Part shown: one piece after another, positions 1 through 64,000 of the stretch | Numbering within the stretch: position 1 is the first letter of the stretch | Layout: the number at the start of each line of letters is the position of its first letter | Assembly (NCBI RefSeq): GCF_900115755.1 | Contig: NZ_FOXQ01000001.1 | Span: 1,054,001-1,118,000 of the forward strand | Origin: Parafilimonas terrae | Lineage (GTDB): Bacteria; Bacteroidota; Bacteroidia; Chitinophagales; Chitinophagaceae | Direction: 5' to 3' | Length of the DNA stretch: 64,000 bases | Made by a program: the position numbers and the translations under genes | The notes under the pieces: generated by a model | Databases searched by the model: none | What the model saw: only the letters and a program-made list of their open reading frames with translations | What the model was told of the DNA's origin: nothing

Positions 1-10
1 CAGAAAATAA

Positions 11-39
11 AAAAGCAATGAACCATTGTCATTGCTTTT
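11..39 (-). terminator. Rho-independent terminator of the aldo/keto reductase gene
   Basis: A perfect 10-bp stem (positions 11-20 pair with 30-39) surrounds a 9-nt loop. Read on the minus strand it is followed by a T-rich run (complement of the A-rich bases 1-12). It lies 22 bp beyond the stop codon of the reductase gene. Confidence 0.75.
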
Positions 40-61
40 AAAAATAGTGTCCTTACAATAT

Positions 62-1033
62 TTATTGCGACCATTGGGTAGGTTCCCTGTCCCAACGGTG
101 ACTTTTCAATTCTTGTAATAAGTTTTCGGTTAAGCCCTTGCCATCGCCTGCCTGCATATTGGCCATAACATTCTTTAGTTTGCGCATTCCCGGGATGGTT
201 GTGGAAACATCGGGGTTACTTAAAATAAAACGCAGCGCCATTTCGGGCATAGTCATTCCACCGGGGATCAAAGGCCGCAAAGCTTCCGCATGATCAACGC
301 TTGAACTAAGGTTTTCAGGAACAAAATAGGTGGAACGCCAGTCTTCCCCGGGAAAAACGGTTTCTTTGGTGAGCGTGCCGGTGAGGGTTCCCTCATCAAA
401 AGGCACGCGGGCAATTACGCCAATATCCATTTTGCGGCAAAGCGGGAAAAGATTGTCTTCAGGCGCCTGGTCAAAAATGTTATAGATCACCTGCACCGCA
501 TCTATAAGGCCTGTATGCAGGGTTTTCAGGCTATTATCGGGTTCCCAGCGGTTTATGCTTATGCCCCAGGCCCGCACTTTACCCTGTTGCGTTAATTTAA
601 TAATCGTATCCTGCCATTCATCCTCATCGGCCCAGCCATCTTCCCACACATGAAACTGCTGCAGGTCTATGGTTTCCACGCCGAGGTTTTTAAGGCTCTT
701 TTCCGTGTATTCAATTATGTAATCAGAAGGAAAAACATCTTTTAACAGGAATTCTCTTTTAGAAGGCCACTTGCGGTTTTTGGGCGGGATCTTGGTGGCA
801 ACGTACAATCTCTTGCCTGCATGCCTTTTTAAAACAGCATTCAATATTTGTTCGCTTAAACCATCGCCATAAGCCCAGGCAGTATCGAAAAAATTACAGC
901 CCATTTCAACCGATTTGTCAAGAGCGCGGTTTACTTCTTCGCTCTCAGAGCCCGTCCAGCCTGCCATGCCCCACATGCCATATCCAATTTCGCTAACCTG
1001 CCAGCCGGTGCGCCCAAATTTTCTGTATTGCAT
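62..1033 (-). CDS. Aldo/keto reductase
   Basis: 323-residue NAD(P)H-dependent oxidoreductase of the aldo/keto reductase superfamily, a cytoplasmic TIM barrel that reduces aldehydes or ketones. The family tetrad is visible: Asp and Tyr in FFDTAWAYGDG near residues 48-58, Lys in YVATKIPP near 80, His in QQFHVW near 127. The C-terminal part has the expected cofactor-binding stretch (ILSNPDVSTTIPGMRK). There is no signal peptide. The length matches the family. The gene stands alone and ends at a strong terminator. The substrate cannot be told from sequence. A TATCTTTA element about 20 bp upstream of the start on the minus strand (complement of 1051-1058) resembles the Bacteroidota -7 box. Confidence 0.93.
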   Translation of the reverse strand: MQYRKFGRTGWQVSEIGYGMWGMAGWTGSESEEVNRALDKSVEMGCNFFDTAWAYGDGLSEQILNAVLKRHAGKRLYVATKIPPKNRKWPSKREFLLKDVFPSDYIIEYTEKSLKNLGVETIDLQQFHVWEDGWADEDEWQDTIIKLTQQGKVRAWGISINRWEPDNSLKTLHTGLIDAVQVIYNIFDQAPEDNLFPLCRKMDIGVIARVPFDEGTLTGTLTKETVFPGEDWRSTYFVPENLSSSVDHAEALRPLIPGGMTMPEMALRFILSNPDVSTTIPGMRKLKNVMANMQAGDGKGLTENLLQELKSHRWDREPTQWSQ

Positions 1034-1078
1034 TGTAGTGTTTTAAGGTTTAAAGATAAAAACCTGCGCCCATGCAAA

Positions 1079-1555
1079 CTAAATTTGTTTGGTGGGGTTT
1101 TTATCTGCGTGCCGCACCCATTTTGACAATACTGTTGTGTTATACATTAGCTGAAGCACGCCATCTTCAATTTGATAACGGTTTGTTTTAAGCAGGTTTT
1201 CCATAAAAGCCTCTTCGTTATAGCCGGGGCAGGTTTTTTTGGTGGAGATTAGCTTTTCATTAAACTGAAGGGCATCCTGCGAAAGCAAAAAGGCGCCGCT
1301 CATATTGTTGCAGCCGGTGTTACCGGTAAACCTGCCGTTTTTAATATTGAAAACAATGAAAGGAATTTTGCCGGCAGCGGTATCAGAGCTCAGCACAGGC
1401 ATTAATTCCCATTTTCCGCTGAGGGTTGCCGTATCGCTTTCATGAAAGGCGGCTGCAATTTTTGCGCTGCCTGTTTTTTGCGGCATATTGATGTGTGCAT
1501 TCGCCTGGCCGTTTATGAGCAGCAGGGCAAGGCTTGCAAATAATAAATGTTTCAT
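1079..1555 (-). CDS. META domain-containing exported protein (HslJ-like)
   Basis: 158-residue protein with an N-terminal signal peptide (hydrophobic run LLFASLALLLINGQANA, cleavage expected near residue 20). A META/HslJ-type domain follows: GKWELMPV opening strand, then FTGNTGCNNMSGAF, the family hallmark, and a second Cys in KKTCPGYNEEAFM. The two Cys could form a disulfide in the periplasm. In E. coli HslJ is a heat-inducible outer-membrane lipoprotein linked to novobiocin resistance; that role is not established here. No lipobox Cys is seen, so the protein is probably periplasmic. Confidence 0.85.
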   Translation of the reverse strand: MKHLLFASLALLLINGQANAHINMPQKTGSAKIAAAFHESDTATLSGKWELMPVLSSDTAAGKIPFIVFNIKNGRFTGNTGCNNMSGAFLLSQDALQFNEKLISTKKTCPGYNEEAFMENLLKTNRYQIEDGVLQLMYNTTVLSKWVRHADKNPTKQI

Positions 1556-1894
1556 TCGTATAAGTTTGTTTTTTCAATGGCCTCATGTAACCTTGCTGTT
1601 ACATTCCCTATGTGAGAAGAATTAACATGCCCGGTTTCATGCCTAAAACGAATCAATTTTTAAGCCACGCCAGCCACGTTAAGCTTTATGTTTGATAAAG
1701 AAATCAGGGTTAAAAATTATTTCGGGATGCAAATGCTTATGCCCTTGCCAAAACCAGATTTATTTTGCGTTATTTTAACCGGGTGTGTGGATTGATTTCA
1801 TTTATTTTTGTCCGCACTTTAAAAATTAACAAAGCATAAAGCGGGAAATAACTGATTATAACCAGGATTTCTGCAACCAGCAAACTCAAATATT
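1556..1894. other. Divergent intergenic region, 339 bp
   Basis: AT-rich spacer between the diverging META-domain gene and the outer-membrane protein gene. It presumably holds both promoters. A TATTTTTG box fitting the Bacteroidota -7 consensus TAnnTTTG lies at 1803-1810 for the rightward gene, without a clear -33 TTTG at proper distance. No convincing small gene or RNA was found. Confidence 0.4.
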
Positions 1895-2677
1895 ATGAAC
1901 CAGATGAAAAAGTTTTTCCTGCTATTCTTTTCAATAGCTGCTTTTGTTGCTGCCAAAGCACAGGTTAATACTGATACTTCAGCCCTGTCCCGCATTATGT
2001 CGGAACCGGCGCCAAAAAACAGGGAGTGGTCTAAGCTTGATTTGAGCACAAGGGCAAACGATCATTTTATGGTTCAGTATGGTTACGATATGTGGCCAAA
2101 TGTGCCGGACAGCATAAATACATCAGGCTTTTCAAGGCATTTTAATATTTATGTAATGCTGGATAAACCTTTTCGCAACAGCCCGCATTTTAGCGTGGGT
2201 TTAGGTTTAGGAATAGGAACAAGCAATATCTTTTTTTCCAATACTTACGTAAACCTTAAATCTCAAACGGGCACATTGCCGTTTACTAATGTAACCAACA
2301 CTAATCATTTTGATAAATTCAAACTGTCAACCGGTTTTATTGAAGTGCCGCTTGAATTGCGGTTTTCCGGCAACCCGGTTCAGCCCGATAAAGGCTTTAA
2401 GATGGCGCTGGGCATAAAGGGTGGCTTATTGGTTACCGCCCACACAAAAGGAAAGAATTATGTGGATGCCAATGGTAATCCCATTTATGCAAAAAATTAT
2501 ATTCAGAAAGAATCTGACAAGCGGTTTATAAACAGCACACGCTTTGCATTAACCGGCCGTATTGGTTTTGGCCACATTTCACTTGATGGTTCTTACCAGG
2601 TTACCAGCTTTTTAAAAACCGGCGCCGGCCCGGTTATTCACCCCGTTTCAATCGGGCTTACTTTAAGCGGCCTGTAA
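1895..2677 (+). CDS. Outer-membrane beta-barrel protein, unknown function
   Basis: 260-residue protein with a Sec signal peptide (FFLLFFSIAAFVAAKAQ, cleavage after about residue 22). The mature part is rich in alternating aromatic/hydrophobic and polar residues with Gly-rich turns (HFSVGLGLGIGTSNIFF, FKMALGIKGGLLVTAH, GRIGFGHISLDGSYQ). This is the pattern of porin-like barrels often annotated as outer membrane beta-barrel protein. It ends at a hydrophobic C-terminus (SIGLTLSGL). No enzymatic motif is visible. It is followed 51 bp later by hflX on the same strand and could share its transcript. Role unknown; structural or small-molecule channel roles are both possible. Confidence 0.75.
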   Translation: MNQMKKFFLLFFSIAAFVAAKAQVNTDTSALSRIMSEPAPKNREWSKLDLSTRANDHFMVQYGYDMWPNVPDSINTSGFSRHFNIYVMLDKPFRNSPHFSVGLGLGIGTSNIFFSNTYVNLKSQTGTLPFTNVTNTNHFDKFKLSTGFIEVPLELRFSGNPVQPDKGFKMALGIKGGLLVTAHTKGKNYVDANGNPIYAKNYIQKESDKRFINSTRFALTGRIGFGHISLDGSYQVTSFLKTGAGPVIHPVSIGLTLSGL

Positions 2678-2728
2678 TTTGCAGGTTGGGTGAATTGGTT
2701 TAACTTTTAAAAAAATTAGCTACAGCAT

Positions 2729-3919
2729 TTGATTGATATTAAGCAACAGGTAAAAGCTGAAGAACGGGCAGTGCTCGTGGGCATAGTGCAAAAGAGCCAG
2801 GAAGAACGCGAGGTGCAGGAAAATCTTGATGAGCTTGCCTTTCTTGCCGAAACAGCCGGCGCAGTTGCCATTAAAACCTTTACGCAAAAATTACCGCAGC
2901 CCGATAGCAGGACATTTATAGGAAAAGGAAAGCTGGAAGAAGTGGCGGCTTATATTAAAACGCACCCGGCGGATATCATCATTTTTGATGATGAACTAAG
3001 CGGCTCGCAAATTACCAATATTGAAAAAGCCACCGGCGTTAAAGCCATAGACCGCAGCGATCTTATTCTCGACATTTTTGCAAGACGTGCTAAAACTTCC
3101 CGTGCAAAAGCCCAGGTGGAGCTGGCGCAGTACCAATATATTTTGCCGCGTTTGCGTGGCATGTGGAAACACCTTGAAAGGCTTGGTGGCGGTATTGGCA
3201 CAAGGGGCCCGGGCGAAACAGAAATTGAAACAGACCGCCGTATTGTAAGGGATAAAATTTCGCTGCTGCGCAAAAGGCTGCAGGAAATAGATAAACAATC
3301 TTTTACGCAACGTAAAGATCGTGGTGAATTTATACGGGTTTCATTAGTGGGTTATACTAACGTTGGCAAAAGCACCATTATGAACCTGCTGAGCAAAAGC
3401 GATGTATTTGCCGAGAATAAATTGTTTGCCACGCTTGATACTACTACGCGTAAAGTTGTTTTTGAAAACACGCCTTTTCTCCTGAGTGATACGGTTGGCT
3501 TTATACGAAAGCTGCCGCATCATTTAATTGAAAGTTTTAAAAGCACGCTGGATGAAGTGCGTGAAGCTGATTTGCTGCTGCATGTGGTGGATATTTCACA
3601 CCCGAAATATGAAGAGCAGATGGCCACAGTAAATAAAACCCTGCAGGAACTGGGTGCGGTTGATAAACCTGTTATAACTGTTTTCAACAAAATTGATGCT
3701 TACGAAGAAACGAATTTTGATGAATGGCTGGATGCAGGCACCAAACAGGAAATTTTGCACCAGCTTGAAGAAAGATGGCAAAAGGCAACAGAAAATAAAG
3801 CGGTTTTTATTTCGGCTGTGGAGAAAAGAAATATTGATAAACTGCGGAATATTGTATTGGAAAATGTGCGGGCATTGTACCGGCAGCGGTATCCATACAA
3901 GACAGAATATTTCTTTTAA
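2729..3919 (+). CDS. hflX: GTPase HflX
   Basis: 396-residue ribosome-associated GTPase. In other bacteria HflX binds the 50S subunit and splits stalled ribosomes after stress. The N-terminal HflX domain (about residues 15-195) carries the typical RTFIGKGKLEE and GGGIGTRGPGETEIETDRR segments. The G domain has P-loop GYTNVGKST (208-216), switch/G3 DTVGFI and G4 NKID. The start is a TTG codon: an in-frame stop lies 12 bp upstream at 2717-2719 and no ATG lies between it and the conserved region. It precedes tRNA-Asn by 65 bp. The length is normal for the family. Confidence 0.96.
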   Translation: MIDIKQQVKAEERAVLVGIVQKSQEEREVQENLDELAFLAETAGAVAIKTFTQKLPQPDSRTFIGKGKLEEVAAYIKTHPADIIIFDDELSGSQITNIEKATGVKAIDRSDLILDIFARRAKTSRAKAQVELAQYQYILPRLRGMWKHLERLGGGIGTRGPGETEIETDRRIVRDKISLLRKRLQEIDKQSFTQRKDRGEFIRVSLVGYTNVGKSTIMNLLSKSDVFAENKLFATLDTTTRKVVFENTPFLLSDTVGFIRKLPHHLIESFKSTLDEVREADLLLHVVDISHPKYEEQMATVNKTLQELGAVDKPVITVFNKIDAYEETNFDEWLDAGTKQEILHQLEERWQKATENKAVFISAVEKRNIDKLRNIVLENVRALYRQRYPYKTEYFF

Positions 3920-3938
3920 CGCTAATTTTAAAAAAGGA

Positions 3939-3969
3939 GTTGGTAAAAATATAAAAACGACTATTTTTG
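3939..3969 (+). promoter_or_regulatory. Predicted promoter of tRNA-Asn
   Basis: A TATTTTTG box at 3962-3969 matches the Bacteroidota -7 consensus TAnnTTTG exactly. A GTTG element at 3939-3942 sits 19 bp upstream, in place of the -33 TTTG. Transcription would begin a few bases before the mature tRNA 5' end at 3985. Confidence 0.55.
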
Positions 3970-3984
3970 CAGCCCCTGAAACAT

Positions 3985-4058
3985 TCCTCAGTAGCTCAGC
4001 TGGTTAGAGCATCTGACTGTTAATCAGAGGGTCACTGGTTCAAGTCCAGTCTGAGGAG
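3985..4058 (+). tRNA. tRNA-Asn (anticodon GTT)
   Basis: 74-nt cloverleaf with a 7-bp acceptor stem (3985-3991 with 4051-4057), D arm GCTC/GAGC, and 5-bp anticodon stem around loop CTGTTAA. The anticodon GTT is at 4019-4021. The T arm is ACTGG/CCAGT with loop TTCAAGT, and the discriminator base is G at 4058. CCA is not encoded. A terminator follows directly. Confidence 0.97.
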
Positions 4059-4071
4059 CTTTAAAAATGAA

Positions 4072-4100
4072 AGCGTTACGAGGATCGTAGCGCTTTTTTT
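4072..4100 (+). terminator. Terminator downstream of tRNA-Asn
   Basis: A 9-bp stem (4072-4080 with 4086-4094, one G-T wobble), loop AGGAT, then a run of seven T. Confidence 0.85.
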
Positions 4101-4201
4101 GTCTTCTTTATAAAAGGAATCTTTTGTAAGCCAACTATCTGAACCATTAAAAGTTAATATCACATTTATCCTTTATTCAACCCTCTTATGGCATAAATTT
4201 T

Positions 4202-4217
4202 GCGCCCGCATGGGCGC
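4202..4217 (+). promoter_or_regulatory. GC-rich leader hairpin upstream of the lipoprotein esterase
   Basis: GCGCCC at 4202-4207 pairs with GGGCGC at 4212-4217 around loop GCAT, directly after an AT-rich TAAATTTTG element (4194-4202) that resembles a -7 box. If transcription starts here, the hairpin lies at the very 5' end of an mRNA with a leader of about 65 nt. It may be an mRNA-stabilising structure; function is inferred. Confidence 0.35.
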
Positions 4218-4272
4218 TTTAACTACTTACTTTCCAATATCTTTTATTACTAAATTTTGTAAAGTTTTTTCA

Positions 4273-5160
4273 ATGAGAAAATTAAGCTCTATTGTATTGT
4301 TTGTAATGTTATTGATGGCTTCTCCTTCCTGTAAAAAAGAAACTGCTCAGCTCAGCACGGTCTCGGCTGCAAATGAATCTGATCTTTCTATTAAAAAATT
4401 AAGAAGAAAAACGCAGACAGGCGACCTTGTTGGCCGCCAGCAGCAAATAACAATAGCTACCGGCGATTATACCTATCCCACTTCACAGGCATTATTATGG
4501 CTGCCGGCCGGTTATAATGGTATAAAAAGCATTAGGAAAAAATATCCTTTAATAATTGCCCTTGACGGAGTGGGCGAGCAAGGCACAGATATTAAGGCTT
4601 TATTGCATAGCGGCACAATTGCATACCACATTTCCAAAGGATGGGATCCCGTTTCTAAAAATCCTGCGGATGGAAAAGACTATTCGTTTATTGTTTTCAC
4701 ACCACAGTGCCCGGTAAGCTGGGGCTGGAGTGCACCGCAGATAAAAACTATGCTTGCTTCATTAAAAAAGACTTACAGAATAGATGTTTCCCGTGTTTAT
4801 TTAACCGGTTTCAGCGCGGGTGGCTGGGGCTTATGGAGCTGTATGACGGATGATGTGAGCCTCTGCCAGCAGTTTGCGGCTATCGGGCCGGTAAGTTCTG
4901 CAGCGGCGGACCATCCGGATAAAATAACAAACGTTGCCAAATTCAATATCGCCTGCTGGAATATTTGCGGTACTGCTGATTCGTTTTATGGAAATGCTGT
5001 AAACTATACCAACATTATAAACGGGGCGAATCCAAAAATCCCGGCAATATTGACAAGTTTGAAAGGCGTTGGCCACAGCGCCTGGAACCAGGCTTATGAT
5101 ACAAGCTGGCGTGTAAATAAGAAAAACTTCTTTGAATGGGCTTTGCAGTACCGCAGGTAA
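4273..5160 (+). CDS. Alpha/beta-hydrolase (esterase-like) lipoprotein
   Basis: 295-residue predicted lipoprotein. Signal peptide MRKLSSIVLFVMLLM is followed by lipobox ASPSC, which fixes the start at 4273 rather than at the ATG at 4210, whose extra residues would bury the signal peptide. The mature part is an alpha/beta hydrolase of the poly(3-hydroxybutyrate) depolymerase/carboxylesterase type. It has strand YPLIIALDGVGEQG, nucleophile elbow GFSAGGWG (G-x-S-x-G), a GTADSFYG acid-loop candidate, and catalytic His in GVGHSAW. It probably faces the periplasm or cell surface and hydrolyses an ester. The gene is monocistronic, flanked by terminators on both sides. The substrate is unknown. Confidence 0.85.
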   Translation: MRKLSSIVLFVMLLMASPSCKKETAQLSTVSAANESDLSIKKLRRKTQTGDLVGRQQQITIATGDYTYPTSQALLWLPAGYNGIKSIRKKYPLIIALDGVGEQGTDIKALLHSGTIAYHISKGWDPVSKNPADGKDYSFIVFTPQCPVSWGWSAPQIKTMLASLKKTYRIDVSRVYLTGFSAGGWGLWSCMTDDVSLCQQFAAIGPVSSAAADHPDKITNVAKFNIACWNICGTADSFYGNAVNYTNIINGANPKIPAILTSLKGVGHSAWNQAYDTSWRVNKKNFFEWALQYRR

Positions 5161-5184
5161 AAGAAGCATAGCTTAAAACAATCT

Positions 5185-5219
5185 AAATGCTTTGAAACTT
5201 AAGTTTTAAAGCATTTTTT
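5185..5219 (+). terminator. Terminator downstream of the esterase gene
   Basis: A nearly perfect inverted repeat (5185-5200 with 5201-5216, one G-T pair; the central bases form the loop) followed by a T run. Confidence 0.8.
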
Positions 5220-5256
5220 ATTTAATTGATTGACATTTGCCATTCAAAGCAGATAC

Positions 5257-6243
5257 ATGAAGCAGCATTCGTTTGAAAAATTTATAAATAAAGAAAAGAA
5301 CTCCCGCAAAAAAGAGGCGATAAAACAGGATAAGCGCAGGTGGAAAGAAGAAAAGAAGAAGCGGTATGAAGAAAAAAAATTAAATTATGAATTGCAGTCT
5401 TCAAAACCCAGGACTTCCAGGCCGGTAAAACCAGGCCATGAACCATTAAACCCAAACACAAAAGCAGATAAGGCTAATAGTTCAAACCCGGGAGAAATAC
5501 CGCTTAATAAATTTATTGCCCATGCAGGCGTTTGTGGCAGGAGGGAAGCGGCAGTGCTGGTGAAAGAAGGTAAAGTAAAAGTAAACAACAATATAATTTA
5601 CGAACCGGGCTATAAGGTAACATCAGCCGATAAGGTTGTATTCAATAACAAACAGCTTCATATACAAAAAAACCTGGTTTACATTTTACTGAACAAACCC
5701 AAGGATTACATTACCACAGCAAAAGATACGCATGGCCGTAAAACGGTTTTTGAACTGGTGCAACAAGCCACAGGCGAAAGAATTTACCCGGTAGGCAGGT
5801 TAGACCGCAACACAACCGGCGTGCTGTTGCTTACCAATGATGGCGACCTTACACAGAAGCTAACGCATCCATCTTTCGAAATAAAAAAAATATACGAGGC
5901 AAAGCTTGACAAACCTTTACTTAAAAAGGATATGGAAGCCCTGCTCAAAGGCGTTGAGCTGGAAGATGGCTTTATAGCTGCTGACGCTGCCGGCTATGCC
6001 GACCCGAAAGATAAATCGCTGGTGGGCCTCGAAATTCACAGTGGCAGAAACCGCATTGTGCGCCGCTTGTTTGAACATTTGGGTTATGAAGTTAAAGGCC
6101 TCGACAGGGTATTGTTTGCCAATCTTACCAAAAAAAACCTGGAACGTGGCAAATGGCGTTTCTTGCATGAAAAAGAAGTTCGCTTATTGAAATATATGAA
6201 CCAAAGCTTTGTGAAAAAGAAACCCTCGCCAAAGAAAAATTAA
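5257..6243 (+). CDS. RsuA/RluB-family rRNA pseudouridine synthase
   Basis: 328 residues from the ATG at 5257; a TTG nine codons earlier is a less likely start. A very basic, lysine-rich tail (about residues 5-85, with predicted helix) precedes an S4 RNA-binding domain (PLNKFIAHAGVCGRREAAV onward). Next comes the pseudouridine synthase core with the catalytic Asp in GRLDRNTTGVLLLTNDG and the conserved GRNRIVRRLFEHLGY. It isomerises uridine to pseudouridine in rRNA. Basic N-terminal extensions are common in Bacteroidota members. The next gene, 14 bp downstream, is a second pseudouridine synthase, so the two are probably co-transcribed. The exact target position is unknown. Confidence 0.93.
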   Translation: MKQHSFEKFINKEKNSRKKEAIKQDKRRWKEEKKKRYEEKKLNYELQSSKPRTSRPVKPGHEPLNPNTKADKANSSNPGEIPLNKFIAHAGVCGRREAAVLVKEGKVKVNNNIIYEPGYKVTSADKVVFNNKQLHIQKNLVYILLNKPKDYITTAKDTHGRKTVFELVQQATGERIYPVGRLDRNTTGVLLLTNDGDLTQKLTHPSFEIKKIYEAKLDKPLLKKDMEALLKGVELEDGFIAADAAGYADPKDKSLVGLEIHSGRNRIVRRLFEHLGYEVKGLDRVLFANLTKKNLERGKWRFLHEKEVRLLKYMNQSFVKKKPSPKKN

Positions 6244-6257
6244 TACAGAATTGGATA

Positions 6258-6968
6258 ATGAAGTTTGAAACAATTTTTGAAGACGATAAATTAATTGCCA
6301 TTAATAAGCCGGCGGGCTTGCTCAGCATTCCGGACAGAGAAGGAAAAGAGGTTTCGCTTAAGCAAATATTAGCTGATAAATATGGCGAAATTTTTACCGT
6401 GCACCGCCTGGATAAAAGCACAAGCGGCGTAATTGTTTTTGCAAAAGATAAAGCTGCGCATGCAGAAATTTCGCAGCTTTTTGAAAGCCGCACCACAGAA
6501 AAAATTTACTACGGCCTTGTGCATGGAAGCATTACCCCGCAAAGCGGAAAAATTGAAGAGCCTATAATGCAGCATCCTTCCGGCAACGGAAAAATGATTT
6601 TAAGCAGTAAAGGAAAACCCTCATTTACCGAGTATGAGATGCTGGAAGATTTCAGGCGTTTTAGCTGGGTAAAATTTAAAATCCTTACCGGCAGAACACA
6701 TCAAATACGCATTCATTCTCAATTTATCGGGCATAGTATTGTTTGCGATGATTTATACGGAGATGGCAGCTCTGTTTTGCTGTCTTCGCTTAAAAAGAAA
6801 TATAATTTAAGTAAGCATGAAATTGAGGAAAGGCCTCTTTTATCAAGGCTGGCTTTACACAGTGCTTCGTTGAAATTTATATTTAATGAAGAGGAATATT
6901 CATTTGAAGCGCCGCTGCCGAAAGACCTGAAAGCGTTGTTGCAGCAGTTAAGAAAACTGAATAATTAG
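6258..6968 (+). CDS. RluA-family RNA pseudouridine synthase
   Basis: 236-residue pseudouridine synthase of the RluA family. It opens with DDKLIAINKPAGLLS, has the catalytic motif HRLDKSTSGVIVFAKD, and the family GRTHQIRIHSQFIGHSIVCDDLYG. It lacks an S4 domain and is short, as in TruC/RluA-like single-domain enzymes. It modifies uridines in rRNA or tRNA. It follows the RsuA-type gene by 14 bp. Its last four bases overlap the end of the convergent lpxB gene. Confidence 0.93.
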   Translation: MKFETIFEDDKLIAINKPAGLLSIPDREGKEVSLKQILADKYGEIFTVHRLDKSTSGVIVFAKDKAAHAEISQLFESRTTEKIYYGLVHGSITPQSGKIEEPIMQHPSGNGKMILSSKGKPSFTEYEMLEDFRRFSWVKFKILTGRTHQIRIHSQFIGHSIVCDDLYGDGSSVLLSSLKKKYNLSKHEIEERPLLSRLALHSASLKFIFNEEEYSFEAPLPKDLKALLQQLRKLNN

Positions 6969-8101
6969 TTCTTATTTTTTGCTGTATCCACAACAATCTT
7001 CGCTGCATTTGCCGATGCATTGCCGCCTGCAGATAAAATGTTTTTTAAATCTTCATAATCTTTCCTGAATTGCTCTTTTTTGGCTTCATCAAAAAGCAGT
7101 TTTGATAATTCCTGCTTCAGGTTTTTTACAGTAAGCTCGTTTTGAATTAATTCCTTAACCACAGGTTTATCCATAATTAAATTAACGAGTGCTATATATT
7201 TAATTTTAATCAACCGCTTTGCAATCTGGTAACTTATGTTGCTTCCTTTGTAGCAAACCACTTCTGGCACGCCGAATAAGGCCGTTTCTAAAGTTGCCGT
7301 ACCACTTGTAACCAATGCCGCCTTTGCTTCTGTAAGCAGTTGATATGTTTTATTTCGAACAGAAGAAACATTTGTGTAATTGCGCACAAAGCTTTCATAA
7401 AACGCATCTTCCAGGCCAGGCGCCTTTGCCAAAATAAACTGGTATTGCGGAAAGTGCCTGCTCACTTCCAGCATTATGGGAAGCTTTTTTGCAATTTCCT
7501 GTTTCCTGCTGCCGGGGAGCAATGCAATGATATTATTAGCTGATGGCTGATGGCCGGCGGCAGATTGCTTAAACTCTTCAACTACCTGCACCAGTGGATG
7601 GCCCACATAATCCACATCCCACTTCCATTTGTCTTTATAATATTCTTTTTCAAATGGAAGAATAACGATCATTTCATCTATCGTTTCTTTCATTTTAGGT
7701 ACACGGCTTTCTTTCCAGGCCCAAACCTGGGGAGAAATGTAGAATACAGTTTTGCAGTTGACTGTTGATTGTTGGCCGTTAACCGTTTTTGCCCATTCGG
7801 CAATGCGTAAATTAAAGCCGGGATAATCAATCAGTACCAGCACATCCGGCTGAAACTTCAGTATATCTTCTTTGCAGAATTTGAGGTTATTAAAAATGGT
7901 TTTAAGGTTCATTACCACTTCGGCAAATCCCATAAAAGCGAGATCGCGGTAATGCTTTACCAGCGTTGCACCCTCGGCCTGCATCAGGTCGCCGCCCCAG
8001 CACCGGATGCTTGCGGCTTCATCGAGTTTCTTTATTTCTTTTATAAGATTACTGCCATGCAAATCACCGCTTGCCTCACCCGCAATGATGTAATACTTCA
8101 T
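6965..8101 (-). CDS. lpxB: Lipid-A-disaccharide synthase LpxB
   Basis: 378-residue GT-B (family GT19) glycosyltransferase that joins UDP-2,3-diacylglucosamine and lipid X into lipid A disaccharide on the inner membrane face. Recognised by IIAGEASGDLHGSNLI at the N-terminus, MGFAEVV, IDYPGFNLR, YISPQVWAWK, YVGHPL, ALLPGSRKQEI and TSGTATLE. Two short segments not expected in the family, at about residues 106-116 and 180-189, are encoded by 7-bp tandem repeats (7757-7787 and 7534-7561). They lie between core motifs, so activity need not be lost. The gene is unlinked to lpxD/C/A in this window. Confidence 0.96.
   Translation of the reverse strand: MKYYIIAGEASGDLHGSNLIKEIKKLDEAASIRCWGGDLMQAEGATLVKHYRDLAFMGFAEVVMNLKTIFNNLKFCKEDILKFQPDVLVLIDYPGFNLRIAEWAKTVNGQQSTVNCKTVFYISPQVWAWKESRVPKMKETIDEMIVILPFEKEYYKDKWKWDVDYVGHPLVQVVEEFKQSAAGHQPSANNIIALLPGSRKQEIAKKLPIMLEVSRHFPQYQFILAKAPGLEDAFYESFVRNYTNVSSVRNKTYQLLTEAKAALVTSGTATLETALFGVPEVVCYKGSNISYQIAKRLIKIKYIALVNLIMDKPVVKELIQNELTVKNLKQELSKLLFDEAKKEQFRKDYEDLKNILSAGGNASANAAKIVVDTAKNKN
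7534..7561. repeat. 7-bp-period array inside lpxB (second insert)
   Basis: Four contiguous heptamers of type TGATGGC (two identical copies at 7541-7554, flanked by TATTAGC and CGGCGGC). They encode part of a segment near residue 185 of LpxB that looks inserted just before the conserved ALLPGSR motif. Confidence 0.7.
7757..7787. repeat. 7-bp-period array inside lpxB (first insert)
   Basis: Four contiguous heptamers of form GTTRNYY start at 7757, 7764, 7771 and 7778, with a further GTT after them. On the coding strand they encode NGQQSTVN, an apparent insertion before the strand leading to YISPQVWAWK. Confidence 0.75.
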
Positions 8102-8199
8102 AACTATATTCCGCCAGGCGGAAACATTTATTATTAAAAAAGATAAAGTAAAGAAAAGTAAATGAAGCTGCTTGCAAAATTCTTTATTGCATTTCTTTA

Positions 8200-8724
8200 T
8201 TAAATGTGCTCTTTTGTATCAGAAAAAATCTCGCTGGCATTTTTTTGAATTTCATCCTGTTCAGGTATTTCCTCATGAGTGGTAATATCAACCCCAATAT
8301 GATGACGCTGCACCATAGACCAGCCTTTAAATCCTGCGTATAACATTACCAGAAAGCCTATTACAGTGAGCATAATATTCGAGCGTATAGATGGATTTGC
8401 TTCATTAAGATCAGGATACATTACTATGGCGCTTGCAATAAAAAAGCTTACCGAAACAACGTTGGCAATCATGTGCTTCAATCCGGTTGATTTAGCGTCG
8501 GTCAATTCTGGTATAGATAACCAATCAATTAAACCGGGCAGCATTGCAACCACCGCAGTAACAATAGCGGCGCAGTTGGCAATAAAAGCTACATGAAACC
8601 AGAACGGATCACCTTTGGAAGCATATACCATACAGCAAACCATCGTAGCTGTGTTAAAGGCAATGGGAAATGGAACCAGCATTGGATGCAATGCATGGCC
8701 TAAAATTTTTATCCTGCTTTGCAT
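8200..8724 (-). CDS. DUF2231 domain-containing inner-membrane protein
   Basis: 174 residues with four predicted membrane helices. It begins with the DUF2231 signature LGHALHPMLVPFPIAFNTATM and continues with helices near residues 45-68, 85-105 and 113-130. A cytoplasmic acidic tail follows (DITTHEEIPEQDEIQKN). DUF2231 proteins are small heme- or redox-associated membrane proteins in some cases, but function is not established. It lies 98 bp upstream of lpxB on the same strand. Confidence 0.85.
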   Translation of the reverse strand: MQSRIKILGHALHPMLVPFPIAFNTATMVCCMVYASKGDPFWFHVAFIANCAAIVTAVVAMLPGLIDWLSIPELTDAKSTGLKHMIANVVSVSFFIASAIVMYPDLNEANPSIRSNIMLTVIGFLVMLYAGFKGWSMVQRHHIGVDITTHEEIPEQDEIQKNASEIFSDTKEHI

Positions 8725-8851
8725 GTTATAACAGCATAAAAAAATGTGCCATGAAATTCATGGTCAGCATAGAATGCAAAGCATCCTGTTGAAATTATTC
8801 TTTCCAGGTAAGTGAATTTTTAATACGGGGAAATGAAATTAAGCAATAAGA

Positions 8852-8869
8852 CCTGATAGATTTATCAGG
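8852..8869 (-). terminator. Weak hairpin at the end of the MFS gene
   Basis: CCTGATA at 8852-8858 pairs with TATCAGG at 8863-8869, overlapping the stop codon of the MFS gene. The following minus-strand bases are T-rich but interrupted, so termination is uncertain. Confidence 0.35.
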
Positions 8870-10100
8870 CAATATCTCCTTCAGTATAATCAAGATCTTT
8901 ATGATAAGTCTCATCGGTAAAAACCACCGATAATATGCCGATAATAAATACAACGATACCGGTAATCCAGCCCGCCGTTAAGTAATTACCGGTTGAACCC
9001 TGCAGCCATACAAAAAAAATGGAAACGAGATTTAATGAGCCGCGGATCATATTCGGAACGGTGGTGGCAACTGTGGCGCGGATATTTGTGCCGAACTGTT
9101 CTGCAGCCATCGTTACAAATATGGCCCAGAAACCCGTTCCAAAACCAAGCAGCGCACACACCAGGTATAAATGAAAAGGCGTTGCATTATGCAGGTTAAA
9201 GAACCATACAATGCCAATGGCGGTTATAGCATAAAAAACATATAAAGCTTTCTTCCTGCTCATAAGCCATTTGCTTACAAAACCCACAAGGATATCACCG
9301 ACAGATATGGCCGCATAAGCAAACATTACGCTTTTACCCGGATCGATAGCGCCCTGTATATTCATGTGAGCGCCAAATTCCTTTGAAAAGGTAACAAGAA
9401 TGCCAATGACATACCAGGTGGGCAAACCAATAAAAATAGCAGTTATATATTTCCGCAGGCGTGTTTTATTGGTAAAAAGCATAAGGAAATTTCCTTTGGA
9501 AATATTTTTGTTTTCGATGCTCTTGAACATGCCCGATTCAAGCACGCTTACCCGCAGCAATAAAAGCAGGAAGCCTAAGCCGCCGCCAATAAAATAGCAG
9601 GTTCGCCAGGGAAACATTTCTTTGATAAAAAATGCTACCACTGCACCTGTTAACCCTATGCCTGCCACAAAAGAAGTGGCAATACCACGTTTTTCTTTGG
9701 GTAATAATTCTGTTACCAGCGTAATGCCTGCACCAAGCTCACCGGCGAGGCCAATGCCCGAAATAAAACGCACCAGCGCATATTGATTTACGGTTTGCAC
9801 AAAACCATTCGCAATATTGCCAAGCGAATACAAAATGATGGAAGTGAATAGAACTTTCAGCCTGCCTTTTTTATCGCCCAGAATACCCCATAAAATGCCG
9901 CCGATAAGCAAGCCCAGCATTTGAATATTAATGATGAATAAACCGTCTTTTGCAATCTGGTCATCATTCAGGCCTAAAGATCTTAACGAGGGCACACGGA
10001 TGATGCTGAATAAAAGCAAATCATAGATATCAACAAAATAGCCCAGCGCTGCAACCAGCACAGCAAAGCTGAATACAGATTGTTGCTGCTTATTTTTCAT
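8865..10100 (-). CDS. MFS transporter
   Basis: 411 residues with twelve predicted membrane helices. The loop 2-3 signature GILGDKKGRLKVLF is present, as is its counterpart in the second half (VSKWLMSRKKALYVF). The N-terminal helix carries FVDIYDLLLFSI, an acidic pattern seen in proton-coupled metabolite symporters of the sugar/acid porter type. It is expected to import or export an organic solute at the inner membrane. No neighbouring catabolic gene points to a substrate. Upstream, 77 bp away, lies the DedA gene on the same strand. Confidence 0.88.
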   Translation of the reverse strand: MKNKQQQSVFSFAVLVAALGYFVDIYDLLLFSIIRVPSLRSLGLNDDQIAKDGLFIINIQMLGLLIGGILWGILGDKKGRLKVLFTSIILYSLGNIANGFVQTVNQYALVRFISGIGLAGELGAGITLVTELLPKEKRGIATSFVAGIGLTGAVVAFFIKEMFPWRTCYFIGGGLGFLLLLLRVSVLESGMFKSIENKNISKGNFLMLFTNKTRLRKYITAIFIGLPTWYVIGILVTFSKEFGAHMNIQGAIDPGKSVMFAYAAISVGDILVGFVSKWLMSRKKALYVFYAITAIGIVWFFNLHNATPFHLYLVCALLGFGTGFWAIFVTMAAEQFGTNIRATVATTVPNMIRGSLNLVSIFFVWLQGSTGNYLTAGWITGIVVFIIGILSVVFTDETYHKDLDYTEGDIA

Positions 10101-10177
10101 TCGTGCATAATTATTTTTTCAGTTGTTTCATGGAATGTTCAGATAAACATCTTGCATAAGATTTTCACACAGGCGTT

Positions 10178-10864
10178 TCACACGGCCTTTTCTGAATCTT
10201 TTTTGTCTTTGGCAAAAAAGAATTTATAAATGATAGGAAGCGTGGATACTGCCACAATAATTATTACGATCATCTCAAGATGTTCTTTAAGGTCAATTCC
10301 GAATTTGCTCATGACCCATTTGTAAAGAAAATGGCCGGCAAAAAGCATAGCGCCCACCCACGCCACACAACCCACGATATTAAAGTATGTAAATTTCTTT
10401 TTGTCCATTTGCACCACGCCTGCAACAATCGGCGCAAACGTTCTTATGATAGGCACAAAGCGTGCAGCAACAATGGCCCATCCGCCATATTGATTATAAA
10501 ATTCCGTGGCACGCACTAAATATTTTTTCTTGAACAGCAGGGTATCTTTTCTATGATATAAAAAAGGCCCGCTTTTTCGCCCAAACCAGTAGCCAACAAA
10601 ATTCCCGATAATACCGGCCAATGAAATTATTATCCATAAAAAGAAAAGATCAACTACTTCGTTTGTGGAAGGAATAACAGAAGAAGCGAGGTCGCGGCTG
10701 TAAATGCCGGCTACAAACAACAGGCTGTCGCCAGGCAAAAAGAAGCCGGCAAATAAACCTGTTTCAGCAAATATGATAAACAACAATAACCATAGCCCGC
10801 CAAGCTTTATGTAAAACTCAGGATTAATAAGATCGTGCCATTGAAATTCTAATAAATGAATCAT
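10178..10864 (-). CDS. DedA family membrane protein
   Basis: 228-residue DedA/SNARE-associated (VTT-domain) protein with about five or six hydrophobic segments. Family markers are ETGLFAGFFLPGDSLLFVAG near residues 35-55, GNFVGYWFGRKSGP, and RFVPIIRTFAPIVAG near 135-150. DedA proteins act in membrane homeostasis and undecaprenyl- or phospholipid translocation in several bacteria. The gene starts 20 bp after the symporter gene on the same strand, suggesting co-transcription. Confidence 0.92.
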   Translation of the reverse strand: MIHLLEFQWHDLINPEFYIKLGGLWLLLFIIFAETGLFAGFFLPGDSLLFVAGIYSRDLASSVIPSTNEVVDLFFLWIIISLAGIIGNFVGYWFGRKSGPFLYHRKDTLLFKKKYLVRATEFYNQYGGWAIVAARFVPIIRTFAPIVAGVVQMDKKKFTYFNIVGCVAWVGAMLFAGHFLYKWVMSKFGIDLKEHLEMIVIIIVAVSTLPIIYKFFFAKDKKDSEKAV

Positions 10865-10884
10865 TTTGTTTGTTTAATAAGTAA

Positions 10885-12117
10885 TCAATCCAATGCCTTT
10901 TCCCATTTGCTTACCGCGCTTGTTGCCAATCCATTGCCCAGCACATTGGTTGCCGTGCGAAACATGTCGCAAAAATGATCAATGGGCAATATTAAAGCAA
11001 CGCCTTCCGGCGGAATTTTAAACATAGCACATGTGGCTGTTACCACCACCAGCGATGCCCGCGGCACACCTGCAATTCCTTTGCTGGTAAGCATTAAAAC
11101 CAGCAGCATGGTAAGCTGGGTGCCATAGTCCATTTGAATGCCATAAGCCTGTGCTATGGCAAGGCTTGCAAAAGTCATATACATCATGCTGCCATCAAGG
11201 TTAAATGAATAGCCCAGCGGCAAAACGAAAGAGACTATTTTTTCATCGCAGCCAAATTCTTCCAGCTCTTCGGTAAGTTTTGGAAAAACAGCTTCGCTGC
11301 TTGTTGTGCTGAAGGCAATAATTAATGGTTGAACAATGTGCTTTAAAAGATTGGGCAATCTTTTATTGAGAATAATAAATCCAACAATCAGCAGCAAAAG
11401 CCACAATAATGCAATGCCTATAATAAAGTATAAAAAGTAATTCGCATAGAACAAAAATATTTTAGGGCCCTGCACAGCCATTACACCTGCAATAGCGCCA
11501 AAAACGCCAAGCGGCGCCGTCATCATAACATAATCCACCATTTTTAAAATAACATGAGAAACCGCATTAAGGCCTTTTATTACAATTTTGCCTTTATCGC
11601 CCAATGCCGCCGTGGCAATACCAAACATTACTGAAAACACTACAATCTGCAGTATCTGGTTTTCGGCCATTGATTCAATTACGCTTACAGGAAAAACGTG
11701 TTCTACAAAGTTTTGCAGGCTGAATTGCTGTGTTTTACCAATAAGGTCTTCCGCGCCAACGATATCAGCATTGCTTAAATCAATAGAGGCGCCTGGTTTA
11801 AAAACATTCACCAGCAGCATGCCCAGTAATAAACTGGCCAGTGAAGCTGAAATAAACCACAGCAAAGCCTTGCCGCCAACGCGGCCCACGGTTTTGATAT
11901 TTCCGAGTTTGGCTATGCCTACCACGAGTGTAGAAAAAACAAGCGGTGCAATTATCATTTGCACAAGCCTTAAAAAAATAGTGGAAAGTAGCTTTATTTT
12001 TATAGCAAACCCGTTTCTTGTTTCGGGCAAACAATACAGAAATACAAGATAGCCAACCACCACGCCCAAAGCCATCGCCACCAAAATATAGAGTGTAAGA
12101 TTATTGCGTTTCCTCAT
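10885..12117 (-). CDS. Dicarboxylate/amino acid:cation symporter (DAACS family)
   Basis: 410 residues from the ATG at 12117; a TTG 13 codons upstream is possible but would place polar residues before the first helix. It has eight helices plus re-entrant loops as in GltP/DctA. Signatures are the serine-rich hairpin AFSTTSSEAVFPKL, the GYSFNLDGSMMYMTFASLAIAQ helix, TSKGIAGVPRASLVVV and the substrate-binding DHFCDMFRTATNVLGN. It imports glutamate, aspartate or C4-dicarboxylates with H+ or Na+. It is followed by dedA and diverges from the APC permease gene across 126 bp. Confidence 0.94.
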   Translation of the reverse strand: MRKRNNLTLYILVAMALGVVVGYLVFLYCLPETRNGFAIKIKLLSTIFLRLVQMIIAPLVFSTLVVGIAKLGNIKTVGRVGGKALLWFISASLASLLLGMLLVNVFKPGASIDLSNADIVGAEDLIGKTQQFSLQNFVEHVFPVSVIESMAENQILQIVVFSVMFGIATAALGDKGKIVIKGLNAVSHVILKMVDYVMMTAPLGVFGAIAGVMAVQGPKIFLFYANYFLYFIIGIALLWLLLLIVGFIILNKRLPNLLKHIVQPLIIAFSTTSSEAVFPKLTEELEEFGCDEKIVSFVLPLGYSFNLDGSMMYMTFASLAIAQAYGIQMDYGTQLTMLLVLMLTSKGIAGVPRASLVVVTATCAMFKIPPEGVALILPIDHFCDMFRTATNVLGNGLATSAVSKWEKALD

Positions 12118-12243
12118 CAGATAATTTCGTTTGCAATATAATATTAATAAAGTCAATCAAAGGCTTGTTTCCACGGGCAGCTTAAAACATTTTATCTGCA
12201 AAAAAATAAATCCTTATTTTTCCGGCTATTAATAACTAAATCT

Positions 12244-13773
12244 ATGAGCTTATTCAGAAAAAAAACGCTGGCCTCTTTGCTGGCACAGGCAGAGGAAGGA
12301 GAAAAAGGATTAAAACGCACATTGAATGCGGGTAACCTTATTGCTCTTGGCATTGGCGCAATAATAGGCGCAGGCTTATTTGTGAGAACGGCTGCAGCAG
12401 CAGGCCAGCATGCAGGCCCTGCCGTAACCATTTCTTTTATTGTTGCTGCAATTGGATGCGCTTTTGCAGGATTATGTTATGCTGAATTTGCTTCCATGAT
12501 CCCCATTGCAGGGAGCGCATATACTTATGCCTATGCCACTATGGGCGAATTAATAGCCTGGATAATTGGATGGGCACTGATACTTGAATACGCTCTTGGC
12601 GCCGCCACGGTTTCTATTTCATGGAGTGAATATTTAAACATACTTGTGGGGAAAACGATACCGTATGAATGGTGCCACTCGCCGTTTGAATCTTTGCAGG
12701 ATGCAAACGGGGTAATGCATCATGGCATTATGAATATACCGGCATTGTTTATTTTATTGATGCTGTCTGTATTATTAATAAAAGGCACGCAGGAATCTGC
12801 CCGTGTAAACATGATTATCGTTATTATAAAAGTGGCCATTGTGCTTGTTTTTATTGCGATTGGATGGGGCTTTATAAACAGCGCAAACCATACGCCTTTC
12901 TTTATTCCCGAAGATGCAAAACCCGCTATACTGCCGGATGGATCTGAATACTCGTATTCCAATTTCTTCAGGCATGGATGGGGCGGTGTATTAACCGGGG
13001 CAGGTATTGTGTTTTTTGCCTTTATTGGTTTTGATGCTGTTTCAACAACAGCACAGGAAGCAAAAAACCCAAAGAAGGATATGCCGGTAGGCATTCTCGG
13101 CTCATTGCTTATCTGCACCATTCTCTACATACTTTTTTCTTACGTTTTAACCGGCGTTGCACCTTATACCGATTTTGTAAAGTCAGGTAAGGAAGCATCT
13201 GTTGCTTATGCTATTCAAACATACATGACTAATTATGGCTGGCTGGCAAAGCTTGTATCTTTTGCCATTTTGCTTGGCTTTTCTTCAGTAATACTGGTAA
13301 TGCTGATGGGGCAGTCAAGGGTTTTTTATACTATGTCATGCGACGGGTTATTGCCAAAAATATTCAGCGACCTGCATCCCAAATTCCGCACCCCCTATAA
13401 AAGCAATATTGTACTGTTTGTTTTTGTAGGATTGTTTGCTGCTTTTGTTCCTGTTAATGTAGCAGGCGACCTTACTTCCATCGGAACTTTATTCGCCTTT
13501 GTGCTGGTTTGCCTCGGTATAATGATTATGCGCAAAACAGAACCAACAATAAAACGTCCTTTTAAAACACCTATGGTGCCGCTGGTTCCTATTCTCGGAA
13601 TGTTAGTATGTACAGCTATGATTGTTGGCCTGCCCAATGAAACTTTAGCAAGTGCTTTAGTATGGATGATTATAGGACTGATAATATATTTTGGCTATAG
13701 TAAAAAACATAGCAGGGTGGGCGCTGCTGCCGGTGAAATTTTACCAAGCGCTTCAGATTTTGAAAAGAAATAG
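12244..13773 (+). CDS. APC-superfamily amino acid permease (cationic amino acid transporter-like)
   Basis: 509 residues with about 12-14 predicted helices. It opens with the APC helix-1 signature LIALGIGAIIGAGLFV, followed by the helix-2/3 segment PIAGSAYTYAYATMGELIAW and the helix-6 segment FFAFIGFDAVSTTAQEAKNP. This layout is that of YfnA/CAT-type importers for cationic or other amino acids. A large loop (about 138-160 and 215-245) separates helices, as in homologues. The gene is monocistronic and closed by a strong bidirectional terminator. The substrate is inferred from family only. Confidence 0.92.
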   Translation: MSLFRKKTLASLLAQAEEGEKGLKRTLNAGNLIALGIGAIIGAGLFVRTAAAAGQHAGPAVTISFIVAAIGCAFAGLCYAEFASMIPIAGSAYTYAYATMGELIAWIIGWALILEYALGAATVSISWSEYLNILVGKTIPYEWCHSPFESLQDANGVMHHGIMNIPALFILLMLSVLLIKGTQESARVNMIIVIIKVAIVLVFIAIGWGFINSANHTPFFIPEDAKPAILPDGSEYSYSNFFRHGWGGVLTGAGIVFFAFIGFDAVSTTAQEAKNPKKDMPVGILGSLLICTILYILFSYVLTGVAPYTDFVKSGKEASVAYAIQTYMTNYGWLAKLVSFAILLGFSSVILVMLMGQSRVFYTMSCDGLLPKIFSDLHPKFRTPYKSNIVLFVFVGLFAAFVPVNVAGDLTSIGTLFAFVLVCLGIMIMRKTEPTIKRPFKTPMVPLVPILGMLVCTAMIVGLPNETLASALVWMIIGLIIYFGYSKKHSRVGAAAGEILPSASDFEKK

Positions 13774-13790
13774 TTTATCCCGTAATAGAA

Positions 13791-13817
13791 AAAGGCCGGT
13801 CTTTGAAACCGGCCTTT
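13791..13817. terminator. Bidirectional terminator between convergent genes
   Basis: A 10-bp perfect stem (13791-13800 with 13808-13817), loop of 7 nt, A run on the left and T run on the right. It serves the permease gene (+) and the FG-GAP gene (-). Confidence 0.88.
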
Positions 13818-13845
13818 TTTGTGCAGGCAAACAAAAAATAACTGC

Positions 13846-16800
13846 TTATTCATCGTTTATTTTATACACCTGCAATGCGCTGCCTGCAACGCCTGCAAAT
13901 ATGTATGAAGACTGATGAACATTCATTTGCAATGCAGATTTTACATCGCCTTTTATGCTCATGCCCGATGATGTTTGCGGTACATAAATGAAGCTGCCTT
14001 TTCCATCGCCTTTCAATAAAGTACCATAAGATGCATCAATAGCGCCAAGCTTTAACCTGTTATCTGTATGATTGCCGAACAACAATAAATCTGTTTTACC
14101 ATCTTTATCAAAATCATCCGCAATTATTTTTGATATATAAGTGAACTGCGCCTGTGAAGGCAATACTGTTTTAATAAACTTTCCATCTTTGTTTATGAAT
14201 GCGCAGGTATGTAATTCATTCACGGTAAGTGAATCTGATTTCGATATTTCATCAGGAGAGAAGATATCCGTAATAGTTGCGCTTGCATAATCCCTGTATG
14301 TTGTAAACTTTTTACGCATGCCTGTAATTTGATTGTTTAATTCATCCCTGCTCACATAAGGATAACTTTTACCCTGAATATAAAAATTGAAAACGGGGTC
14401 AAGATTGCCATCGCCATCAAAGTCGGCATAATACATTTTTGCCGGCTCATCAGATGATGCATGTATCTGTGAATTCAAACCAAGGTTTCCTGCAATGATA
14501 TCTTCCTTACCATCATCATTTATATCAGCCACAGTAAGTGTGTTCCAGAAACCATTATTGTTTCCCGGAAAATAAGTTAGTGTTGCATCTGTAAAACCAT
14601 TAGCTGAATTTATGTATGCTTTTAAAGGCATAAATTCTCCGCACATAATCAAATCTTTTCTTCCGTCATCATTAAGATCAATCCACTGTGCATCTGTAAC
14701 CATGCCGGCTTTTTCAAAGCTTGCTTTTATTTTGGTGAAATAGCCTTTGCCATTATTCTGCAATAAAAAACTTTCGGGCGTTGCAGGATACTGGCCGGGA
14801 ATAACCCTGCCTCCTACGAACAAATCAATATCGCCATCGTTATCATAATCGCAGGGTTTTACACAGCTCTTGCTGTTAGCGCTCATATCAGGCAAAGCAT
14901 TTTGTAAAATGGCAAAATTATTTTTGCCATCGTTTATATACAATTCATCCTGCAAGGCTGGCGTGTTTGGTTCGAATAATGAATAGCCACCTTTGGCGAT
15001 ATATAAATCAGGATAACCATCGCCATTAGCATCAAAAAACGCAGCGGCTGCAATGGCGGAAGCGTTTTCATCGCCAATATTTAAACCGGCAATTGGCCTG
15101 AATGATCCATCTTTTTGCTGCACATATATCTTGCCCGGGCTATTACCATCGCCGCTTATAAAAATATCATCAAGCCCGTCTTTATTAATATCGGCTTTAG
15201 CCATTACAGGACCTGTTTTGGAAAGCATGAACAACATTAATGGCTGGCGCTTAAAATCGTTTTCATCAAACTCTGTTCTTGTATATTTTAAAATATTATC
15301 CTTTTTAGTAAATATCGTTTTTGAAGGTTTGGCTGAAGGCTGATTATATTTTTGCGTTGCTTCTTTTTCATTAATAACAAGATGCTGGTTTATATTTTGC
15401 TTTTGCAGGAGTATTGTTTTTTGATCAGGAAAAATGATACGGATGGAATCTACAACAGTGGCAGCGCCTAATCCAAAAGTTACAGTTGCCGGTATGCATG
15501 ATAAATACCCGCGGGAAGGATTTACTTCCTGGTATTGTTCATTGCCATTTGTGTAAACATAAACCTTCGCACCAATGGCAAAACTGTTTTGGCCCACGCC
15601 TTTTAATTGTATTGAAATGTAAGCAGCGTTATCATTATCCCTGCTCATGTTTTGATATATAAATGCAGGTTGATTAACGTTGTTTACAATAAGATCAAGA
15701 TCGCCATCATTATCAAGATCAGCATACACAGCACCGCTTGATATGGAAGGTTCATCAATCCCCCAATCTGTTATTTTATTCGAGAATGTAAGATCATGGT
15801 TGTTCCTGAAAATATAATTCGGCAGCTTTGTTGCAGGCATGGCTTTTACAAGGTCCATTAATAAAACCGGTTGTCGCTCCACGGCTTTTTTCACTTTATA
15901 ATCGCCCCAGTATTTTAAAAAGTCCTTGTTAGTATAATCCCTTAAATAACCATTTGTAACAAAGAGGTCTTTATAGCCATCGTTATCAAAATCGGCAAGT
16001 AAAGGCGTCCAGCTCCAGTCAGTATTTGAAACGCCTGCAAACTGTGCAATTTCGCTGAATGTGCCATCGCCATTGTTTAATTGCAGGGCATTGTGCATGT
16101 ATTGTTTATAAATATCCTGGCTTATCATTAACTGGAACGACTCGTAGTTTTCCTGTAACTGCAATTGCTTTTGACGCTTGTTATCTTCAGGCAGCATATC
16201 AAGATTAATAATATCGGGCGAACCATCGTTATTATAATCTGCCACATCTACGCCCATTGAAAACTGTGCAAGATGTTGTAAACGGTTCTTTGTATCATCA
16301 GTAAATGTACCGTCGTGATTATTAATATATAAATAATCAGGTTCGTTATAATCATTAGTTACATACACATCCTGCCATCCATCTTTATTAATATCGGCAA
16401 TAGCGATACCTAACCCGAAGGTTAAAGCGCTTTGGTGCAATCCCGCTTTGGCAGACATATCTTTAAAATGGCCATGCCCGTCGTTCTCATATAACTTGCT
16501 GCCAGCAAGGCTGTCAACATCATTGCGATATTTTGCCAACTCCTCATTACCAATTTTTTTATTGCTGTGGTTAAGCAGGAACATGTCTAAATCGCCATCA
16601 TTATCATAATCAAAAAAAGCGGCCTGGGTGCTGTAACTTTTATCATCCAAACCATACTGCCTGGCTTCTTCTTCAAATTTCAAATTGCCTTTGTTTATAA
16701 ATAACTGGTTTCTTCTTGTTTCATCATCTGCTATGCCGGAATAACATACATAAATATCAAGCAGCCCATCGCCATTTGCATCGGCCATTGTAGCGCCTGT

Positions 16801-17148
16801 TTTCCAGCCGCCAGGCCTTCCACCCATCAAAGGATTGGCTTCCTGCGTAATATCTTTAAACTTCATGTTGCCAAGGTTCAGGTAAAGCTTATTAGGCTGC
16901 ATATTGGCAGTGAAGAAAATATCCAATAAACCATCATTATTAATATCGCCCACCGCCACGCCGCCGCCATTAAAGAAATATTCAAAGGCCAGTACATTAA
17001 GTTCTTCCGACTCGGTTAAATGATTGCTGAAGCCTATGCCCGTTTTAGTTGAATCAAGCAGGTTAAATAGTTTTTGCTGCGCAGAAACATTTAAAAAGCA
17101 CGTTATGAATAAGAGGGAACAAACAGCAGTAATTTTTATTTGTTGCAT
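13846..17148 (-). CDS. FG-GAP/VCBS repeat protein with ASPIC/UnbV domain (CRTAC1-like), copy 1
   Basis: 1100-residue exported protein with a signal peptide (AVCSLLFITCFLNVSAQ). Many FG-GAP/VCBS repeats with calcium-binding loops are visible, such as DINNDGLLDIFF, DANGDGLLDIYV, DYDNDGDLDMFLLNHSNKK and DINKDGWQDVYVTND. These predict two seven-bladed beta-propellers flanking a central ASPIC/UnbV domain (RGYLSCIPATVTFGLG to VIRIIFP-like strand, about residues 540-600). It is expected at the surface or in the periplasm. No catalytic residues are evident. It follows the SusC/SusD pair but is separated from it by a strong terminator. A paralogue of the same size and layout lies at 23496-26852. Confidence 0.88.
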   Translation of the reverse strand: MQQIKITAVCSLLFITCFLNVSAQQKLFNLLDSTKTGIGFSNHLTESEELNVLAFEYFFNGGGVAVGDINNDGLLDIFFTANMQPNKLYLNLGNMKFKDITQEANPLMGGRPGGWKTGATMADANGDGLLDIYVCYSGIADDETRRNQLFINKGNLKFEEEARQYGLDDKSYSTQAAFFDYDNDGDLDMFLLNHSNKKIGNEELAKYRNDVDSLAGSKLYENDGHGHFKDMSAKAGLHQSALTFGLGIAIADINKDGWQDVYVTNDYNEPDYLYINNHDGTFTDDTKNRLQHLAQFSMGVDVADYNNDGSPDIINLDMLPEDNKRQKQLQLQENYESFQLMISQDIYKQYMHNALQLNNGDGTFSEIAQFAGVSNTDWSWTPLLADFDNDGYKDLFVTNGYLRDYTNKDFLKYWGDYKVKKAVERQPVLLMDLVKAMPATKLPNYIFRNNHDLTFSNKITDWGIDEPSISSGAVYADLDNDGDLDLIVNNVNQPAFIYQNMSRDNDNAAYISIQLKGVGQNSFAIGAKVYVYTNGNEQYQEVNPSRGYLSCIPATVTFGLGAATVVDSIRIIFPDQKTILLQKQNINQHLVINEKEATQKYNQPSAKPSKTIFTKKDNILKYTRTEFDENDFKRQPLMLFMLSKTGPVMAKADINKDGLDDIFISGDGNSPGKIYVQQKDGSFRPIAGLNIGDENASAIAAAAFFDANGDGYPDLYIAKGGYSLFEPNTPALQDELYINDGKNNFAILQNALPDMSANSKSCVKPCDYDNDGDIDLFVGGRVIPGQYPATPESFLLQNNGKGYFTKIKASFEKAGMVTDAQWIDLNDDGRKDLIMCGEFMPLKAYINSANGFTDATLTYFPGNNNGFWNTLTVADINDDGKEDIIAGNLGLNSQIHASSDEPAKMYYADFDGDGNLDPVFNFYIQGKSYPYVSRDELNNQITGMRKKFTTYRDYASATITDIFSPDEISKSDSLTVNELHTCAFINKDGKFIKTVLPSQAQFTYISKIIADDFDKDGKTDLLLFGNHTDNRLKLGAIDASYGTLLKGDGKGSFIYVPQTSSGMSIKGDVKSALQMNVHQSSYIFAGVAGSALQVYKINDE

Positions 17149-17194
17149 CAGCTATATCTTGAAAGGCTGCTAATGATTGCAGGTGTATAAAAGT

Positions 17195-17225
17195 AAAAAA
17201 AAGGCTGCCCTTAAAAAGCAGCCTT
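17195..17225 (-). terminator. Terminator between SusD and FG-GAP gene (copy 1)
   Basis: An 8-bp GC-rich stem (17201-17208 with 17218-17225), followed on the minus strand by eight T. It sits after the SusD stop and before the FG-GAP gene... note that in transcription order the SusD gene ends at 17253. Confidence 0.85.
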
Positions 17226-17252
17226 AAAGTTTAATTATTTAAAAGTTTATCA

Positions 17253-18878
17253 TTATTCCTTATCCCACCAAACACGATTGGTCCAGGTATCGCCGCCATT
17301 TGAGGAAACACCTGCGTTGTAATTCTCGCCGTTAGTAGACGGTTCGGTTGAAGGATAAGTTTCTCTTCTTGGAATTTGTCCGCCGGAGAAATTTCCTGCA
17401 TAGTTAACCGGTGTTAATACGGGATAACCAGATCTTCTCCAGTTATTCCATGCTTCAATAAAATTGAACAATGTGCCGGTGGTGGCCCAGAATTGCATAT
17501 TGATCTGGGCAAGAGAAGCCTCTGTTGAAGAAGTAACAAGCGGATGTGCAGTAGCATATGTTTCTGCTTCAGTAGCAGATATTTCACCCACGCTGTTAAA
17601 TGTGCCATAAGATTGAAGCGCCGCTGATACACCATTATGATAATGTGTTGATGCATTTCCAACATTCCAGCCTCTTACGGCAGCTTCAGCCAGCAGCAAT
17701 TCTGTTTCAGCATATGTGAGAATAAAACCCGGTGTACTCAGGCTTCTTGTATAAAGCGCTGCAGTAGGCCTTGAGTACAAGCCAACAGCAAATGCTGCAT
17801 CTCCATTAATTGAGGCATCTGCAGGTGATGCGCCCGGATAATTAGGTTCCTTGCTTATATCTGTAGCACCACCATTTTGATCGTAGCCGCTTGGCATGCC
17901 TATTTGTTTAGCAAAAGTGTGGTCACCATCAAGCGTTTTATCATTATTATTGGTTGTGCCGTTTTCTGGGATTTCAGCAATTACAGAAACCCTTGGATCA
18001 TTACCCGCTTTAAGAAAATCCATCAATGGCTTGCTCCATCTAACCTGAGAAAAATCTTCAGGAACCTGCAAAGCGCTTGTGTTGGCATTATTATAACCAT
18101 TTGCATTATCAAAATTAATAAAGGCGTTATCATCAACGCTGCTGAAGGTGCCACCTGCATAAGCTTTCTCCGCATATTTCTGTGCAGTAGCGGCATCAAC
18201 TTTAGTTAAACGCATTGCCATGCGAAGCATCAGTGAATAACCAAACTTTTTCCATTTTGTTATATCACCATCATAAATTATATCGTTGGTAATTTTATCA
18301 CCGGATGCATCTAGCGTACTTATTGCAGAATCAAGGCTGTTAAGCATTGACGGGTAAATATCAGATTGCTTATCATAAACCGGGAAAGCAATATTGGCTG
18401 TTTTTGCCTGTAACGCCTGTGAGTAAGGGCAATCGCCATACACATCTGTAATCAGCTCTAAATTCAATAACTGAACAATAAAGGCAACACTGCTTAAATT
18501 GGTTTGTGCAGTGCCTTTTTCTGCGATAAGGTTTTGTATCTCTTTCGCTTTGCTTGCAGCCTGGTATGCGTTATTCCAGATGCTTGCAGCATAAGTTAAA
18601 ATATTGCCTGATGCCACATATTTATCGCCATTGCTATAATATGTTGGATATTCTGCATTCGCAAATATTTGCACCCACATACTTTGAAACAATATAGCAC
18701 CACTATAACCTTGTATGGTACTTACATAGTTTATTTCTGCAGTCGGCAGCAAAAGATTCGGATCAAAATTTTCACCTGACGCTGAGCCAGGATTAGTATT
18801 TATCTTATCAAAGTCTTTGGTGCACGATGCCGCCAGCATAACCGTTGCTGCACCAATAAATATTAATATCTTCTTCAT
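17253..18878 (-). CDS. SusD/RagB-family outer-membrane lipoprotein, unit 1
   Basis: 541-residue surface lipoprotein that caps the SusC porin and captures nutrient. Lipobox LAASC at residues 15-19 follows a short signal peptide; mature protein starts CTKDFDKINTNPG. The sequence resembles the SusD-like_2 subgroup: LLLPTAEINYVSTIQGY, SVAFIVQLLNLELITDVYGDCPYSQALQ, KWKKFGYSLMLRMAMRLTKVD, RPTAALYTRSLSTPGFILTYAETELLLAEAA (split here by family blocks), and the C-terminal NRVWWDKE. It is 7 bp downstream of its SusC partner, so the pair is an operon. The ligand cannot be read from sequence; no glycosidase lies nearby. Confidence 0.95.
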   Translation of the reverse strand: MKKILIFIGAATVMLAASCTKDFDKINTNPGSASGENFDPNLLLPTAEINYVSTIQGYSGAILFQSMWVQIFANAEYPTYYSNGDKYVASGNILTYAASIWNNAYQAASKAKEIQNLIAEKGTAQTNLSSVAFIVQLLNLELITDVYGDCPYSQALQAKTANIAFPVYDKQSDIYPSMLNSLDSAISTLDASGDKITNDIIYDGDITKWKKFGYSLMLRMAMRLTKVDAATAQKYAEKAYAGGTFSSVDDNAFINFDNANGYNNANTSALQVPEDFSQVRWSKPLMDFLKAGNDPRVSVIAEIPENGTTNNNDKTLDGDHTFAKQIGMPSGYDQNGGATDISKEPNYPGASPADASINGDAAFAVGLYSRPTAALYTRSLSTPGFILTYAETELLLAEAAVRGWNVGNASTHYHNGVSAALQSYGTFNSVGEISATEAETYATAHPLVTSSTEASLAQINMQFWATTGTLFNFIEAWNNWRRSGYPVLTPVNYAGNFSGGQIPRRETYPSTEPSTNGENYNAGVSSNGGDTWTNRVWWDKE

Positions 18879-18885
18879 GATAAAA

Positions 18886-21800
18886 TTAGTTTTTGAATTT
18901 GATGTTTACATTAAAGCCAAATGTTCTTGTTGATGGAAGGCTGGTCCCTTCTATGCCTGCGTAGTTTACATCTGCCCTGAAGCCGCCCTCAGGATCAATG
19001 TTATCGCTCTTCTTCATTAGATAAAACAGGTTACGGCCTACAAACGATATTTGCAGCGTGCGTATAACAGGAACTTTTTTAAGCATCTCTTCGGAGAAAG
19101 TGTAACCTAATGTTACCTGCCTTAATTTAATGTAATCACCACTTAGCACATTTATTTTTGAAATCGTTGCCAGCCTTTGGTAATAAGCCTGCGCATTTGC
19201 AGCAACAGTATTGGCAGTGCCATCGGCATAAACGCCGGTTGTAATACCGCCTTCTCTTCCTTCAAGCGTCATCTTATTCAAACCACGATAAATAGAATAA
19301 TAATTGGTGGCAGATAATACGTTATTTCCATAATTATAATCAACCAGGAAAGACAGATTGAAATTTTTGTAAGTAAATGAGTTATTCAATCCACCATAAT
19401 CAGTTGGTAAAACGCTGCCCATAGGAATGAGGCCCCCCTGTATTGGCAAACCATCTGCATCTACAACTACCTGGCCTTTTGAATCATAAGTATAATCATG
19501 TGCAAGAATTTGCGGACCGGCCAAACCAACGACAAATGCAGTATTGGCATTCAAAGGCCTGTAAGTACCAAGGCCTATATCGTTATCTGCTTCGTCTGTT
19601 GTAAGTATTTTGTTTTGTACATGGGTGTAGTTTAAAGTGATATCCCAGTTGAAATCTTTACCTCTTACCGGCGTACCTGTTATTGCAACTTCAAGGCCTT
19701 GGTTTTGAACAGAACCATTAGCAACCACCCTGCTTGTGTAACCGGTAGCACTGCTCAGGCTTCCGTTCATGATTTCGTTTTTAGTTTTTTGCGTGTACCA
19801 GGCAACATCCAAACCTAACCTGTTGCTGAAAAATTTAAGTTCAGTACCTACTTCAAATTCTGTTTTTGTAAATGGCTTTAAAAAGAGATTAGGCAAAGTG
19901 GAGCTAAAATTACCCGTAGGTGTTCCGTTTATTGAATTACCTACACTATAATACACTGCGGTTGCATACGCATTGGCAGGCTCACCGCTTGTTTGAGCAT
20001 AAGAAGCTCTTAACTTACCAAAGCTCAATACCGGGCTGTGAAGCAATTGAGAAAATACAAAACTTCCTGATACGGATGGTGTGAATATATTCCGCTGATC
20101 CTTTGGAATGCCTGAATTATACAAAGTGGAGAAGGCATCATATCTGCCGGTTGTAGCTAAAGTTAATAAGTCTTTATAGCTGAATTCAACTGAATAATAA
20201 GCAGAATGTACTTCTCTATGTATTTCAGAATAACTTCTTCCAAAACTAACAACATTTCCAGGAGTGTATAAGTAAGGCACTACAAAAGGGCCACCGTTTA
20301 CACCAACTGATTGAAAATTGTTTTTCCTGAGGTTGGCGCCTAATGTTGCATTAAAAGAAACATCTTTTGTAATTGAATGATTAACGCCAACAATACCATC
20401 TACATTCAATTCTGATGTTTGTGCATTGGACTGGTTAATGCTTCCAGACTGGCCTGCCGAATTATAAGAATAAGAAGTACCTGTTGGAGTAACGTTCAGG
20501 TAATCATCATTCTCATGATCATAACCTACTCTTGCCATAGCATAAATCCAGTCAGTGAAATTATATTTAGCGCTCAGGCTTCCAATTAAACGTTTTCTGC
20601 CGGTATTGTTTATCCAGTTATTTACTACAAACCAGGGATTGGTTACATAATTATCATCACTAAAAACAATTTCTGAGCCATCGGCATTAACGCCTGGCTT
20701 AAAGATTTCATTATTTACGTTGCTTGCCAAAAACTGGAAGTTGTTAGGATTGCCCGGGCCATCACTCAAATATTCCCTGTTCCTGTCTTTTTGATCAATA
20801 TAGTTGGCAATTACAGCAACATTCAGTTTTTTAGTAACATTCTGATTTAGGTTTAAATTGATTGTTTTTCTGCTGATGCCGCTTTTCAGCGTAACATTAT
20901 CATTGCCTAAAGTGGAAGCAGAAACCCTGTACGAACCATTATCGCCGCCACCGCTTACAGAAGCCGTATTGGTAAGTGTATAACCGCTGCGGTAAAAATT
21001 GCTGAAGTTATTTTTATAAGGACTGTATGAATATTGATTACCGTCGAATCCTATTACCTGGCTTCCATCCAGTTTTGAACCCCAGCTTAACCGGTTTGTA
21101 CCTAATGCACCGGCAGCCGTAGTTGGTTTTTCTCCATTTTGACCCTGGCCATATACATACTGGTAATCTGTAAAGTCAATTGGTTTATCTGTAACATAGT
21201 TAACATTATATTCAACAGTAGGAGAACCCTTTGACCCCGATTTGGTAGTGATAAGAATAACGCCATTGGAAGCACGGGCGCCATACAATGCAGAAGCCGC
21301 CTGGCCTTTTAAAACAGTCATGGTTTCAATATCATCCGGATTAATATTACCAATGCCATCACCGGCATCAGCACCACCCCATTCGCCAGAGGCGCCTCTG
21401 TTAGAGTTATCCATTGGCACACCATTTATTACAAATAAGGGAGAGCCACCTGAGTTCATGCTTGGCATACCCCTTAAAAGTATCCTGGCTGTACCGCCGG
21501 GCCCACCGCTCGTACCTGTAACTTTCAGGCCGGCTACCTGGCCACCGAGCGACAATGCCACATTGGTTTCCCGTGCTTTATTTAGTGCATCGCCGTTTAC
21601 GGTACTTATGGCATAACCCAGTTTCCGCTCATCTTTCTTAATACCCAGCGCTGTTACTACCACATCACTGATGGTATTGGTGCCGGACTGCATTACAACC
21701 GACACATCTGCCTGGTCTGGCCCCACAGGCACAGACATTGGGTTATAGCCTACATAACTAACTTCAAGCGTTACATTACCGGCAGGTACCGCAATGGTAA

Positions 21801-21990
21801 AACTTCCGTCTGCAGCAGTAGTGGTGGAAACTTTACTGCCCTTTACAGTTACCGTGGCGGCAACCAGGGGCTGGTTGGCGGAGTCTTTTACAACCCCGGT
21901 TAAAGATCTTGTTTGTGCAGATGATTTCATTGAGCAAAAGATTAGCGCAATTAGCAACACAAGCATTTGTGGAGGAGGATACTTTCTCAT
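18886..21990 (-). CDS. SusC/RagA-family TonB-dependent outer-membrane transporter, unit 1
   Basis: 1034 residues from the ATG at 21990, which gives a standard signal peptide (MLVLLIALIFCSMKSSAQ); the upstream in-frame ATG at 22029 would add 13 residues. A CarboxypepD_reg-like domain (LTGVVKDSANQPLVAATV to about residue 90) precedes the plug (VVVTALGIKKDERKLGYA; SPLFVINGVPMDN; VLKGQAASALYGARASNGVILITTK) and a 22-strand barrel ending FGFNVNIKFKN. It imports a ligand handed over by the adjacent SusD using TonB energy. No anti-sigma interaction domain is present. A ROK regulator lies 137 bp upstream. Confidence 0.96.
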   Translation of the reverse strand: MRKYPPPQMLVLLIALIFCSMKSSAQTRSLTGVVKDSANQPLVAATVTVKGSKVSTTTAADGSFTIAVPAGNVTLEVSYVGYNPMSVPVGPDQADVSVVMQSGTNTISDVVVTALGIKKDERKLGYAISTVNGDALNKARETNVALSLGGQVAGLKVTGTSGGPGGTARILLRGMPSMNSGGSPLFVINGVPMDNSNRGASGEWGGADAGDGIGNINPDDIETMTVLKGQAASALYGARASNGVILITTKSGSKGSPTVEYNVNYVTDKPIDFTDYQYVYGQGQNGEKPTTAAGALGTNRLSWGSKLDGSQVIGFDGNQYSYSPYKNNFSNFYRSGYTLTNTASVSGGGDNGSYRVSASTLGNDNVTLKSGISRKTINLNLNQNVTKKLNVAVIANYIDQKDRNREYLSDGPGNPNNFQFLASNVNNEIFKPGVNADGSEIVFSDDNYVTNPWFVVNNWINNTGRKRLIGSLSAKYNFTDWIYAMARVGYDHENDDYLNVTPTGTSYSYNSAGQSGSINQSNAQTSELNVDGIVGVNHSITKDVSFNATLGANLRKNNFQSVGVNGGPFVVPYLYTPGNVVSFGRSYSEIHREVHSAYYSVEFSYKDLLTLATTGRYDAFSTLYNSGIPKDQRNIFTPSVSGSFVFSQLLHSPVLSFGKLRASYAQTSGEPANAYATAVYYSVGNSINGTPTGNFSSTLPNLFLKPFTKTEFEVGTELKFFSNRLGLDVAWYTQKTKNEIMNGSLSSATGYTSRVVANGSVQNQGLEVAITGTPVRGKDFNWDITLNYTHVQNKILTTDEADNDIGLGTYRPLNANTAFVVGLAGPQILAHDYTYDSKGQVVVDADGLPIQGGLIPMGSVLPTDYGGLNNSFTYKNFNLSFLVDYNYGNNVLSATNYYSIYRGLNKMTLEGREGGITTGVYADGTANTVAANAQAYYQRLATISKINVLSGDYIKLRQVTLGYTFSEEMLKKVPVIRTLQISFVGRNLFYLMKKSDNIDPEGGFRADVNYAGIEGTSLPSTRTFGFNVNIKFKN

Positions 21991-22126
21991 TGAGATTTGA
22001 TTTTTAATTAAGAGATTCAATAAATACAAGCATTTTTAATATTAGTTCGATATTATAGGTACTTATTTATCAGAGATGTTTTTTCAGTTGCGCGCTGCTT
22101 CTTTACAGAAAAACAGCTCGTGAAAA

Positions 22127-23374
22127 TTAAACAGCAGCAGTGTTTTTCATTTCTTTCTGCACAGAATGCAATTCAGGTTTGCCTTTGCCTGTTTTCTGGA
22201 TAAAATCTTTATTCAAATTCTCCATCACTAAAGCGGCTGCCCCCATTAAACCGGCCTCAACACCCAGCAAAGAAATTTCCACTGTGGTATTTTCTGCCAG
22301 CCTTGGAATGCAGTAGGTGTTTAAAGCCTGCTGCAACGGCGCAAGCCATAATTTCCCGGCTACGGTTCCTCTTCCTGTTATTATTATTTTACCCGGATTA
22401 ACTATATGTATAAGTATGGATACGCCGCGGCCTATATTGAAGGCACTTTCTGACAATAGTTCCACCGCAAATTTGTCGCCCTTAACAGCAGCAGATAAAA
22501 TCTTATTGGCTGTTTCCTGCATTTGGTCCAGCGAAAGATTCTTCAGCATGGTTGTTTTGCCTTCTTCTATTGCTTTCATAGCCCTTTCGGCCATCACATA
22601 CAGCGAAGCTTCCGTTTCCAGGCAACCGGTTTTGCCGCAGTCACAAATTTTATTATTGGTAAAAAGCGGAATGTGGCTGAACTCGCCTGCAAAACCATTA
22701 TCTCCCCTGAATAACTTATTGTTGATAATCATTCCAAGGCCAATGCCCCAGCCAACATTTATAACCATTGCATTTTTACAGTTGCGGGCTGCGCCCATAC
22801 GCAGCTCAGCCAGGCCCATAACACTTGAATCATTATCAATAAAAACGGGCAGGCCTGTTTTTTCGGCTATGTGCGTACTGAGTGAACCTTTGGTATTCCT
22901 GAAAAAAGAATAATTAATCCCTTTGTTAGCATCTATAAACCCTGGCATTGCAATGCCAATACCTGCAATTTTATTGGTTGGAATATGTGTTTTTTGAATA
23001 AAGGTGTTAATGAAATCGATCAGCATATTCAGGGCGGCATCATTCTCTTTCAGGTTTAACTCAAGGGTTTCAACTTCACTAACTATATTTTTATTTACGT
23101 CTATCAGTGCAGCCTGTGTTACATGCTGGTCCATGGATATGGCGGCTATATAAAAATTATCAGGCGCCAGTGAAAACATTTGCGGGCGGCGGCCACCCGT
23201 TGACACGGCATAACCGTTCTCAATTATCCATTTATCATTAATAAGTTCAGCTAATATTTTCCCTGCAATGGGAAGACTTTTTTTAGTAATTGTGCTTATA
23301 TCAGCGGCAGATAACTCACCCGAGAAAAAGAGTTCTTTTATGACTTCCTTTTTATGCGCAGTTAACTTATCCAA
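22127..23374 (-). CDS. ROK-family transcriptional regulator / sugar kinase-like protein
   Basis: 415 residues. N-terminal winged helix-turn-helix (about residues 5-60: KEVIKELFFSGELSAADIST, GRRPQMFSL) followed by a ROK domain with phosphate-binding motifs and the ROK zinc site (CDCGKTGCLE). The key catalytic region INVGWGIGLGMIINNKLF and DNDSSVMG are retained, so kinase activity cannot be excluded. NagC/XylR-type members repress sugar-uptake genes and release on binding a sugar. The start is TTG. It lies between two SusC/SusD/FG-GAP units in the same orientation and is the obvious candidate regulator of the 20 kb block. Confidence 0.92.
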   Translation of the reverse strand: MDKLTAHKKEVIKELFFSGELSAADISTITKKSLPIAGKILAELINDKWIIENGYAVSTGGRRPQMFSLAPDNFYIAAISMDQHVTQAALIDVNKNIVSEVETLELNLKENDAALNMLIDFINTFIQKTHIPTNKIAGIGIAMPGFIDANKGINYSFFRNTKGSLSTHIAEKTGLPVFIDNDSSVMGLAELRMGAARNCKNAMVINVGWGIGLGMIINNKLFRGDNGFAGEFSHIPLFTNNKICDCGKTGCLETEASLYVMAERAMKAIEEGKTTMLKNLSLDQMQETANKILSAAVKGDKFAVELLSESAFNIGRGVSILIHIVNPGKIIITGRGTVAGKLWLAPLQQALNTYCIPRLAENTTVEISLLGVEAGLMGAAALVMENLNKDFIQKTGKGKPELHSVQKEMKNTAAV

Positions 23375-23495
23375 TGTTTGTTAGTAGCTTTATTATTCAC
23401 CAATATTAATAAATAATTAATGAATGTAACAAATCTTTTGAAAAAAATTTAGAAAGTTCCCTTTACCAATTTTCCAAAAATTAAATAGCCGGTTC

Positions 23496-26400
23496 TTATT
23501 TTGCCAATACTTGCACTGCAGCTCCGTTTTTAGCAACAATTATTAAAGAACCGTTTTTATTTTTTATCTCAACCATCGCCCTCATATCTCCATCAATATA
23601 ACAATTAGATTCTGTGGGATGCATTGGTTTTAATTTGCGGTTAGCCGTGCCTTTTAGCAGCAACCCAAGGCTGGCATCATTCTGTCCGAGCTCCGTTTTA
23701 TACACATAAAAATTGCCTGCAATTAAAATATCCTTTAACCCGTCATGATCAAAATCGTCTGTAATGCTTCCAAATATTTTTGAAAATTGAGCTTCGGGAG
23801 GAAAGGGTTGAAATTCAAAATCATTATTGCCATTATTATACAATATACCCGATGCAAGGTTATTGCAGGTGTACACTACAGCTTGTTTGATTTTATCTTT
23901 TGAAAAAATATCGCTGATGCGGGCATTGGCATAATCACTGTACCTGATAAATTTTTTCCTGAGGGAAGGTATTGCGTTTAACAGCTCATCCCTGGAATAA
24001 ATGGGATAACTTACTCCTCGTATATAACTGCATATAAGAGGGTCTATTATTCCATCATTATCAAAATCGGATGCATACATGGTAAGTGGCGCTTTATCGC
24101 TTACTTTAAGTTGGTTGTTATAACCGCTATTGCCTAAAATAAAATCTGTTTTACCATCATTGTCAACATCTGCGGCCGTAACGGAAGCCCACATACCGTT
24201 CAATTTTGGAAGCCTGTCTGAAACATCTTTAAATTTCCCATTGCTATTAATAAAAAGCATTACAGGCATCCAATCACCGGCAATTAATAAATCAGGGTAT
24301 GTATCATCATTTATGTCTGCAAAACAGGCTGCAGTAACCATGCCGGGCAAACGCAGGCTTGTACAAATATCATCCGTAACATCCGTAAAAATTACAGTTC
24401 CGTTCTTTGAATTGTTATGCAGCAAATAACTTTTGGATGCCAGGGGAAATGAGCCCGGAATTCCTCTTCCTCCCACAAACACATCTATGTAACCATCTTT
24501 ATCAAAATCGCCGACGGCAATGGCGCATTTACTGCTTGTCATTATGGGTAAGGCATCTATTGTTTTTATGAAATTCCCTTTGCCATCATTCATGTACAGC
24601 CTGTCCTGATATTCGGGTGAACCATCTTCATATACGTTTCCGCCGCTTACAACGTATAAATCAGCAAAACCATCATTATTTGCGTCAAAAAAAACAGCAT
24701 TTACATCTTCATCAGCTGCATCGGTATTCCAGGGCTGGGATGGTGATGGCTTAAACTTTCCTTCGCTTGTTTGCAGGTATAATATAGATGACTGGTTAAT
24801 ATCGCCTCCTAAAAAAACATCTTCAAGGCCATCCTCGTTTACGTCAGCTTTTGCTAATGCCGGGCCTTGTTTTGATAACTGGTATGGTATAAGTGGCTCT
24901 GATTTAAAATCTACAAAATCATTGGGCTTATGTATAAAATTCAGTTGGGTTGAAGCCGTTACATCGGCAAATATTTTTTTGGAAACTGCTGATACCTGCT
25001 GCATATACCGGGCATCAGCCTGTTTTAACTGAATCACCTGATCAGCCTCCACATCGTTTAAAATAATTTGTTTTCCACCAGGCCATACTATTTTAATTTC
25101 CCTGACGATTTTATTTTGGGCTACTCCAAAAATCATATCCTGCATTACAGTTGACTGGTAACTTTTTACCGGATATAATTCCTGGTATTGACTATTGCCA
25201 TCAGGAGTTGTTACGGTAACCTTTGCACCATAAGCCCCTCTGTTAAGGCTGTCTCCTTCTATCCGCAGCTTTATATAATGATTGAGCAATGCGCCGTTAT
25301 TACGGTATAACATAGCTGGTTCGTTATTATTGCAAACAATAAGATCAAGTGTACCATTATTATCAAAATCTGCATAAGCTGCTGCGCCGGATATTGTTTG
25401 CGTGTATAAACCCCAATCGTTCGTTTTATTGGTAAAAGTTAAATCATGATTATTTTGAAAGAGATAATTACTGAGTTTAGTTGCAGGCATTTGCTGAACG
25501 AGGTCATAGGTTTGAAAGTTTTGATTACCCCTTTTTGCAGCTTCAATTTTTGCTGCGGCAACCGAAAATTTCAAGAAATCCATATTGGTAAAATCACGGA
25601 GGTAACCATTGCTTATAAACAGGTCTTTCCAGCCATCGTTATCAAAATCTGCCAATAATCCACTCCAGCTCCAGTCGGTATTTGAAACGCCTGCCAACTG
25701 GCCAATTTCGCTGAAACGCATATTGCCTTTTTCATCTGTGCCCTGGTTCAGATGCAGCATATTGCGCATTTCCTGGTAATAAAAACCGCTATCCACAATC
25801 AATTGATGATGTTCGTAATCATCGGGACCTCTTAATAATTTCCGGCGGTAATTATCTTCCGGCAACATATCAAGCGTAAATACATCCGGCCTTGTATCGT
25901 TGTTATAATCGGCAATATCGGCTCCCATTGAATTCTTGGAAATATGGGCGAAAGATTTTTCGAGTGATTCTGTAAAGCTGCCATCCTTATTGTTTATATA
26001 AAAACAATCTCTTTCCGTATAATCGCAGGTGGTATAAATATCAGGCCAACCGTCTTTATTTATATCGCTGATAATTACACTTAGACCAAAATTGAGCGCA
26101 TTATTAATGATACCCGCTTTTAGAGTAACATCTGTAAAATGCATATTACCGGCAGCATCGCGGTCGTTACGGAATAATTGATTTCCATAATTCACGTTAG
26201 GCGTTGACCGCTGTTTGCGTGTTTGCATAAAAGGATCGAAGCCATGGTTGGAGTGATTTAATAAAAACATATCCAGGTCGCCATCGTTATCGTAATCAAA
26301 GAAGGCAGCCTGCGTGCTTTGTGTGCCGGGCGCATCAAGGCCGTATTCTTTGGCCATTTCCTTAAAAACAGGAATACCGTTTACCAATCCGCGGTTAATG

Positions 26401-26852
26401 AATAGCTCATTGCAAAGCTTTTGCGGATTGATAAACTTTCCTGAATGACAAACATAAATATCAAGCAATCCATCACCATTCACATCGGCAATGCTTACAC
26501 CGGTTCCCCATGTGCCATTGCCTTCCACGTTTGCCTGTTTGGTAATATCATTAAACTTAAAACCGCCTTTATTGAGAAATAATTTTGAAGAAGATGTATT
26601 GGATGAAAAAAATATATCGGGCAAGCCATCATTATTGAAATCGCCAATACCTGTACCTGCACCATTGTATAAGTATTCATAACGCAGCACATTCAGCGAA
26701 TCATCTTCCTTAATATCATTTTCAAAATAAACTCCTGTTTCTTTGGAGTCCATTAAAGTGAATAAAGGCAGTGTTGCATTTTGAGCGTTTATTAAACCGG
26801 TAAACCCACAACAAAAAGAAATGAAAATCACCCTTTTCATAAGCAATATCAT
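23496..26852 (-). CDS. FG-GAP/VCBS repeat protein with ASPIC/UnbV domain (CRTAC1-like), copy 2
   Basis: 1118-residue exported protein, paralogous to the one at 13846-17148. Signal peptide MKRVIFISFCCGFTGLINAQ; then repeated calcium-loop motifs (DFNNDGLPDIFFSSN, DVNGDGLLDIYVCHSG, DYDNDGDLDMFLLNHSNH, DINKDGWPDIYTTCD), a central ASPIC/UnbV domain (VKSYQSTVMQDMIFGVAQ, IKIVWPGGKQIIL), and a second repeat half (DVNEDGLEDVFLGGD, DFDKDGYIDVFVGGRG). Its ATG overlaps the stop of the cytochrome/monooxygenase-like gene (ATGA, 26849-26852), indicating translational coupling. Predicted double beta-propeller scaffold or binding protein; no enzyme motif seen. Confidence 0.88.
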   Translation of the reverse strand: MILLMKRVIFISFCCGFTGLINAQNATLPLFTLMDSKETGVYFENDIKEDDSLNVLRYEYLYNGAGTGIGDFNNDGLPDIFFSSNTSSSKLFLNKGGFKFNDITKQANVEGNGTWGTGVSIADVNGDGLLDIYVCHSGKFINPQKLCNELFINRGLVNGIPVFKEMAKEYGLDAPGTQSTQAAFFDYDNDGDLDMFLLNHSNHGFDPFMQTRKQRSTPNVNYGNQLFRNDRDAAGNMHFTDVTLKAGIINNALNFGLSVIISDINKDGWPDIYTTCDYTERDCFYINNKDGSFTESLEKSFAHISKNSMGADIADYNNDTRPDVFTLDMLPEDNYRRKLLRGPDDYEHHQLIVDSGFYYQEMRNMLHLNQGTDEKGNMRFSEIGQLAGVSNTDWSWSGLLADFDNDGWKDLFISNGYLRDFTNMDFLKFSVAAAKIEAAKRGNQNFQTYDLVQQMPATKLSNYLFQNNHDLTFTNKTNDWGLYTQTISGAAAYADFDNNGTLDLIVCNNNEPAMLYRNNGALLNHYIKLRIEGDSLNRGAYGAKVTVTTPDGNSQYQELYPVKSYQSTVMQDMIFGVAQNKIVREIKIVWPGGKQIILNDVEADQVIQLKQADARYMQQVSAVSKKIFADVTASTQLNFIHKPNDFVDFKSEPLIPYQLSKQGPALAKADVNEDGLEDVFLGGDINQSSILYLQTSEGKFKPSPSQPWNTDAADEDVNAVFFDANNDGFADLYVVSGGNVYEDGSPEYQDRLYMNDGKGNFIKTIDALPIMTSSKCAIAVGDFDKDGYIDVFVGGRGIPGSFPLASKSYLLHNNSKNGTVIFTDVTDDICTSLRLPGMVTAACFADINDDTYPDLLIAGDWMPVMLFINSNGKFKDVSDRLPKLNGMWASVTAADVDNDGKTDFILGNSGYNNQLKVSDKAPLTMYASDFDNDGIIDPLICSYIRGVSYPIYSRDELLNAIPSLRKKFIRYSDYANARISDIFSKDKIKQAVVYTCNNLASGILYNNGNNDFEFQPFPPEAQFSKIFGSITDDFDHDGLKDILIAGNFYVYKTELGQNDASLGLLLKGTANRKLKPMHPTESNCYIDGDMRAMVEIKNKNGSLIIVAKNGAAVQVLAK

Positions 26853-28165
26853 TTTTGCAGCTTTATATTTTCATCTCCGTTTTGATAAGGCAAAAACACC
26901 ATCATTAAGGTAAGCATTTCATCGGTAGAGCGCATGTCGCCGAAAGACCATATTGTTCGCGGAGGGCTGAATGGATTGAATGGATTATCTGCTGTATTAT
27001 CATACCTGCCTGTAATGTGTAAAGTTGATCCTTTTGGCACATGAACAAGGTGTTGGAAACGATAGATTTCCTGCCAGCGAAAATCCCAATCCGGTATATG
27101 CACCAAATTAATGGTATCGTTTTGCGGCGTTGTTAAATATGCCGTAAACTCTTTACCAATATAATGCATGTGCGGCCAAACATCCATGAGGGAAAAATCT
27201 TCACCGGGGTTAGTTACTTCAAGACTGAACGTTTTAGTTTGCCCTGCCGGTATATAAAAGGGCGATGGTTTTATTTCCTGCTGGCCAATGCCGCCGGAAC
27301 CAAAACTGATAACTTTTACCGGCCGCTTTACCGGTGTATTTTTAAAGAACAGATTAATGCCGCATATGCTGGGAGTATCTTTTACAGCGGGTGCATAATG
27401 CACGGTTAACAGAATAACGCCACGTTTAGGCATTACCCATCCAATATCGCCGGGAAAAGATTCATAGCTCGAGCCGGGAATCCAGCCACCATAGTACGTT
27501 ATCGTTTTCCTGTAGGGAAGATATTGATCATACTTCTTGCGGTCATCATCGGTAAGATTGATAAAATCAGCCGTTTTATAAATATCAATAGAAGTGTCTG
27601 CTACTTCATGAAATTCATAATTGGCATGATGCACAAGCTTTTCATTATTGCTGTAAAACTCTATGGCTTCAACATTGGCAGTATCTTTTAATTCAAAAGG
27701 AATTTTAAAAACAATAAACCGCTCCAGCCCATCGCCTTTTACGGTAAAAGGTTCCTGTGTTTTTAAAACAAGGTCTGGTTTGCGGTTATAACCCGTACCT
27801 TCAAGTGCCTGGCTTTTAGCCGGTACAGCCTTCTTTTTTCCTTCCGGCGCTTTGTTATCCGCCCATTCGGAAATAAGATCTATTTGCTGCTGCGTTAAGG
27901 AACGGTCATTTACAAAGTGAACATAACTATTATCTGCTTTCCATGGTGGCATATAACGGGATTGTACCACTTTCTTTATAAACGTTGCCCGTTTGGCTAC
28001 ATCATCATATGTTAACAAAGAAAAAGGCGCCGCTTTACCAGGCTGATGACAAGGTGCACAATTAGCTTGAATGATGGGCTGCACATCTTCATAATAAGTA
28101 ATTTTTTGTGCATTTACATTTTTTAAAAGCAGTAGTAAAAGCAATGAATTCAACAGTTTTCTCAT
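26849..28165 (-). CDS. Exported heme c / copper type II monooxygenase-like fusion protein
   Basis: 438 residues. Signal peptide to about residue 20 (LLNSLLLLLLLKNVNAQ). N-terminal cytochrome c-like segment: CAPCH (36-40) as heme-attachment site and M72 in RYMPPW as candidate distal ligand. The rest resembles the peptidylglycine alpha-hydroxylating/dopamine beta-monooxygenase fold. Its copper ligands are all placed as in that family: H179-H180 (LVHHANY) and H256 (LLTVHYAP) for the first copper, H332-x-H334 (WPHMHYIG) and M417 (STDEMLTL) for the second. Spacings of about 75-85 residues fit. It is predicted to carry out periplasmic redox chemistry, perhaps oxygen-dependent hydroxylation with electrons passed by the heme. 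Preceded at 1 bp by the redoxin gene and coupled to the FG-GAP gene. Confidence 0.82.
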   Translation of the reverse strand: MRKLLNSLLLLLLLKNVNAQKITYYEDVQPIIQANCAPCHQPGKAAPFSLLTYDDVAKRATFIKKVVQSRYMPPWKADNSYVHFVNDRSLTQQQIDLISEWADNKAPEGKKKAVPAKSQALEGTGYNRKPDLVLKTQEPFTVKGDGLERFIVFKIPFELKDTANVEAIEFYSNNEKLVHHANYEFHEVADTSIDIYKTADFINLTDDDRKKYDQYLPYRKTITYYGGWIPGSSYESFPGDIGWVMPKRGVILLTVHYAPAVKDTPSICGINLFFKNTPVKRPVKVISFGSGGIGQQEIKPSPFYIPAGQTKTFSLEVTNPGEDFSLMDVWPHMHYIGKEFTAYLTTPQNDTINLVHIPDWDFRWQEIYRFQHLVHVPKGSTLHITGRYDNTADNPFNPFSPPRTIWSFGDMRSTDEMLTLMMVFLPYQNGDENIKLQK

Positions 28166-28166
28166 A

Positions 28167-28805
28167 TCAGTAATCGTTTATAATACAGCCAACTGCTTTT
28201 GTCCGTTTTATTGAAATTATTTTGTTTGATAAACTCGCCTGCAAAGCATCATTTAAATAAAAAGCAGTAGGTTTTAATCTTTGCTTGCCCAGCGATTGCA
28301 GCCTGTTGTCAATAGCGCCTTTATATAGAAGCCTGTATTCTTTATCTAATAAAATTACCTGCGGCGTTACCGTGGCCTGCAGGTATTGTGTAAGCTCTTT
28401 ATGGGGGTCTGTTAATAATGGAAATGGTATATGATAATCTTTCTGAAAAGCTTTTACATCTATTGCCGAATATGCTTTGCCGGGAATGATCCCATAAATG
28501 TTTACCCGGTCTGAATACTGTTTGTATAAATCATTTAATACAGAAGAATAATTTTGGCACAAAGGGCATTCGGGCGATAAAAAAATCAAAAGCGTTTCAG
28601 GGTTTGCACTTTTATCTGCATTTAAATAAAAGCTTTTGCCGGCATCTGCAGGCATCAATGCAATTTTAGAAATAATGGCTGCGCTAAACACGGAATCATT
28701 TTTTTGCTGCGCAGCAACGCTTTGGACAAGTAACAGAAAAAACATAACTGTAACTATACCAAAACTATTTACCCGAAATTTTATTCGCTTGTCTATAGAA
28801 ATCAT
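28167..28805 (-). CDS. Exported redoxin (thioredoxin-fold) protein
   Basis: 212 residues from the ATG at 28805; an ATG nine codons earlier is possible. One N-terminal hydrophobic segment (SFGIVTVMFFLLLVQSVAAQ) acts as signal peptide or anchor. The thioredoxin fold carries a CPLC active site in SPECPLCQNYS and the cis-Pro region VTPQVILLD. It resembles redoxin/AhpC-TSA proteins that reduce cysteines or, like Sco proteins, help load copper. Lying 1 bp before a heme c/copper protein, it may keep the CxxCH cysteines reduced or deliver copper; this is inference. A terminator separates it from the upstream SusD. Confidence 0.85.
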   Translation of the reverse strand: MISIDKRIKFRVNSFGIVTVMFFLLLVQSVAAQQKNDSVFSAAIISKIALMPADAGKSFYLNADKSANPETLLIFLSPECPLCQNYSSVLNDLYKQYSDRVNIYGIIPGKAYSAIDVKAFQKDYHIPFPLLTDPHKELTQYLQATVTPQVILLDKEYRLLYKGAIDNRLQSLGKQRLKPTAFYLNDALQASLSNKIISIKRTKAVGCIINDY

Positions 28806-28859
28806 GTTCCCATTTATATATCTGCCTTGCAAAAACGGTTAATAAAGATTGTAAATTAA

Positions 28860-28886
28860 AAAACTCCCTGCCAATAACAGGGAGTT
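28860..28886 (-). terminator. Terminator between SusD (unit 2) and redoxin gene
   Basis: A 10-bp stem (28860-28869 with 28877-28886), loop CCAATAA, followed on the minus strand by a T run. It lies just after the SusD stop, so the redoxin-cytochrome-FG-GAP genes are read through at reduced level or from their own promoter. Confidence 0.85.
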
Positions 28887-28916
28887 TGCTTGTAAAAAAT
28901 CAAATCAAAATCTCTG

Positions 28917-30620
28917 CTATGGCGCATCCCACCAAACACGTCCGCTTATATCGCCAGGGCCACTGCCATAATTAGGGTCCTGGGCCATTTCGTTATATGC
29001 ATCTGTTACATTCTGGTAGTTTATATCTCCCGTGTTAGGAATTGTCCTCGGCGCCCTGCGCGGTATTGCGAGCAATTCACCATTATAATATAAATTTTCA
29101 AGTTTTAAAACAGTTGAATTATTTGGTAAACCTGTTCTCTTAACCAGTGCCCAGGCTTCATTCCATTCTTTAAATGAATTAAGGAATGATTGAGAGGCGA
29201 TCTGATCCAATGCTTTTGCCGGATTGAATTTAACATCAGGCTGGGCCAGGTAATCTGTAATTTCAGACTGTGTTGGCGCTGCTACCTGTGTGCCGGCATC
29301 TGTTTCCAGATAATAATCCAGCACCTGATGGCTAACTGCCATTTCGCCGTAATAATTGAGTGAGGCTGCAACGCCTGCTGTATAAAGATCTTCAACATTA
29401 CCCGGAACAATACCCCTTGCAGCAATTTCAGCACGCATAAAGAGGAAATCAGCATTCGTAATTAAAGGAAAATACTGAATACCATTGCCGCCATTGAATG
29501 CCGTTTGGAACATACGCGGGTTGATATTGCTTAATGTATCCAATACAAGATTGGATGAACCCTTGGCTATGGTGCGGGTTCTGTAATATTGATTGGTAAT
29601 TTTTGTATTAGACGAAGAATCCGGCGAAGCATAGCTGCCCACATAACGCTGGTCAATAAACACGGCCGAATTGCTGAGCAAACCCTGCGCTTTGGCAAGA
29701 TCAAAGTTTTCTTTGCTGTAAGAGTTTTTTGTAAAAAATATTCTTGTGCGCGGATCATTGGTTTTCAGCATAAAATCCACCATTCCTTTGGCAGCCCTTA
29801 ACTGGTCAGGATTAAAGTTACCGCCGGAAGTAAGGCTGCTTGACGCTTTGAAGGTCCAGCTGTCATCGTTTGCATTCATAAGTTCTGATGAGGGGCTGGC
29901 GAGCACTTCTTTTATAATGCTTTCGGCTGTTGACTGGTCTTTTTTCAACAAACGCATGGCGATGCGCAGGCGTAAGGCATTAGCAGCTTTAACCCACTTA
30001 GAAACATCGCCATAGTAAAACTGGTCATAATTACCTATATCAAACTGGCCTGCAGGAGCATTCTTGATTTCCGCAATTGCATTTTTAAGGTCGGCATCTA
30101 TACCGCTGAAAATAGTTTGCTGGTTGTCGAAAGGCACTGTATAAACTGAGTTATAACGGCCTTCAAAAGCATGTGTATAAGCAATGCTGCCATAAATATC
30201 AGAAACATAGAAATATTCAAAATCGAGCAATATTCTTGCTATGGCGCCAAGCTGTGCATAAGAGTCTTTTTTTACACCGTCGGGCAGTTTGCTTATAAGT
30301 ACATTAACGTCGTATAAGTATGCACCGCCGCCTCTTCCAAACAAATTGTCATACCTGCTGAAAGGATTTGATGCTTCGGTAAAGTTTTTTGCATTCCCGT
30401 TTAATGGTGTATTCAATTGAAGCCAGGGCATTATATTCCTATACACTTCGTAATACGCTTCAAAATCGTTGGCAAAAATGGTTTTACTGCCATTCAAAAA
30501 CTGATTTTCTGGGGGAACAGAATAGACCACTGTAGGGTCTATATTGGCATCTACAAAATCCTGCTTTTTACAGCCTGCAAAAACCGCCAATGTTATTATT
30601 ATTAATAAAAGCTTATTCAT
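28917..30620 (-). CDS. SusD/RagB-family outer-membrane lipoprotein, unit 2
   Basis: 567 residues from the ATG at 30620, chosen because it gives a compact lipoprotein signal (MNKLLLIIITLAVFAGC, lipobox FAGC). SusD-like helical (TPR-like) core: QLGAIARILLDFEYFYVSDIYG, KWVKAANALRLRIAMRLLKKD, NADFLFMRAEIAARGIV, SFKEWNEAWALVKRTG, and C-terminal GRVWWDAP. It lies 19 bp after its SusC partner. It should bind the same ligand at the cell surface. It is only distantly like unit 1 SusD, so the two pairs probably take different substrates. Confidence 0.94.
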   Translation of the reverse strand: MNKLLLIIITLAVFAGCKKQDFVDANIDPTVVYSVPPENQFLNGSKTIFANDFEAYYEVYRNIMPWLQLNTPLNGNAKNFTEASNPFSRYDNLFGRGGGAYLYDVNVLISKLPDGVKKDSYAQLGAIARILLDFEYFYVSDIYGSIAYTHAFEGRYNSVYTVPFDNQQTIFSGIDADLKNAIAEIKNAPAGQFDIGNYDQFYYGDVSKWVKAANALRLRIAMRLLKKDQSTAESIIKEVLASPSSELMNANDDSWTFKASSSLTSGGNFNPDQLRAAKGMVDFMLKTNDPRTRIFFTKNSYSKENFDLAKAQGLLSNSAVFIDQRYVGSYASPDSSSNTKITNQYYRTRTIAKGSSNLVLDTLSNINPRMFQTAFNGGNGIQYFPLITNADFLFMRAEIAARGIVPGNVEDLYTAGVAASLNYYGEMAVSHQVLDYYLETDAGTQVAAPTQSEITDYLAQPDVKFNPAKALDQIASQSFLNSFKEWNEAWALVKRTGLPNNSTVLKLENLYYNGELLAIPRRAPRTIPNTGDINYQNVTDAYNEMAQDPNYGSGPGDISGRVWWDAP

Positions 30621-30639
30621 ATTAAATTGAGTTAAAAAA

Positions 30640-33600
30640 TTAAAAATTAGCATTTAGCGAAAACCCTAAACTCCTAACATAAGGCAGACCGCCATATTCT
30701 GCGAAAGCTGCTGCATTGTTACTGCTTAATCCTTCAGGGTTTATACCGCCTTTGGCATTTTTCCATATATAAGTTAAGTTTCTGCCTATAAGATTCACCC
30801 GCAGGTTGTTCATTTTTAATTTTGAAGAAATTTTCTTGGGGAGATTATAGCCGATAGCTACTTCCCTTAATGCTACCCATGAATTATCAAATACCGAATA
30901 CTCACGTATGCCGGATGACCACTGAGTAAGATCCTCATAATATTGCCATGCCGGTTTGGGTTTAACGTAGCCGCTTTCATAAGCCTCCTGCCATGTAAGG
31001 CCGGCAAGATCAATTGTTTGACCGTTTACATTTGCAGTTACGCCCTGGCCAAATACACCGTCGGGAATTATACCGTCGTCCTGCACCACACCCTGGTCAT
31101 CGGTGTACTCAATACCACCATGAGCTGCATCCCTGCCTGGAAGTGAGTAAGTAAATGAACCATTTGATCCACCATATTGATGAGTGCCGGATGCCATTAA
31201 GCCGCCTACTTTTGCGTCAACCTGGAAGCCGAGTGTGAAATCTTTGTATGTAAATGTTTGATAAGTACCGGCAATAAACTTCTCCATTATAGTACCAAGA
31301 TATTTATCGTGTACGAGGCCTGGTCCATAATCCTGGGCGCGTAAAAAGGTAAGCCCATTGGAGCCATTAGGCGCATTGCCTATAACTTTCTTTCCGTTAT
31401 TTGGATCATCAATTGGCTTGCCGTCACCATCTGTAGCCTGGTAATAGGCAAAAGAATAACCGCTGTAAACAGCACCATATTGTTTGCCCGGTTCTGCAAT
31501 TGCACGCACATCAGCACCGAAGGCCGTTAGCAAATTATACTGAGCAATACCAGGTGCCAATGATATTATCGTGTTTTTGTTGGTTGAGAAATTGGCAATA
31601 AAATTCCAGGAGAAGTTTGTTCGCTGTATAGGTGTTGCATTCAGCAATATTTCCAAACCCTGGTTACGCACCTGTCCCACATTAAATATGGCATTGTTAC
31701 CGCCTGTTTCTGCAGGAATAGTCAGCGCTAATATCTGGTTATAGGTATTCTTATTATAATAGGATACATCTATCCCTAAACGGTTATTAAAGAATTTCAA
31801 ATTCGCTCCTATTTCAATTTCTTTGGTTTTCTCGTTTTTGAAATCTTTATTGGGCAGGGTAAGATTAGTAAATCCTGCATGCGGTATTGTAGTTACTGAC
31901 CCGTCGGGGCCAACGATTTCATCTGCCCCCTGTAAATTATAATTACCAATTTGGTTTAATGCAAACGGATCATAATCTTTACCGGTAATACCATAAGAAG
32001 CCCTTAACTGTCCATAGCTAAGAAAATCTAAAGCAGATGAATTTTTAAGCAATTCTGAAAATATGAAAGATGCCCCCACAGATGGGTAAACGAAAGTATA
32101 TTTCCCGGTACCATCTGCATAAGTAAGGGTTGAATTATAATCCTGCCTCACACTGTAATTCAGGGTTAACATATTACGCCATGTGAAATCGCCGTAGGCG
32201 TAAATGGCATTTGTAAGCCTTGACGGGCTATATGATTGTGTTGTAGAAATCGGGTTTACAGAATTACTTAAATTAAAGAAAAATGGATTGTTGGTTGATA
32301 GCCCACCGTTTGTATTTTGGGTAAGCACCATGCCAAGCTTATCTTTATTTTTCTCCGCGCCAAGTGTAAGGCTGCCTGTAAGATCATCTGTAAGATTCCG
32401 GCTTGCAGTTAAAAGTGCCTGAAATCTATAATTTCTCGTTTGAGAGTTTTGAACATAATAATACCCGTTAGCATAACCTGCGCCTGAACCTAAAAATTTC
32501 TTTTCAATACGAACATCATAATTATTAAGATTTGCCCTTGTTAACAAAGTTAACCACGGGCGTATATAGGTTGTAAAGTCAATATTCGCTCTTAAATTAT
32601 CGTCGTAGCTATACTGGTTATTTTGGAAAGTTGTCCATAAAAATGTATTCACGCCATAAGGGTCTGCTGCACCCAGCACCTGCCCGCCATTTACGGTGTC
32701 CATATAGTTTTTAAGGTAATAATTCCAGTCCGTTGTATTAGCCCTGTAATAAGTAAACCTGAATAACGGGTTATAGTTACTTACTTCCCTTGTTGGATTT
32801 GTATTTTTACTTTGTGCATAAGTGGCACTAACATCCACATTGAATATTTTACCCAACTTCTGAGTTCCTCTTACAGTAAATGTGTTCCTGTCAAGTTTAG
32901 AGCCATTTGGTATAAGGCCTGTTGAAATATTCTTGGAGAAAGACGCCCGGATTGAGCTGTTTTCTGTAGCGCCGGTTAAAGCCACATTATAGTTTTGCTG
33001 ACCACCTGTTTGAAAAAAATCCAGGAAATCATAATTCTTCCATGGTCTCATGTGACCGTCAAGGTCTTTCACCATAACATTGGGATCTATTTTAGGGCCG
33101 AAATTGTAATAAGGGCTCCAGTCGGGATCCAATATATTATTACCATCCGCATCTTTTTCAAAAGTTGGAGAGATACCGCCGCCATATTCTGTTTGGAAAT
33201 CCGGCGTTTTGTAAGCTTTGTCCCACATCCCGGTTATATTTACGCTAACGCCTAAGCCACGGCCTGTTCCTTTTTTAGTTGTAATAAGTATTACACCATT
33301 CTGCGCACCGGAACCATACAAAGCGCTGGCTGCAGAACCTTTTAAAACAGATATGCTCTCAATATCATCTTCATTGATGTTTTTAAGAATATTTCCAAAG
33401 TCAACATTGTTATTATCTGACCATGATTCCGGGCCTGATATGCCTGGTTTAATTAAAACGCCATCAATTACAAATAAAGGCGACTGATTGCCGGTTAAAG
33501 ATGTATTACCGCGAATACGAATACGCGAACTTGAACCCGCACCGCCTGTGCCCTGGTCAATACGCACACCGGCCAATTTACCCTGAAGGGAATTTAATAC

Positions 33601-34017
33601 ATTTGGAGACGGAGCTGTTTGCAGCTCTGTAGCTTTAATTTCCTGGGTGGCATACGATAACTTCCTGGTATTTGTTCTTGAACCGAAACCTGTTACTACC
33701 ACTTCATTCAAAGAATTGCTGGCACTTTTAAGCGTAACTGAAACGTTTGAACTATTCCCCACAGCTACCTCCTGCGCTTCATATCCAATTGAAGAAAATT
33801 GCAGTACATCGCCTGCACCGGCAGCTATTCTAAAATTGCCCTGGGCATCAGTAACAGAACCTGTTTTGCTGTTTTTTACATGCACGGAAACGTCGGGCAG
33901 GCCTTTATGAAGGCTGTCGTACACAGTTCCCGTAATCGTTTTCTTTTCTTGCGCATTTGCACCTGCCGTTAGCAGTACAAACACGAGAAAGAATAAAAAA
34001 TGGAATCGTTTTTTCAT
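30640..34017 (-). CDS. SusC/RagA-family TonB-dependent outer-membrane transporter, unit 2
   Basis: 1125 residues. Signal peptide FLFFLVFVLLTAGANAQ; CarboxypepD_reg-like domain (ITGTVYDSLHKGLPDVSVHV); plug with NEVVVTGFGSRTNTRKLSYA, SPLFVIDGVLIKPG and VLKGSAASALYGSGAQNGVILITTKKG; then a TonB-dependent barrel ending with LGFSLNANF. Larger than unit 1 mainly through longer barrel loops. It presumably forms a lidded channel with the SusD lipoprotein encoded 19 bp downstream. It is the first gene of the minus-strand block; the 330-bp region upstream should hold its promoter. Confidence 0.96.
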   Translation of the reverse strand: MKKRFHFLFFLVFVLLTAGANAQEKKTITGTVYDSLHKGLPDVSVHVKNSKTGSVTDAQGNFRIAAGAGDVLQFSSIGYEAQEVAVGNSSNVSVTLKSASNSLNEVVVTGFGSRTNTRKLSYATQEIKATELQTAPSPNVLNSLQGKLAGVRIDQGTGGAGSSSRIRIRGNTSLTGNQSPLFVIDGVLIKPGISGPESWSDNNNVDFGNILKNINEDDIESISVLKGSAASALYGSGAQNGVILITTKKGTGRGLGVSVNITGMWDKAYKTPDFQTEYGGGISPTFEKDADGNNILDPDWSPYYNFGPKIDPNVMVKDLDGHMRPWKNYDFLDFFQTGGQQNYNVALTGATENSSIRASFSKNISTGLIPNGSKLDRNTFTVRGTQKLGKIFNVDVSATYAQSKNTNPTREVSNYNPLFRFTYYRANTTDWNYYLKNYMDTVNGGQVLGAADPYGVNTFLWTTFQNNQYSYDDNLRANIDFTTYIRPWLTLLTRANLNNYDVRIEKKFLGSGAGYANGYYYVQNSQTRNYRFQALLTASRNLTDDLTGSLTLGAEKNKDKLGMVLTQNTNGGLSTNNPFFFNLSNSVNPISTTQSYSPSRLTNAIYAYGDFTWRNMLTLNYSVRQDYNSTLTYADGTGKYTFVYPSVGASFIFSELLKNSSALDFLSYGQLRASYGITGKDYDPFALNQIGNYNLQGADEIVGPDGSVTTIPHAGFTNLTLPNKDFKNEKTKEIEIGANLKFFNNRLGIDVSYYNKNTYNQILALTIPAETGGNNAIFNVGQVRNQGLEILLNATPIQRTNFSWNFIANFSTNKNTIISLAPGIAQYNLLTAFGADVRAIAEPGKQYGAVYSGYSFAYYQATDGDGKPIDDPNNGKKVIGNAPNGSNGLTFLRAQDYGPGLVHDKYLGTIMEKFIAGTYQTFTYKDFTLGFQVDAKVGGLMASGTHQYGGSNGSFTYSLPGRDAAHGGIEYTDDQGVVQDDGIIPDGVFGQGVTANVNGQTIDLAGLTWQEAYESGYVKPKPAWQYYEDLTQWSSGIREYSVFDNSWVALREVAIGYNLPKKISSKLKMNNLRVNLIGRNLTYIWKNAKGGINPEGLSSNNAAAFAEYGGLPYVRSLGFSLNANF

Positions 34018-34347
34018 AATAACAGTTTGATTAATTAGAGATTTAATGTTTGATTTTTATAATGAGAGGAAGCAGTTCACATTTAAAATTTTTGCCTGCA
34101 TCTTATAATAAGTACAGGTGCGGTTTAATCGATTCATTACATATCGGCATATAAATGCCTGCCTAAGTCTGGGTATAACATTTTTTGATATTAGTCAGTT
34201 TCGATAGCCAGTGTTACCAATAAGTTAAGTTTCGGGGTCAAAATAAGCGGATTTTTATAAACCCACCTAACCTTTCATAAAAAATTTAAAAAGTTTTGTT
34301 GGGTTTTTAAATTTGAAAAATGGCAGGATAACCTGGCCCCGACAAGG
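34018..34347. other. Intergenic region, 330 bp
   Basis: AT-rich stretch upstream of SusC unit 2 and downstream of the nadR-like gene. It should contain the SusC promoter, but no minus-strand TAnnTTTG box with a good -33 partner was found. It includes a terminator-like hairpin near 34315-34338. No small gene was recognised. Confidence 0.4.
34315..34338 (-). terminator. Possible terminator of the pnuC-nadR operon
   Basis: On the minus strand GGCCAGG and CCTGCC form a stem with one bulge around TTAT, followed by ATTTTT. It is 10 bp beyond the stop codon of the nadR-like gene. Confidence 0.45.
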
Positions 34348-34899
34348 CTATAAAAATTTATTGATGTTATTTATTGCAGCCTGCAGGCGTTGTTCATAGT
34401 TACCGCTTATCTCAATCCAGGGCGTTTTTTGGTTTATAAGCAGGTCTTTATATATATGATACAATTCAATCCGGGGTTTTTCATCCGGGTATTCCCGCAT
34501 TTCATCTGCCGTCCAGGGTAAATCTATATTGCATAGAAGATAAAGATCATAGTTCCGGTTGGCAATTTCATCTAATACCATGTATTCGCATTTGCCAAAA
34601 ACATATTCGTACCACACTTTCATTACATACATATTGGTGTCGATGAAGAGAAGCTGTGAGCTGTGAGCTGCGAGCTGCGAGCTTGCGTCTTGCAGTTTTA
34701 CCGTGCAATAATCTTCCATAGCCAACTGGCCCTGCGTTATTTTTATCAGATCATCATAATTATACTTTACACCATTCTGATGCAAATATTCCCTCGCATA
34801 TTCAGGGCACCACAGTGCATTAAAATGTTCGGCAAGCTGCCGGGCCAGCGTACTCTTGCCGGTACTTTCGGGGCCTATGGTTACAATTTTTTTAATCAT
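34348..34899 (-). CDS. NadR-like nicotinamide riboside kinase (AAA ATPase)
   Basis: 183 residues matching the C-terminal kinase domain of NadR: P-loop GPESTGKSTLARQLAEHF (9-26), then WCPEYAREYL, ITQGQLAMED, LLFIDTNMYVMKVWYEYVFG and RNYDLYLLCNIDLPWTADEMREYPD. It phosphorylates nicotinamide riboside to NMN in NAD salvage. It lacks the NadR N-terminal repressor and adenylyltransferase parts. It is 53 bp downstream of pnuC, which fits uptake coupled to phosphorylation. Residues about 72-83 (SSQLAAHSSQL) are encoded by a 7-bp tandem repeat, an apparent in-frame insertion just before a core strand. Confidence 0.88.
   Translation of the reverse strand: MIKKIVTIGPESTGKSTLARQLAEHFNALWCPEYAREYLHQNGVKYNYDDLIKITQGQLAMEDYCTVKLQDASSQLAAHSSQLLFIDTNMYVMKVWYEYVFGKCEYMVLDEIANRNYDLYLLCNIDLPWTADEMREYPDEKPRIELYHIYKDLLINQKTPWIEISGNYEQRLQAAINNINKFL
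34652..34686. repeat. 7-bp-period array inside the nadR-like gene
   Basis: Five contiguous heptamers: AGCTGTG twice (34652-34665), AGCTGCG twice (34666-34679), then AGCTTGC. Because 7 is not a multiple of 3, each copy is read in a different frame, giving a Ser/Gln/Leu/Ala-rich stretch. Confidence 0.85.
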
Positions 34900-34904
34900 G
34901 ATTT

Positions 34905-34939
34905 CAGTGAGTCAATGGACAACAGTCGATAATCCATAG
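34905..34939. repeat. Degenerate 7-bp-period array between pnuC and the nadR-like gene
   Basis: Five heptamers in register from 34905 to 34939 (for example TCAATGG, TCGATAA, TCCATAG), conserved mainly at positions 2 and 4. It fills most of the 53-bp spacer. Confidence 0.5.
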
Positions 34940-34952
34940 TATTGATTCAGTT

Positions 34953-35630
34953 TTAAATTGTTTTTTGCGAGCCGCCTGCCATGGTCTGTGGTCTATCAGC
35001 TATTGGCTTAATTTTGCCAGCCCTCCGCACCCACTCTATCAAACCAAAAAAAGCCATTATTAATAATACAAAATAATATACGCTCGTAAACACATAGCCT
35101 TTTACAAAGTATAGTGGAATGGATGCAAAATCAGTGGCTATCCACCAGTACCAGCTTTCTACTTTCTTCTTTGCCATTAACCACATGCCGGTATAGGCAG
35201 TAGCGCTCGCAAAGGCGTCGGCCCAGGGAATAGCGCCCGGTGCAAAAGATTGTTTTACATAAGTGAGAATTAAAAAAATGCCTGTATAAAAAGCTGCGAA
35301 AAACAATAACTGCTGCACCCATTGTTTGCCATTGGAGAATTTGATATTTACAACATGATGTTGCAGCGCATCTTTCTTCGTCCATAAAATCCAGCCATAA
35401 ATACTCATAATGGTGTAATAGAGATTTACGCTGGCTTCACCAAACAAATGCCCTTTTAAACTCAGCCATATATAAATAATGGTGTTCACCAACCCGGTTG
35501 GGTACACCCAAATATTTTCCAGCCTTGAATAATACACGCTGGCAATCCCCGTAAATACGGCCACGTATTCAAGCCAGGTGGTTGCCTGCATGCCTGCTGT
35601 AAATTGGTGCCAGATGGTATCAAAATCCAT
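34953..35630 (-). CDS. pnuC: PnuC-family nicotinamide riboside transporter
   Basis: 225 residues with about seven membrane helices. PnuC signatures: TWLEYVAVFTGIASVYYSRLEN, WVYPTGLVNTIIYIWL, LYYTIMSIYGWILW and SWYWWIATDFASIPLYFVKG (the W-x-x-D/N substrate-site region). It facilitates diffusion of nicotinamide riboside, trapped by the kinase encoded next. PnuC relatives can instead carry thiamine or riboflavin; no TPP or FMN riboswitch is visible upstream, and the NadR-type partner favours nicotinamide riboside. The last 20 residues, after the final helix, are encoded by 7-bp repeats (34969-35010), so the tail is probably not functional. Confidence 0.9.
   Translation of the reverse strand: MDFDTIWHQFTAGMQATTWLEYVAVFTGIASVYYSRLENIWVYPTGLVNTIIYIWLSLKGHLFGEASVNLYYTIMSIYGWILWTKKDALQHHVVNIKFSNGKQWVQQLLFFAAFYTGIFLILTYVKQSFAPGAIPWADAFASATAYTGMWLMAKKKVESWYWWIATDFASIPLYFVKGYVFTSVYYFVLLIMAFFGLIEWVRRAGKIKPIADRPQTMAGGSQKTI
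34969..35010. repeat. Degenerate 7-bp-period array in the 3' end of pnuC
   Basis: Six heptamers in register (for example GGTCTGT, GGTCTAT, CAGCTAT), starting at 34969. They encode the C-terminal tail of PnuC. Confidence 0.55.
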
Positions 35631-35705
35631 ATTTCAAAATTGGGTTGTAAAGTTTGAAAGAGGAAATTTATGCCTGTTTCCTTCATATTTGCAAAAACTT
35701 TTCCC

Positions 35706-36821
35706 ATGAATATTGCTGTTTTAGGCGCCGGTATGGTGGGCAGCGTTATGGCCGCCGATCTTTCCAGAGAGCATAAGGTTACTTCCATCGATGTTAATGA
35801 AAATAACCTGCAGCGGGTTCAGCAAAAGAATGCAGCCATCAAAACCATAAAAGCCGACCTGCAGGATCATGCTTCTTATAAAACATTGCTGCAGCCTTTT
35901 GACCTCGTTGTAACGGCTGTTCCGGGTTTTATGGGTTTTGAAACATTGAAAGCCGTTATTGAATGCGGAAAAAATGTTGCCGATATTTCCTTCTTTCCCG
36001 AAAATGCCTTGGCATTAGATGCTTTGGCAAAGCAAAAAAATATAACGGTTATTACCGATTGCGGCGTGGCGCCCGGCATGAGCAATTATATTATTGGCAG
36101 ATATGATGCAGAAATGCCCATTGATGCTTTTGAAATATATGTGGGCGGATTACCTAAGATCCGCAAAAAGCCGTTTGAATATAAAGCGCCGTTTTCGCCG
36201 GTGGATGTAATTGAAGAATACACCCGTCCCGCCCGCTTGATGGAAAACGGCAACATCGTTATAAAACCCGCCCTCACCGAGCTTGAACATATACAGTTTG
36301 ATGAAATAGGCACGCTGGAAACTTTTAATACAGATGGCCTGCGCTCCTTACTGTTTACTATGCCGCATATAAAAAACCAGAAAGAAAAAACCCTGCGTTA
36401 TCCCGGCCATGCTGATCTCATCATAGCTTTAAAAGAAAGCGGCTTTTTTAATGATAAGAAGATAAACATTGATGGAAACGAAATATCGCCATTGCAATTC
36501 ACTTCAAAAATTTTATTTAAAGAATGGAAGCTGGATGAAGCCGAAGAAGAATTAACGGTAATGAAAGTAATTTTAAAGTCTGCAAACAAAACCATTGAGT
36601 ATAGCCTGCTCGACCGTTATGATGCTGCCACCCAAACTTCATCCATGAGCCGCACCACGGGTTATACATGCACGGCATCCGCCAATCTTATTGCGAATAA
36701 TATTTTTACAGAAAAAGGCGTGTTCCCGCCGGAACTTGTTGGCAAACACAAACCGGCCTTTGAATTTGTAATAGATTATTTAAAGGCAAGGAATGTGAAG
36801 TGGAACAAGAAAGAATATTAA
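35706..36821 (+). CDS. Saccharopine dehydrogenase-family protein
   Basis: 371 residues from the ATG at 35706; the earlier ATG at 35670 would put twelve residues before the Rossmann strand. N-terminal NAD(P)-binding motif NIAVLGAGMVGSVMAADLS, then VVTAVPGFMGFETLKAVIECGKNVADISF and DCGVAPGMSNYIIGRYDA, as in the Lys9/saccharopine reductase and L-lysine dehydrogenase group. The C-terminal catalytic domain carries RYPGHADLI and the conserved TTGYTCTASANLI. It likely acts on an amino acid such as saccharopine or lysine in the cytoplasm. It is transcribed divergently from pnuC. Confidence 0.9.
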   Translation: MNIAVLGAGMVGSVMAADLSREHKVTSIDVNENNLQRVQQKNAAIKTIKADLQDHASYKTLLQPFDLVVTAVPGFMGFETLKAVIECGKNVADISFFPENALALDALAKQKNITVITDCGVAPGMSNYIIGRYDAEMPIDAFEIYVGGLPKIRKKPFEYKAPFSPVDVIEEYTRPARLMENGNIVIKPALTELEHIQFDEIGTLETFNTDGLRSLLFTMPHIKNQKEKTLRYPGHADLIIALKESGFFNDKKINIDGNEISPLQFTSKILFKEWKLDEAEEELTVMKVILKSANKTIEYSLLDRYDAATQTSSMSRTTGYTCTASANLIANNIFTEKGVFPPELVGKHKPAFEFVIDYLKARNVKWNKKEY

Positions 36822-36887
36822 TTGCAAAGCGCTAAAAGATGCCTTGCAATTGTATTTAGCTGAAGAAATAATTAAGAATCCAACCTT

Positions 36888-36895
36888 TACCTTTG
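36888..36895 (+). promoter_or_regulatory. Candidate -7 box for the antitoxin gene
   Basis: TACCTTTG matches TAnnTTTG exactly, 16 bp before the antitoxin ATG. No good -33 element was found upstream. Confidence 0.3.
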
Positions 36896-36911
36896 AGTAA
36901 ACATTTTAAGC

Positions 36912-37118
36912 ATGTTAGTTGAACGTACAAATAATGATAAGATTGTAATCACACTATCTTCTTCTGTTGACAGCTTCGGCCTTCAAAGATTGATTGATTA
37001 TGTAAAATATCTTGAAGCCACTTCTAAAAGTAAAGCAAAGCAGTCTGACGCCGATAAATTAGCTGATGAAGTAAATGCTTCATGGTGGGATAAAAACCGT
37101 AAACGTTTTATTAAGTGA
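36912..37118 (+). CDS. Antitoxin-like small protein of a PIN toxin pair
   Basis: 68 residues, charged, with an N-terminal stretch KIVITLSSSVDSFGLQRLIDYVKYLEA and a C-terminal WWDKNRKRFIK. No enzyme motif. The identification rests on context: its stop overlaps (GTGA, 37115-37118) the GTG start of a PIN-domain reading frame, the typical layout of type II antitoxin-toxin pairs in Bacteroidota. Its C-terminal basic segment would wrap the toxin. Because the toxin is broken, it may be an orphan that persists as a repressor or by drift. Confidence 0.65.
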   Translation: MLVERTNNDKIVITLSSSVDSFGLQRLIDYVKYLEATSKSKAKQSDADKLADEVNASWWDKNRKRFIK

Positions 37119-37298
37119 AATTTATTGTAGATGCCAATATGGTGTTTAGCGCTATCCTAAACACAAATGGTAAAATCGGCGATTTACTCATTAATTGACA
37201 AAAAATTAATCAAAGGACTGGCCAGGAAGGGCTTTACAAATTTTATTACTACAGATGAACTTTATAAATTGAGGGAAGACCTTCATAACAAGGCTTAA
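37115..37298 (+). pseudogene. Broken PIN-domain toxin (internal deletion and frame change)
   Basis: The first 27 codons (GTG start) read KFIVDANMVFSAIL, the typical first strand of a PIN nuclease with its first acidic residue, then stop at 37196-37198. From about 37194, in the next frame, comes IDKKLIKGLARKGF followed by FITTDELYKLRED and a stop at 37296-37298. This matches the last part of PIN toxins (the GDKKL..GL..KGF region). The middle of roughly a hundred residues, with the other catalytic acids, is missing. The product cannot be an active ribonuclease. Confidence 0.75.
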
Positions 37299-37349
37299 TC
37301 ACTCTCAGCACAAAAGTATCTCACTTTCCCCACCCTCCTTATTTACGGG

Positions 37350-38993
37350 TTATTTCATCATCCCATCCCTCACAGCCTTAAACTCAGAACCGTCTTTCCA
37401 TTTGGGGAAAGTAGTTTCATTCGCTAATTTATCTCCTATGGAAAACAGCATCTGCATATCCTGCAACCCACCATCAAACGTCCAGGTTGAATCATATTCA
37501 TCCGCAGGCTGGTGATAGCGGTTGGCATTATAATCATCCTCCAGCTTTTCGCCATATTCCTTTCCCTTGCCCACCACATCCACACCGCCGCCACTGCTTA
37601 TAGCCGGCACGCCTACCTTAGCAAAACTAAAATGGTCTGAACGGAAGTAATGTCCTGCTTCAGGGTGCGCTTCCGGCGCCAGGTACCTGCCCTGCTGTTT
37701 TGCTTCCGCTTCCACATAATCTTCCAGTTCATTCTGGCCCTGGCCGGCAATTACAACATCCTTTTTCTTATTATATGCATCCACCACATCCATATTCAAA
37801 TCGGCCACTGTTTTATCCAAAGGATACACCGGGTGTTCCGCATAATATTTTGAACCCAGCAGCCCCTGCTCCTCTGCCGTAACCGCCAAAAACAAAATGC
37901 TGCGTTCCGGCTTTTCTTTTAAGGAAGTAAATGCCCTTGCCATTTCAATCAGCGCCGCCGTGCCACTGGCATTATCAATAGCGCCGTTATAAATGGAATC
38001 GCCTTTTGCATCGGGCTGCCCAATACCCAGGTGGTCCCAGTGCGCCGTGTAAATAACATATTCATCCGGCCTTTTGCTGCCGGTAAGTTTGGCAAGCACA
38101 TTATGCGAAGTATTATAGCTTGACTTCACCCTTACCTTCAGCGATAATTTTTCACCCAGCGGCACTGCTTTAAAACCCTGCTTGTTAGCACTTACTAACA
38201 AAGAGCTGTCTTTGCCCGCAGCCGCCAGCAATTTCTTGGCTGCATCTGCAGAAACCCAGCCCTGCAAGGCGCAGTGGTATTGGTTATCGCCCCTTTTATC
38301 AAGATATAAATTTGAACTGCCCCATGAGCTTTGCACCACGCTGAAAGGATAAGACGCCGCTTCCGTATTGTGAATAATAAAAATCCCTTTCGCGCCCTGC
38401 CTTGCCGCTTCTTCATATTTATAAGTCCAGCGGCCATAATACGTCATAGTTTTTCCCTTAAAAATGGTGGTATCCACGCCAAAGCCCGGGTCGTTCACCA
38501 TTACCAGCACCACTTTTCCTTTCACATCAATACCGGCATAATCGTTCCAGTTATATTCCGGCGCCACCACGCCATAACCGGCAAAAACCAGTTCATCATT
38601 ATCCAGGGAAATCACTGAATCCGTTCTTTCGGTTGACACCACAAAATCATCCGTCTTATTCAAATCAAAACTGCCGTTGGGCGATTGCACTTTCATCACC
38701 GCGTCCGCATAAGGCGTTATTTCCACCATTGGCACATCCTGCACATAACTGCTGCCATTGCCCGGTTCAAGCCCCAATTGTTTAAAAGCATTTTCCAAAA
38801 AAGCCACTGTTTTGGTTTCGCCCGCCGAAAAAGGCTTGCGACCTTCAAACGAATCGGAGGATAATACTTTTATATTCTGCATCATACTGTCGCGGTTAAA
38901 TGCAGCGGCGGTTTCGCCCGAAGATTTGCTTTCATTTTGGTTACACGCAGCAGCCAGCAAGGCTATGGCAGGGAGGAAATACAGGTTACGCAT
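37350..38993 (-). CDS. M28-family zinc aminopeptidase lipoprotein
   Basis: 547 residues. Lipobox LAAAC at residues 13-17. A PA domain insert (about 150-250, GYGVVAPEYNWNDYAGIDVKGKVVLVM) precedes the M28 catalytic domain. Zinc and catalytic residues are visible: YTAHWDHLGIG (His, Asp), GAIDNASGTAALIEMAR (Asp), AVTAEEQGLLGS (Glu-Glu), DLNMDVV (Asp) and RSDHFSFAKVGVPAIS (His). It removes N-terminal amino acids from peptides in the periplasm or at the surface. It stands alone on this strand. Confidence 0.95.
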   Translation of the reverse strand: MRNLYFLPAIALLAAACNQNESKSSGETAAAFNRDSMMQNIKVLSSDSFEGRKPFSAGETKTVAFLENAFKQLGLEPGNGSSYVQDVPMVEITPYADAVMKVQSPNGSFDLNKTDDFVVSTERTDSVISLDNDELVFAGYGVVAPEYNWNDYAGIDVKGKVVLVMVNDPGFGVDTTIFKGKTMTYYGRWTYKYEEAARQGAKGIFIIHNTEAASYPFSVVQSSWGSSNLYLDKRGDNQYHCALQGWVSADAAKKLLAAAGKDSSLLVSANKQGFKAVPLGEKLSLKVRVKSSYNTSHNVLAKLTGSKRPDEYVIYTAHWDHLGIGQPDAKGDSIYNGAIDNASGTAALIEMARAFTSLKEKPERSILFLAVTAEEQGLLGSKYYAEHPVYPLDKTVADLNMDVVDAYNKKKDVVIAGQGQNELEDYVEAEAKQQGRYLAPEAHPEAGHYFRSDHFSFAKVGVPAISSGGGVDVVGKGKEYGEKLEDDYNANRYHQPADEYDSTWTFDGGLQDMQMLFSIGDKLANETTFPKWKDGSEFKAVRDGMMK

Positions 38994-39121
38994 ACAATCA
39001 ATTTAAACACAAGTATAAAAATAAACAGGCTAACAATTTCCGGAAAGTTTAGAACCTTGCAAGGGCTGCAATATTCCGCATGCAAAGCTTTGGAAACATT
39101 TTTGATTTACTTTTCCCACTT

Positions 39122-40162
39122 ATGCCGCTGATTGAATTCACCGATAAAGGCCTGTTTTGCCGCGCCGGCAATTTTTATATCGATCCCTGGAAGCCGGTTA
39201 ATTATGCCATCATCACCCATGCGCACAGCGATCACGCCAAATGGGGCAGCAAAAATTATTTATGCCACACGCTCACCAAACCTTTGCTGCAGGCCCGCCT
39301 TGGCAATAACCATTATGAAACGATGGAGTGGAACGAAACCAAAACCATTAACGGTGTAAAGGTTTCCCTGCACCCCGCCGGGCACATTATTGGTTCTTCG
39401 CAGGTGCGGGTTGAATGTAATAATGAAGTTTGGGTGGCCAGCGGCGATTATAAAGTGGCCAACGACGGCATTAGCGGCGCATTCGAGCCCGTAAAATGCA
39501 ATGCTTTCATTACTGAATCCACTTTTGGGCTGCCTATTTATTGCTGGAAACACCAGGAAGCGGTTTTTGAAAACATGCGCAACTGGATTCTTGCCAATAA
39601 AGCCCTCAATAAAACCAGCATTATTATAGCCTACAGTTTGGGCAAGGCGCAGCGCGTATTAAAAGCGCTGGAAGATTTTGACGAAACCATTTTTATGCAC
39701 GGCGCCACCTGGAATATGCACCAGGCCATTATAAATGCCGGTATTTCGCTCCCAAAAATTAAGGCAGAACGTGTAATGCCTGAAACCTCAAAGGAAAAAC
39801 TGAAAGAAAGTATAGTAATAGCGCCGCCGGGCGCCGAAGGTTCTTCGTGGTTAAAGAAATTTTCGCCTTACGCCATTGGTGTTTGCAGCGGATGGATGCA
39901 GGTTCGCGGTAATGTGCGCCGGAAAAACGTGGACGGCGCCTTTGTTTTAAGCGATCATGCCGACTGGACCGGTTTATTGCAGGCCATTAAAGCCACGAAG
40001 GCCGAAAAAGTGTATGTAACGCACGGTTACCAGGCTGTTTTCAGCCGTTATTTAAATGAAAAAGGCATTTGGAGCGCCGAAGTAAAAACAGAATATGGTG
40101 AAGAAGAGGAAGAAAAGGAGAATGCAGCAGGTTTAGCTGAAGAATCGGGAAAAATGGATTGA
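39122..40162 (+). CDS. Ligase-associated DNA exonuclease (metallo-beta-lactamase fold)
   Basis: 346 residues from the ATG at 39122, where the family sequence begins (MPLIEFTDKGLFCRAGNFYI); an ATG 14 codons earlier is not favoured. Metallo-beta-lactamase/beta-CASP fold of the SNM1/Artemis type: HAHSDHAKWG (metal ligands), HPAGHIIGSSQV, WVASGDYK, and the late LSDHADWTGLL and VYVTHGYQAVFSRYL. It processes DNA ends together with the ligase encoded next. The C-terminal acidic tail (EYGEEEEEKENAAG) runs into a 21-bp repeat array whose first unit encodes the last five residues and stop. Confidence 0.92.
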   Translation: MPLIEFTDKGLFCRAGNFYIDPWKPVNYAIITHAHSDHAKWGSKNYLCHTLTKPLLQARLGNNHYETMEWNETKTINGVKVSLHPAGHIIGSSQVRVECNNEVWVASGDYKVANDGISGAFEPVKCNAFITESTFGLPIYCWKHQEAVFENMRNWILANKALNKTSIIIAYSLGKAQRVLKALEDFDETIFMHGATWNMHQAIINAGISLPKIKAERVMPETSKEKLKESIVIAPPGAEGSSWLKKFSPYAIGVCSGWMQVRGNVRRKNVDGAFVLSDHADWTGLLQAIKATKAEKVYVTHGYQAVFSRYLNEKGIWSAEVKTEYGEEEEEKENAAGLAEESGKMD

Positions 40163-40482
40163 AAATGGGGAAGAAAGAACCGGCTTTCTCGGGAAAATGA
40201 TGACATAAATCGGGAAAAGAATCAGGTTTCTCGGGAAAATGATGGCATAAATCGGGAAATGAATGGGGTTTGTCGGGAATTCTTCCTGTTTTCTCGGGAA
40301 AAGAATCAGTTTTCCGGGGAGTTTTTTCAAAATTCCGGGGAAAAGAATCGGTTTTAGGGGGAAATATTTGAAGAAAGGGGGGAGAAAATTGAAGAAAGGG
40401 GGGAAATATTTGAGAAAAAGGGGGAGAATAAACAATAAAAGGGGGAAGTTTTCCAGGAAAAGGGGGAAAACCAGCCCTTTAA
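40145..40482. repeat. Array of about sixteen 21-bp degenerate purine-rich repeats
   Basis: Units start at 40145, 40166 (this one 23 bp) and then every 21 bp exactly from 40189 to 40462. Left units begin TCGGGAAAA, middle units CGGGGA, right units GGGGGA, a gradual drift in one direction. Nearly all G and A lie on the plus strand. The minus strand over the array is one open frame (40133-40498, GTG start) encoding FPxxxxx heptapeptides. There are no spacers between units, so it is not CRISPR. It fills the 324-339 bp between exonuclease and ligase genes. Confidence 0.9.
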
Positions 40483-40501
40483 AAATGTGAGTAACCACAA
40501 T

Positions 40502-42118
40502 ATGAAGGAGTTTGCAAACCTTGTAAATATATTGGGCGCTTCTACTAAAACATTGGAGAAGCAGGAAGCGCTTATCAACTATTTTTCCCTGGCAGATGAT
40601 AAAGATAAAGTGTGGGTGATTGCCTTGTTCAGCGGCCGCAGGCCGCGCCGGCTGGTAAACTCATCCTTATTACCGCAATGGTGCGTGGAAATAGCGCAAA
40701 TTCCGGGCTGGCTGTTTGGCGAATGTTACGGTTCGGTGGGCGATATGGCCGAAACCATTGCTTTACTCCTGCCCGAAGCCACGGAAGAAGCCAGCCAGTC
40801 TTCGTTATCTTTCTACATAGAAAAACTTATTTCGCTCGAAAAGGAAAGCGAAGCCGTAAAAAAGGAATTTATTACCGGTTGCTGGCGCAGCATGCATAAA
40901 GATGAGCGTTTTGTGTTTAATAAACTGCTTACCGGCAATTTCCGTATCGGCATTTCGCAAAAACAAATGGTAAATGCGCTGGCCAAAACGGTAAAGCTGG
41001 AGTCTTCGGTGATTGCGCACCGCATTAGCGGCAACTGGGACCCCGTTACCACGGCGTTTAATGACCTTTTAAGTGAAAATGCAAACATCATTGATTATTC
41101 AAAGCCCTATCCTTTTTACCTGGCGTATGCCCTGGAAGAAAATCCGGAAACTTTAGGGGAGCCGCAGGAGTGGCAGGCTGAATGGAAGTGGGATGGCATT
41201 CGCGGCGAAATCATCAAAAGAAATAATGAACTGTTTGTATGGAGCCGCGGCGAAGAATTAATGACGGAGAAGTTTCCCGAATATGCTATTCTTCAGCAAA
41301 AACTGCCGGAAGGCGTGGCTTTGGATGGAGAGATTATTACTTTAACCAATGCAGATGCTTCAAATAATGAATTTACTGTTTTGCCCTTTGCATTATTGCA
41401 AACAAGAATTGGAAGGAAGAACGTTACCAAAAAGCAATTAACGGAATCGCCGGTAGGTTTTATTGCTTACGATGTTTTGGAGTTTAATGGAGAAGATTTT
41501 CGGGGCAAAACACTGCAGGAACGCCGGGCTGTGCTGGAAAAAATTGTTGCCGGGGCGAATGAACCGGTGCTGCGGCTGTCGCCCGTTATTTATTTTAATA
41601 ATTGGGATGAACTGGCTGCTACCCGCGCCACCAGCCGCACTATAAATGCGGAAGGTATTATGCTGAAACGCAAAACATCTGTGTACCAGGTGGGCAGAAA
41701 AGTGGGCGACTGGTGGAAATGGAAGATTGATCCGCTCACCATAGATGCAGTGATGATTTATGCCCAAAAAGGCAGTGGCCGCCGCAGCACGCTGTACACC
41801 GATTACACGTTTGCCGTGCGGGATGATGATAAACTTATTCCTTTCACCAAGGCTTATTCCGGCCTTACTGATAAAGAATTTGCACAGGTGGATGCATTTG
41901 TAAAAAGAAATTCGCTGGAAAAGTTCGGGCCGGTGAGAACGGTAAAGCCCGAGCTGGTTTTTGAGATTGCTTTTGAGGGCATTGCTGCCAGTAACCGGCA
42001 CAAAAGTGGCGTGGCACTGCGCTTTCCGAGAATTAAGCGGTGGCGGAAAGATAAACCGGCATCGGAAATAAATACATTGGATGATCTGAAGAAGATGCTG
42101 GAGGCGTATGGTAAATAA
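40502..42118 (+). CDS. ATP-dependent DNA ligase (LigB/ligase-associated type)
   Basis: 538 residues from the ATG at 40502; a GTG five codons earlier is unlikely. N-terminal DNA-binding domain (FSGRRPRRLVNSSLLPQW, FNKLLTGNFRIGISQKQM). The nucleotidyltransferase domain has motif I KWDGIRGE (lysine near residue 229), motif III-IV region (VALDGEIIT, EGIMLKRK) and motif V WWKWKID. The OB fold follows with VFEIAFEGIAASNRHKSGVALRFPRIKRWR. It seals nicks using ATP. In many bacteria this ligase travels with an exonuclease, a Lhr-type helicase and a phosphoesterase; only the exonuclease is seen here. Confidence 0.95.
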   Translation: MKEFANLVNILGASTKTLEKQEALINYFSLADDKDKVWVIALFSGRRPRRLVNSSLLPQWCVEIAQIPGWLFGECYGSVGDMAETIALLLPEATEEASQSSLSFYIEKLISLEKESEAVKKEFITGCWRSMHKDERFVFNKLLTGNFRIGISQKQMVNALAKTVKLESSVIAHRISGNWDPVTTAFNDLLSENANIIDYSKPYPFYLAYALEENPETLGEPQEWQAEWKWDGIRGEIIKRNNELFVWSRGEELMTEKFPEYAILQQKLPEGVALDGEIITLTNADASNNEFTVLPFALLQTRIGRKNVTKKQLTESPVGFIAYDVLEFNGEDFRGKTLQERRAVLEKIVAGANEPVLRLSPVIYFNNWDELAATRATSRTINAEGIMLKRKTSVYQVGRKVGDWWKWKIDPLTIDAVMIYAQKGSGRRSTLYTDYTFAVRDDDKLIPFTKAYSGLTDKEFAQVDAFVKRNSLEKFGPVRTVKPELVFEIAFEGIAASNRHKSGVALRFPRIKRWRKDKPASEINTLDDLKKMLEAYGK

Positions 42119-42156
42119 ATCAACGCAGGCCTGGTTAAAGGTAAACGCCAGAAATG

Positions 42157-42240
42157 TTCAATACTCAATATTCAATAATCAACACTCAATTTGCAGAGGT
42201 TATAGAATTGAGTATTGCTTATTGTTTTGTTGAATATTGC
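42157..42240. repeat. 7-bp-period array forming a long imperfect inverted repeat
   Basis: Five exact-register heptamers of form NTCAAYA/T (42157-42191), then 13-14 bp, then a complementary-type array of NTATTGN heptamers (42205-42240). The two arms can fold into a hairpin of about 34 nt per arm with mismatches, followed by a T-rich stretch. It might end ligase transcription. Confidence 0.75.
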
Positions 42241-42315
42241 TTATTTTTCTTTATCTAAGCCGCATTGATTGGAATATCTTTATTCATTGCGTTAAAAAAC
42301 TTACAATCGTTAGCT

Positions 42316-42323
42316 TATTTTTG
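42316..42323 (+). promoter_or_regulatory. Candidate -7 box for the acyl-CoA dehydrogenase gene
   Basis: TATTTTTG fits TAnnTTTG and lies 20 bp before the ATG. The -33 element is not clear (ATTG at 42286-42289 is 26 bp away). Confidence 0.35.
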
Positions 42324-42343
42324 CGCTGCAAAAACTTCTTGTC

Positions 42344-43495
42344 ATGAATTTAGACTTATCCGAAGAGCATTTAATGATTCAGCAGGCTGCCCGCGATTTT
42401 GCGAACACAGAATGTTTGCCCGGCGTAATAGAACGGGATGAAAAAATGAGGTTTCCCAAAGAGCAGGTTTTAAAACTCGCCGATCTTGGTTTTATGGGCA
42501 TGATGGTGAATGAAAAATATGGCGGCGCCGGGCTTGATACACTCAGTTATGTAATTGCTATGGAAGAAATTTCAAAGGTTGACGCCAGCACTTCGGTTTG
42601 TATGAGCGTAAACAACAGCCTTGTTTGCTGGGGGCTGGAAGCCTTCGGTACAGAAAAACAAAAACAACAATACTTAACGCCACTGGCACAAGGCAAAAAA
42701 GATGGTGAATTATATATTGGCGCATTTTTACTAAGCGAGCCGGAAGCCGGAAGCGATGCCACTTCGCAGCAAACAACCGCAGAAGACAAAGGCGATTATT
42801 ATTTAATTAACGGCACCAAAAACTGGATTACTAACGGTTCAAGCGCCAGCGTGTACCTGGTAATGGCGCAAACCGACCGTTCCAAAGGTTCAAAAGGCAT
42901 TAATGCCTTTATCGTTGAAAAAAACTGGCCGGGCATTACTGTTGGCCCCAAAGAAAATAAAATGGGCATTCGTGGCAGCGACACTCATTCCATCCAGTTT
43001 AATGATGTAAAAGTGCCGAAAGAAAACCGCATTGGTGAAGATGGCTTCGGCTTTAAGTTTGCCATGCAGGTGCTGAGCGGCGGGCGCATTGGCATTGCCG
43101 CGCAGGCGTTGGGCATTGCTGCCGGCGCGCTGGAAAGATCTGTTGCTTATGCTAAAGAAAGAAAATCCTTTGGTAAACCCATTATAGATCACCAGGCAAT
43201 ACAATTTAAATTGGCCGATATGGCCACACGGGTGGAGGCGGCGAGGCTGCTTTTATATAAAGCCGCGCTGGATAAAGATAATGGCAGGAATTACGCAGCC
43301 AGTTCAGCTATGGCAAAGGTTTTTGCCTCGGAAACGGCAATGTGGGCTGCCACCGAAGCGGTACAAATACACGGCGGTTATGGTTATGTAAAAGAATACC
43401 ATGTGGAAAGATTAATGCGCGATGCAAAAATTACCCAGATTTATGAAGGCACCAGTGAAGTTCAAAGAATTGTGATAGGCAGGTCTTTACAATAA
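42344..43495 (+). CDS. Acyl-CoA dehydrogenase
   Basis: 383-residue FAD enzyme that inserts the alpha-beta double bond in acyl-CoA during fatty acid or branched-chain amino acid oxidation. Domains in order: N-terminal helical domain (EEHLMIQQAARDFAN), beta domain with the signature FLLSEPEAGSDA and NGTKNWITNGSSA, C-terminal helical domain with GGRIGIAAQALGIAAGALE, ATEAVQIHGGYGYVKEY and the catalytic Glu in QIYEGTSEVQRIVIGR. The Glu position in the late motif is that of short/medium-chain (butyryl-CoA type) enzymes. It appears monocistronic with no electron-transfer flavoprotein genes nearby. Confidence 0.96.
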   Translation: MNLDLSEEHLMIQQAARDFANTECLPGVIERDEKMRFPKEQVLKLADLGFMGMMVNEKYGGAGLDTLSYVIAMEEISKVDASTSVCMSVNNSLVCWGLEAFGTEKQKQQYLTPLAQGKKDGELYIGAFLLSEPEAGSDATSQQTTAEDKGDYYLINGTKNWITNGSSASVYLVMAQTDRSKGSKGINAFIVEKNWPGITVGPKENKMGIRGSDTHSIQFNDVKVPKENRIGEDGFGFKFAMQVLSGGRIGIAAQALGIAAGALERSVAYAKERKSFGKPIIDHQAIQFKLADMATRVEAARLLLYKAALDKDNGRNYAASSAMAKVFASETAMWAATEAVQIHGGYGYVKEYHVERLMRDAKITQIYEGTSEVQRIVIGRSLQ

Positions 43496-43504
43496 GGCCT
43501 TTTT

Positions 43505-43630
43505 TTACCTTCTTCTTGTCCAGTAATTAGGATCGTGAGAGGGGCAGTTTGAACTGCGGTTGGCAACACAGGAAGAAAAAAGCGCTGCACATAAGCAAGT
43601 AGCCACGATTATTAAAAAAACTCTACGCAT
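43505..43630 (-). CDS. Very small lipoprotein (41 residues)
   Basis: A 41-codon frame from the ATG at 43628-43630 to TAA at 43505-43507. It has a textbook lipoprotein signal: basic MRR, hydrophobic VFLIIVATCLCAALF and lipobox FSSC. The mature part is only about 21 residues and ends HDPNYWTRRR with one further Cys. It lies alone between convergent/divergent neighbours in a 360-bp gap. Similar tiny lipoproteins occur in Bacteroidota, but function is not known. The composition of the frame supports a real gene. Confidence 0.7.
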   Translation of the reverse strand: MRRVFLIIVATCLCAALFSSCVANRSSNCPSHDPNYWTRRR

Positions 43631-43855
43631 ATCAGGAATTAATTTTACTTAAACGGATATTGGATTGCGAAAATTGTTTATAAGATTTAAAGCTGGAGTC
43701 AATATTCTGCTAATCTATGAAATTTGTTTGTAAAATTACGCTACAGCCAGTTTAACGTAGGCAAAGAAACACCTAATTTCCGATATTTTTCGTTCCCCGA
43801 ATAATTGTAACATTTCTAATAACTAATACTACTTTCGCGCAAGTAATATTTTTAA

Positions 43856-44623
43856 ATGAGTTTGCAGATTTTACGTCCTCTCGCCATTATCGATCTTGAA
43901 ACTACAGGAATAGATTTGGCAACTGACAAAATAATAGAAATTGCTATTGTAAAGCTAATGCCGGATGGCACCACGCAGAAAAAAAGAAAGCTGATTAATC
44001 CGCAAAAGCCCATCCCGCAGGCATCAAGCAATGTGCATGGCATTACCGATGAGATGATTAAAGATGCGCCAACCTTTAAACAGGTGGCCAACGAGATAAA
44101 GCAATTCCTCTCCGGCTGCGATTTGGGTGGCTACAATAGTAACCGGTTTGATGTTCCCATGCTGGTGGAAGAATTTCTAAGATCCGGCCTTGATTTTTCT
44201 ATGGAAGGCAGAAAACTGGTGGATGTACAGAAAATATTTCACAGCATGGAGCAGCGCACTTTAAGTGCGGCTTACAGGTTTTATTGTAATAAAGTGCTGG
44301 AAAATGCCCATAGCGCCGAAGCCGATGCGGAAGCTACGCTGGAAATTCTGCATGCCCAGGTATTACGCTACCCGCAGCTTGGCTTAACCATTGAAACCAT
44401 TTTAAATTGTATTGGCGAAGACGATTGCGTAGATTTTGCCCGCAGGATGGTTATGGTTGACGGTGTAGAAACCTTCAATTTTGGTAAGCATAAAGGCAAG
44501 CGTGTTGCAGATGTTTTAAAGGCCGAACCACAGTACTATGACTGGATGATGAAAGGCGATTTTTCGCTTCACACTAAACAAAAGCTTACAGAGATATTTA
44601 ACCGCAATTTTTTGAAAAAATAA
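43856..44623 (+). CDS. DnaQ-like 3'-5' exonuclease
   Basis: 255 residues. The exonuclease core has the DEDDh set: IIDLETTGIDLATDKIIEIA (Asp, Glu), HGITDEMIKDAP, YNSNRFDVPMLVEEF (Asp), and HSAEADAEATLEIL (His, Asp). The C-terminal domain FNFGKHKGKRVADVLKAEPQYYDWMM is the exodeoxyribonuclease X-like module seen in Bacteroidota members. It degrades single-stranded 3' ends in repair or proofreading; it is not itself the polymerase epsilon subunit. A TACTTTCG element (43830-43837) may be its -7 box. A terminator follows. Confidence 0.93.
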   Translation: MSLQILRPLAIIDLETTGIDLATDKIIEIAIVKLMPDGTTQKKRKLINPQKPIPQASSNVHGITDEMIKDAPTFKQVANEIKQFLSGCDLGGYNSNRFDVPMLVEEFLRSGLDFSMEGRKLVDVQKIFHSMEQRTLSAAYRFYCNKVLENAHSAEADAEATLEILHAQVLRYPQLGLTIETILNCIGEDDCVDFARRMVMVDGVETFNFGKHKGKRVADVLKAEPQYYDWMMKGDFSLHTKQKLTEIFNRNFLKK

Positions 44624-44626
44624 ATT

Positions 44627-44650
44627 AAGTCAAAATTTGGCTTTTTATTT
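44627..44650 (+). terminator. Probable terminator of the exonuclease gene
   Basis: AAGTCAA (44627-44633) pairs with TTGGCTT (44637-44643, one wobble), followed by TTTATTT. The loop is short (3 nt). Confidence 0.5.
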
Positions 44651-44710
44651 ATCTTATTGAGGCAGAATATTGTATTTTCGGTAACTGTCTTAATAAGCCG
44701 CTTTTTGCCT

Positions 44711-45511
44711 TTGGAAAAATTAGTTATTATACCCACGTACAACGAAATAGAGAATATTCCGCTTATTCTTAAAGCTATCTTTTCGTTGCAATTAAATTAT
44801 CATGTGCTGGTAATTGATGATAATTCACCGGACGGCACGGCAGCTAAAGTGGAAGAGCTTCAGTTTTTTTATCCCAACCAGTTATTTATTTTAAAACGCA
44901 GCGGCAAGCTCGGTTTGGGCACTGCTTATATTGAAGGTTTTAAATGGGCAATCAAAAACCGGTATGACTTTATTTTTGAAATGGATGCCGATTTTTCCCA
45001 TAACCCGGTTGACCTTGAACGTTTATATTCAGCCTGCAAAAAAGATGGTTTTGATGTGGCCGTAGGCAGCCGTTATGTTCCCGGAGGAAAGATAGAAAAC
45101 TGGCCTTTAGACCGGCATATTTACTCAAAAGGCGGCGCCCTATATACCAGGATGATAACTTTTATGCCTGTAAAAGACCCTACGGCAGGCTTTGTTTGTT
45201 ACAGAAGGAAAGTATTGGAAACCATAAACTTTGATGAAATAAAATTCGTTGGTTATGCTTTCCAGATTGAAATGAAATTTGCTGCCTGGAAGCTTGGTTT
45301 CAAAATAACCGAAGTACCAATTGTGTTCATTGACCGTAAAATAGGCGTGAGCAAAATGAGCGGCAAAATTTTAAAAGAAGGCGTATTCGGCGTGCTTTCC
45401 ATCCAGGTAAAAAGCATGTTTGGCAATTACCGTAAACGCATGAGAACGCGCCCGCCAACGCATAATTATATTCAGCCCGCTTTCACCGAAACAGATAACC
45501 TAACCTCCTGA
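44711..45511 (+). CDS. Polyprenol/dolichol-phosphate mannose synthase-like glycosyltransferase (GT2)
   Basis: 266 residues from the TTG at 44711, where the family sequence begins (EKLVIIPTYNEIENIPLIL); a TTG 18 codons earlier is also open. GT-A fold: VIDDNSPDGTAAKVEEL, the DxD-type MDADFSHNPVDLERL, SRYVPGGKIENWP, FVCYRRKVLETI and VPIVFIDRKIGVSKMSG. It transfers a sugar, usually mannose, from a nucleotide donor to a polyprenyl phosphate. No C-terminal membrane helices, as in Dpm1-type soluble forms. A TATTTTCG element at about 44672-44679 could be the -7 box and supports the downstream start. Confidence 0.9.
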   Translation: MEKLVIIPTYNEIENIPLILKAIFSLQLNYHVLVIDDNSPDGTAAKVEELQFFYPNQLFILKRSGKLGLGTAYIEGFKWAIKNRYDFIFEMDADFSHNPVDLERLYSACKKDGFDVAVGSRYVPGGKIENWPLDRHIYSKGGALYTRMITFMPVKDPTAGFVCYRRKVLETINFDEIKFVGYAFQIEMKFAAWKLGFKITEVPIVFIDRKIGVSKMSGKILKEGVFGVLSIQVKSMFGNYRKRMRTRPPTHNYIQPAFTETDNLTS

Positions 45512-45673
45512 TTATTACTTCTTTATTAATTTCAACAAAACCTTTATTTGTTCTTTATATTATTTCAATAATTTTGCTTGCGAGTTTGATTTAATTACTA
45601 CCCCATACTTACTTTCTAAACTCTATCCCATTAAGTTCACAAATATTTTGTAATTAAAATCTGAGGGCAGGCT

Positions 45674-45940
45674 ATGTATTCTTATGCATTATTGGAACCC
45701 GGTTGTTTTTACCTGGTTCAGGAAAAGGAAAATGAAGGATTAATTCTATTGCAGGTAAAGATTGTGAGCGATCACTGTATGTATGTTGAAAAATATCCCG
45801 AAGGCATTGTGCAGGAATGGAAGCGAAAAACAGATCCCATCTTTGATATAGTTGAATTGTTGAGCGACGAAAAGGTAAAGGAATGGACCAATGCATATTA
45901 CAGCAATGAAGATGCGTATTATGAAGAGGATGATGAATGA
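45674..45940 (+). CDS. Small acidic protein of unknown function
   Basis: 88 residues. Mixed alpha/beta-looking N-terminal part (YSYALLEPGCFYLVQEKENEG, LLQVKIVSDHCMYVEKY) and a strongly acidic C-terminus (NEDAYYEEDDE). The purine-rich GAGGGCAGG before the ATG could act as ribosome binding site. Not recognised as a known family. It is followed immediately by a 7-bp repeat array and then the convergent porX gene. Confidence 0.7.
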   Translation: MYSYALLEPGCFYLVQEKENEGLILLQVKIVSDHCMYVEKYPEGIVQEWKRKTDPIFDIVELLSDEKVKEWTNAYYSNEDAYYEEDDE

Positions 45941-45941
45941 T

Positions 45942-45969
45942 GACGTGAAGCGTGAAGCGTCAAACGTGA
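45942..45969. repeat. 7-bp-period array after the small acidic gene
   Basis: Four heptamers in exact register: GACGTGA, AGCGTGA, AGCGTCA, AACGTGA. It begins two bases after the stop codon. Confidence 0.8.
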
Positions 45970-46046
45970 AAACTTGAGATTTGATTACTGTTATAAAATG
46001 TTGCTTTTATAAAAGATGTCTTTGCTTGAAATATTCCTGCAACCTG

Positions 46047-46074
46047 TGATTCACGATTGGCGATTCACGATATT
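46047..46074. repeat. 7-bp-period array at the end of porX
   Basis: Four heptamers in register: TGATTCA, CGATTGG, CGATTCA, CGATATT. The last copy overlaps the porX stop codon. It forms a pair with the array 78 bp to the left. Confidence 0.75.
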
Positions 46075-47626
46075 ATTTGCTTGTCATCCTAACAAAAGGG
46101 ATCAGCATTTCTTCCATGCTTACACCGCCATGCTGAAAAGTATTACGGTAATAATTCACATAATAATTGTAATTATTAGGATAGCATAAATAAGCATTCT
46201 CCCTTGCAAAAATGTAAGATGAATTTACATTAGGCACCGGCAGGCCTGCATGGCGCGGATCGCGGAAAGCCAACACATCTTTCGCTTCGTAATTCAGATT
46301 ACGGCCATGTTTGTAACGAAGATTGGCCGTAGTTTGTTTATCACCAATAACCTTGCAAGGTGTATTTACCCGCACGCTGCCATGATCGGTTGCAAGTATG
46401 AGGTTAATATTTTTATCCGCAACTTTCTTCAAGGCCTGGTGCAACGGGCTATGTTCAAACCAGCTTTTTGTAATGCTGCGATAACTGGTTTCATCGCCGG
46501 CAAGTTCTTTCAGCACTTCCATTTCCGTTCTTGCATGGCTGAGCATATCAACAAAATTGTACACAATAATATTCAGGTCATTATTTAATAAGTTATGGAT
46601 ATTGTTAACCAACTGCTGCCCGTCATTATGATGAAGCACTTTGGTATAACTGAATTTTATGTCATCCTTTTTTAACCGCTTTAACTGCGCTTTAAAAAAA
46701 TCTTCCTCATATAAATTTTTGCTGCCTTCTTCGTCATCATTTTTCCATTGGCTGGGAAAATTTTTTTCTATATCAACCGGCAGCAACCCTGAGAAAATTG
46801 CATTGCGGCTGTACTGCGTTGCCGTTGGTAAAATACTGTAAAAAGTATCTTCCTCTTCAATACGAAAGCTTTCCATAAAAATGGGTTGTATGGCTTTCCA
46901 CTGATCTAAGCGAAGATTATCTATCAATATAAAAAAAGTCGTCTCACCCTTTTTTACCTGTGGTAAAATTTTTTGTTTGAATAAAGTATGGCTCATAACA
47001 GGCGCATCATCACCCTTTGCATTAATCCAGTTGGCGTAATTTTTACTGATGAATTTAAAAAATTCCGTATTCGCTTCCTGTTTTTGTGTTTGAAAAACTT
47101 CCTGCATTTCGGGGCTGTTGCTTTTCTCCATTTCCAGCTCCCAGTAAACAAGTTTTTTATAAATATCCATCCACTCATTATAATCCGGGTTGCTGTTCAG
47201 CACCATAAACAAATTACGAAACTGCTGCTGATAAGCTGAAGTTGTTTTTTCTGCAACCAATCTTTTATTGTCGATAATTTTTTTAAGGCAAAGCAAAACC
47301 TGGTTAGGGTTTACGGGTTTAATAAGATAATCTGTTATCTGGCTGCCAATGGCTTCTTCCATTAAATTCTCAGTTTCATTCTTGGTTATCATAACCACCG
47401 GAATGTTTTTCACCTCTTTTATTTTCTGTAAAGTTTCCAGGCCTGTTATTCCAGGCATAGTTTCATCCAGCAAAACAACATCCAGCGTGTTATCCTTTAC
47501 AAAATCAACCGCATCAAAACCATTGGTTCTTGTGTGTACTTCATAACCTTTATTCTCTAAAAATAATTTTTGCGATTGAAGGTTTTCTATTTCATCATCT
47601 ACCCAGAGTATAGTTGCTACTGCCAT
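46073..47626 (-). CDS. porX: PorX: response regulator with PglZ/alkaline phosphatase-like domain (T9SS regulator)
   Basis: 517 residues. N-terminal receiver domain (1-125): ILWVDDEIENLQ, phospho-acceptor D54 in DVVLLDETMPGITG, and VNPNQVLLCLKKI. After a helical linker comes a PglZ/alkaline phosphatase-like domain with DNLRLDQWKAIQP, VYNFVDMLSHARTEME and LATDHGSVRVN as metal-site motifs. In Porphyromonas and Flavobacterium PorX works with PorY and a sigma factor to control type IX secretion genes, and the PglZ domain is a phosphodiesterase. No PorY kinase or T9SS structural gene lies in this window. Confidence 0.92.
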   Translation of the reverse strand: MAVATILWVDDEIENLQSQKLFLENKGYEVHTRTNGFDAVDFVKDNTLDVVLLDETMPGITGLETLQKIKEVKNIPVVMITKNETENLMEEAIGSQITDYLIKPVNPNQVLLCLKKIIDNKRLVAEKTTSAYQQQFRNLFMVLNSNPDYNEWMDIYKKLVYWELEMEKSNSPEMQEVFQTQKQEANTEFFKFISKNYANWINAKGDDAPVMSHTLFKQKILPQVKKGETTFFILIDNLRLDQWKAIQPIFMESFRIEEEDTFYSILPTATQYSRNAIFSGLLPVDIEKNFPSQWKNDDEEGSKNLYEEDFFKAQLKRLKKDDIKFSYTKVLHHNDGQQLVNNIHNLLNNDLNIIVYNFVDMLSHARTEMEVLKELAGDETSYRSITKSWFEHSPLHQALKKVADKNINLILATDHGSVRVNTPCKVIGDKQTTANLRYKHGRNLNYEAKDVLAFRDPRHAGLPVPNVNSSYIFARENAYLCYPNNYNYYVNYYRNTFQHGGVSMEEMLIPFVRMTSK

Positions 47627-47786
47627 ATAAATATTTTATGATGCAATGATTTTTTTGATTTGCGGTTTTCAACCAAAATGTTACAATCTTTGTAAACAAG
47701 CGCGGTTTGTAAAATTATCTTTTTAAAACTCCGTTATTGCATAGCTAAATGTTATTAATGGCCGATTTAACAAAGCCTCAACAGTA

Positions 47787-48989
47787 ATGCCAGCATCAAA
47801 AAGAAAGATTATTAACGATCCGATTTATGGTTTTATCACCATCGATGATCCGCTGCTTTTTGATGTTATCAATCATCCCTGGTACCAGCGTTTACGCCGC
47901 ATTTATCAAATGGCTTTAGCCCAAATGGTGTACCCCGGCGCCGTGCATTCAAGGCTGCATCATTCATTGGGCGCCTATCATTTAATTTGCCTTGCCATAA
48001 ACGAGCTGAAGCAAAAGGGAATTGATATTAGCTATGAAGAAGAAATTGCCGCTAAATCTGCCATATTGCTGCACGATATTGGTCACGGCCCTTTCTCGCA
48101 TGCACTGGAGCATATTCTCGTGCCGGGCGTTCATCATGAAATGATAGGTTTTCGTATCATGCAAAAACTTAATGATGAATTAAACGGAAGGCTAACCACT
48201 GCTATCGGCATCTTCACTAATAAATATCCCAAGCAATTTCTGCACCAGCTAATAAGCGGCCAATTAGATGTTGACCGTATGGATTATTTAACCCGCGACA
48301 GCTTTTTTACCGGTGTAAGCGAAGGCGTAATTGGTTACGACCGCATTTTAAAAATGCTTGCTGTGCACGATGGACAATTAATGGTGGAAGAAAAGGGTAC
48401 TTACAGTGTTGAAAAATTTTTGGTAGCGCGCAGGCAAATGTATTGGCAGGTGTATTTGCATAAAACCGTTTTAGCGGCAGAAAAAATGATTGTAAAAATT
48501 ATTGAACGCGCAAGGGAAATTTTTGACGACAGTTTAAAACTCAATTCAACGCTTGATTATTTCTTTAAAGGCTTTTCTGAAATGAATGATGAAGCGCTTG
48601 AAAAATTTTGTCTTATAGATGATTACGATGTAATGTTTGCCGTAAAGAAATGGAGCAGCCATACAGATAAAGTGCTTTCAACTTTATGCAGCAATTTATT
48701 AAACCGCAAACTTTATAAATGCAGGCTGCAAACGCAGGCTTTTGATGTAAGTGAGATTGAAGAAAAGCGAAAACAAATGGCCGCGAAAATGAATATATCT
48801 GTACATGAAGCCGGCTATTTTGTTTTTACAGGCGAGGCTATGAATACAACATACCGGTTGCAGGATGAACAAATCAACATTCTTTCAAAAAATGGAAATG
48901 TTAAAGACATATCCCAGGTTGATGATCCTCTCATCCACAAAACACTTTCTATGCCCGTTAAAAAATTTTACATTTGCCAATTAGTTTGA
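47787..48989 (+). CDS. HD-domain phosphohydrolase (dNTPase-like)
   Basis: 400 residues. HD motif residues: HSRLHHSLGAYHL (His), LLHDIGHGPFSHALEH (His-Asp), and QLDVDRMDYLTRDSFFTGV (late Asp). This is the layout of SAMHD1/YdhJ-like HD proteins, which hydrolyse dNTPs or other nucleotides. It precedes lpxD by 51 bp, so it is co-oriented with, and perhaps transcribed with, the lipid A genes. Its own substrate has not been shown. The upstream porX gene diverges. Confidence 0.88.
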   Translation: MPASKRKIINDPIYGFITIDDPLLFDVINHPWYQRLRRIYQMALAQMVYPGAVHSRLHHSLGAYHLICLAINELKQKGIDISYEEEIAAKSAILLHDIGHGPFSHALEHILVPGVHHEMIGFRIMQKLNDELNGRLTTAIGIFTNKYPKQFLHQLISGQLDVDRMDYLTRDSFFTGVSEGVIGYDRILKMLAVHDGQLMVEEKGTYSVEKFLVARRQMYWQVYLHKTVLAAEKMIVKIIERAREIFDDSLKLNSTLDYFFKGFSEMNDEALEKFCLIDDYDVMFAVKKWSSHTDKVLSTLCSNLLNRKLYKCRLQTQAFDVSEIEEKRKQMAAKMNISVHEAGYFVFTGEAMNTTYRLQDEQINILSKNGNVKDISQVDDPLIHKTLSMPVKKFYICQLV

Positions 48990-49040
48990 CACTGCATATT
49001 TTTATATGATGCCATATACAGGAACAATAAAATCTAATGT

Positions 49041-50093
49041 ATGAAGATCAATGCAGAACGCATTGCCCAGTTTTTAGAAGGGAAGGTTGAAGGGAACGGA
49101 AATGCCGAAGTTGGTTCTTTTGGTAAAATAGAAGAAGCCAGAGAAGGCCAGCTCGCTTTTTTTGCCAATCCCAAGTATGAAGAATTCCTGTATAAAACCA
49201 AGGCATCTGTTGTTTTATTAAACGATAATTATGAGTTGAAACAGCCGGTTACAGCAACGCTGATCCGCGTGCCGGATGCTTATATAGCTTTCGCCAAATT
49301 GCTGCAGATATACGAGGAACTGATGAAATCGCAGTTAACCGGTATTCAGCAGCCAAGTTACATAGATGAATCAGCGAAATTAGGTGAGGAAGTTTTTGTG
49401 GGCGCTTTCACTTATGTGGGTGCAAATGCTGTTATAGGCAATAATGTAAAATTGTATCCCGGTGTGTATGTTGGCAACGATGTAAAGATTGATGATAACA
49501 CCATTCTTCATCCTGGTGTAAAAATTTATTTTGGTTGCCAGATAGGAAAAAATGTAACCATACATGCGGGAACGGTTATTGGCGGCGATGGTTTTGGTTT
49601 TGCTCCCCAGGATGACGGCAGTTACAAAAAAGTACCGCAAATTGGCAATGTGGTTATAGAAGACAACGTTGAAATTGGCAGTAATGCCACTATTGACCGG
49701 GCCACAGTTGGATCCACCATCATTCATTCAGGCACCAAACTCGATAACCTTATCCAAATTGCACATAATGTTGAAATTGGCTGCAATACGGTAATTGCAG
49801 CGCAGGCAGGCGTTAGCGGCAGCACCAAAATAGGAAAGAATGCCATGATCGGCGGGCAGGTGGGCATTGTTGGCCACCTTCAAATTGCCGATGGCGCCAA
49901 AATAAATGCACAAAGCGGCGTATCAAAATCAATAAAAGAAAAAAATACCGCGGTTACTGGTTCACCGGCTTATGATTACACAAGCGCTTTGCGCAGCCAG
50001 GCATTAACCCGCAACCTTCCGCAAATCGAAAAAAGGCTGGCTGAGCTTGAAAAACTCGTTCAGCAATTAATGCAGGAGAAAATTAATTTTTAA
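49041..50093 (+). CDS. lpxD: UDP-3-O-(3-hydroxyacyl)glucosamine N-acyltransferase LpxD
   Basis: 350 residues. N-terminal LpxD uridine-binding domain ([23 protein letters not shown]), then a left-handed beta helix of hexapeptide repeats (about residues 110-310) and the conserved [10 protein letters not shown] with the catalytic-site His in [13 protein letters not shown]-terminal helix closes the trimer. It adds the N-linked hydroxyacyl chain in the third lipid A step. It is followed by lpxC-fabZ and lpxA. Confidence 0.97.
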
Positions 50094-50147
50094 ATTGAAT
50101 TTATAGCATCATCTATCCTTTTAAACTATTACCAAAATCAGAAAGCT

Positions 50148-50155
50148 TAGTTTTG
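50148..50155 (+). promoter_or_regulatory. Candidate -7 box upstream of lpxC-fabZ
   Basis: TAGTTTTG matches TAnnTTTG; the -33 element is weak. It could give the fused gene its own transcript in addition to read-through from lpxD. Confidence 0.35.
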
Positions 50156-50215
50156 CACGCCGGTAAATATTCAGATTAATAAATATTGAAAAAATCCAGC
50201 ATAAAAAACTTAAGA

Positions 50216-51622
50216 ATGGATGTAAATTTTAATCCAGATAAACAGCACACCTTAGCTAAAGCAATTACCGTCAGTGGCACCGGTTTACATACAGGCGTTT
50301 TGGTTGATATGAAACTCAGTCCTGCCCATCCGGGTTTTGGCATTCAGTTTCAGCGTACGGATTTGCCAGGTTCTTCTGCCATAAAAGCTGATTGCGATTT
50401 TGTAACTGATACCAGCCGCGGCACTACCTTGCAAATTGGCGAAGCCAGAGTAAGCACGATAGAGCATTTGCTGGCTGCCCTTACCGGCATGGGCGTTGAC
50501 AATGTTTTGATTGAACTGAACGGCCCCGAAGTGCCTATTATGGATGGCAGTTCGCAGCCTTTTATTGAACATATTGAAGAAGCCGGCGTGGTAGAGCAGG
50601 AGGCTGCAAAAGCGTGGTACAGTATTGAAGAAAACATTTATTATTTTGATGAGGAGAAAAGGGTGGAAATGACGGCGCTGCCATCAACCAACTACCGTAT
50701 TACCACATTAATAGATTTTAACAGCCCCGTTTTGGGCACACAGCATGCAGGTTTAAAAAACATGCGTGATTTTAAAACCGAAATTGCCCCCTGCCGCACT
50801 TTTTGCTTTTTGCATGAACTTGAAATGCTGCTTGATAATAACCTTATAAAAGGTGGCGATATTAATAATGCCATTGTTATTGTTGATAAAGTAATTGGCG
50901 ACGCCGAATTAAAACGCCTTCAAAAAGTTTTCAAAAAAGACAGGATTGAAGTAAAGAGCGAAGGCTACCTTAATAATCTTGAGCTGCGTTTTCCTAATGA
51001 ACCTGCAAGGCATAAACTATTGGATATTGTTGGAGACCTCACCTTGGTTGGCTATCCGTTAAAGGCAAATATTATTGCCAACAGGCCGGGCCATAGCAGC
51101 AATGTGGCCTTCGCCAAAAAAATAAAGCAGTATATTAAGAAGAACAAACATTTAAAAGATGTGCCTGTTTACGATGCAGCGCAGCCTGCCGTATTTGGCC
51201 TTGATTATATAGAAAAAACATTACCGCACCGGTTCCCGTTTTTATTGGTTGATAAGATTATTGAGTTGACAGATACACGCATTATCGGTATTAAAAATGT
51301 TACTTTCAATGAGTGGTTTTTCCAGGGGCATTTTCCAAATAATCCTGTTATGCCCGGCGTTTTACAAATTGAAGCATTGGCTCAAACCGGTGGCATTCTT
51401 TGTATTAATTCCATGCCTGAAGGAAAATATGATACTTATTTTTTAAAGATCGATAATTGCAAATTCAAACAGAAAGTGGTGCCCGGTGATACGATGGTGC
51501 TGAAAATGGAATTAAACGGGCCTATCAGGCGGGGTATTTGCGACATGAAAGGCACCGTGTATGTAGCCGGAAAAGTGGCAACAGAAGCTAATCTTGTGGC
51601 ACAACTCGTAAAAGTTGATTAA
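50216..51622 (+). CDS. lpxC-fabZ: Bifunctional LpxC deacetylase / FabZ dehydratase
   Basis: 468 residues from the ATG at 50216; a TTG ten codons upstream is open. LpxC half (1-310): TLAKAITVSGTGLHTG, zinc His in STIEHLLAALTGMGVDN, and the late HKLLDIVGDL. FabZ half (320-468): PHRFPFLLVDKI, the catalytic His in FFQGHFPNNPVMPGV and Glu in LQIEALAQTGG, ending with FKQKVVPGDTMVLKMEL. LpxC removes the acetyl group from UDP-3-O-acyl-GlcNAc; FabZ dehydrates 3-hydroxyacyl-ACP in fatty acid synthesis. The fusion is known from Bacteroidota and may balance lipid A against phospholipid flux. Confidence 0.97.
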   Translation: MDVNFNPDKQHTLAKAITVSGTGLHTGVLVDMKLSPAHPGFGIQFQRTDLPGSSAIKADCDFVTDTSRGTTLQIGEARVSTIEHLLAALTGMGVDNVLIELNGPEVPIMDGSSQPFIEHIEEAGVVEQEAAKAWYSIEENIYYFDEEKRVEMTALPSTNYRITTLIDFNSPVLGTQHAGLKNMRDFKTEIAPCRTFCFLHELEMLLDNNLIKGGDINNAIVIVDKVIGDAELKRLQKVFKKDRIEVKSEGYLNNLELRFPNEPARHKLLDIVGDLTLVGYPLKANIIANRPGHSSNVAFAKKIKQYIKKNKHLKDVPVYDAAQPAVFGLDYIEKTLPHRFPFLLVDKIIELTDTRIIGIKNVTFNEWFFQGHFPNNPVMPGVLQIEALAQTGGILCINSMPEGKYDTYFLKIDNCKFKQKVVPGDTMVLKMELNGPIRRGICDMKGTVYVAGKVATEANLVAQLVKVD

Positions 51623-51653
51623 CCAATTTAGCATTATATTAAATATGAACGGC

Positions 51654-51661
51654 TAACTTTG
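51654..51661 (+). promoter_or_regulatory. Candidate -7 box upstream of lpxA
   Basis: TAACTTTG matches TAnnTTTG, 48 bp before the lpxA ATG. A TTTA at 51627-51630 is a weak -33 candidate at 23 bp. Confidence 0.4.
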
Positions 51662-51709
51662 CCGCGTTTTACTTTTAAAAAAATCCTGCATTCATTAATG
51701 CAATATTAA

Positions 51710-52510
51710 ATGATTCATCCGCACACGTACATTCATCCAAATGCCAGACTTGCTGAAAATGCAAAAGTTGACCCCTTTACCGTCATTCACCAAAATGTGG
51801 AAATTGGTGCGGGTACCTGGATAGGCAGCAACGTTACCATTATGGAGGGCGTTAAAATTGGCAAAAACTGCCGCATTTTTCCGGGTGCTGTACTTGGGGC
51901 TGTTCCACAGGATTTAAAATACAGGGATGAAGAAACATACGTTGAAATTGGTGACAATACTACTATAAGAGAATTTGTAACCATACATCGCGGCACCAGT
52001 TACCGCTGGAAAACATCAGTTGGAAAAAATTGCCTCATCATGGCGTACAGCCATATTGCACATGACTGCATAGTGGGCGATAACTGCATTATGAGCAATA
52101 ACAGCCAGATGGCCGGCCACGTGGTGATGGGCGATTATGCCTGGGTAGCGGGTTTTACAGCCATTCACCAGTTTGTAAAAATTGGCCAGCATGCATTTAT
52201 TGCAGGCGGCAGCCTTGTAAGGAAAGATGTTCCGCCTTATATAAAAGCCATAAGAAATCCTTTGAGCTATGGCGGCGTTAACAGTGTGGGTTTAAAAAGA
52301 AGAGGCTTCTCTTTAGATAAGATAAACGCTATCCTCGATATCTACCGTATCATTTACAATAAAGGCCTTAATACAACCAAAGCACTGGAATACATTGAAG
52401 AAGAAATGCCCGCAAGCGATGAACGCGACGAAATTGTTGGTTTTATCCGTGAAAGTGAAAGAGGCATTATAAAGAGATTCTCCAAGCCCGATGCGGACGA
52501 TGAGCAGTAG
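51710..52510 (+). CDS. lpxA: Acyl-ACP--UDP-N-acetylglucosamine O-acyltransferase LpxA
   Basis: 266 residues. Left-handed beta helix of hexapeptide repeats from the N-terminus (MIHPHTYIHPNARLAENAK) to about residue 190, with the catalytic His in MAYSHIAHDCIVGDN and the FVTIHRGT motif. A C-terminal helical domain follows (GLKRRGFSLDKINAILDIYR). It performs the first step of lipid A synthesis. The length is normal for the family. It is 87 bp after lpxC-fabZ, with an ABC ATPase 35 bp downstream. Confidence 0.97.
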   Translation: MIHPHTYIHPNARLAENAKVDPFTVIHQNVEIGAGTWIGSNVTIMEGVKIGKNCRIFPGAVLGAVPQDLKYRDEETYVEIGDNTTIREFVTIHRGTSYRWKTSVGKNCLIMAYSHIAHDCIVGDNCIMSNNSQMAGHVVMGDYAWVAGFTAIHQFVKIGQHAFIAGGSLVRKDVPPYIKAIRNPLSYGGVNSVGLKRRGFSLDKINAILDIYRIIYNKGLNTTKALEYIEEEMPASDERDEIVGFIRESERGIIKRFSKPDADDEQ

Positions 52511-52545
52511 GCAACAGCCACTCTCGTATCTTTGTTAGCAATCAA

Positions 52546-53166
52546 ATGAAAATAAAGCTTACAAATGCCGGCAAACGCTTTAGCCGTGAGTGGATTTTTC
52601 GCAATCTCAGTTATGATTTTTTACCCGGTGTGCAATACGCAATAACCGGTCCTAACGGCAGTGGTAAAAGCACACTGCTGCAGGCTATTGCCGGCGCTTC
52701 CACTTTAAATGAAGGCGGTATAGAATGGCAACCGGGCAATAAGAATATCCAACCTGAAGAAACAAATTCTTATATTTCTATTGCCGCACCTTATCTTGAA
52801 TTGATTGAGGAAATGACGGCCAAAGAATTCCTGCTTTTTCACAGCAACTTCAAAAAATTCATACAAAACATTCCTGTTGAAACTATTTTGGAAGAAGCCG
52901 ATTTAGCGCAGGCAGCCAATAAACAAATCCGCTTTTTCAGCAGCGGTATGAAGCAAAGATTAAAACTGGCGCAGGCATTTTTTTCCGATGTGCCCGTTGT
53001 ACTGCTTGATGAGCCTTGCACCAATCTTGATGCAGCAGGCTTCGCCTTGTATTATAAATGGATTGAAAATTACAGCAATGGAAGGCTGGTTATTATTTCA
53101 AGCAATGATAAAAATGAATTTAGTTTTTGCAGCCAGCAACTGAATATTCTCGACTTTAAACTCTAA
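52546..53166 (+). CDS. ABC transporter ATP-binding protein (orphan)
   Basis: 206 residues. Walker A GPNGSGKSTL (about 35-44), ABC signature in FFSSGMKQRLKLAQAFF, Walker B VVLLDEPCTNLD, and an H-loop region SNDKNEFSF that lacks an obvious switch His. Small CcmA/ABC-2-like subunit without any permease gene beside it. A TATCTTTG -7 box lies at 52527-52534, 12 bp before the ATG. Its place behind lpxA suggests lipid or polysaccharide traffic, but this is only context. Partner unknown. Confidence 0.88.
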   Translation: MKIKLTNAGKRFSREWIFRNLSYDFLPGVQYAITGPNGSGKSTLLQAIAGASTLNEGGIEWQPGNKNIQPEETNSYISIAAPYLELIEEMTAKEFLLFHSNFKKFIQNIPVETILEEADLAQAANKQIRFFSSGMKQRLKLAQAFFSDVPVVLLDEPCTNLDAAGFALYYKWIENYSNGRLVIISSNDKNEFSFCSQQLNILDFKL

Positions 53167-53217
53167 GCCTGTAACATATCCTGCGCTCAGCTAAAAATCC
53201 AAAAAAACTTATGTATA

Positions 53218-53244
53218 ATGATTTTCCAAATGGAATATAATCAT
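53218..53244. terminator. Weak hairpin between convergent genes
   Basis: ATGATT (53218-53223) pairs with AATCAT (53239-53244), with an inner TTCC/GGAA stem. It overlaps the stop of the response regulator gene. The T runs are poor. Confidence 0.3.
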
Positions 53245-53918
53245 ATCAACCCTTTATCATAAGCAATGCGCATGGCCTGCGCTTTACTGTTTACATGCAG
53301 CTTTTGATAAATATTGCCCACATGCTTTCTTACCGTAAGCACGCTTATGCCCGTTATTTCTGCTATACGTTTTGCGTCATAGCCTCTTACTGTGTGCTGC
53401 AGAATTTCTTTTTCTCTTTCAGATAACAAAGCTGATATATCGTTTCCGGCAGACTTTTGTTCCGGCAGTGTTACGGATGCCTGGCTGAGCAATTGCAACG
53501 TTTTTCTTGCAATGGCGGGATTTATGGCTGCACCGCCGTTCTGTGTTACGGTTATAATAGCATTATATAATCCTTTTGCATCTTCATCTTTCAATAAATA
53601 ACCGTGGGCGCCGGCTTTTATGGCTTCAAAAATTTTGTCGTCGTCATCAAAAATAGTAAGTACAATAAAAAATATATCCGGGTAAAGAGAGCGTGCAATG
53701 CTTATGGTTTGTATGCCATCCATTTCAGGCATTTCAATATCCATAAATATTACATGCGGCATTTTTTCAACGGGGAGGCCTTTTAACTGCTCAAGACAAT
53801 CATTACCATTAACTGCAGTAAAGCAAACTTTAAGATCATCAAACTGCTTTAGCTTATCAGTTATATTGCTGCGGTTAATGGCTTTATCGTCTGTTATTCC
53901 TATTCGTAACGGATTCAT
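53241..53918 (-). CDS. NarL/LuxR-family response regulator
   Basis: 225 residues. Receiver domain with acidic pair ITDDKAINR, phospho-acceptor Asp in VIFMDIEMPEMDG (about residue 61), Thr in VLTIFDDDD and Lys in GYLLKDEDAKG. The C-terminal LuxR-type HTH is LSEREKEILQHTVRGYDAKRI and TGISVLTVRKHVGNIYQKL. It is expected to activate promoters on phosphorylation. It is 95 bp downstream of the histidine kinase gene on the same strand, so the two form a two-component system. Target genes unknown. Confidence 0.94.
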   Translation of the reverse strand: MNPLRIGITDDKAINRSNITDKLKQFDDLKVCFTAVNGNDCLEQLKGLPVEKMPHVIFMDIEMPEMDGIQTISIARSLYPDIFFIVLTIFDDDDKIFEAIKAGAHGYLLKDEDAKGLYNAIITVTQNGGAAINPAIARKTLQLLSQASVTLPEQKSAGNDISALLSEREKEILQHTVRGYDAKRIAEITGISVLTVRKHVGNIYQKLHVNSKAQAMRIAYDKGLI

Positions 53919-54013
53919 ACAAGGCTTTTAAAGCGGAATATAATTGAATGCAAAATTCTTTATACAGTAAAAAAAGACAATACTTAATTTATAGTAGCAA
54001 TAAGTTCTGTAAT

Positions 54014-55990
54014 TCAGGCAGTTTCCAGGAATACATTGGTGCCGCCGGCTTCTGCTGATTCTATATTGAAATGAATGCCGGCATCTTCAGCCCTTACTTT
54101 CATGTTTCGCAAACCGTTTCCAGTGCCGTTGGCAGGGCTTGCAATGCCCTTTCCATCATCTTTAATTTCAATGGAAATGCTATTCGTGGCCTTTATGTCA
54201 ATAATAATATTTTTTGCTTGGCTGTGCTTTAAAGCATTGTGTATGGCTTCCTGCACAATGCGAAAAATATTCAGTGCTTTTTGTGAACCAACGCGAATAT
54301 CGTTTGCTATGTTTTCTTCAACAGTAATGTTTATATGGCTATAGCTTGGTTTTAATTTGTTCACATAATTTTTTATGCGGTCGCTTATACCTGTAATAGT
54401 TATGTTTTCTTTATTCAATACCCATATAGTATCACGCAGTGAATGAATGATTTCTTTTGAATGCAATTGCAGGTTTGCAAGCTGGCTGCCTCCTGCCTCA
54501 ATGCCTTTTGCCGAAATGGTTTCAACATCGGCGGAGATGGCTGTGGCATAAGCCCCGATATTATCGTGAAGATCGGCAGCAATGCGTTTGCGTTCTTTTT
54601 CTTCCGCATTGAGAATGGACTGCGCCGCCTTTGTTTTTTCTTCTTCAATGGCCTGGCGCATGCGCACTTTTTGTTTTATGTTTTGATTGCGGTACCAAAG
54701 CCATGCTATTATACCTGCCAAAACAATAAAAGCAATTGAACCAAACAGCAAATAATTTCTTCTTGCCAATTTTAACTGCTGTACCACAATCGTGTTTTCT
54801 TTTTGAGCAACATCATATTTAGTGCGTATTTCAGCAATGGCTTCAGCTTTATTTCTTTCATACACCGTATCTTTTAATACAACAATTTCTTCAAGCACTT
54901 TTTGATATCCGGCATAATCTTTATCTTCTTTTAAATAGCGGGCAAGCGCCAGGTAAAAAGGCAGGCGAACAGAAGGGTCGTTATTGAAAGTCTTGGACGA
55001 ATCGCCCGGCTTTCTTTGAAGATCGCCCGTTTCAAGTTTGCTCCAGCAAAATGCAATGGCTTTTTTTAAACGGCCAGTATTCGCATAAAAGTCTGCTATC
55101 TGCAAATTATCTTCTATAATTGCATCCGGGTTTGCTTCAATTTTATTGCGTGTTTCCTGCATATTACGCAATGCGGTTTCGGCATCATTTAACCTGTTTA
55201 TATCCACATATACTGCAGATTGAAAACGATATGCGCTGGCCAGCCTGTCGTACATTTCCACCTGCCTGCACAGGTCAATTCCTTTTTCCAAATAATACAG
55301 GGCAGAATCAGTTTTATCTTCTTTATGCATTATCTGCGCCCTGCTTATATATATTGAACCAAGATTATTATGCTTTGTTCCCGATGCATATAACAACGCT
55401 CTGTTATTCCATTTAAGCGCCTCTTTCATTTCATTGCGATATGCTGCAGCAAAGCCAATAATATTCGCAATGGCAGAGGCCTGCACACTGTCGTTATATT
55501 TTTCCGCTTCAGCCGAAAGCGGGTAAAGAATGGCAATAGATTCCTGTATTTTACCATCAGCACCATAAGCAGTTGCATCTAATCTTTTTAATTTAAAGTA
55601 AATGTCGCGGCGGTCAATATCAGTTACTTTATTTTTCGGTAACTCCTGCGCCACAACGGCGTGTACACTATCTGTCCATCCCCACTGCATATAATCTTGT
55701 GCAAGCGTAAGCTGTGCCAGGGTTTTCAGCTTTTCGTTTTCAGAAGCGGCAGCAAGATCAAGGGCTATATAAGCATACTTTTCAAGACTGTCTTGTGCAA
55801 TGTTTCCATAGTCTTCGCAATAAGCAATAATGGCTGCAAGCTTTTCATCATTGGAAACAGCAAGGTCTACCTTTTGTTTAAGTTCATTTATTTTTTTTGT
55901 TTGCGCAATGCAATTAAAATGTAATAAGCATATCAATAAAACAGAAAGCAGCATTCTGTAATACATGGAAGAAAATTGTTTTGGTTGCAA
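54014..55990 (-). CDS. TPR-containing sensor histidine kinase (HisKA_3 type)
   Basis: 658 residues. Signal peptide (MLLSVLLICLLHFNCIAQ), a periplasmic TPR-rich region (about 35-400), one membrane helix (LLFGSIAFIVLAGIIAWLWY, 414-433), a coiled coil, and a HisKA_3 dimerisation domain with phospho-acceptor H475 in ERKRIAADLHDNIGA. The HATPase_c domain has FRIVQEAIHNALKHSQA (N box) and DDGKGIASPANGTGNGLRNM (G1/G2). It is of the NarX/DesK group, as expected with a NarL-type regulator next to it. The sensed signal is probably an extracytoplasmic protein or peptide interaction. Confidence 0.93.
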   Translation of the reverse strand: MQPKQFSSMYYRMLLSVLLICLLHFNCIAQTKKINELKQKVDLAVSNDEKLAAIIAYCEDYGNIAQDSLEKYAYIALDLAAASENEKLKTLAQLTLAQDYMQWGWTDSVHAVVAQELPKNKVTDIDRRDIYFKLKRLDATAYGADGKIQESIAILYPLSAEAEKYNDSVQASAIANIIGFAAAYRNEMKEALKWNNRALLYASGTKHNNLGSIYISRAQIMHKEDKTDSALYYLEKGIDLCRQVEMYDRLASAYRFQSAVYVDINRLNDAETALRNMQETRNKIEANPDAIIEDNLQIADFYANTGRLKKAIAFCWSKLETGDLQRKPGDSSKTFNNDPSVRLPFYLALARYLKEDKDYAGYQKVLEEIVVLKDTVYERNKAEAIAEIRTKYDVAQKENTIVVQQLKLARRNYLLFGSIAFIVLAGIIAWLWYRNQNIKQKVRMRQAIEEEKTKAAQSILNAEEKERKRIAADLHDNIGAYATAISADVETISAKGIEAGGSQLANLQLHSKEIIHSLRDTIWVLNKENITITGISDRIKNYVNKLKPSYSHINITVEENIANDIRVGSQKALNIFRIVQEAIHNALKHSQAKNIIIDIKATNSISIEIKDDGKGIASPANGTGNGLRNMKVRAEDAGIHFNIESAEAGGTNVFLETA

Positions 55991-56532
55991 TAAAAATAAT
56001 AAACATTTTCCAAGCGCCCATTAATATAATAAACAGGGAATAAATAAAGTTATTCTGAAGCACCGCTACTGAATCTGCAACGCAAAGCCTGTGGGCTTTC
56101 TTTCCAAATATAATAATGCAATAACTTTTATTAAGAGAGGATAGCGGCTACATTTTTATTTATGGTTTCAACAATCTTATCCATCGGAAGATCGTTTTCA
56201 TCATTACCGAAAGACTCTTCAATTTCCTCAGCAATCAATTCCAGGCTGGCAAGCGCAGTACGATCTTCCACCATTCTTTCGGATTATAACTTCTCATGCA
56301 CAATAAGTTTAAGCACAATGAAAATACATAACAGCGCTTAATTGCTTACTAATATCTGAAGAAAAAGAAAGAAGTTATCTTTTAATTGAATAAATGCAGG
56401 TATTTGTTTCGCAGATAATCGCAGAAATTTATAACGCCTTTTTCCAGACAAAGCAAAACCCGCCTGATGGATGATTCAAAAAATGTATTTACAAACCTTT
56501 GGTTAAACCGCTATTGTGGCCTGGCCGGAATT
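55991..56532. other. Gene-poor region, 542 bp
   Basis: Between the kinase gene and the dehydratase gene. It holds one short candidate gene (56131-56274) and a small GC hairpin (56094-56099 with 56104-56109). The rest, especially 56275-56532, is AT-rich with no recognisable gene, tRNA or repeat. Confidence 0.5.
56131..56274 (-). CDS. Short acidic hypothetical protein (47 residues)
   Basis: A 47-codon frame from ATG (56272-56274) to TAA (56131-56133), MVEDRTALASLELIAEEIEE then an acidic helix-prone continuation with PMDKIVETINKNVAAILS. An in-frame stop lies just upstream, so the frame cannot be longer. Amphipathic, without membrane or signal features. It could be a real small gene or a remnant of a longer one. 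No family recognised. Confidence 0.4.
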   Translation of the reverse strand: MVEDRTALASLELIAEEIEESFGNDENDLPMDKIVETINKNVAAILS

Positions 56533-58248
56533 TTAATGCGAATCCCTTGTTACCTCTGAGCCGGAATTGCCAACCAAAAAATCAAGGTCGGCCCCTTTAT
56601 CTGCCTGCTGTACATGGTTGACATATAAATTAACATAACCCCTTGTGGCAGCCGGTGCAGGCGGCGACCATTTCCTTTTTCTTTCAGCAAGCTCTTCATC
56701 GCTTACATCCAGGTGAAGCCTTCTTTGCTCTACATCTAATTCAATCATATCGCCGTTTTGAACCAGTGCAAGATTGCCGCCGATAGCCGATTCAGGCGAA
56801 ACATGCAAAACCACAGTTCCATAAGCGGTACCACTCATTCTTCCATCTGAAATACGCACCATGTCTGTTATGCCCTGCTGCAATATTTTTTTAGGCAAAG
56901 CCATGTTGCCAACTTCGGGCATGCCGGGATAACCAACCGGCCCTACATATTTTAATACCATTACACAACCTGCATCAATATCAAGGTTATCATCATCAAT
57001 TCTTGCATGATAATCTTCAATGCTTTCAAATACAACGGCACGGCCCCGGTGCTTCATTAAAGCAGGTGTTGCCGCCGATGGCTTTATTACAGCGCCGTTC
57101 TCTGCAAGGTTGCCTTTTACCACCACGCAACCTGCATGTTCAATAAAAGGTTTATCAATAGAAGCAATTACATCAGCGTTATAACAATCACATTTGCCTG
57201 TTATGTTTTCATGATGGTTTTTGCCCGTTGCCGTTATTACATTTTTATGCAGGTGATCTTTCAATTCATTTAAAATAACAGGAAGGCCGCCGGCGTAATA
57301 AAAATCTTCCATTAAATATTTCCCGGAAGGCATAAGGTTTAAAAGCAAAGGAATGTTACTTCCAAGCCTGTCAAAATCTTCCAGCTTTAAATCAATTCCA
57401 ATTCTTCCGGCTATAGCCATTAAATGAATTAAAAAGTTAGACGAGCCGCCAACCGCCGCATTCACTTTTATAGCGTTTTCAAAAGCTTCTTTTGTAAGTA
57501 TTTTATCGATGGTAAGGTTTTCTTTTACCATATCAACAATCCTTCTGCCGCTTAACTGCGCCATTACTTTTTTTCTTGAATCAGCTGCAGGAATAGCAGC
57601 CGCGCCCGAAAGCGTTAAGCCCAATGCCTCAACCATGCAGGCCATGGTGGAAGCGGTTCCCATCGTCATGCAATGGCCAATGCTGCGGCTCATACAGCTT
57701 TCAGCAAATTCGCAATCCTCCACCGTCATCCGCCCGGTTTTCATGTCTTCATCAAACTTCCACACATGTGTGCCGGAACCTATATCTGTGCCTTTGTATT
57801 TTCCATTCAGCATGGGGCCGCCTGGAACTACAATTGTAGGCAGGCCAACACTTGCGGCACCCATTACCGTGGAAGGCGTGGTTTTATCGCAGCCGGTAAG
57901 CAGCACCACGCCGTCGATAGGATTGCCGCGAATAGATTCTTCTGCATCCATGCTGGCAAGATTGCGGAAAAGCATGGCAGTTGGTTTCAGCAGGGTTTCG
58001 CCCAAACTCATTATAGGAAATTCCAGCGGAAAACCACCAGCTTCCAGCACACCGCGTTTAACCGATTCTGCGTGTGTTCTGAAATGTGCATTGCAGGGCG
58101 TGAATTCGCTGAATGTATTGCAAATGCCAATTACAGGCCGGCCATCAAACATGTCGGGCGGCATACCCTCATTTTTCATCCAGCTCCTGTAAATAATTCC
58201 ATCCTTATCTTTCTTTCCAAACCAGCCTGAGCTCCTGAACTTTTCCAT
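56533..58248 (-). CDS. IlvD/Edd-family sugar-acid dehydratase
   Basis: 571 residues. The three cluster cysteines fall at C52 (FTPCNAH), C120 (LLTGCDKTTPS) and C193 (GHCMTMGTAS), spacing 68 and 73, as in L-arabinonate/D-xylonate dehydratases with a [2Fe-2S] cluster. The active-site serine is in ISDGRMSGTAYG, and the C-terminus ends in the typical RDSH. It removes water from a sugar acid to give a 2-keto-3-deoxy acid. Dihydroxyacid dehydratase (IlvD) is less likely, given context and the family-type C-terminus. It lies 145 bp after a SusC/SusD pair on the same strand, suggesting use of the imported substrate. Confidence 0.9.
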   Translation of the reverse strand: MEKFRSSGWFGKKDKDGIIYRSWMKNEGMPPDMFDGRPVIGICNTFSEFTPCNAHFRTHAESVKRGVLEAGGFPLEFPIMSLGETLLKPTAMLFRNLASMDAEESIRGNPIDGVVLLTGCDKTTPSTVMGAASVGLPTIVVPGGPMLNGKYKGTDIGSGTHVWKFDEDMKTGRMTVEDCEFAESCMSRSIGHCMTMGTASTMACMVEALGLTLSGAAAIPAADSRKKVMAQLSGRRIVDMVKENLTIDKILTKEAFENAIKVNAAVGGSSNFLIHLMAIAGRIGIDLKLEDFDRLGSNIPLLLNLMPSGKYLMEDFYYAGGLPVILNELKDHLHKNVITATGKNHHENITGKCDCYNADVIASIDKPFIEHAGCVVVKGNLAENGAVIKPSAATPALMKHRGRAVVFESIEDYHARIDDDNLDIDAGCVMVLKYVGPVGYPGMPEVGNMALPKKILQQGITDMVRISDGRMSGTAYGTVVLHVSPESAIGGNLALVQNGDMIELDVEQRRLHLDVSDEELAERKRKWSPPAPAATRGYVNLYVNHVQQADKGADLDFLVGNSGSEVTRDSH

Positions 58249-58265
58249 AAAAAACTTTTATACTG

Positions 58266-58294
58266 CAAAGATGTTTGCAGCTTTTTGTTTCAAA
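58266..58294 (-). promoter_or_regulatory. Candidate promoter of the dehydratase gene
   Basis: On the minus strand, TTTG (complement of 58291-58294) and CATCTTTG (complement of 58266-58273) are separated by 17 bp, close to the -33/-7 layout. It is 18 bp before the ATG. Confidence 0.4.
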
Positions 58295-58393
58295 AGCTGT
58301 TTAACAATTTTTATTTTGAATACAAGCCGGTTAACCTGCGGTATTACATCTATATATAATTTTTAAGGTGTAACCAGCTTTTCCTCTTTTATT

Positions 58394-59932
58394 TTATTTA
58401 TCCCACCAAAGCCGGGTGCTGAGCTTATCAGGGCCCATGATGGCTATGGCTGCATTCACATTATCCGTATTAACAGACAATTCGGAAGTTGGATAGCCAA
58501 TCCTCCTGATAAAAGTACCGTTTGGTACGTCGGGATTATTTGGCTGCCCGTAAGGATTAGGTGCCAGTGCCGGGTAACCGCTGCGCCTGAAATTGGCAAA
58601 AGCCTCTGGGCCGTTTAAGAAAGAAGCGATCCAATATTGTGTGTTTATCTGCTCCAGTTCCCTGCCGGCAACCAGCGGGTGCGTGGATATATACGTATCT
58701 GCAGCTGAAGCGTCCACAGCAACGCTGGCTCCGTAAGCGGCCAGTTGGTTCATGTGCGCCCTTATGCCATCTTCAAAAAATTGTGCTGCCGTGCCTGTAG
58801 TTATCCAGCCCCTGTACCTGGCTTCGGCAAGCAGCAGGTTAGTTTGTGCTGCTGTAACAAAAAACATAGGTGAAGATGTGGCTGCAATTCTTTTCCGGTC
58901 AGCCTGGCTGTAATCGTAAAAACTGGCAAGGCCATCGGAAGCAGCTTTGGCAACGATGGTTCCATTATCGTAACCCATAGGCATGCCTATCTGGTCGTCA
59001 GGAGCAGTGGTGGCAAGATCAGCCGTTTGGCCGGAGCCTGATGTAGCGCCCTTATAACGCACCGCAATTGACTGCAACCGCGGATCATTATTCGTCTTTA
59101 AAGTATCCACAAAAGGATTTGCGAGATACCAGTTGGCTGCTTCTGTACTGTTAAGCATATTTCCGATGGGATTCAGGTAATTGGCGTCGTGCCGCATGTA
59201 AGCATTATCTGCGTTATCGGTTATTACGCCGCCGTCAACCGCCTTTTTTACTATGCTTTGCGCAGTTGAGGCATCCACCTTATTCAGGCGCATGCCCGCC
59301 CGGAGCAGAAGGGAGTAGCCAAGCTTTTTCCATTTCTCAATATTGCCCGCATACAAAAGATCGGAAGTTTCAACGGTTGCCGATGTACTTAGCGCTGCCG
59401 AAGCTTCATCAAATACCTTAACCAGGTCGCTATAAATATCCTGCTGCTGATCATATTTAGGTAATAATATCTGGTCTGTTACGCCTGCGCCACCTTCAAA
59501 ATAAGGGATGGCACCATAGGTATCAGTGAGGATCATAAAGGCGTACCCCTGCCATATACGCGCCATATTATAAAGATTGGCACGGGCGGGGTCGTCTTTG
59601 GTTTTGGTTATGGCATCGTGCGTATATTTAATCACATTCTGATAATAGCCTGCCCAGGTAGGTGCATTCGTAACATCACGGCTATCTTGGTTAAAATTTC
59701 CGCCGGCCAGTACACCGCCATTCGGCGTTACCATTTGCTGCACAATACACATTTCATATACCACGGTTTTTGTTGGGTATGAAGTATTGATAATAGCATT
59801 ATTTAAAAGCAGTACAGCGTCAAGAGAAGTGGGGTTTACTTTATTTACATTCAAATCTTCCAACCCTTTTGTGCATGACACAATTGTGACCATTGATAAA
59901 GCCAGGGCACAATAACTCAATATTTTTTTCAT
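58394..59932 (-). CDS. SusD/RagB-family outer-membrane lipoprotein, unit 3
   Basis: 512 residues. Signal peptide ILSYCALALSMVTIVSC, lipobox TIVSC, mature CTKGLEDLNVNKVNPTS. SusD-like_2 features: LLLNNAIINTSYPTK, ARIWQGYAFMILTDTYGAIPYFEG, KWKKLGYSLLLRAGMRLNKVD, AAQTNLLLAEARYRGW and the C-terminal TRLWWDK. The sequence is closer to unit 1 SusD than to unit 2. It is 12 bp after its SusC partner and should form the lid of the porin. No terminator was seen between it and the dehydratase. Confidence 0.95.
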   Translation of the reverse strand: MKKILSYCALALSMVTIVSCTKGLEDLNVNKVNPTSLDAVLLLNNAIINTSYPTKTVVYEMCIVQQMVTPNGGVLAGGNFNQDSRDVTNAPTWAGYYQNVIKYTHDAITKTKDDPARANLYNMARIWQGYAFMILTDTYGAIPYFEGGAGVTDQILLPKYDQQQDIYSDLVKVFDEASAALSTSATVETSDLLYAGNIEKWKKLGYSLLLRAGMRLNKVDASTAQSIVKKAVDGGVITDNADNAYMRHDANYLNPIGNMLNSTEAANWYLANPFVDTLKTNNDPRLQSIAVRYKGATSGSGQTADLATTAPDDQIGMPMGYDNGTIVAKAASDGLASFYDYSQADRKRIAATSSPMFFVTAAQTNLLLAEARYRGWITTGTAAQFFEDGIRAHMNQLAAYGASVAVDASAADTYISTHPLVAGRELEQINTQYWIASFLNGPEAFANFRRSGYPALAPNPYGQPNNPDVPNGTFIRRIGYPTSELSVNTDNVNAAIAIMGPDKLSTRLWWDK

Positions 59933-59944
59933 ATACTTATCGTA

Positions 59945-62900
59945 TTAAAATTTGATATTTAGATTTACGCCCATGCTCCTGGTAGAAGGTACGCCGGGCG
60001 ATTCAAGGCCGATCATATTATCAACTCCATAACCAACTGTTTCAGGATCTATATTATCTACCCATTTTTTGAGAATTAAAACATTGTTGGCCACAAAATC
60101 CAGTTTAAGCCCTTTAATAGGCCAGTTGGCAGGAAGCTTTTTTGTAAAATCGTAGCCAAGCGAAACCTGCCTTATCTTCCAGAAACCTGCGTTGTAAACA
60201 ACGGGTTCAACAATTTGCTGGGTACGCAGGTGTTCCCAGTAAGTTTGCACTGCCGCCTGTGCGGTATTCTTTTGCCCGTCCTGTGATACGCCATCTCCCA
60301 CCACATAACCTGTTTCACGCCCTTCCAGCGTCATTTTATGCAAACCGTGCCGCACTGCATTGAAGTTGGTACCGGATAACATTGTATTGCCGAGTTTATA
60401 ATCAATTAAAACAGTGAGATAAACACCCTTATAATTAAAACTGTTGAAGAAACCGCCCGTCCATTTAGGCAGGCCGCTTCCAAACAATACAAAATCATCA
60501 GTGCGCAATGGCAATCCATTGCTTTGAAAGATCATCTGGCCATTATCATTCCTTGCATAACCATAACCCGCTATCTGCCCCATTTCTTCACCTACTACCA
60601 CACGCACTTCGCCGTTGAACGGATGGCTGCCAATAGTGGCCCGTTCGCCCGGCGTATTCGTACTTATGCTTATTACTTTGGTTATGTTGTAAGATGTGTT
60701 GGCGGTAAAATCCCACCTGAAATTATTGGTAAGAACAGGTGTTATATTCAATAGGCCTTCAAACCCTTTGTTATAGCTTTCACCACTGTTGATGCGCGTG
60801 TTGAGAAAACCGGATGCATCTGAAATCTGAACAGAGAATATCTGGTCAATAGTTGTTTTTTTATACACAGCCACATCCAGGCCCACACGATTGTTGAACA
60901 TTCTTAATTCCATACCGGCCTCAAATTCTTTTACCCTCATTGGCCTCAGATTTGGATTAGGCAAGGTGCTGCCGCTTGTACCTACTGTAACGGCTGTTCC
61001 TGAAGGATTAAGAATAGTATTGGAATTTACGGTATAGAATAACTGGTCCGCATAAGGCCCAACATCACCATCGCTGCCCACTTCTGCATAACCAACCCTT
61101 AGTTTTCCGAAGGTTAACCAGGGGGCTGCTTTACCCAGTGATTCTGAAAAAACATAAGAACCGGATACTGAGGGATAAATAATGCCCATGTTTTCCTTAG
61201 AAAGGGTAGAGAACCAATCTTTTCTTATTGTTCCGTTTAAATAGAGTGTTTTCTTCCAGCCAATTTCACCTGATCCATACAATGAATTAACGCCAAACTG
61301 TGATAAAGTATAAACCGGGTTTTTTGCCCTTCCGTTCTGCACGGTGTAGAGACCGCGTACCACAAAATCCGTAACCTGCACATTATTTATATCAAGGCGG
61401 TTGCGGCGGTTATTACCACCTGCAGTAAGTGTTATATCAAAATCCCCGAATGATTTATTGGCTACCGTTAAAAAGTCAAGGTTTGTTTCGCGGTTACGGC
61501 GGGCTTCCTGTGTATAAACGCCGTTTACAAAGCCAGCCTGGGCCGGCGCCCTTGAAGCAATTCCTGTGGGGAAATTATTTACATCTTCATCGCGGCTGTA
61601 GTAATCCATGCCCACACGGCCTTGCACCCACCACCACGGCAGTATGTTATACTTTAAAGAGATGTTGCCAAAAACGCGGTCTCTTTTAATATTATGAAAC
61701 TGCTCTGCCAAAACCCAGTAAGGGTTTGTACGATTTGTAAAACGTGAAAACACATATTCATTGCCATCTGCATTGTACTTGTTTTCCTCCAATACTTTCA
61801 GCGGCATTGTATTAGCTAAAGCCATGAGCGTAGTTGGAATTGAATTATCCTGGTTAGCAATGTTGGGTGGGTTTTTAATCCGCTCATTGGAATAATTCAC
61901 ATTACCGGCAAAGCTGAATTTATCGGAAAGATCATAATTAAACCCAAGGTTTACAATGTACCGGCCAAATTTGTTATTAGGCGTAATACCGAGGTTTTCC
62001 GTATTATTCAGCGAAAGGTGCACGCCGCCTTTTTCACCCATGCTTTCCAATGTTACGGTGTTGGCAAAGTTTTGCCCGGTACGGTAAAATTCTTTTATAC
62101 GGCTTCCCTGTGCCACGTAAGGAACAGTAAGATTATCAAACAGTATCTGCGTCATACCCGGCTCTATTTTTTCACCAAACGACCATTCTCCGGAAGTGGG
62201 GTTAGGCGTGGTTGGCCTTACGCCATTTTCTCCCTGTCCATACTGGTTTTGGTAATCGGTAAAATCCAGCGGTGTTTCAAACGTATAATTTGAGTTTAAC
62301 GTAACGCCAATGCCTCTGTTCTTACCTTTTGTTTTTGTGGTGATCATAATCACACCATTGGCAGCACGGTTACCGTAAAGAGCTGCTGCGGGGGCGCCTT
62401 TCAGCACGGTCATGCTTTCAATATCGTCGGGGTTTATGCTTCCCAAGCCGTCGCCGCCATCGGCATATACACCGCCTCCGCTAACACCTACGGTATTACC
62501 GTTAAAGCTGGAGTTATCTATCGGCACACCATTAATTACAATAAGCGGGCTGCCACCACCGGTAATGGCCGACTGGCCCCGTATGCGTATCTTGGAAGTT
62601 CCACCCGGCCCTGTGCCTAACGATGAAATATTTACACCTGCCACCTTTCCCTGTAAAGCATTCATGGGATTGGAGGTACGGTTTACTGTAAGCTCATCGG
62701 GCTTAACGATTGTGGTGGAATACCCCAGGCCTCTTTCACTTCTTTTAATACCAAGGGCCGTTACCACTACATCGCCCAGGTTTTGTGTATTGGCAGGCAA
62801 AACAGCATCAACAACTGAGCGGTTCCCTACATTGAGCTCTATACTCACAAAACCCACAGAACTAAAAACAAGCGTAACATTTGGGCCGGCTTTAATACTA

Positions 62901-63103
62901 TAATTACCGGAAGAATCAGTGGCAGTACCTGTTTTCGTGTTTTTTACTAAAACAGATACAGCCTGCAGCGGTTTACCATCTTCATCGGTTACTTTACCGG
63001 TAACTGTCTGGCTTCTAACTGAGAAAGCCAGCAGAAAAAATAAACTAAAAACAAGTAACTTTCTCCCTACGCCGGCGTTCCGGCACGAAGGTTCGTTTTT
63101 CAT
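59945..63103 (-). CDS. SusC/RagA-family TonB-dependent outer-membrane transporter, unit 3
   Basis: 1052 residues. Signal peptide KLLVFSLFFLLAFSVRSQ; CarboxypepD_reg-like domain (VTGKVTDEDGKPLQAVSV); plug (DVVVTALGIKRSERGLGYS, SPLIVINGVPIDNSSF, VLKGAPAAALYGNRAANGVIMITTK); barrel ending MGVNLNIKF. The sequence is most like unit 1 SusC. Its upstream region (63104-63315) is shared with a divergent AraC-type regulator gene, the likely activator. Confidence 0.96.
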   Translation of the reverse strand: MKNEPSCRNAGVGRKLLVFSLFFLLAFSVRSQTVTGKVTDEDGKPLQAVSVLVKNTKTGTATDSSGNYSIKAGPNVTLVFSSVGFVSIELNVGNRSVVDAVLPANTQNLGDVVVTALGIKRSERGLGYSTTIVKPDELTVNRTSNPMNALQGKVAGVNISSLGTGPGGTSKIRIRGQSAITGGGSPLIVINGVPIDNSSFNGNTVGVSGGGVYADGGDGLGSINPDDIESMTVLKGAPAAALYGNRAANGVIMITTKTKGKNRGIGVTLNSNYTFETPLDFTDYQNQYGQGENGVRPTTPNPTSGEWSFGEKIEPGMTQILFDNLTVPYVAQGSRIKEFYRTGQNFANTVTLESMGEKGGVHLSLNNTENLGITPNNKFGRYIVNLGFNYDLSDKFSFAGNVNYSNERIKNPPNIANQDNSIPTTLMALANTMPLKVLEENKYNADGNEYVFSRFTNRTNPYWVLAEQFHNIKRDRVFGNISLKYNILPWWWVQGRVGMDYYSRDEDVNNFPTGIASRAPAQAGFVNGVYTQEARRNRETNLDFLTVANKSFGDFDITLTAGGNNRRNRLDINNVQVTDFVVRGLYTVQNGRAKNPVYTLSQFGVNSLYGSGEIGWKKTLYLNGTIRKDWFSTLSKENMGIIYPSVSGSYVFSESLGKAAPWLTFGKLRVGYAEVGSDGDVGPYADQLFYTVNSNTILNPSGTAVTVGTSGSTLPNPNLRPMRVKEFEAGMELRMFNNRVGLDVAVYKKTTIDQIFSVQISDASGFLNTRINSGESYNKGFEGLLNITPVLTNNFRWDFTANTSYNITKVISISTNTPGERATIGSHPFNGEVRVVVGEEMGQIAGYGYARNDNGQMIFQSNGLPLRTDDFVLFGSGLPKWTGGFFNSFNYKGVYLTVLIDYKLGNTMLSGTNFNAVRHGLHKMTLEGRETGYVVGDGVSQDGQKNTAQAAVQTYWEHLRTQQIVEPVVYNAGFWKIRQVSLGYDFTKKLPANWPIKGLKLDFVANNVLILKKWVDNIDPETVGYGVDNMIGLESPGVPSTRSMGVNLNIKF

Positions 63104-63271
63104 ACAGCAAGTAAATTTTAGCAGTTGATAAATTCTCTAAGCACTCTTTCGGAACACAATTGTTTTTGCAAAATATTCCAACATCAACACCCAAACTTCC
63201 AATAATCTACGGCGGTGAATTTTATACAAATAATATCTATGATCACCAACTTATTACAATGCAATCAAATA

Positions 63272-63303
63272 TTCGGTGTAATAGCCGGGAATTTGTATTT
63301 TTA
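63272..63303 (+). promoter_or_regulatory. Candidate promoter of the AraC-type regulator gene
   Basis: TTCG at 63272-63275, 20-bp spacer, TATTTTTA at 63296-63303. Each element has one mismatch from consensus. It ends 12 bp before the ATG. Confidence 0.3.
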
Positions 63304-63315
63304 ACTGCTTGCTGC

Positions 63316-64000
63316 ATGAACCAATTTTATTTACAACAAAACGCTGCCAGGGAGTTGCAGCCGTTTCCGCATATTGTTGAGCTTGCTCTGAAAAAGAACA
63401 ATGCTATCCGGCTGGATTCTTTGAATACAACGGCAATTAACAGCCTGCGCATTTACTATGTAATAGACGGTAAATTCGAATGGCTTATCCACGAACGGCA
63501 GCATATTTTATATCCCGGCGATGTGGCCATGATATTGCCCGGCCAGAAATTTGGCGGCGGCAAAGGTTTTCTTGATATAGGAACACTTTGCTGGATAAAT
63601 ATTAAAATAGAAAGAATAGATCCGGCCGGGAAATTAGTTCCGGGAAAATGGAGCAGCCTTTCAGAAAACGAAAGATCAACCATCGGCAAAATTCTTATGA
63701 TGAACAACCGGCCGCTGCATTTGCAACTGAAAGAAGCCGGGCTTATTCTTGAAAAAATAAAAGCTGAATTATGCTGCCAGGAAATTGGTTTTAATACGAG
63801 AGTGAACCACCTGATAGATGAATTGTTTATTATAATTACACGTGGGCTTACCCGGCAAAACAATACACTTCGTAATTTTCCGCAAACTTTTTTACGGTTA
63901 GAACAGCAACTGCGGCAACGTTTGGATTACCAGTGGACGGTTGATGAAATGGCGGCCCTCGTTGGCCTTGGCACCACAGCCTTTAATGAGAAAGTAAAAA
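63316..64000 (+). CDS. AraC-family transcriptional regulator (partial, cut by window end)
   Basis: At least 228 residues from the ATG at 63316, open to the window end. N-terminal cupin-like sensor part: SLRIYYVIDGKFEWLIHERQ, HILYPGDVAMILPGQKFGGG, LDIGTLCWINIKIE. After a helical linker the first HTH of an AraC domain begins (RLDYQWTVDEMAALVGLGTT, FNEKVK). The second HTH lies beyond the window. It diverges from SusC unit 3 across 212 bp, so it probably controls SusC-SusD-dehydratase in response to a sugar or sugar acid. Confidence 0.88.
   Translation, partial: MNQFYLQQNAARELQPFPHIVELALKKNNAIRLDSLNTTAINSLRIYYVIDGKFEWLIHERQHILYPGDVAMILPGQKFGGGKGFLDIGTLCWINIKIERIDPAGKLVPGKWSSLSENERSTIGKILMMNNRPLHLQLKEAGLILEKIKAELCCQEIGFNTRVNHLIDELFIIITRGLTRQNNTLRNFPQTFLRLEQQLRQRLDYQWTVDEMAALVGLGTTAFNEKVK

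Follow-up and report, generated by a model that had tools for sequence, protein, structure and literature searches.

An array of 21-bp units lies between the DNA exonuclease and DNA ligase genes in the 64,000-nucleotide stretch of the Parafilimonas terrae genome that we analysed (hereafter the window), and it appears to belong to a small family of arrays in intergenic DNA whose turnover is fast (Table 1). Comparison of the copies establishes the family, its period, gaps of 21 bp between copies and conservation of a core in one pair of arrays, this conservation being weaker in the window's own pair. From the letters of the arrays, we propose that each unit combines a core with a spacer and would offer one site per two helical turns, with a DNA-binding protein as its most likely ligand, a reading to which we give close to, but not quite, even weight.

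Table 1. Genes and arrays of the window, and arrays found elsewhere in the source genome (G000) and in genus relatives (G001, G004).
Feature	Location	Strand	Description
Ligase-associated DNA damage response exonuclease	window 39080..40162	+	TIGR04122, 455 bits, cut-off 325
16-unit array	window 40145..40482	+	GA-rich strand; 21, 23, then 14 x 21 bp
Six TCGGGAA-type units	window 40189..40314	+	alternate as 42-bp dimer
Two CGGGGA-type transition units	window 40315..40356	+	
Six GGGGGA-type units	window 40357..40482	+	G5-6 runs every 20-22 bp
Antisense open frame, 121 codons, through array	window 40133..40498	-	taken to arise from the 7-codon period and not to be a gene
Cisplatin damage response ATP-dependent DNA ligase	window 40487..42118	+	TIGR04120, 610 bits, cut-off 400
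L002 array	G000, C32:1053.6 kb		between convergent transporter-like and aldo/keto reductase genes
L003 array	G000, C32:43 kb		between convergent rplQ and M1-type peptidase
L178 array	G000, C32:251 kb		tsf to nth
L179 array	G000, C21:316 kb		between PBP1A-type gene and ribE
L009 array	3200-3430 (G004:C8)		12-bp near-palindromic core, ATATTGCAATAT type, every 21 bp
L313 array	1480-1668 (G001:C1:136.2 kb)		ATATTGCAATAT-type core, 21-bp spacing
L328 array	1417-1521 (G004:C57:23.0 kb)		ATATTGCAATAT-type core, 21-bp spacing
L215 array	4760-5190 (G000:C21:164.8-165.2 kb)		third 21-bp family; ~20 copies of GAGAATTACGGAATGCCATCT, 1-bp slip mid-array

A direct reading of the window array agrees with the initial annotation on its 16 units, which start at 40145 (21 bp), 40166 (23 bp) and 40189, from where 14 exact 21-bp units follow. 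The first two units open with TCGGG and TGGGG, and the last codons and stop codon of the exonuclease open reading frame fall inside the first of them. The opening letters drift in order from TCGGGA to CGGGGA to GGGGGA, as had been annotated. Other details needed amending: we counted six runs of 5-6 G (40357-40466), 20-22 bp apart, where five at 20-21 bp had been claimed, and the statement that purines are almost confined to the plus strand was too strong, as the purine content of this strand is 61% in the left part of the array and 79% in the right (window, 49%), with a longest pure purine run of 19 bases. TRF returned periods of 21 and 42 for this array, and its self-match was highest at lag 42 (0.67), followed by lag 21 (0.56), whereas no lag from 5 to 60 exceeded 0.42 in any of 1000 dinucleotide shuffles; when 464 kb of the source genome were shuffled by triplets as a control, no array passed the same threshold. 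As next-but-one units are more similar than neighbouring units (69% versus 59%), the 42-bp dimer is the better unit of the window array. A 7-bp unit does not describe it (identity 0.25 at lag 7 versus 0.56 at lag 21). Like an intergenic minisatellite, it has units within 10-100 bp that follow one another head to tail in non-coding DNA.

A whole-genome search for the unit, a check proposed in the initial annotation, found the window array and four further places in the source genome (4.99 Mb, 44 contigs), and related arrays were found in two genus relatives, twice in G006 (C12, at the ligase gap, and C3:59 kb) and once in G002 (C22). To judge resemblance between arrays, pair scores were compared with 300 column-permuted nulls (mean, standard deviation and best null in brackets). 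The window array scored 164 with L002 (30, 6, 70), 119 with L003 (41, 11, 100) and 75 with L179 (30, 9, 65). Its score of 65 with L175 equals the best null (36, 7, 65) and that of 68 with L178 lies below it (36, 8, 71); both of these arrays join the family through L003 and through L005, the G006 array at the ligase gap. L176 resembles L005 (68; 33, 5, 53) and not the window array (36; 27, 5, 47), and by the same scoring the L215 and L009 arrays are unrelated to the window array. A 42-position sequence model built from the family arrays found them again, together with one weak place in G000 (C40:14878, E 0.005; 150 of 2764 first-look candidates scored), three weak matches in G005 (E 0.005-0.04) and one in G006 (C14, E 0.05).

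Seven genus relatives (G001-G007) were compared, and the ligase locus is present in six of them, G005 having no match; the closest named ligase (87% identical) belongs to a metagenome-assembled genome of Parafilimonas sp. (L034). Two of the six carry 21-bp arrays in the exonuclease-ligase gap and four carry none, in a comparison of presence and absence between species with one genome per species. The G006 array has a related GA-rich unit (L005, G006:C12) and the G004 array has unrelated letters (L009, G004:C8). The distance from stop codon to ligase match is 37-67 bp in G001, G002 and G007, and G003 has a 608-bp gap with no period; in ligase loci from further afield, most gaps are shorter than 150 bp or the genes overlap. 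These results do not fit the suggestion that the unit is a private satellite facing unrelated short gaps in relatives, as copies occur elsewhere and relatives have arrays. In the tree of exonuclease and ligase, G000 (98/96) and then G006 (89/88) fall outside the rest of the genus, and the array at this gap may be old with later loss or may have been gained twice. Units of the window and L005 arrays are alike (score 73; null 45 ± 7, best of 300 nulls 71), and common descent of the two at the shared gap is unproven, their unit order being matched by 372 of 500 shuffles.

At the other loci, we found no array on the matching side of rplQ (six relatives, one a fragment), nth (six relatives) or ribE (five), where some neighbouring genes differ. 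As arrays are missing from these gene sides and from four of six exonuclease-ligase gaps, single arrays are dispensable; given this turnover between species, none of them is essential by itself. Among 244 genomes of the taxonomic family, blastn with the L215 and window arrays (two candidates scored per genome) gave nothing credible outside the genus; each query had one outside match, one an unrelated 7-bp array and the other a place without periodicity. Model R1, run on 244 genomes with stricter filters and 26 candidates scored in each, had one outside match, in a long open frame without periodicity. As R1 was built from 25 stretches of family arrays, its matches to those arrays arise by construction, and it found little else of its own. 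We also considered a mobile vehicle as the carrier and rejected it: the L003 array had no match in plasmids or phages and one exact unit pattern was absent from viral contigs.

The way in which the arrays change was read from pairs of copies. The alignment of L003 with L178 pairs 271-290 bases, of which 51-55 are substituted. Whole-unit gap calls depend on the gap penalties, and under four of the five settings used one 21-bp gap separates this pair, the remainder being 1+16+4 bp or a single 1-bp slip; the loosest setting adds a 14-bp gap at the very end. No unit-order shuffle of 500 reached the score of this pair, so that these arrays are related by block copying, one from the other or from a source that they share. 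Unit order is modestly kept for window/L002 and window/L003 (13, 5, 5 and 13 of 500 shuffles as good); the corresponding counts were 19 for L178/L175, 37 for L005/L175 and 97 for L003/L175, and order is not conserved for window/L178 (426) or L003/L179 (230). The window/L002 alignment has 21-bp gaps in all five settings and gaps of 1-12 and 22 bp in some. Together with the 42-bp dimers, the 21-bp gaps support growth by local duplication, as the initial annotation had suggested.

Substitutions between copies are distributed unevenly within the unit. Between L003 and L178, 3 of 112 sites are substituted in an 8-bp core (AAAAGGAT or AAAAGGGT), versus 52 of 178 in the other 13 columns, and column permutation gives p values of 0.010, 0.0014 and 0.0006 for the contiguity of the quietest 6, 7 and 8 columns. 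In window/L002 the effect is weaker, with 4 substitutions in 70 sites in the quiet columns GGGAAAA versus 41 in 136 elsewhere, and contiguity p values of 0.014, 0.013 and 0.10. As the core columns were picked after the counts were seen, Fisher values for these contrasts are optimistic, and units within one array are not independent. In some L003 and L178 units the block TTTT replaces the core AAAA (GGTTTTAGGGT), in one case at the corresponding place in both arrays.

The same plan occurs with other letters. In the G004 exonuclease-ligase gap each unit consists of a 12-bp core, AYATKGYAATRT, and 9 variable bases, and a core of this type recurs in a second G004 array and in one of G001, which together form a second family. 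Across the three pairs formed by its arrays (at G004:C8, G004:C57 and G001:C1) mean identity is 0.64-0.78 in the core and 0.31-0.34 in the 9-bp spacers, slightly above the 0.24-0.27 expected from composition, and the best-block score was reached by none of 200 column permutations. The spacers of this family are thus slightly constrained in their letters and not fully free. A conserved core with a variable spacer of fixed length therefore describes L003/L178 and the G004/G001 arrays, and window/L002 less strongly. Dyad symmetry is marked in two second-family arrays (column permutations as good: L009, 0 of 300; L313, 4 of 300), weak in L176 (7), the window's left eight units (17, marginal) and L179 (25), and absent from L002 (56), L178 (90), L005 (93), L003 (139), L175 (155), L215 (166) and L071 (296); read as a palindrome, the unit fails in most of the 12 arrays (window tried twice). 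By eye, the L215 array, which represents a third family, looks like the L071 array of Flaviaesturariibacter. A metagenome-assembled genome of Chitinophagaceae (L097, 2530-2640) contains near-perfect 22-bp repeats, GTGTCATCTTGAGCGCAGCCGA.

The two-helical-turn period pointed out in the initial annotation thus recurs in families that share 21 bp and no related letters. In 1.264 Mb of G000, intergenic arrays at z 6 had periods of 7 (nine arrays), 8 (one) and 21 bp (five), and all five with units longer than 10 bp were 21-bp arrays; L002 is outside these five, an antisense frame covering it. A looser setting also passed two further intergenic places, with periods of 14 bp and of 21 bp (L140). Periods in 0.4 Mb of G004, G005 and G006 were 21 and 33 (one each); in 0.8 Mb of seven other family genomes they were 7 (12), 8 (five), 14 (one), 21 (one, in three near-identical copies) and 29 (one), and in 0.79 Mb of ligase loci 7 (ten), 8 (two), and 9, 14, 22, 38 and 46 (one each). 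The L071 array, which largely overlaps an open frame, was left out of these counts. From this survey, 21 bp is the usual long period of the genus and not of the taxonomic family; 7 bp was the commonest intergenic period in the samples of G000, of the family and of the ligase loci. Among the short repeats, the window has 4.6 copies of AGCTGCG (34652-34683) and a heptamer array of CAATATT, CAATGTT and CAATTGT words followed by the reverse-complement set (42120-42265); similar arrays lie in L207 (16080-16600 and 17240-17550), where the heptamer-based array is repeated several times, and in L147 (16450-16610).

The chief rival to a protein-binding array is a neutral minisatellite, in which slippage or unequal exchange duplicates 21 and 42 bp in the tolerant DNA at gene ends, copies spread by chance and nothing is gained by the cell. 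The absence of arrays from the matching gaps of most relatives, the 42-bp dimers and 21-bp gaps, and the many 7-bp arrays in the same genome all agree with such an origin. In addition, 21 is 3 x 7, and the part of one study available to us reports a proposal that slippage is favoured at 7 nt, as the length with which DNA polymerase interacts (PMC4679880). The way in which units are copied could by itself produce the strict spacing, the phase being inherited. Neutral slippage does not, however, account readily for substitutions that spare an 8-bp core, or for second-family spacers that are barely alike and yet fixed in length, and identity at lag 7 is low in seven of the eight 21-bp arrays measured (0.19-0.29; L215, 0.34). 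We regard the neutral minisatellite as a serious possibility, if on balance a doubtful one.

As the arrays lie at gene ends, two of them just past intrinsic terminators, they probably act on DNA and not on mRNA. These terminators precede the arrays following rplQ (L003) and tsf (L178); a terminator-like sequence is also visible before the G004:C57 array, but was not called by the strict scan, which was likewise negative ahead of the L002 and window arrays. Control of ligase expression was another role put forward in the initial annotation; the copies elsewhere flank other genes. A transcription attenuator or buffer between exonuclease and ligase is improbable. A terminator-like stem followed by a T tail does lie within the window array (40290-40321, plus strand; 12 pairs, loop 8), but such sites are no commoner in the region than in shuffles (6 versus 5.6 expected), the remaining copies flank other genes or sit past terminators, and both strands occur as sense (GA in the window and L179, CT in L178, either in the convergent L002 and L003). 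We also rejected RNA structure in the window copy, which counts against an attenuator as well: its GA strand folds with a z of -5.1 against mononucleotide shuffles, a signal that is gone with dinucleotide shuffles (z -0.62 and +0.72). The L009 values (z -5.7 and -6.8) come from the mononucleotide null that misled for the window copy. At the gathering score, Rfam matched only a tRNA (3985-4058) in the whole window, so that the array is not a known RNA family.

Curved DNA and triplex or quadruplex formation had also been suggested in the initial annotation. A quadruplex or triplex element on the G-rich strand is very improbable: in its favour are the six G runs and, at the right end, two G3 patterns with long loops (1-17) and a G4Hunter maximum of 1.72, but the canonical motif (four G3+ runs, loops 1-7) occurs in none of 11 arrays on the strand scanned, G4Hunter maxima in other family members are 0.60-1.32 and 15-16 bases separate the G runs. 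The case for curved DNA is weak, as phased tracts occur in some arrays and are not common to all. Against a null that preserves the 21-bp period (500 permutations), AAA/TTT tracts lie near a 10.5-bp phase in the block copies L003 (p 0.006) and L178 (p 0.014), and A/T tract phasing is not significant in the window (p 0.26), L002, L179, L005, L175, L176, L215, L009 or L071; G/C steps are near this phase in the window (p 0.048), L002 (0.024) and L009 (0.038).

An antisense peptide of seven-residue repeats is barely credible: an antisense frame is open over 121 codons in the window, open frames of 149 codons at L002 and of 139 over part of L003 occur too, and one or more frames are free of stops in 6 of 11 arrays, but a 21-bp period tends to make frames all open or all closed, every frame is stopped in the other 5 of 11 (with at least two stops in L003 and at least one in L178), the window frame has no Pfam family match, substitutions by position modulo 3 number 16, 15, 24 and 18, 8, 19, and the quiet sites are contiguous.

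Binding of a protein, still putative, is the best supported of the uses put forward in the initial annotation. In the mechanism we propose, units would be gained and lost mostly whole, as 21 or 42 bp, and at least one array appears to have been copied as a block to another gene end. The two-turn spacing would stay while letters drift outside the short core, a candidate binding site at the level of DNA. Quiet cores, loose spacers of fixed length and the same unit length in unrelated families point to sites on one helix face, one per unit, and hence to a DNA-binding protein, probably dimeric, that could coat the array. A broader version, in which the genus uses one design with unrelated letters (a 7-14 bp core and a nearly free spacer of fixed length, together 21 bp) as a hitherto undescribed class of phased binding arrays, moving from one gene end to another and perhaps serving to organise or insulate the chromosome, is speculative and we think it unlikely. 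If the two-turn spacing is selected, the arrays would mark an unknown DNA-binding system in Chitinophagaceae and provide ready probes for its protein. If it is unselected, they would illustrate clearly how slippage DNA can stay in phase despite heavy drift, and would caution against annotating open frames inside such arrays as genes.

In the literature, where our coverage of subscription journals was thin, we found no earlier account of arrays like these, with a 21-bp period, in Bacteroidota; the portion of PMC9426551 available to us mentions Chitinophagaceae, tandem repeats and intergenic DNA. Phased A-tract clusters and curved DNA, as described in the accessible parts of PMC3940949 and PMC3431218, resemble L003 and L178 in their AAA/TTT phasing and differ from the window and eight other arrays. 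Heptanucleotide direct repeats (TAACTGA sets) of Beggiatoaceae, Cyanobacteria and Bacteroidetes are likewise intergenic, tandem and patchily spread, with long arrays in several Bacteroidetes, but, in the part of the report available, consist of one fixed 7-bp word that in the BOGUAY genome lies mostly just upstream of start codons (PMC4679880); arrays of the window type have a 21-bp period, no clear internal 7-bp period and a place at gene ends. Bacterial intergenic minisatellites (VNTR) share tandem units of about 20 bp, unit gain and loss, and turnover between species, whereas the units described here are strongly diverged yet in phase, have a core-plus-spacer structure and belong to a dispersed, partly block-copied family. 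Plasmid iterons and partition-site arrays are direct repeats spaced near two helical turns that are bound by protein on one face. The 21-bp arrays have this spacing in common with them; no replication or partition gene is among the ten named flanking or neighbouring proteins, and, unlike iterons and partition sites, these arrays lie on contigs of chromosomal size, in several copies at the ends of genes.
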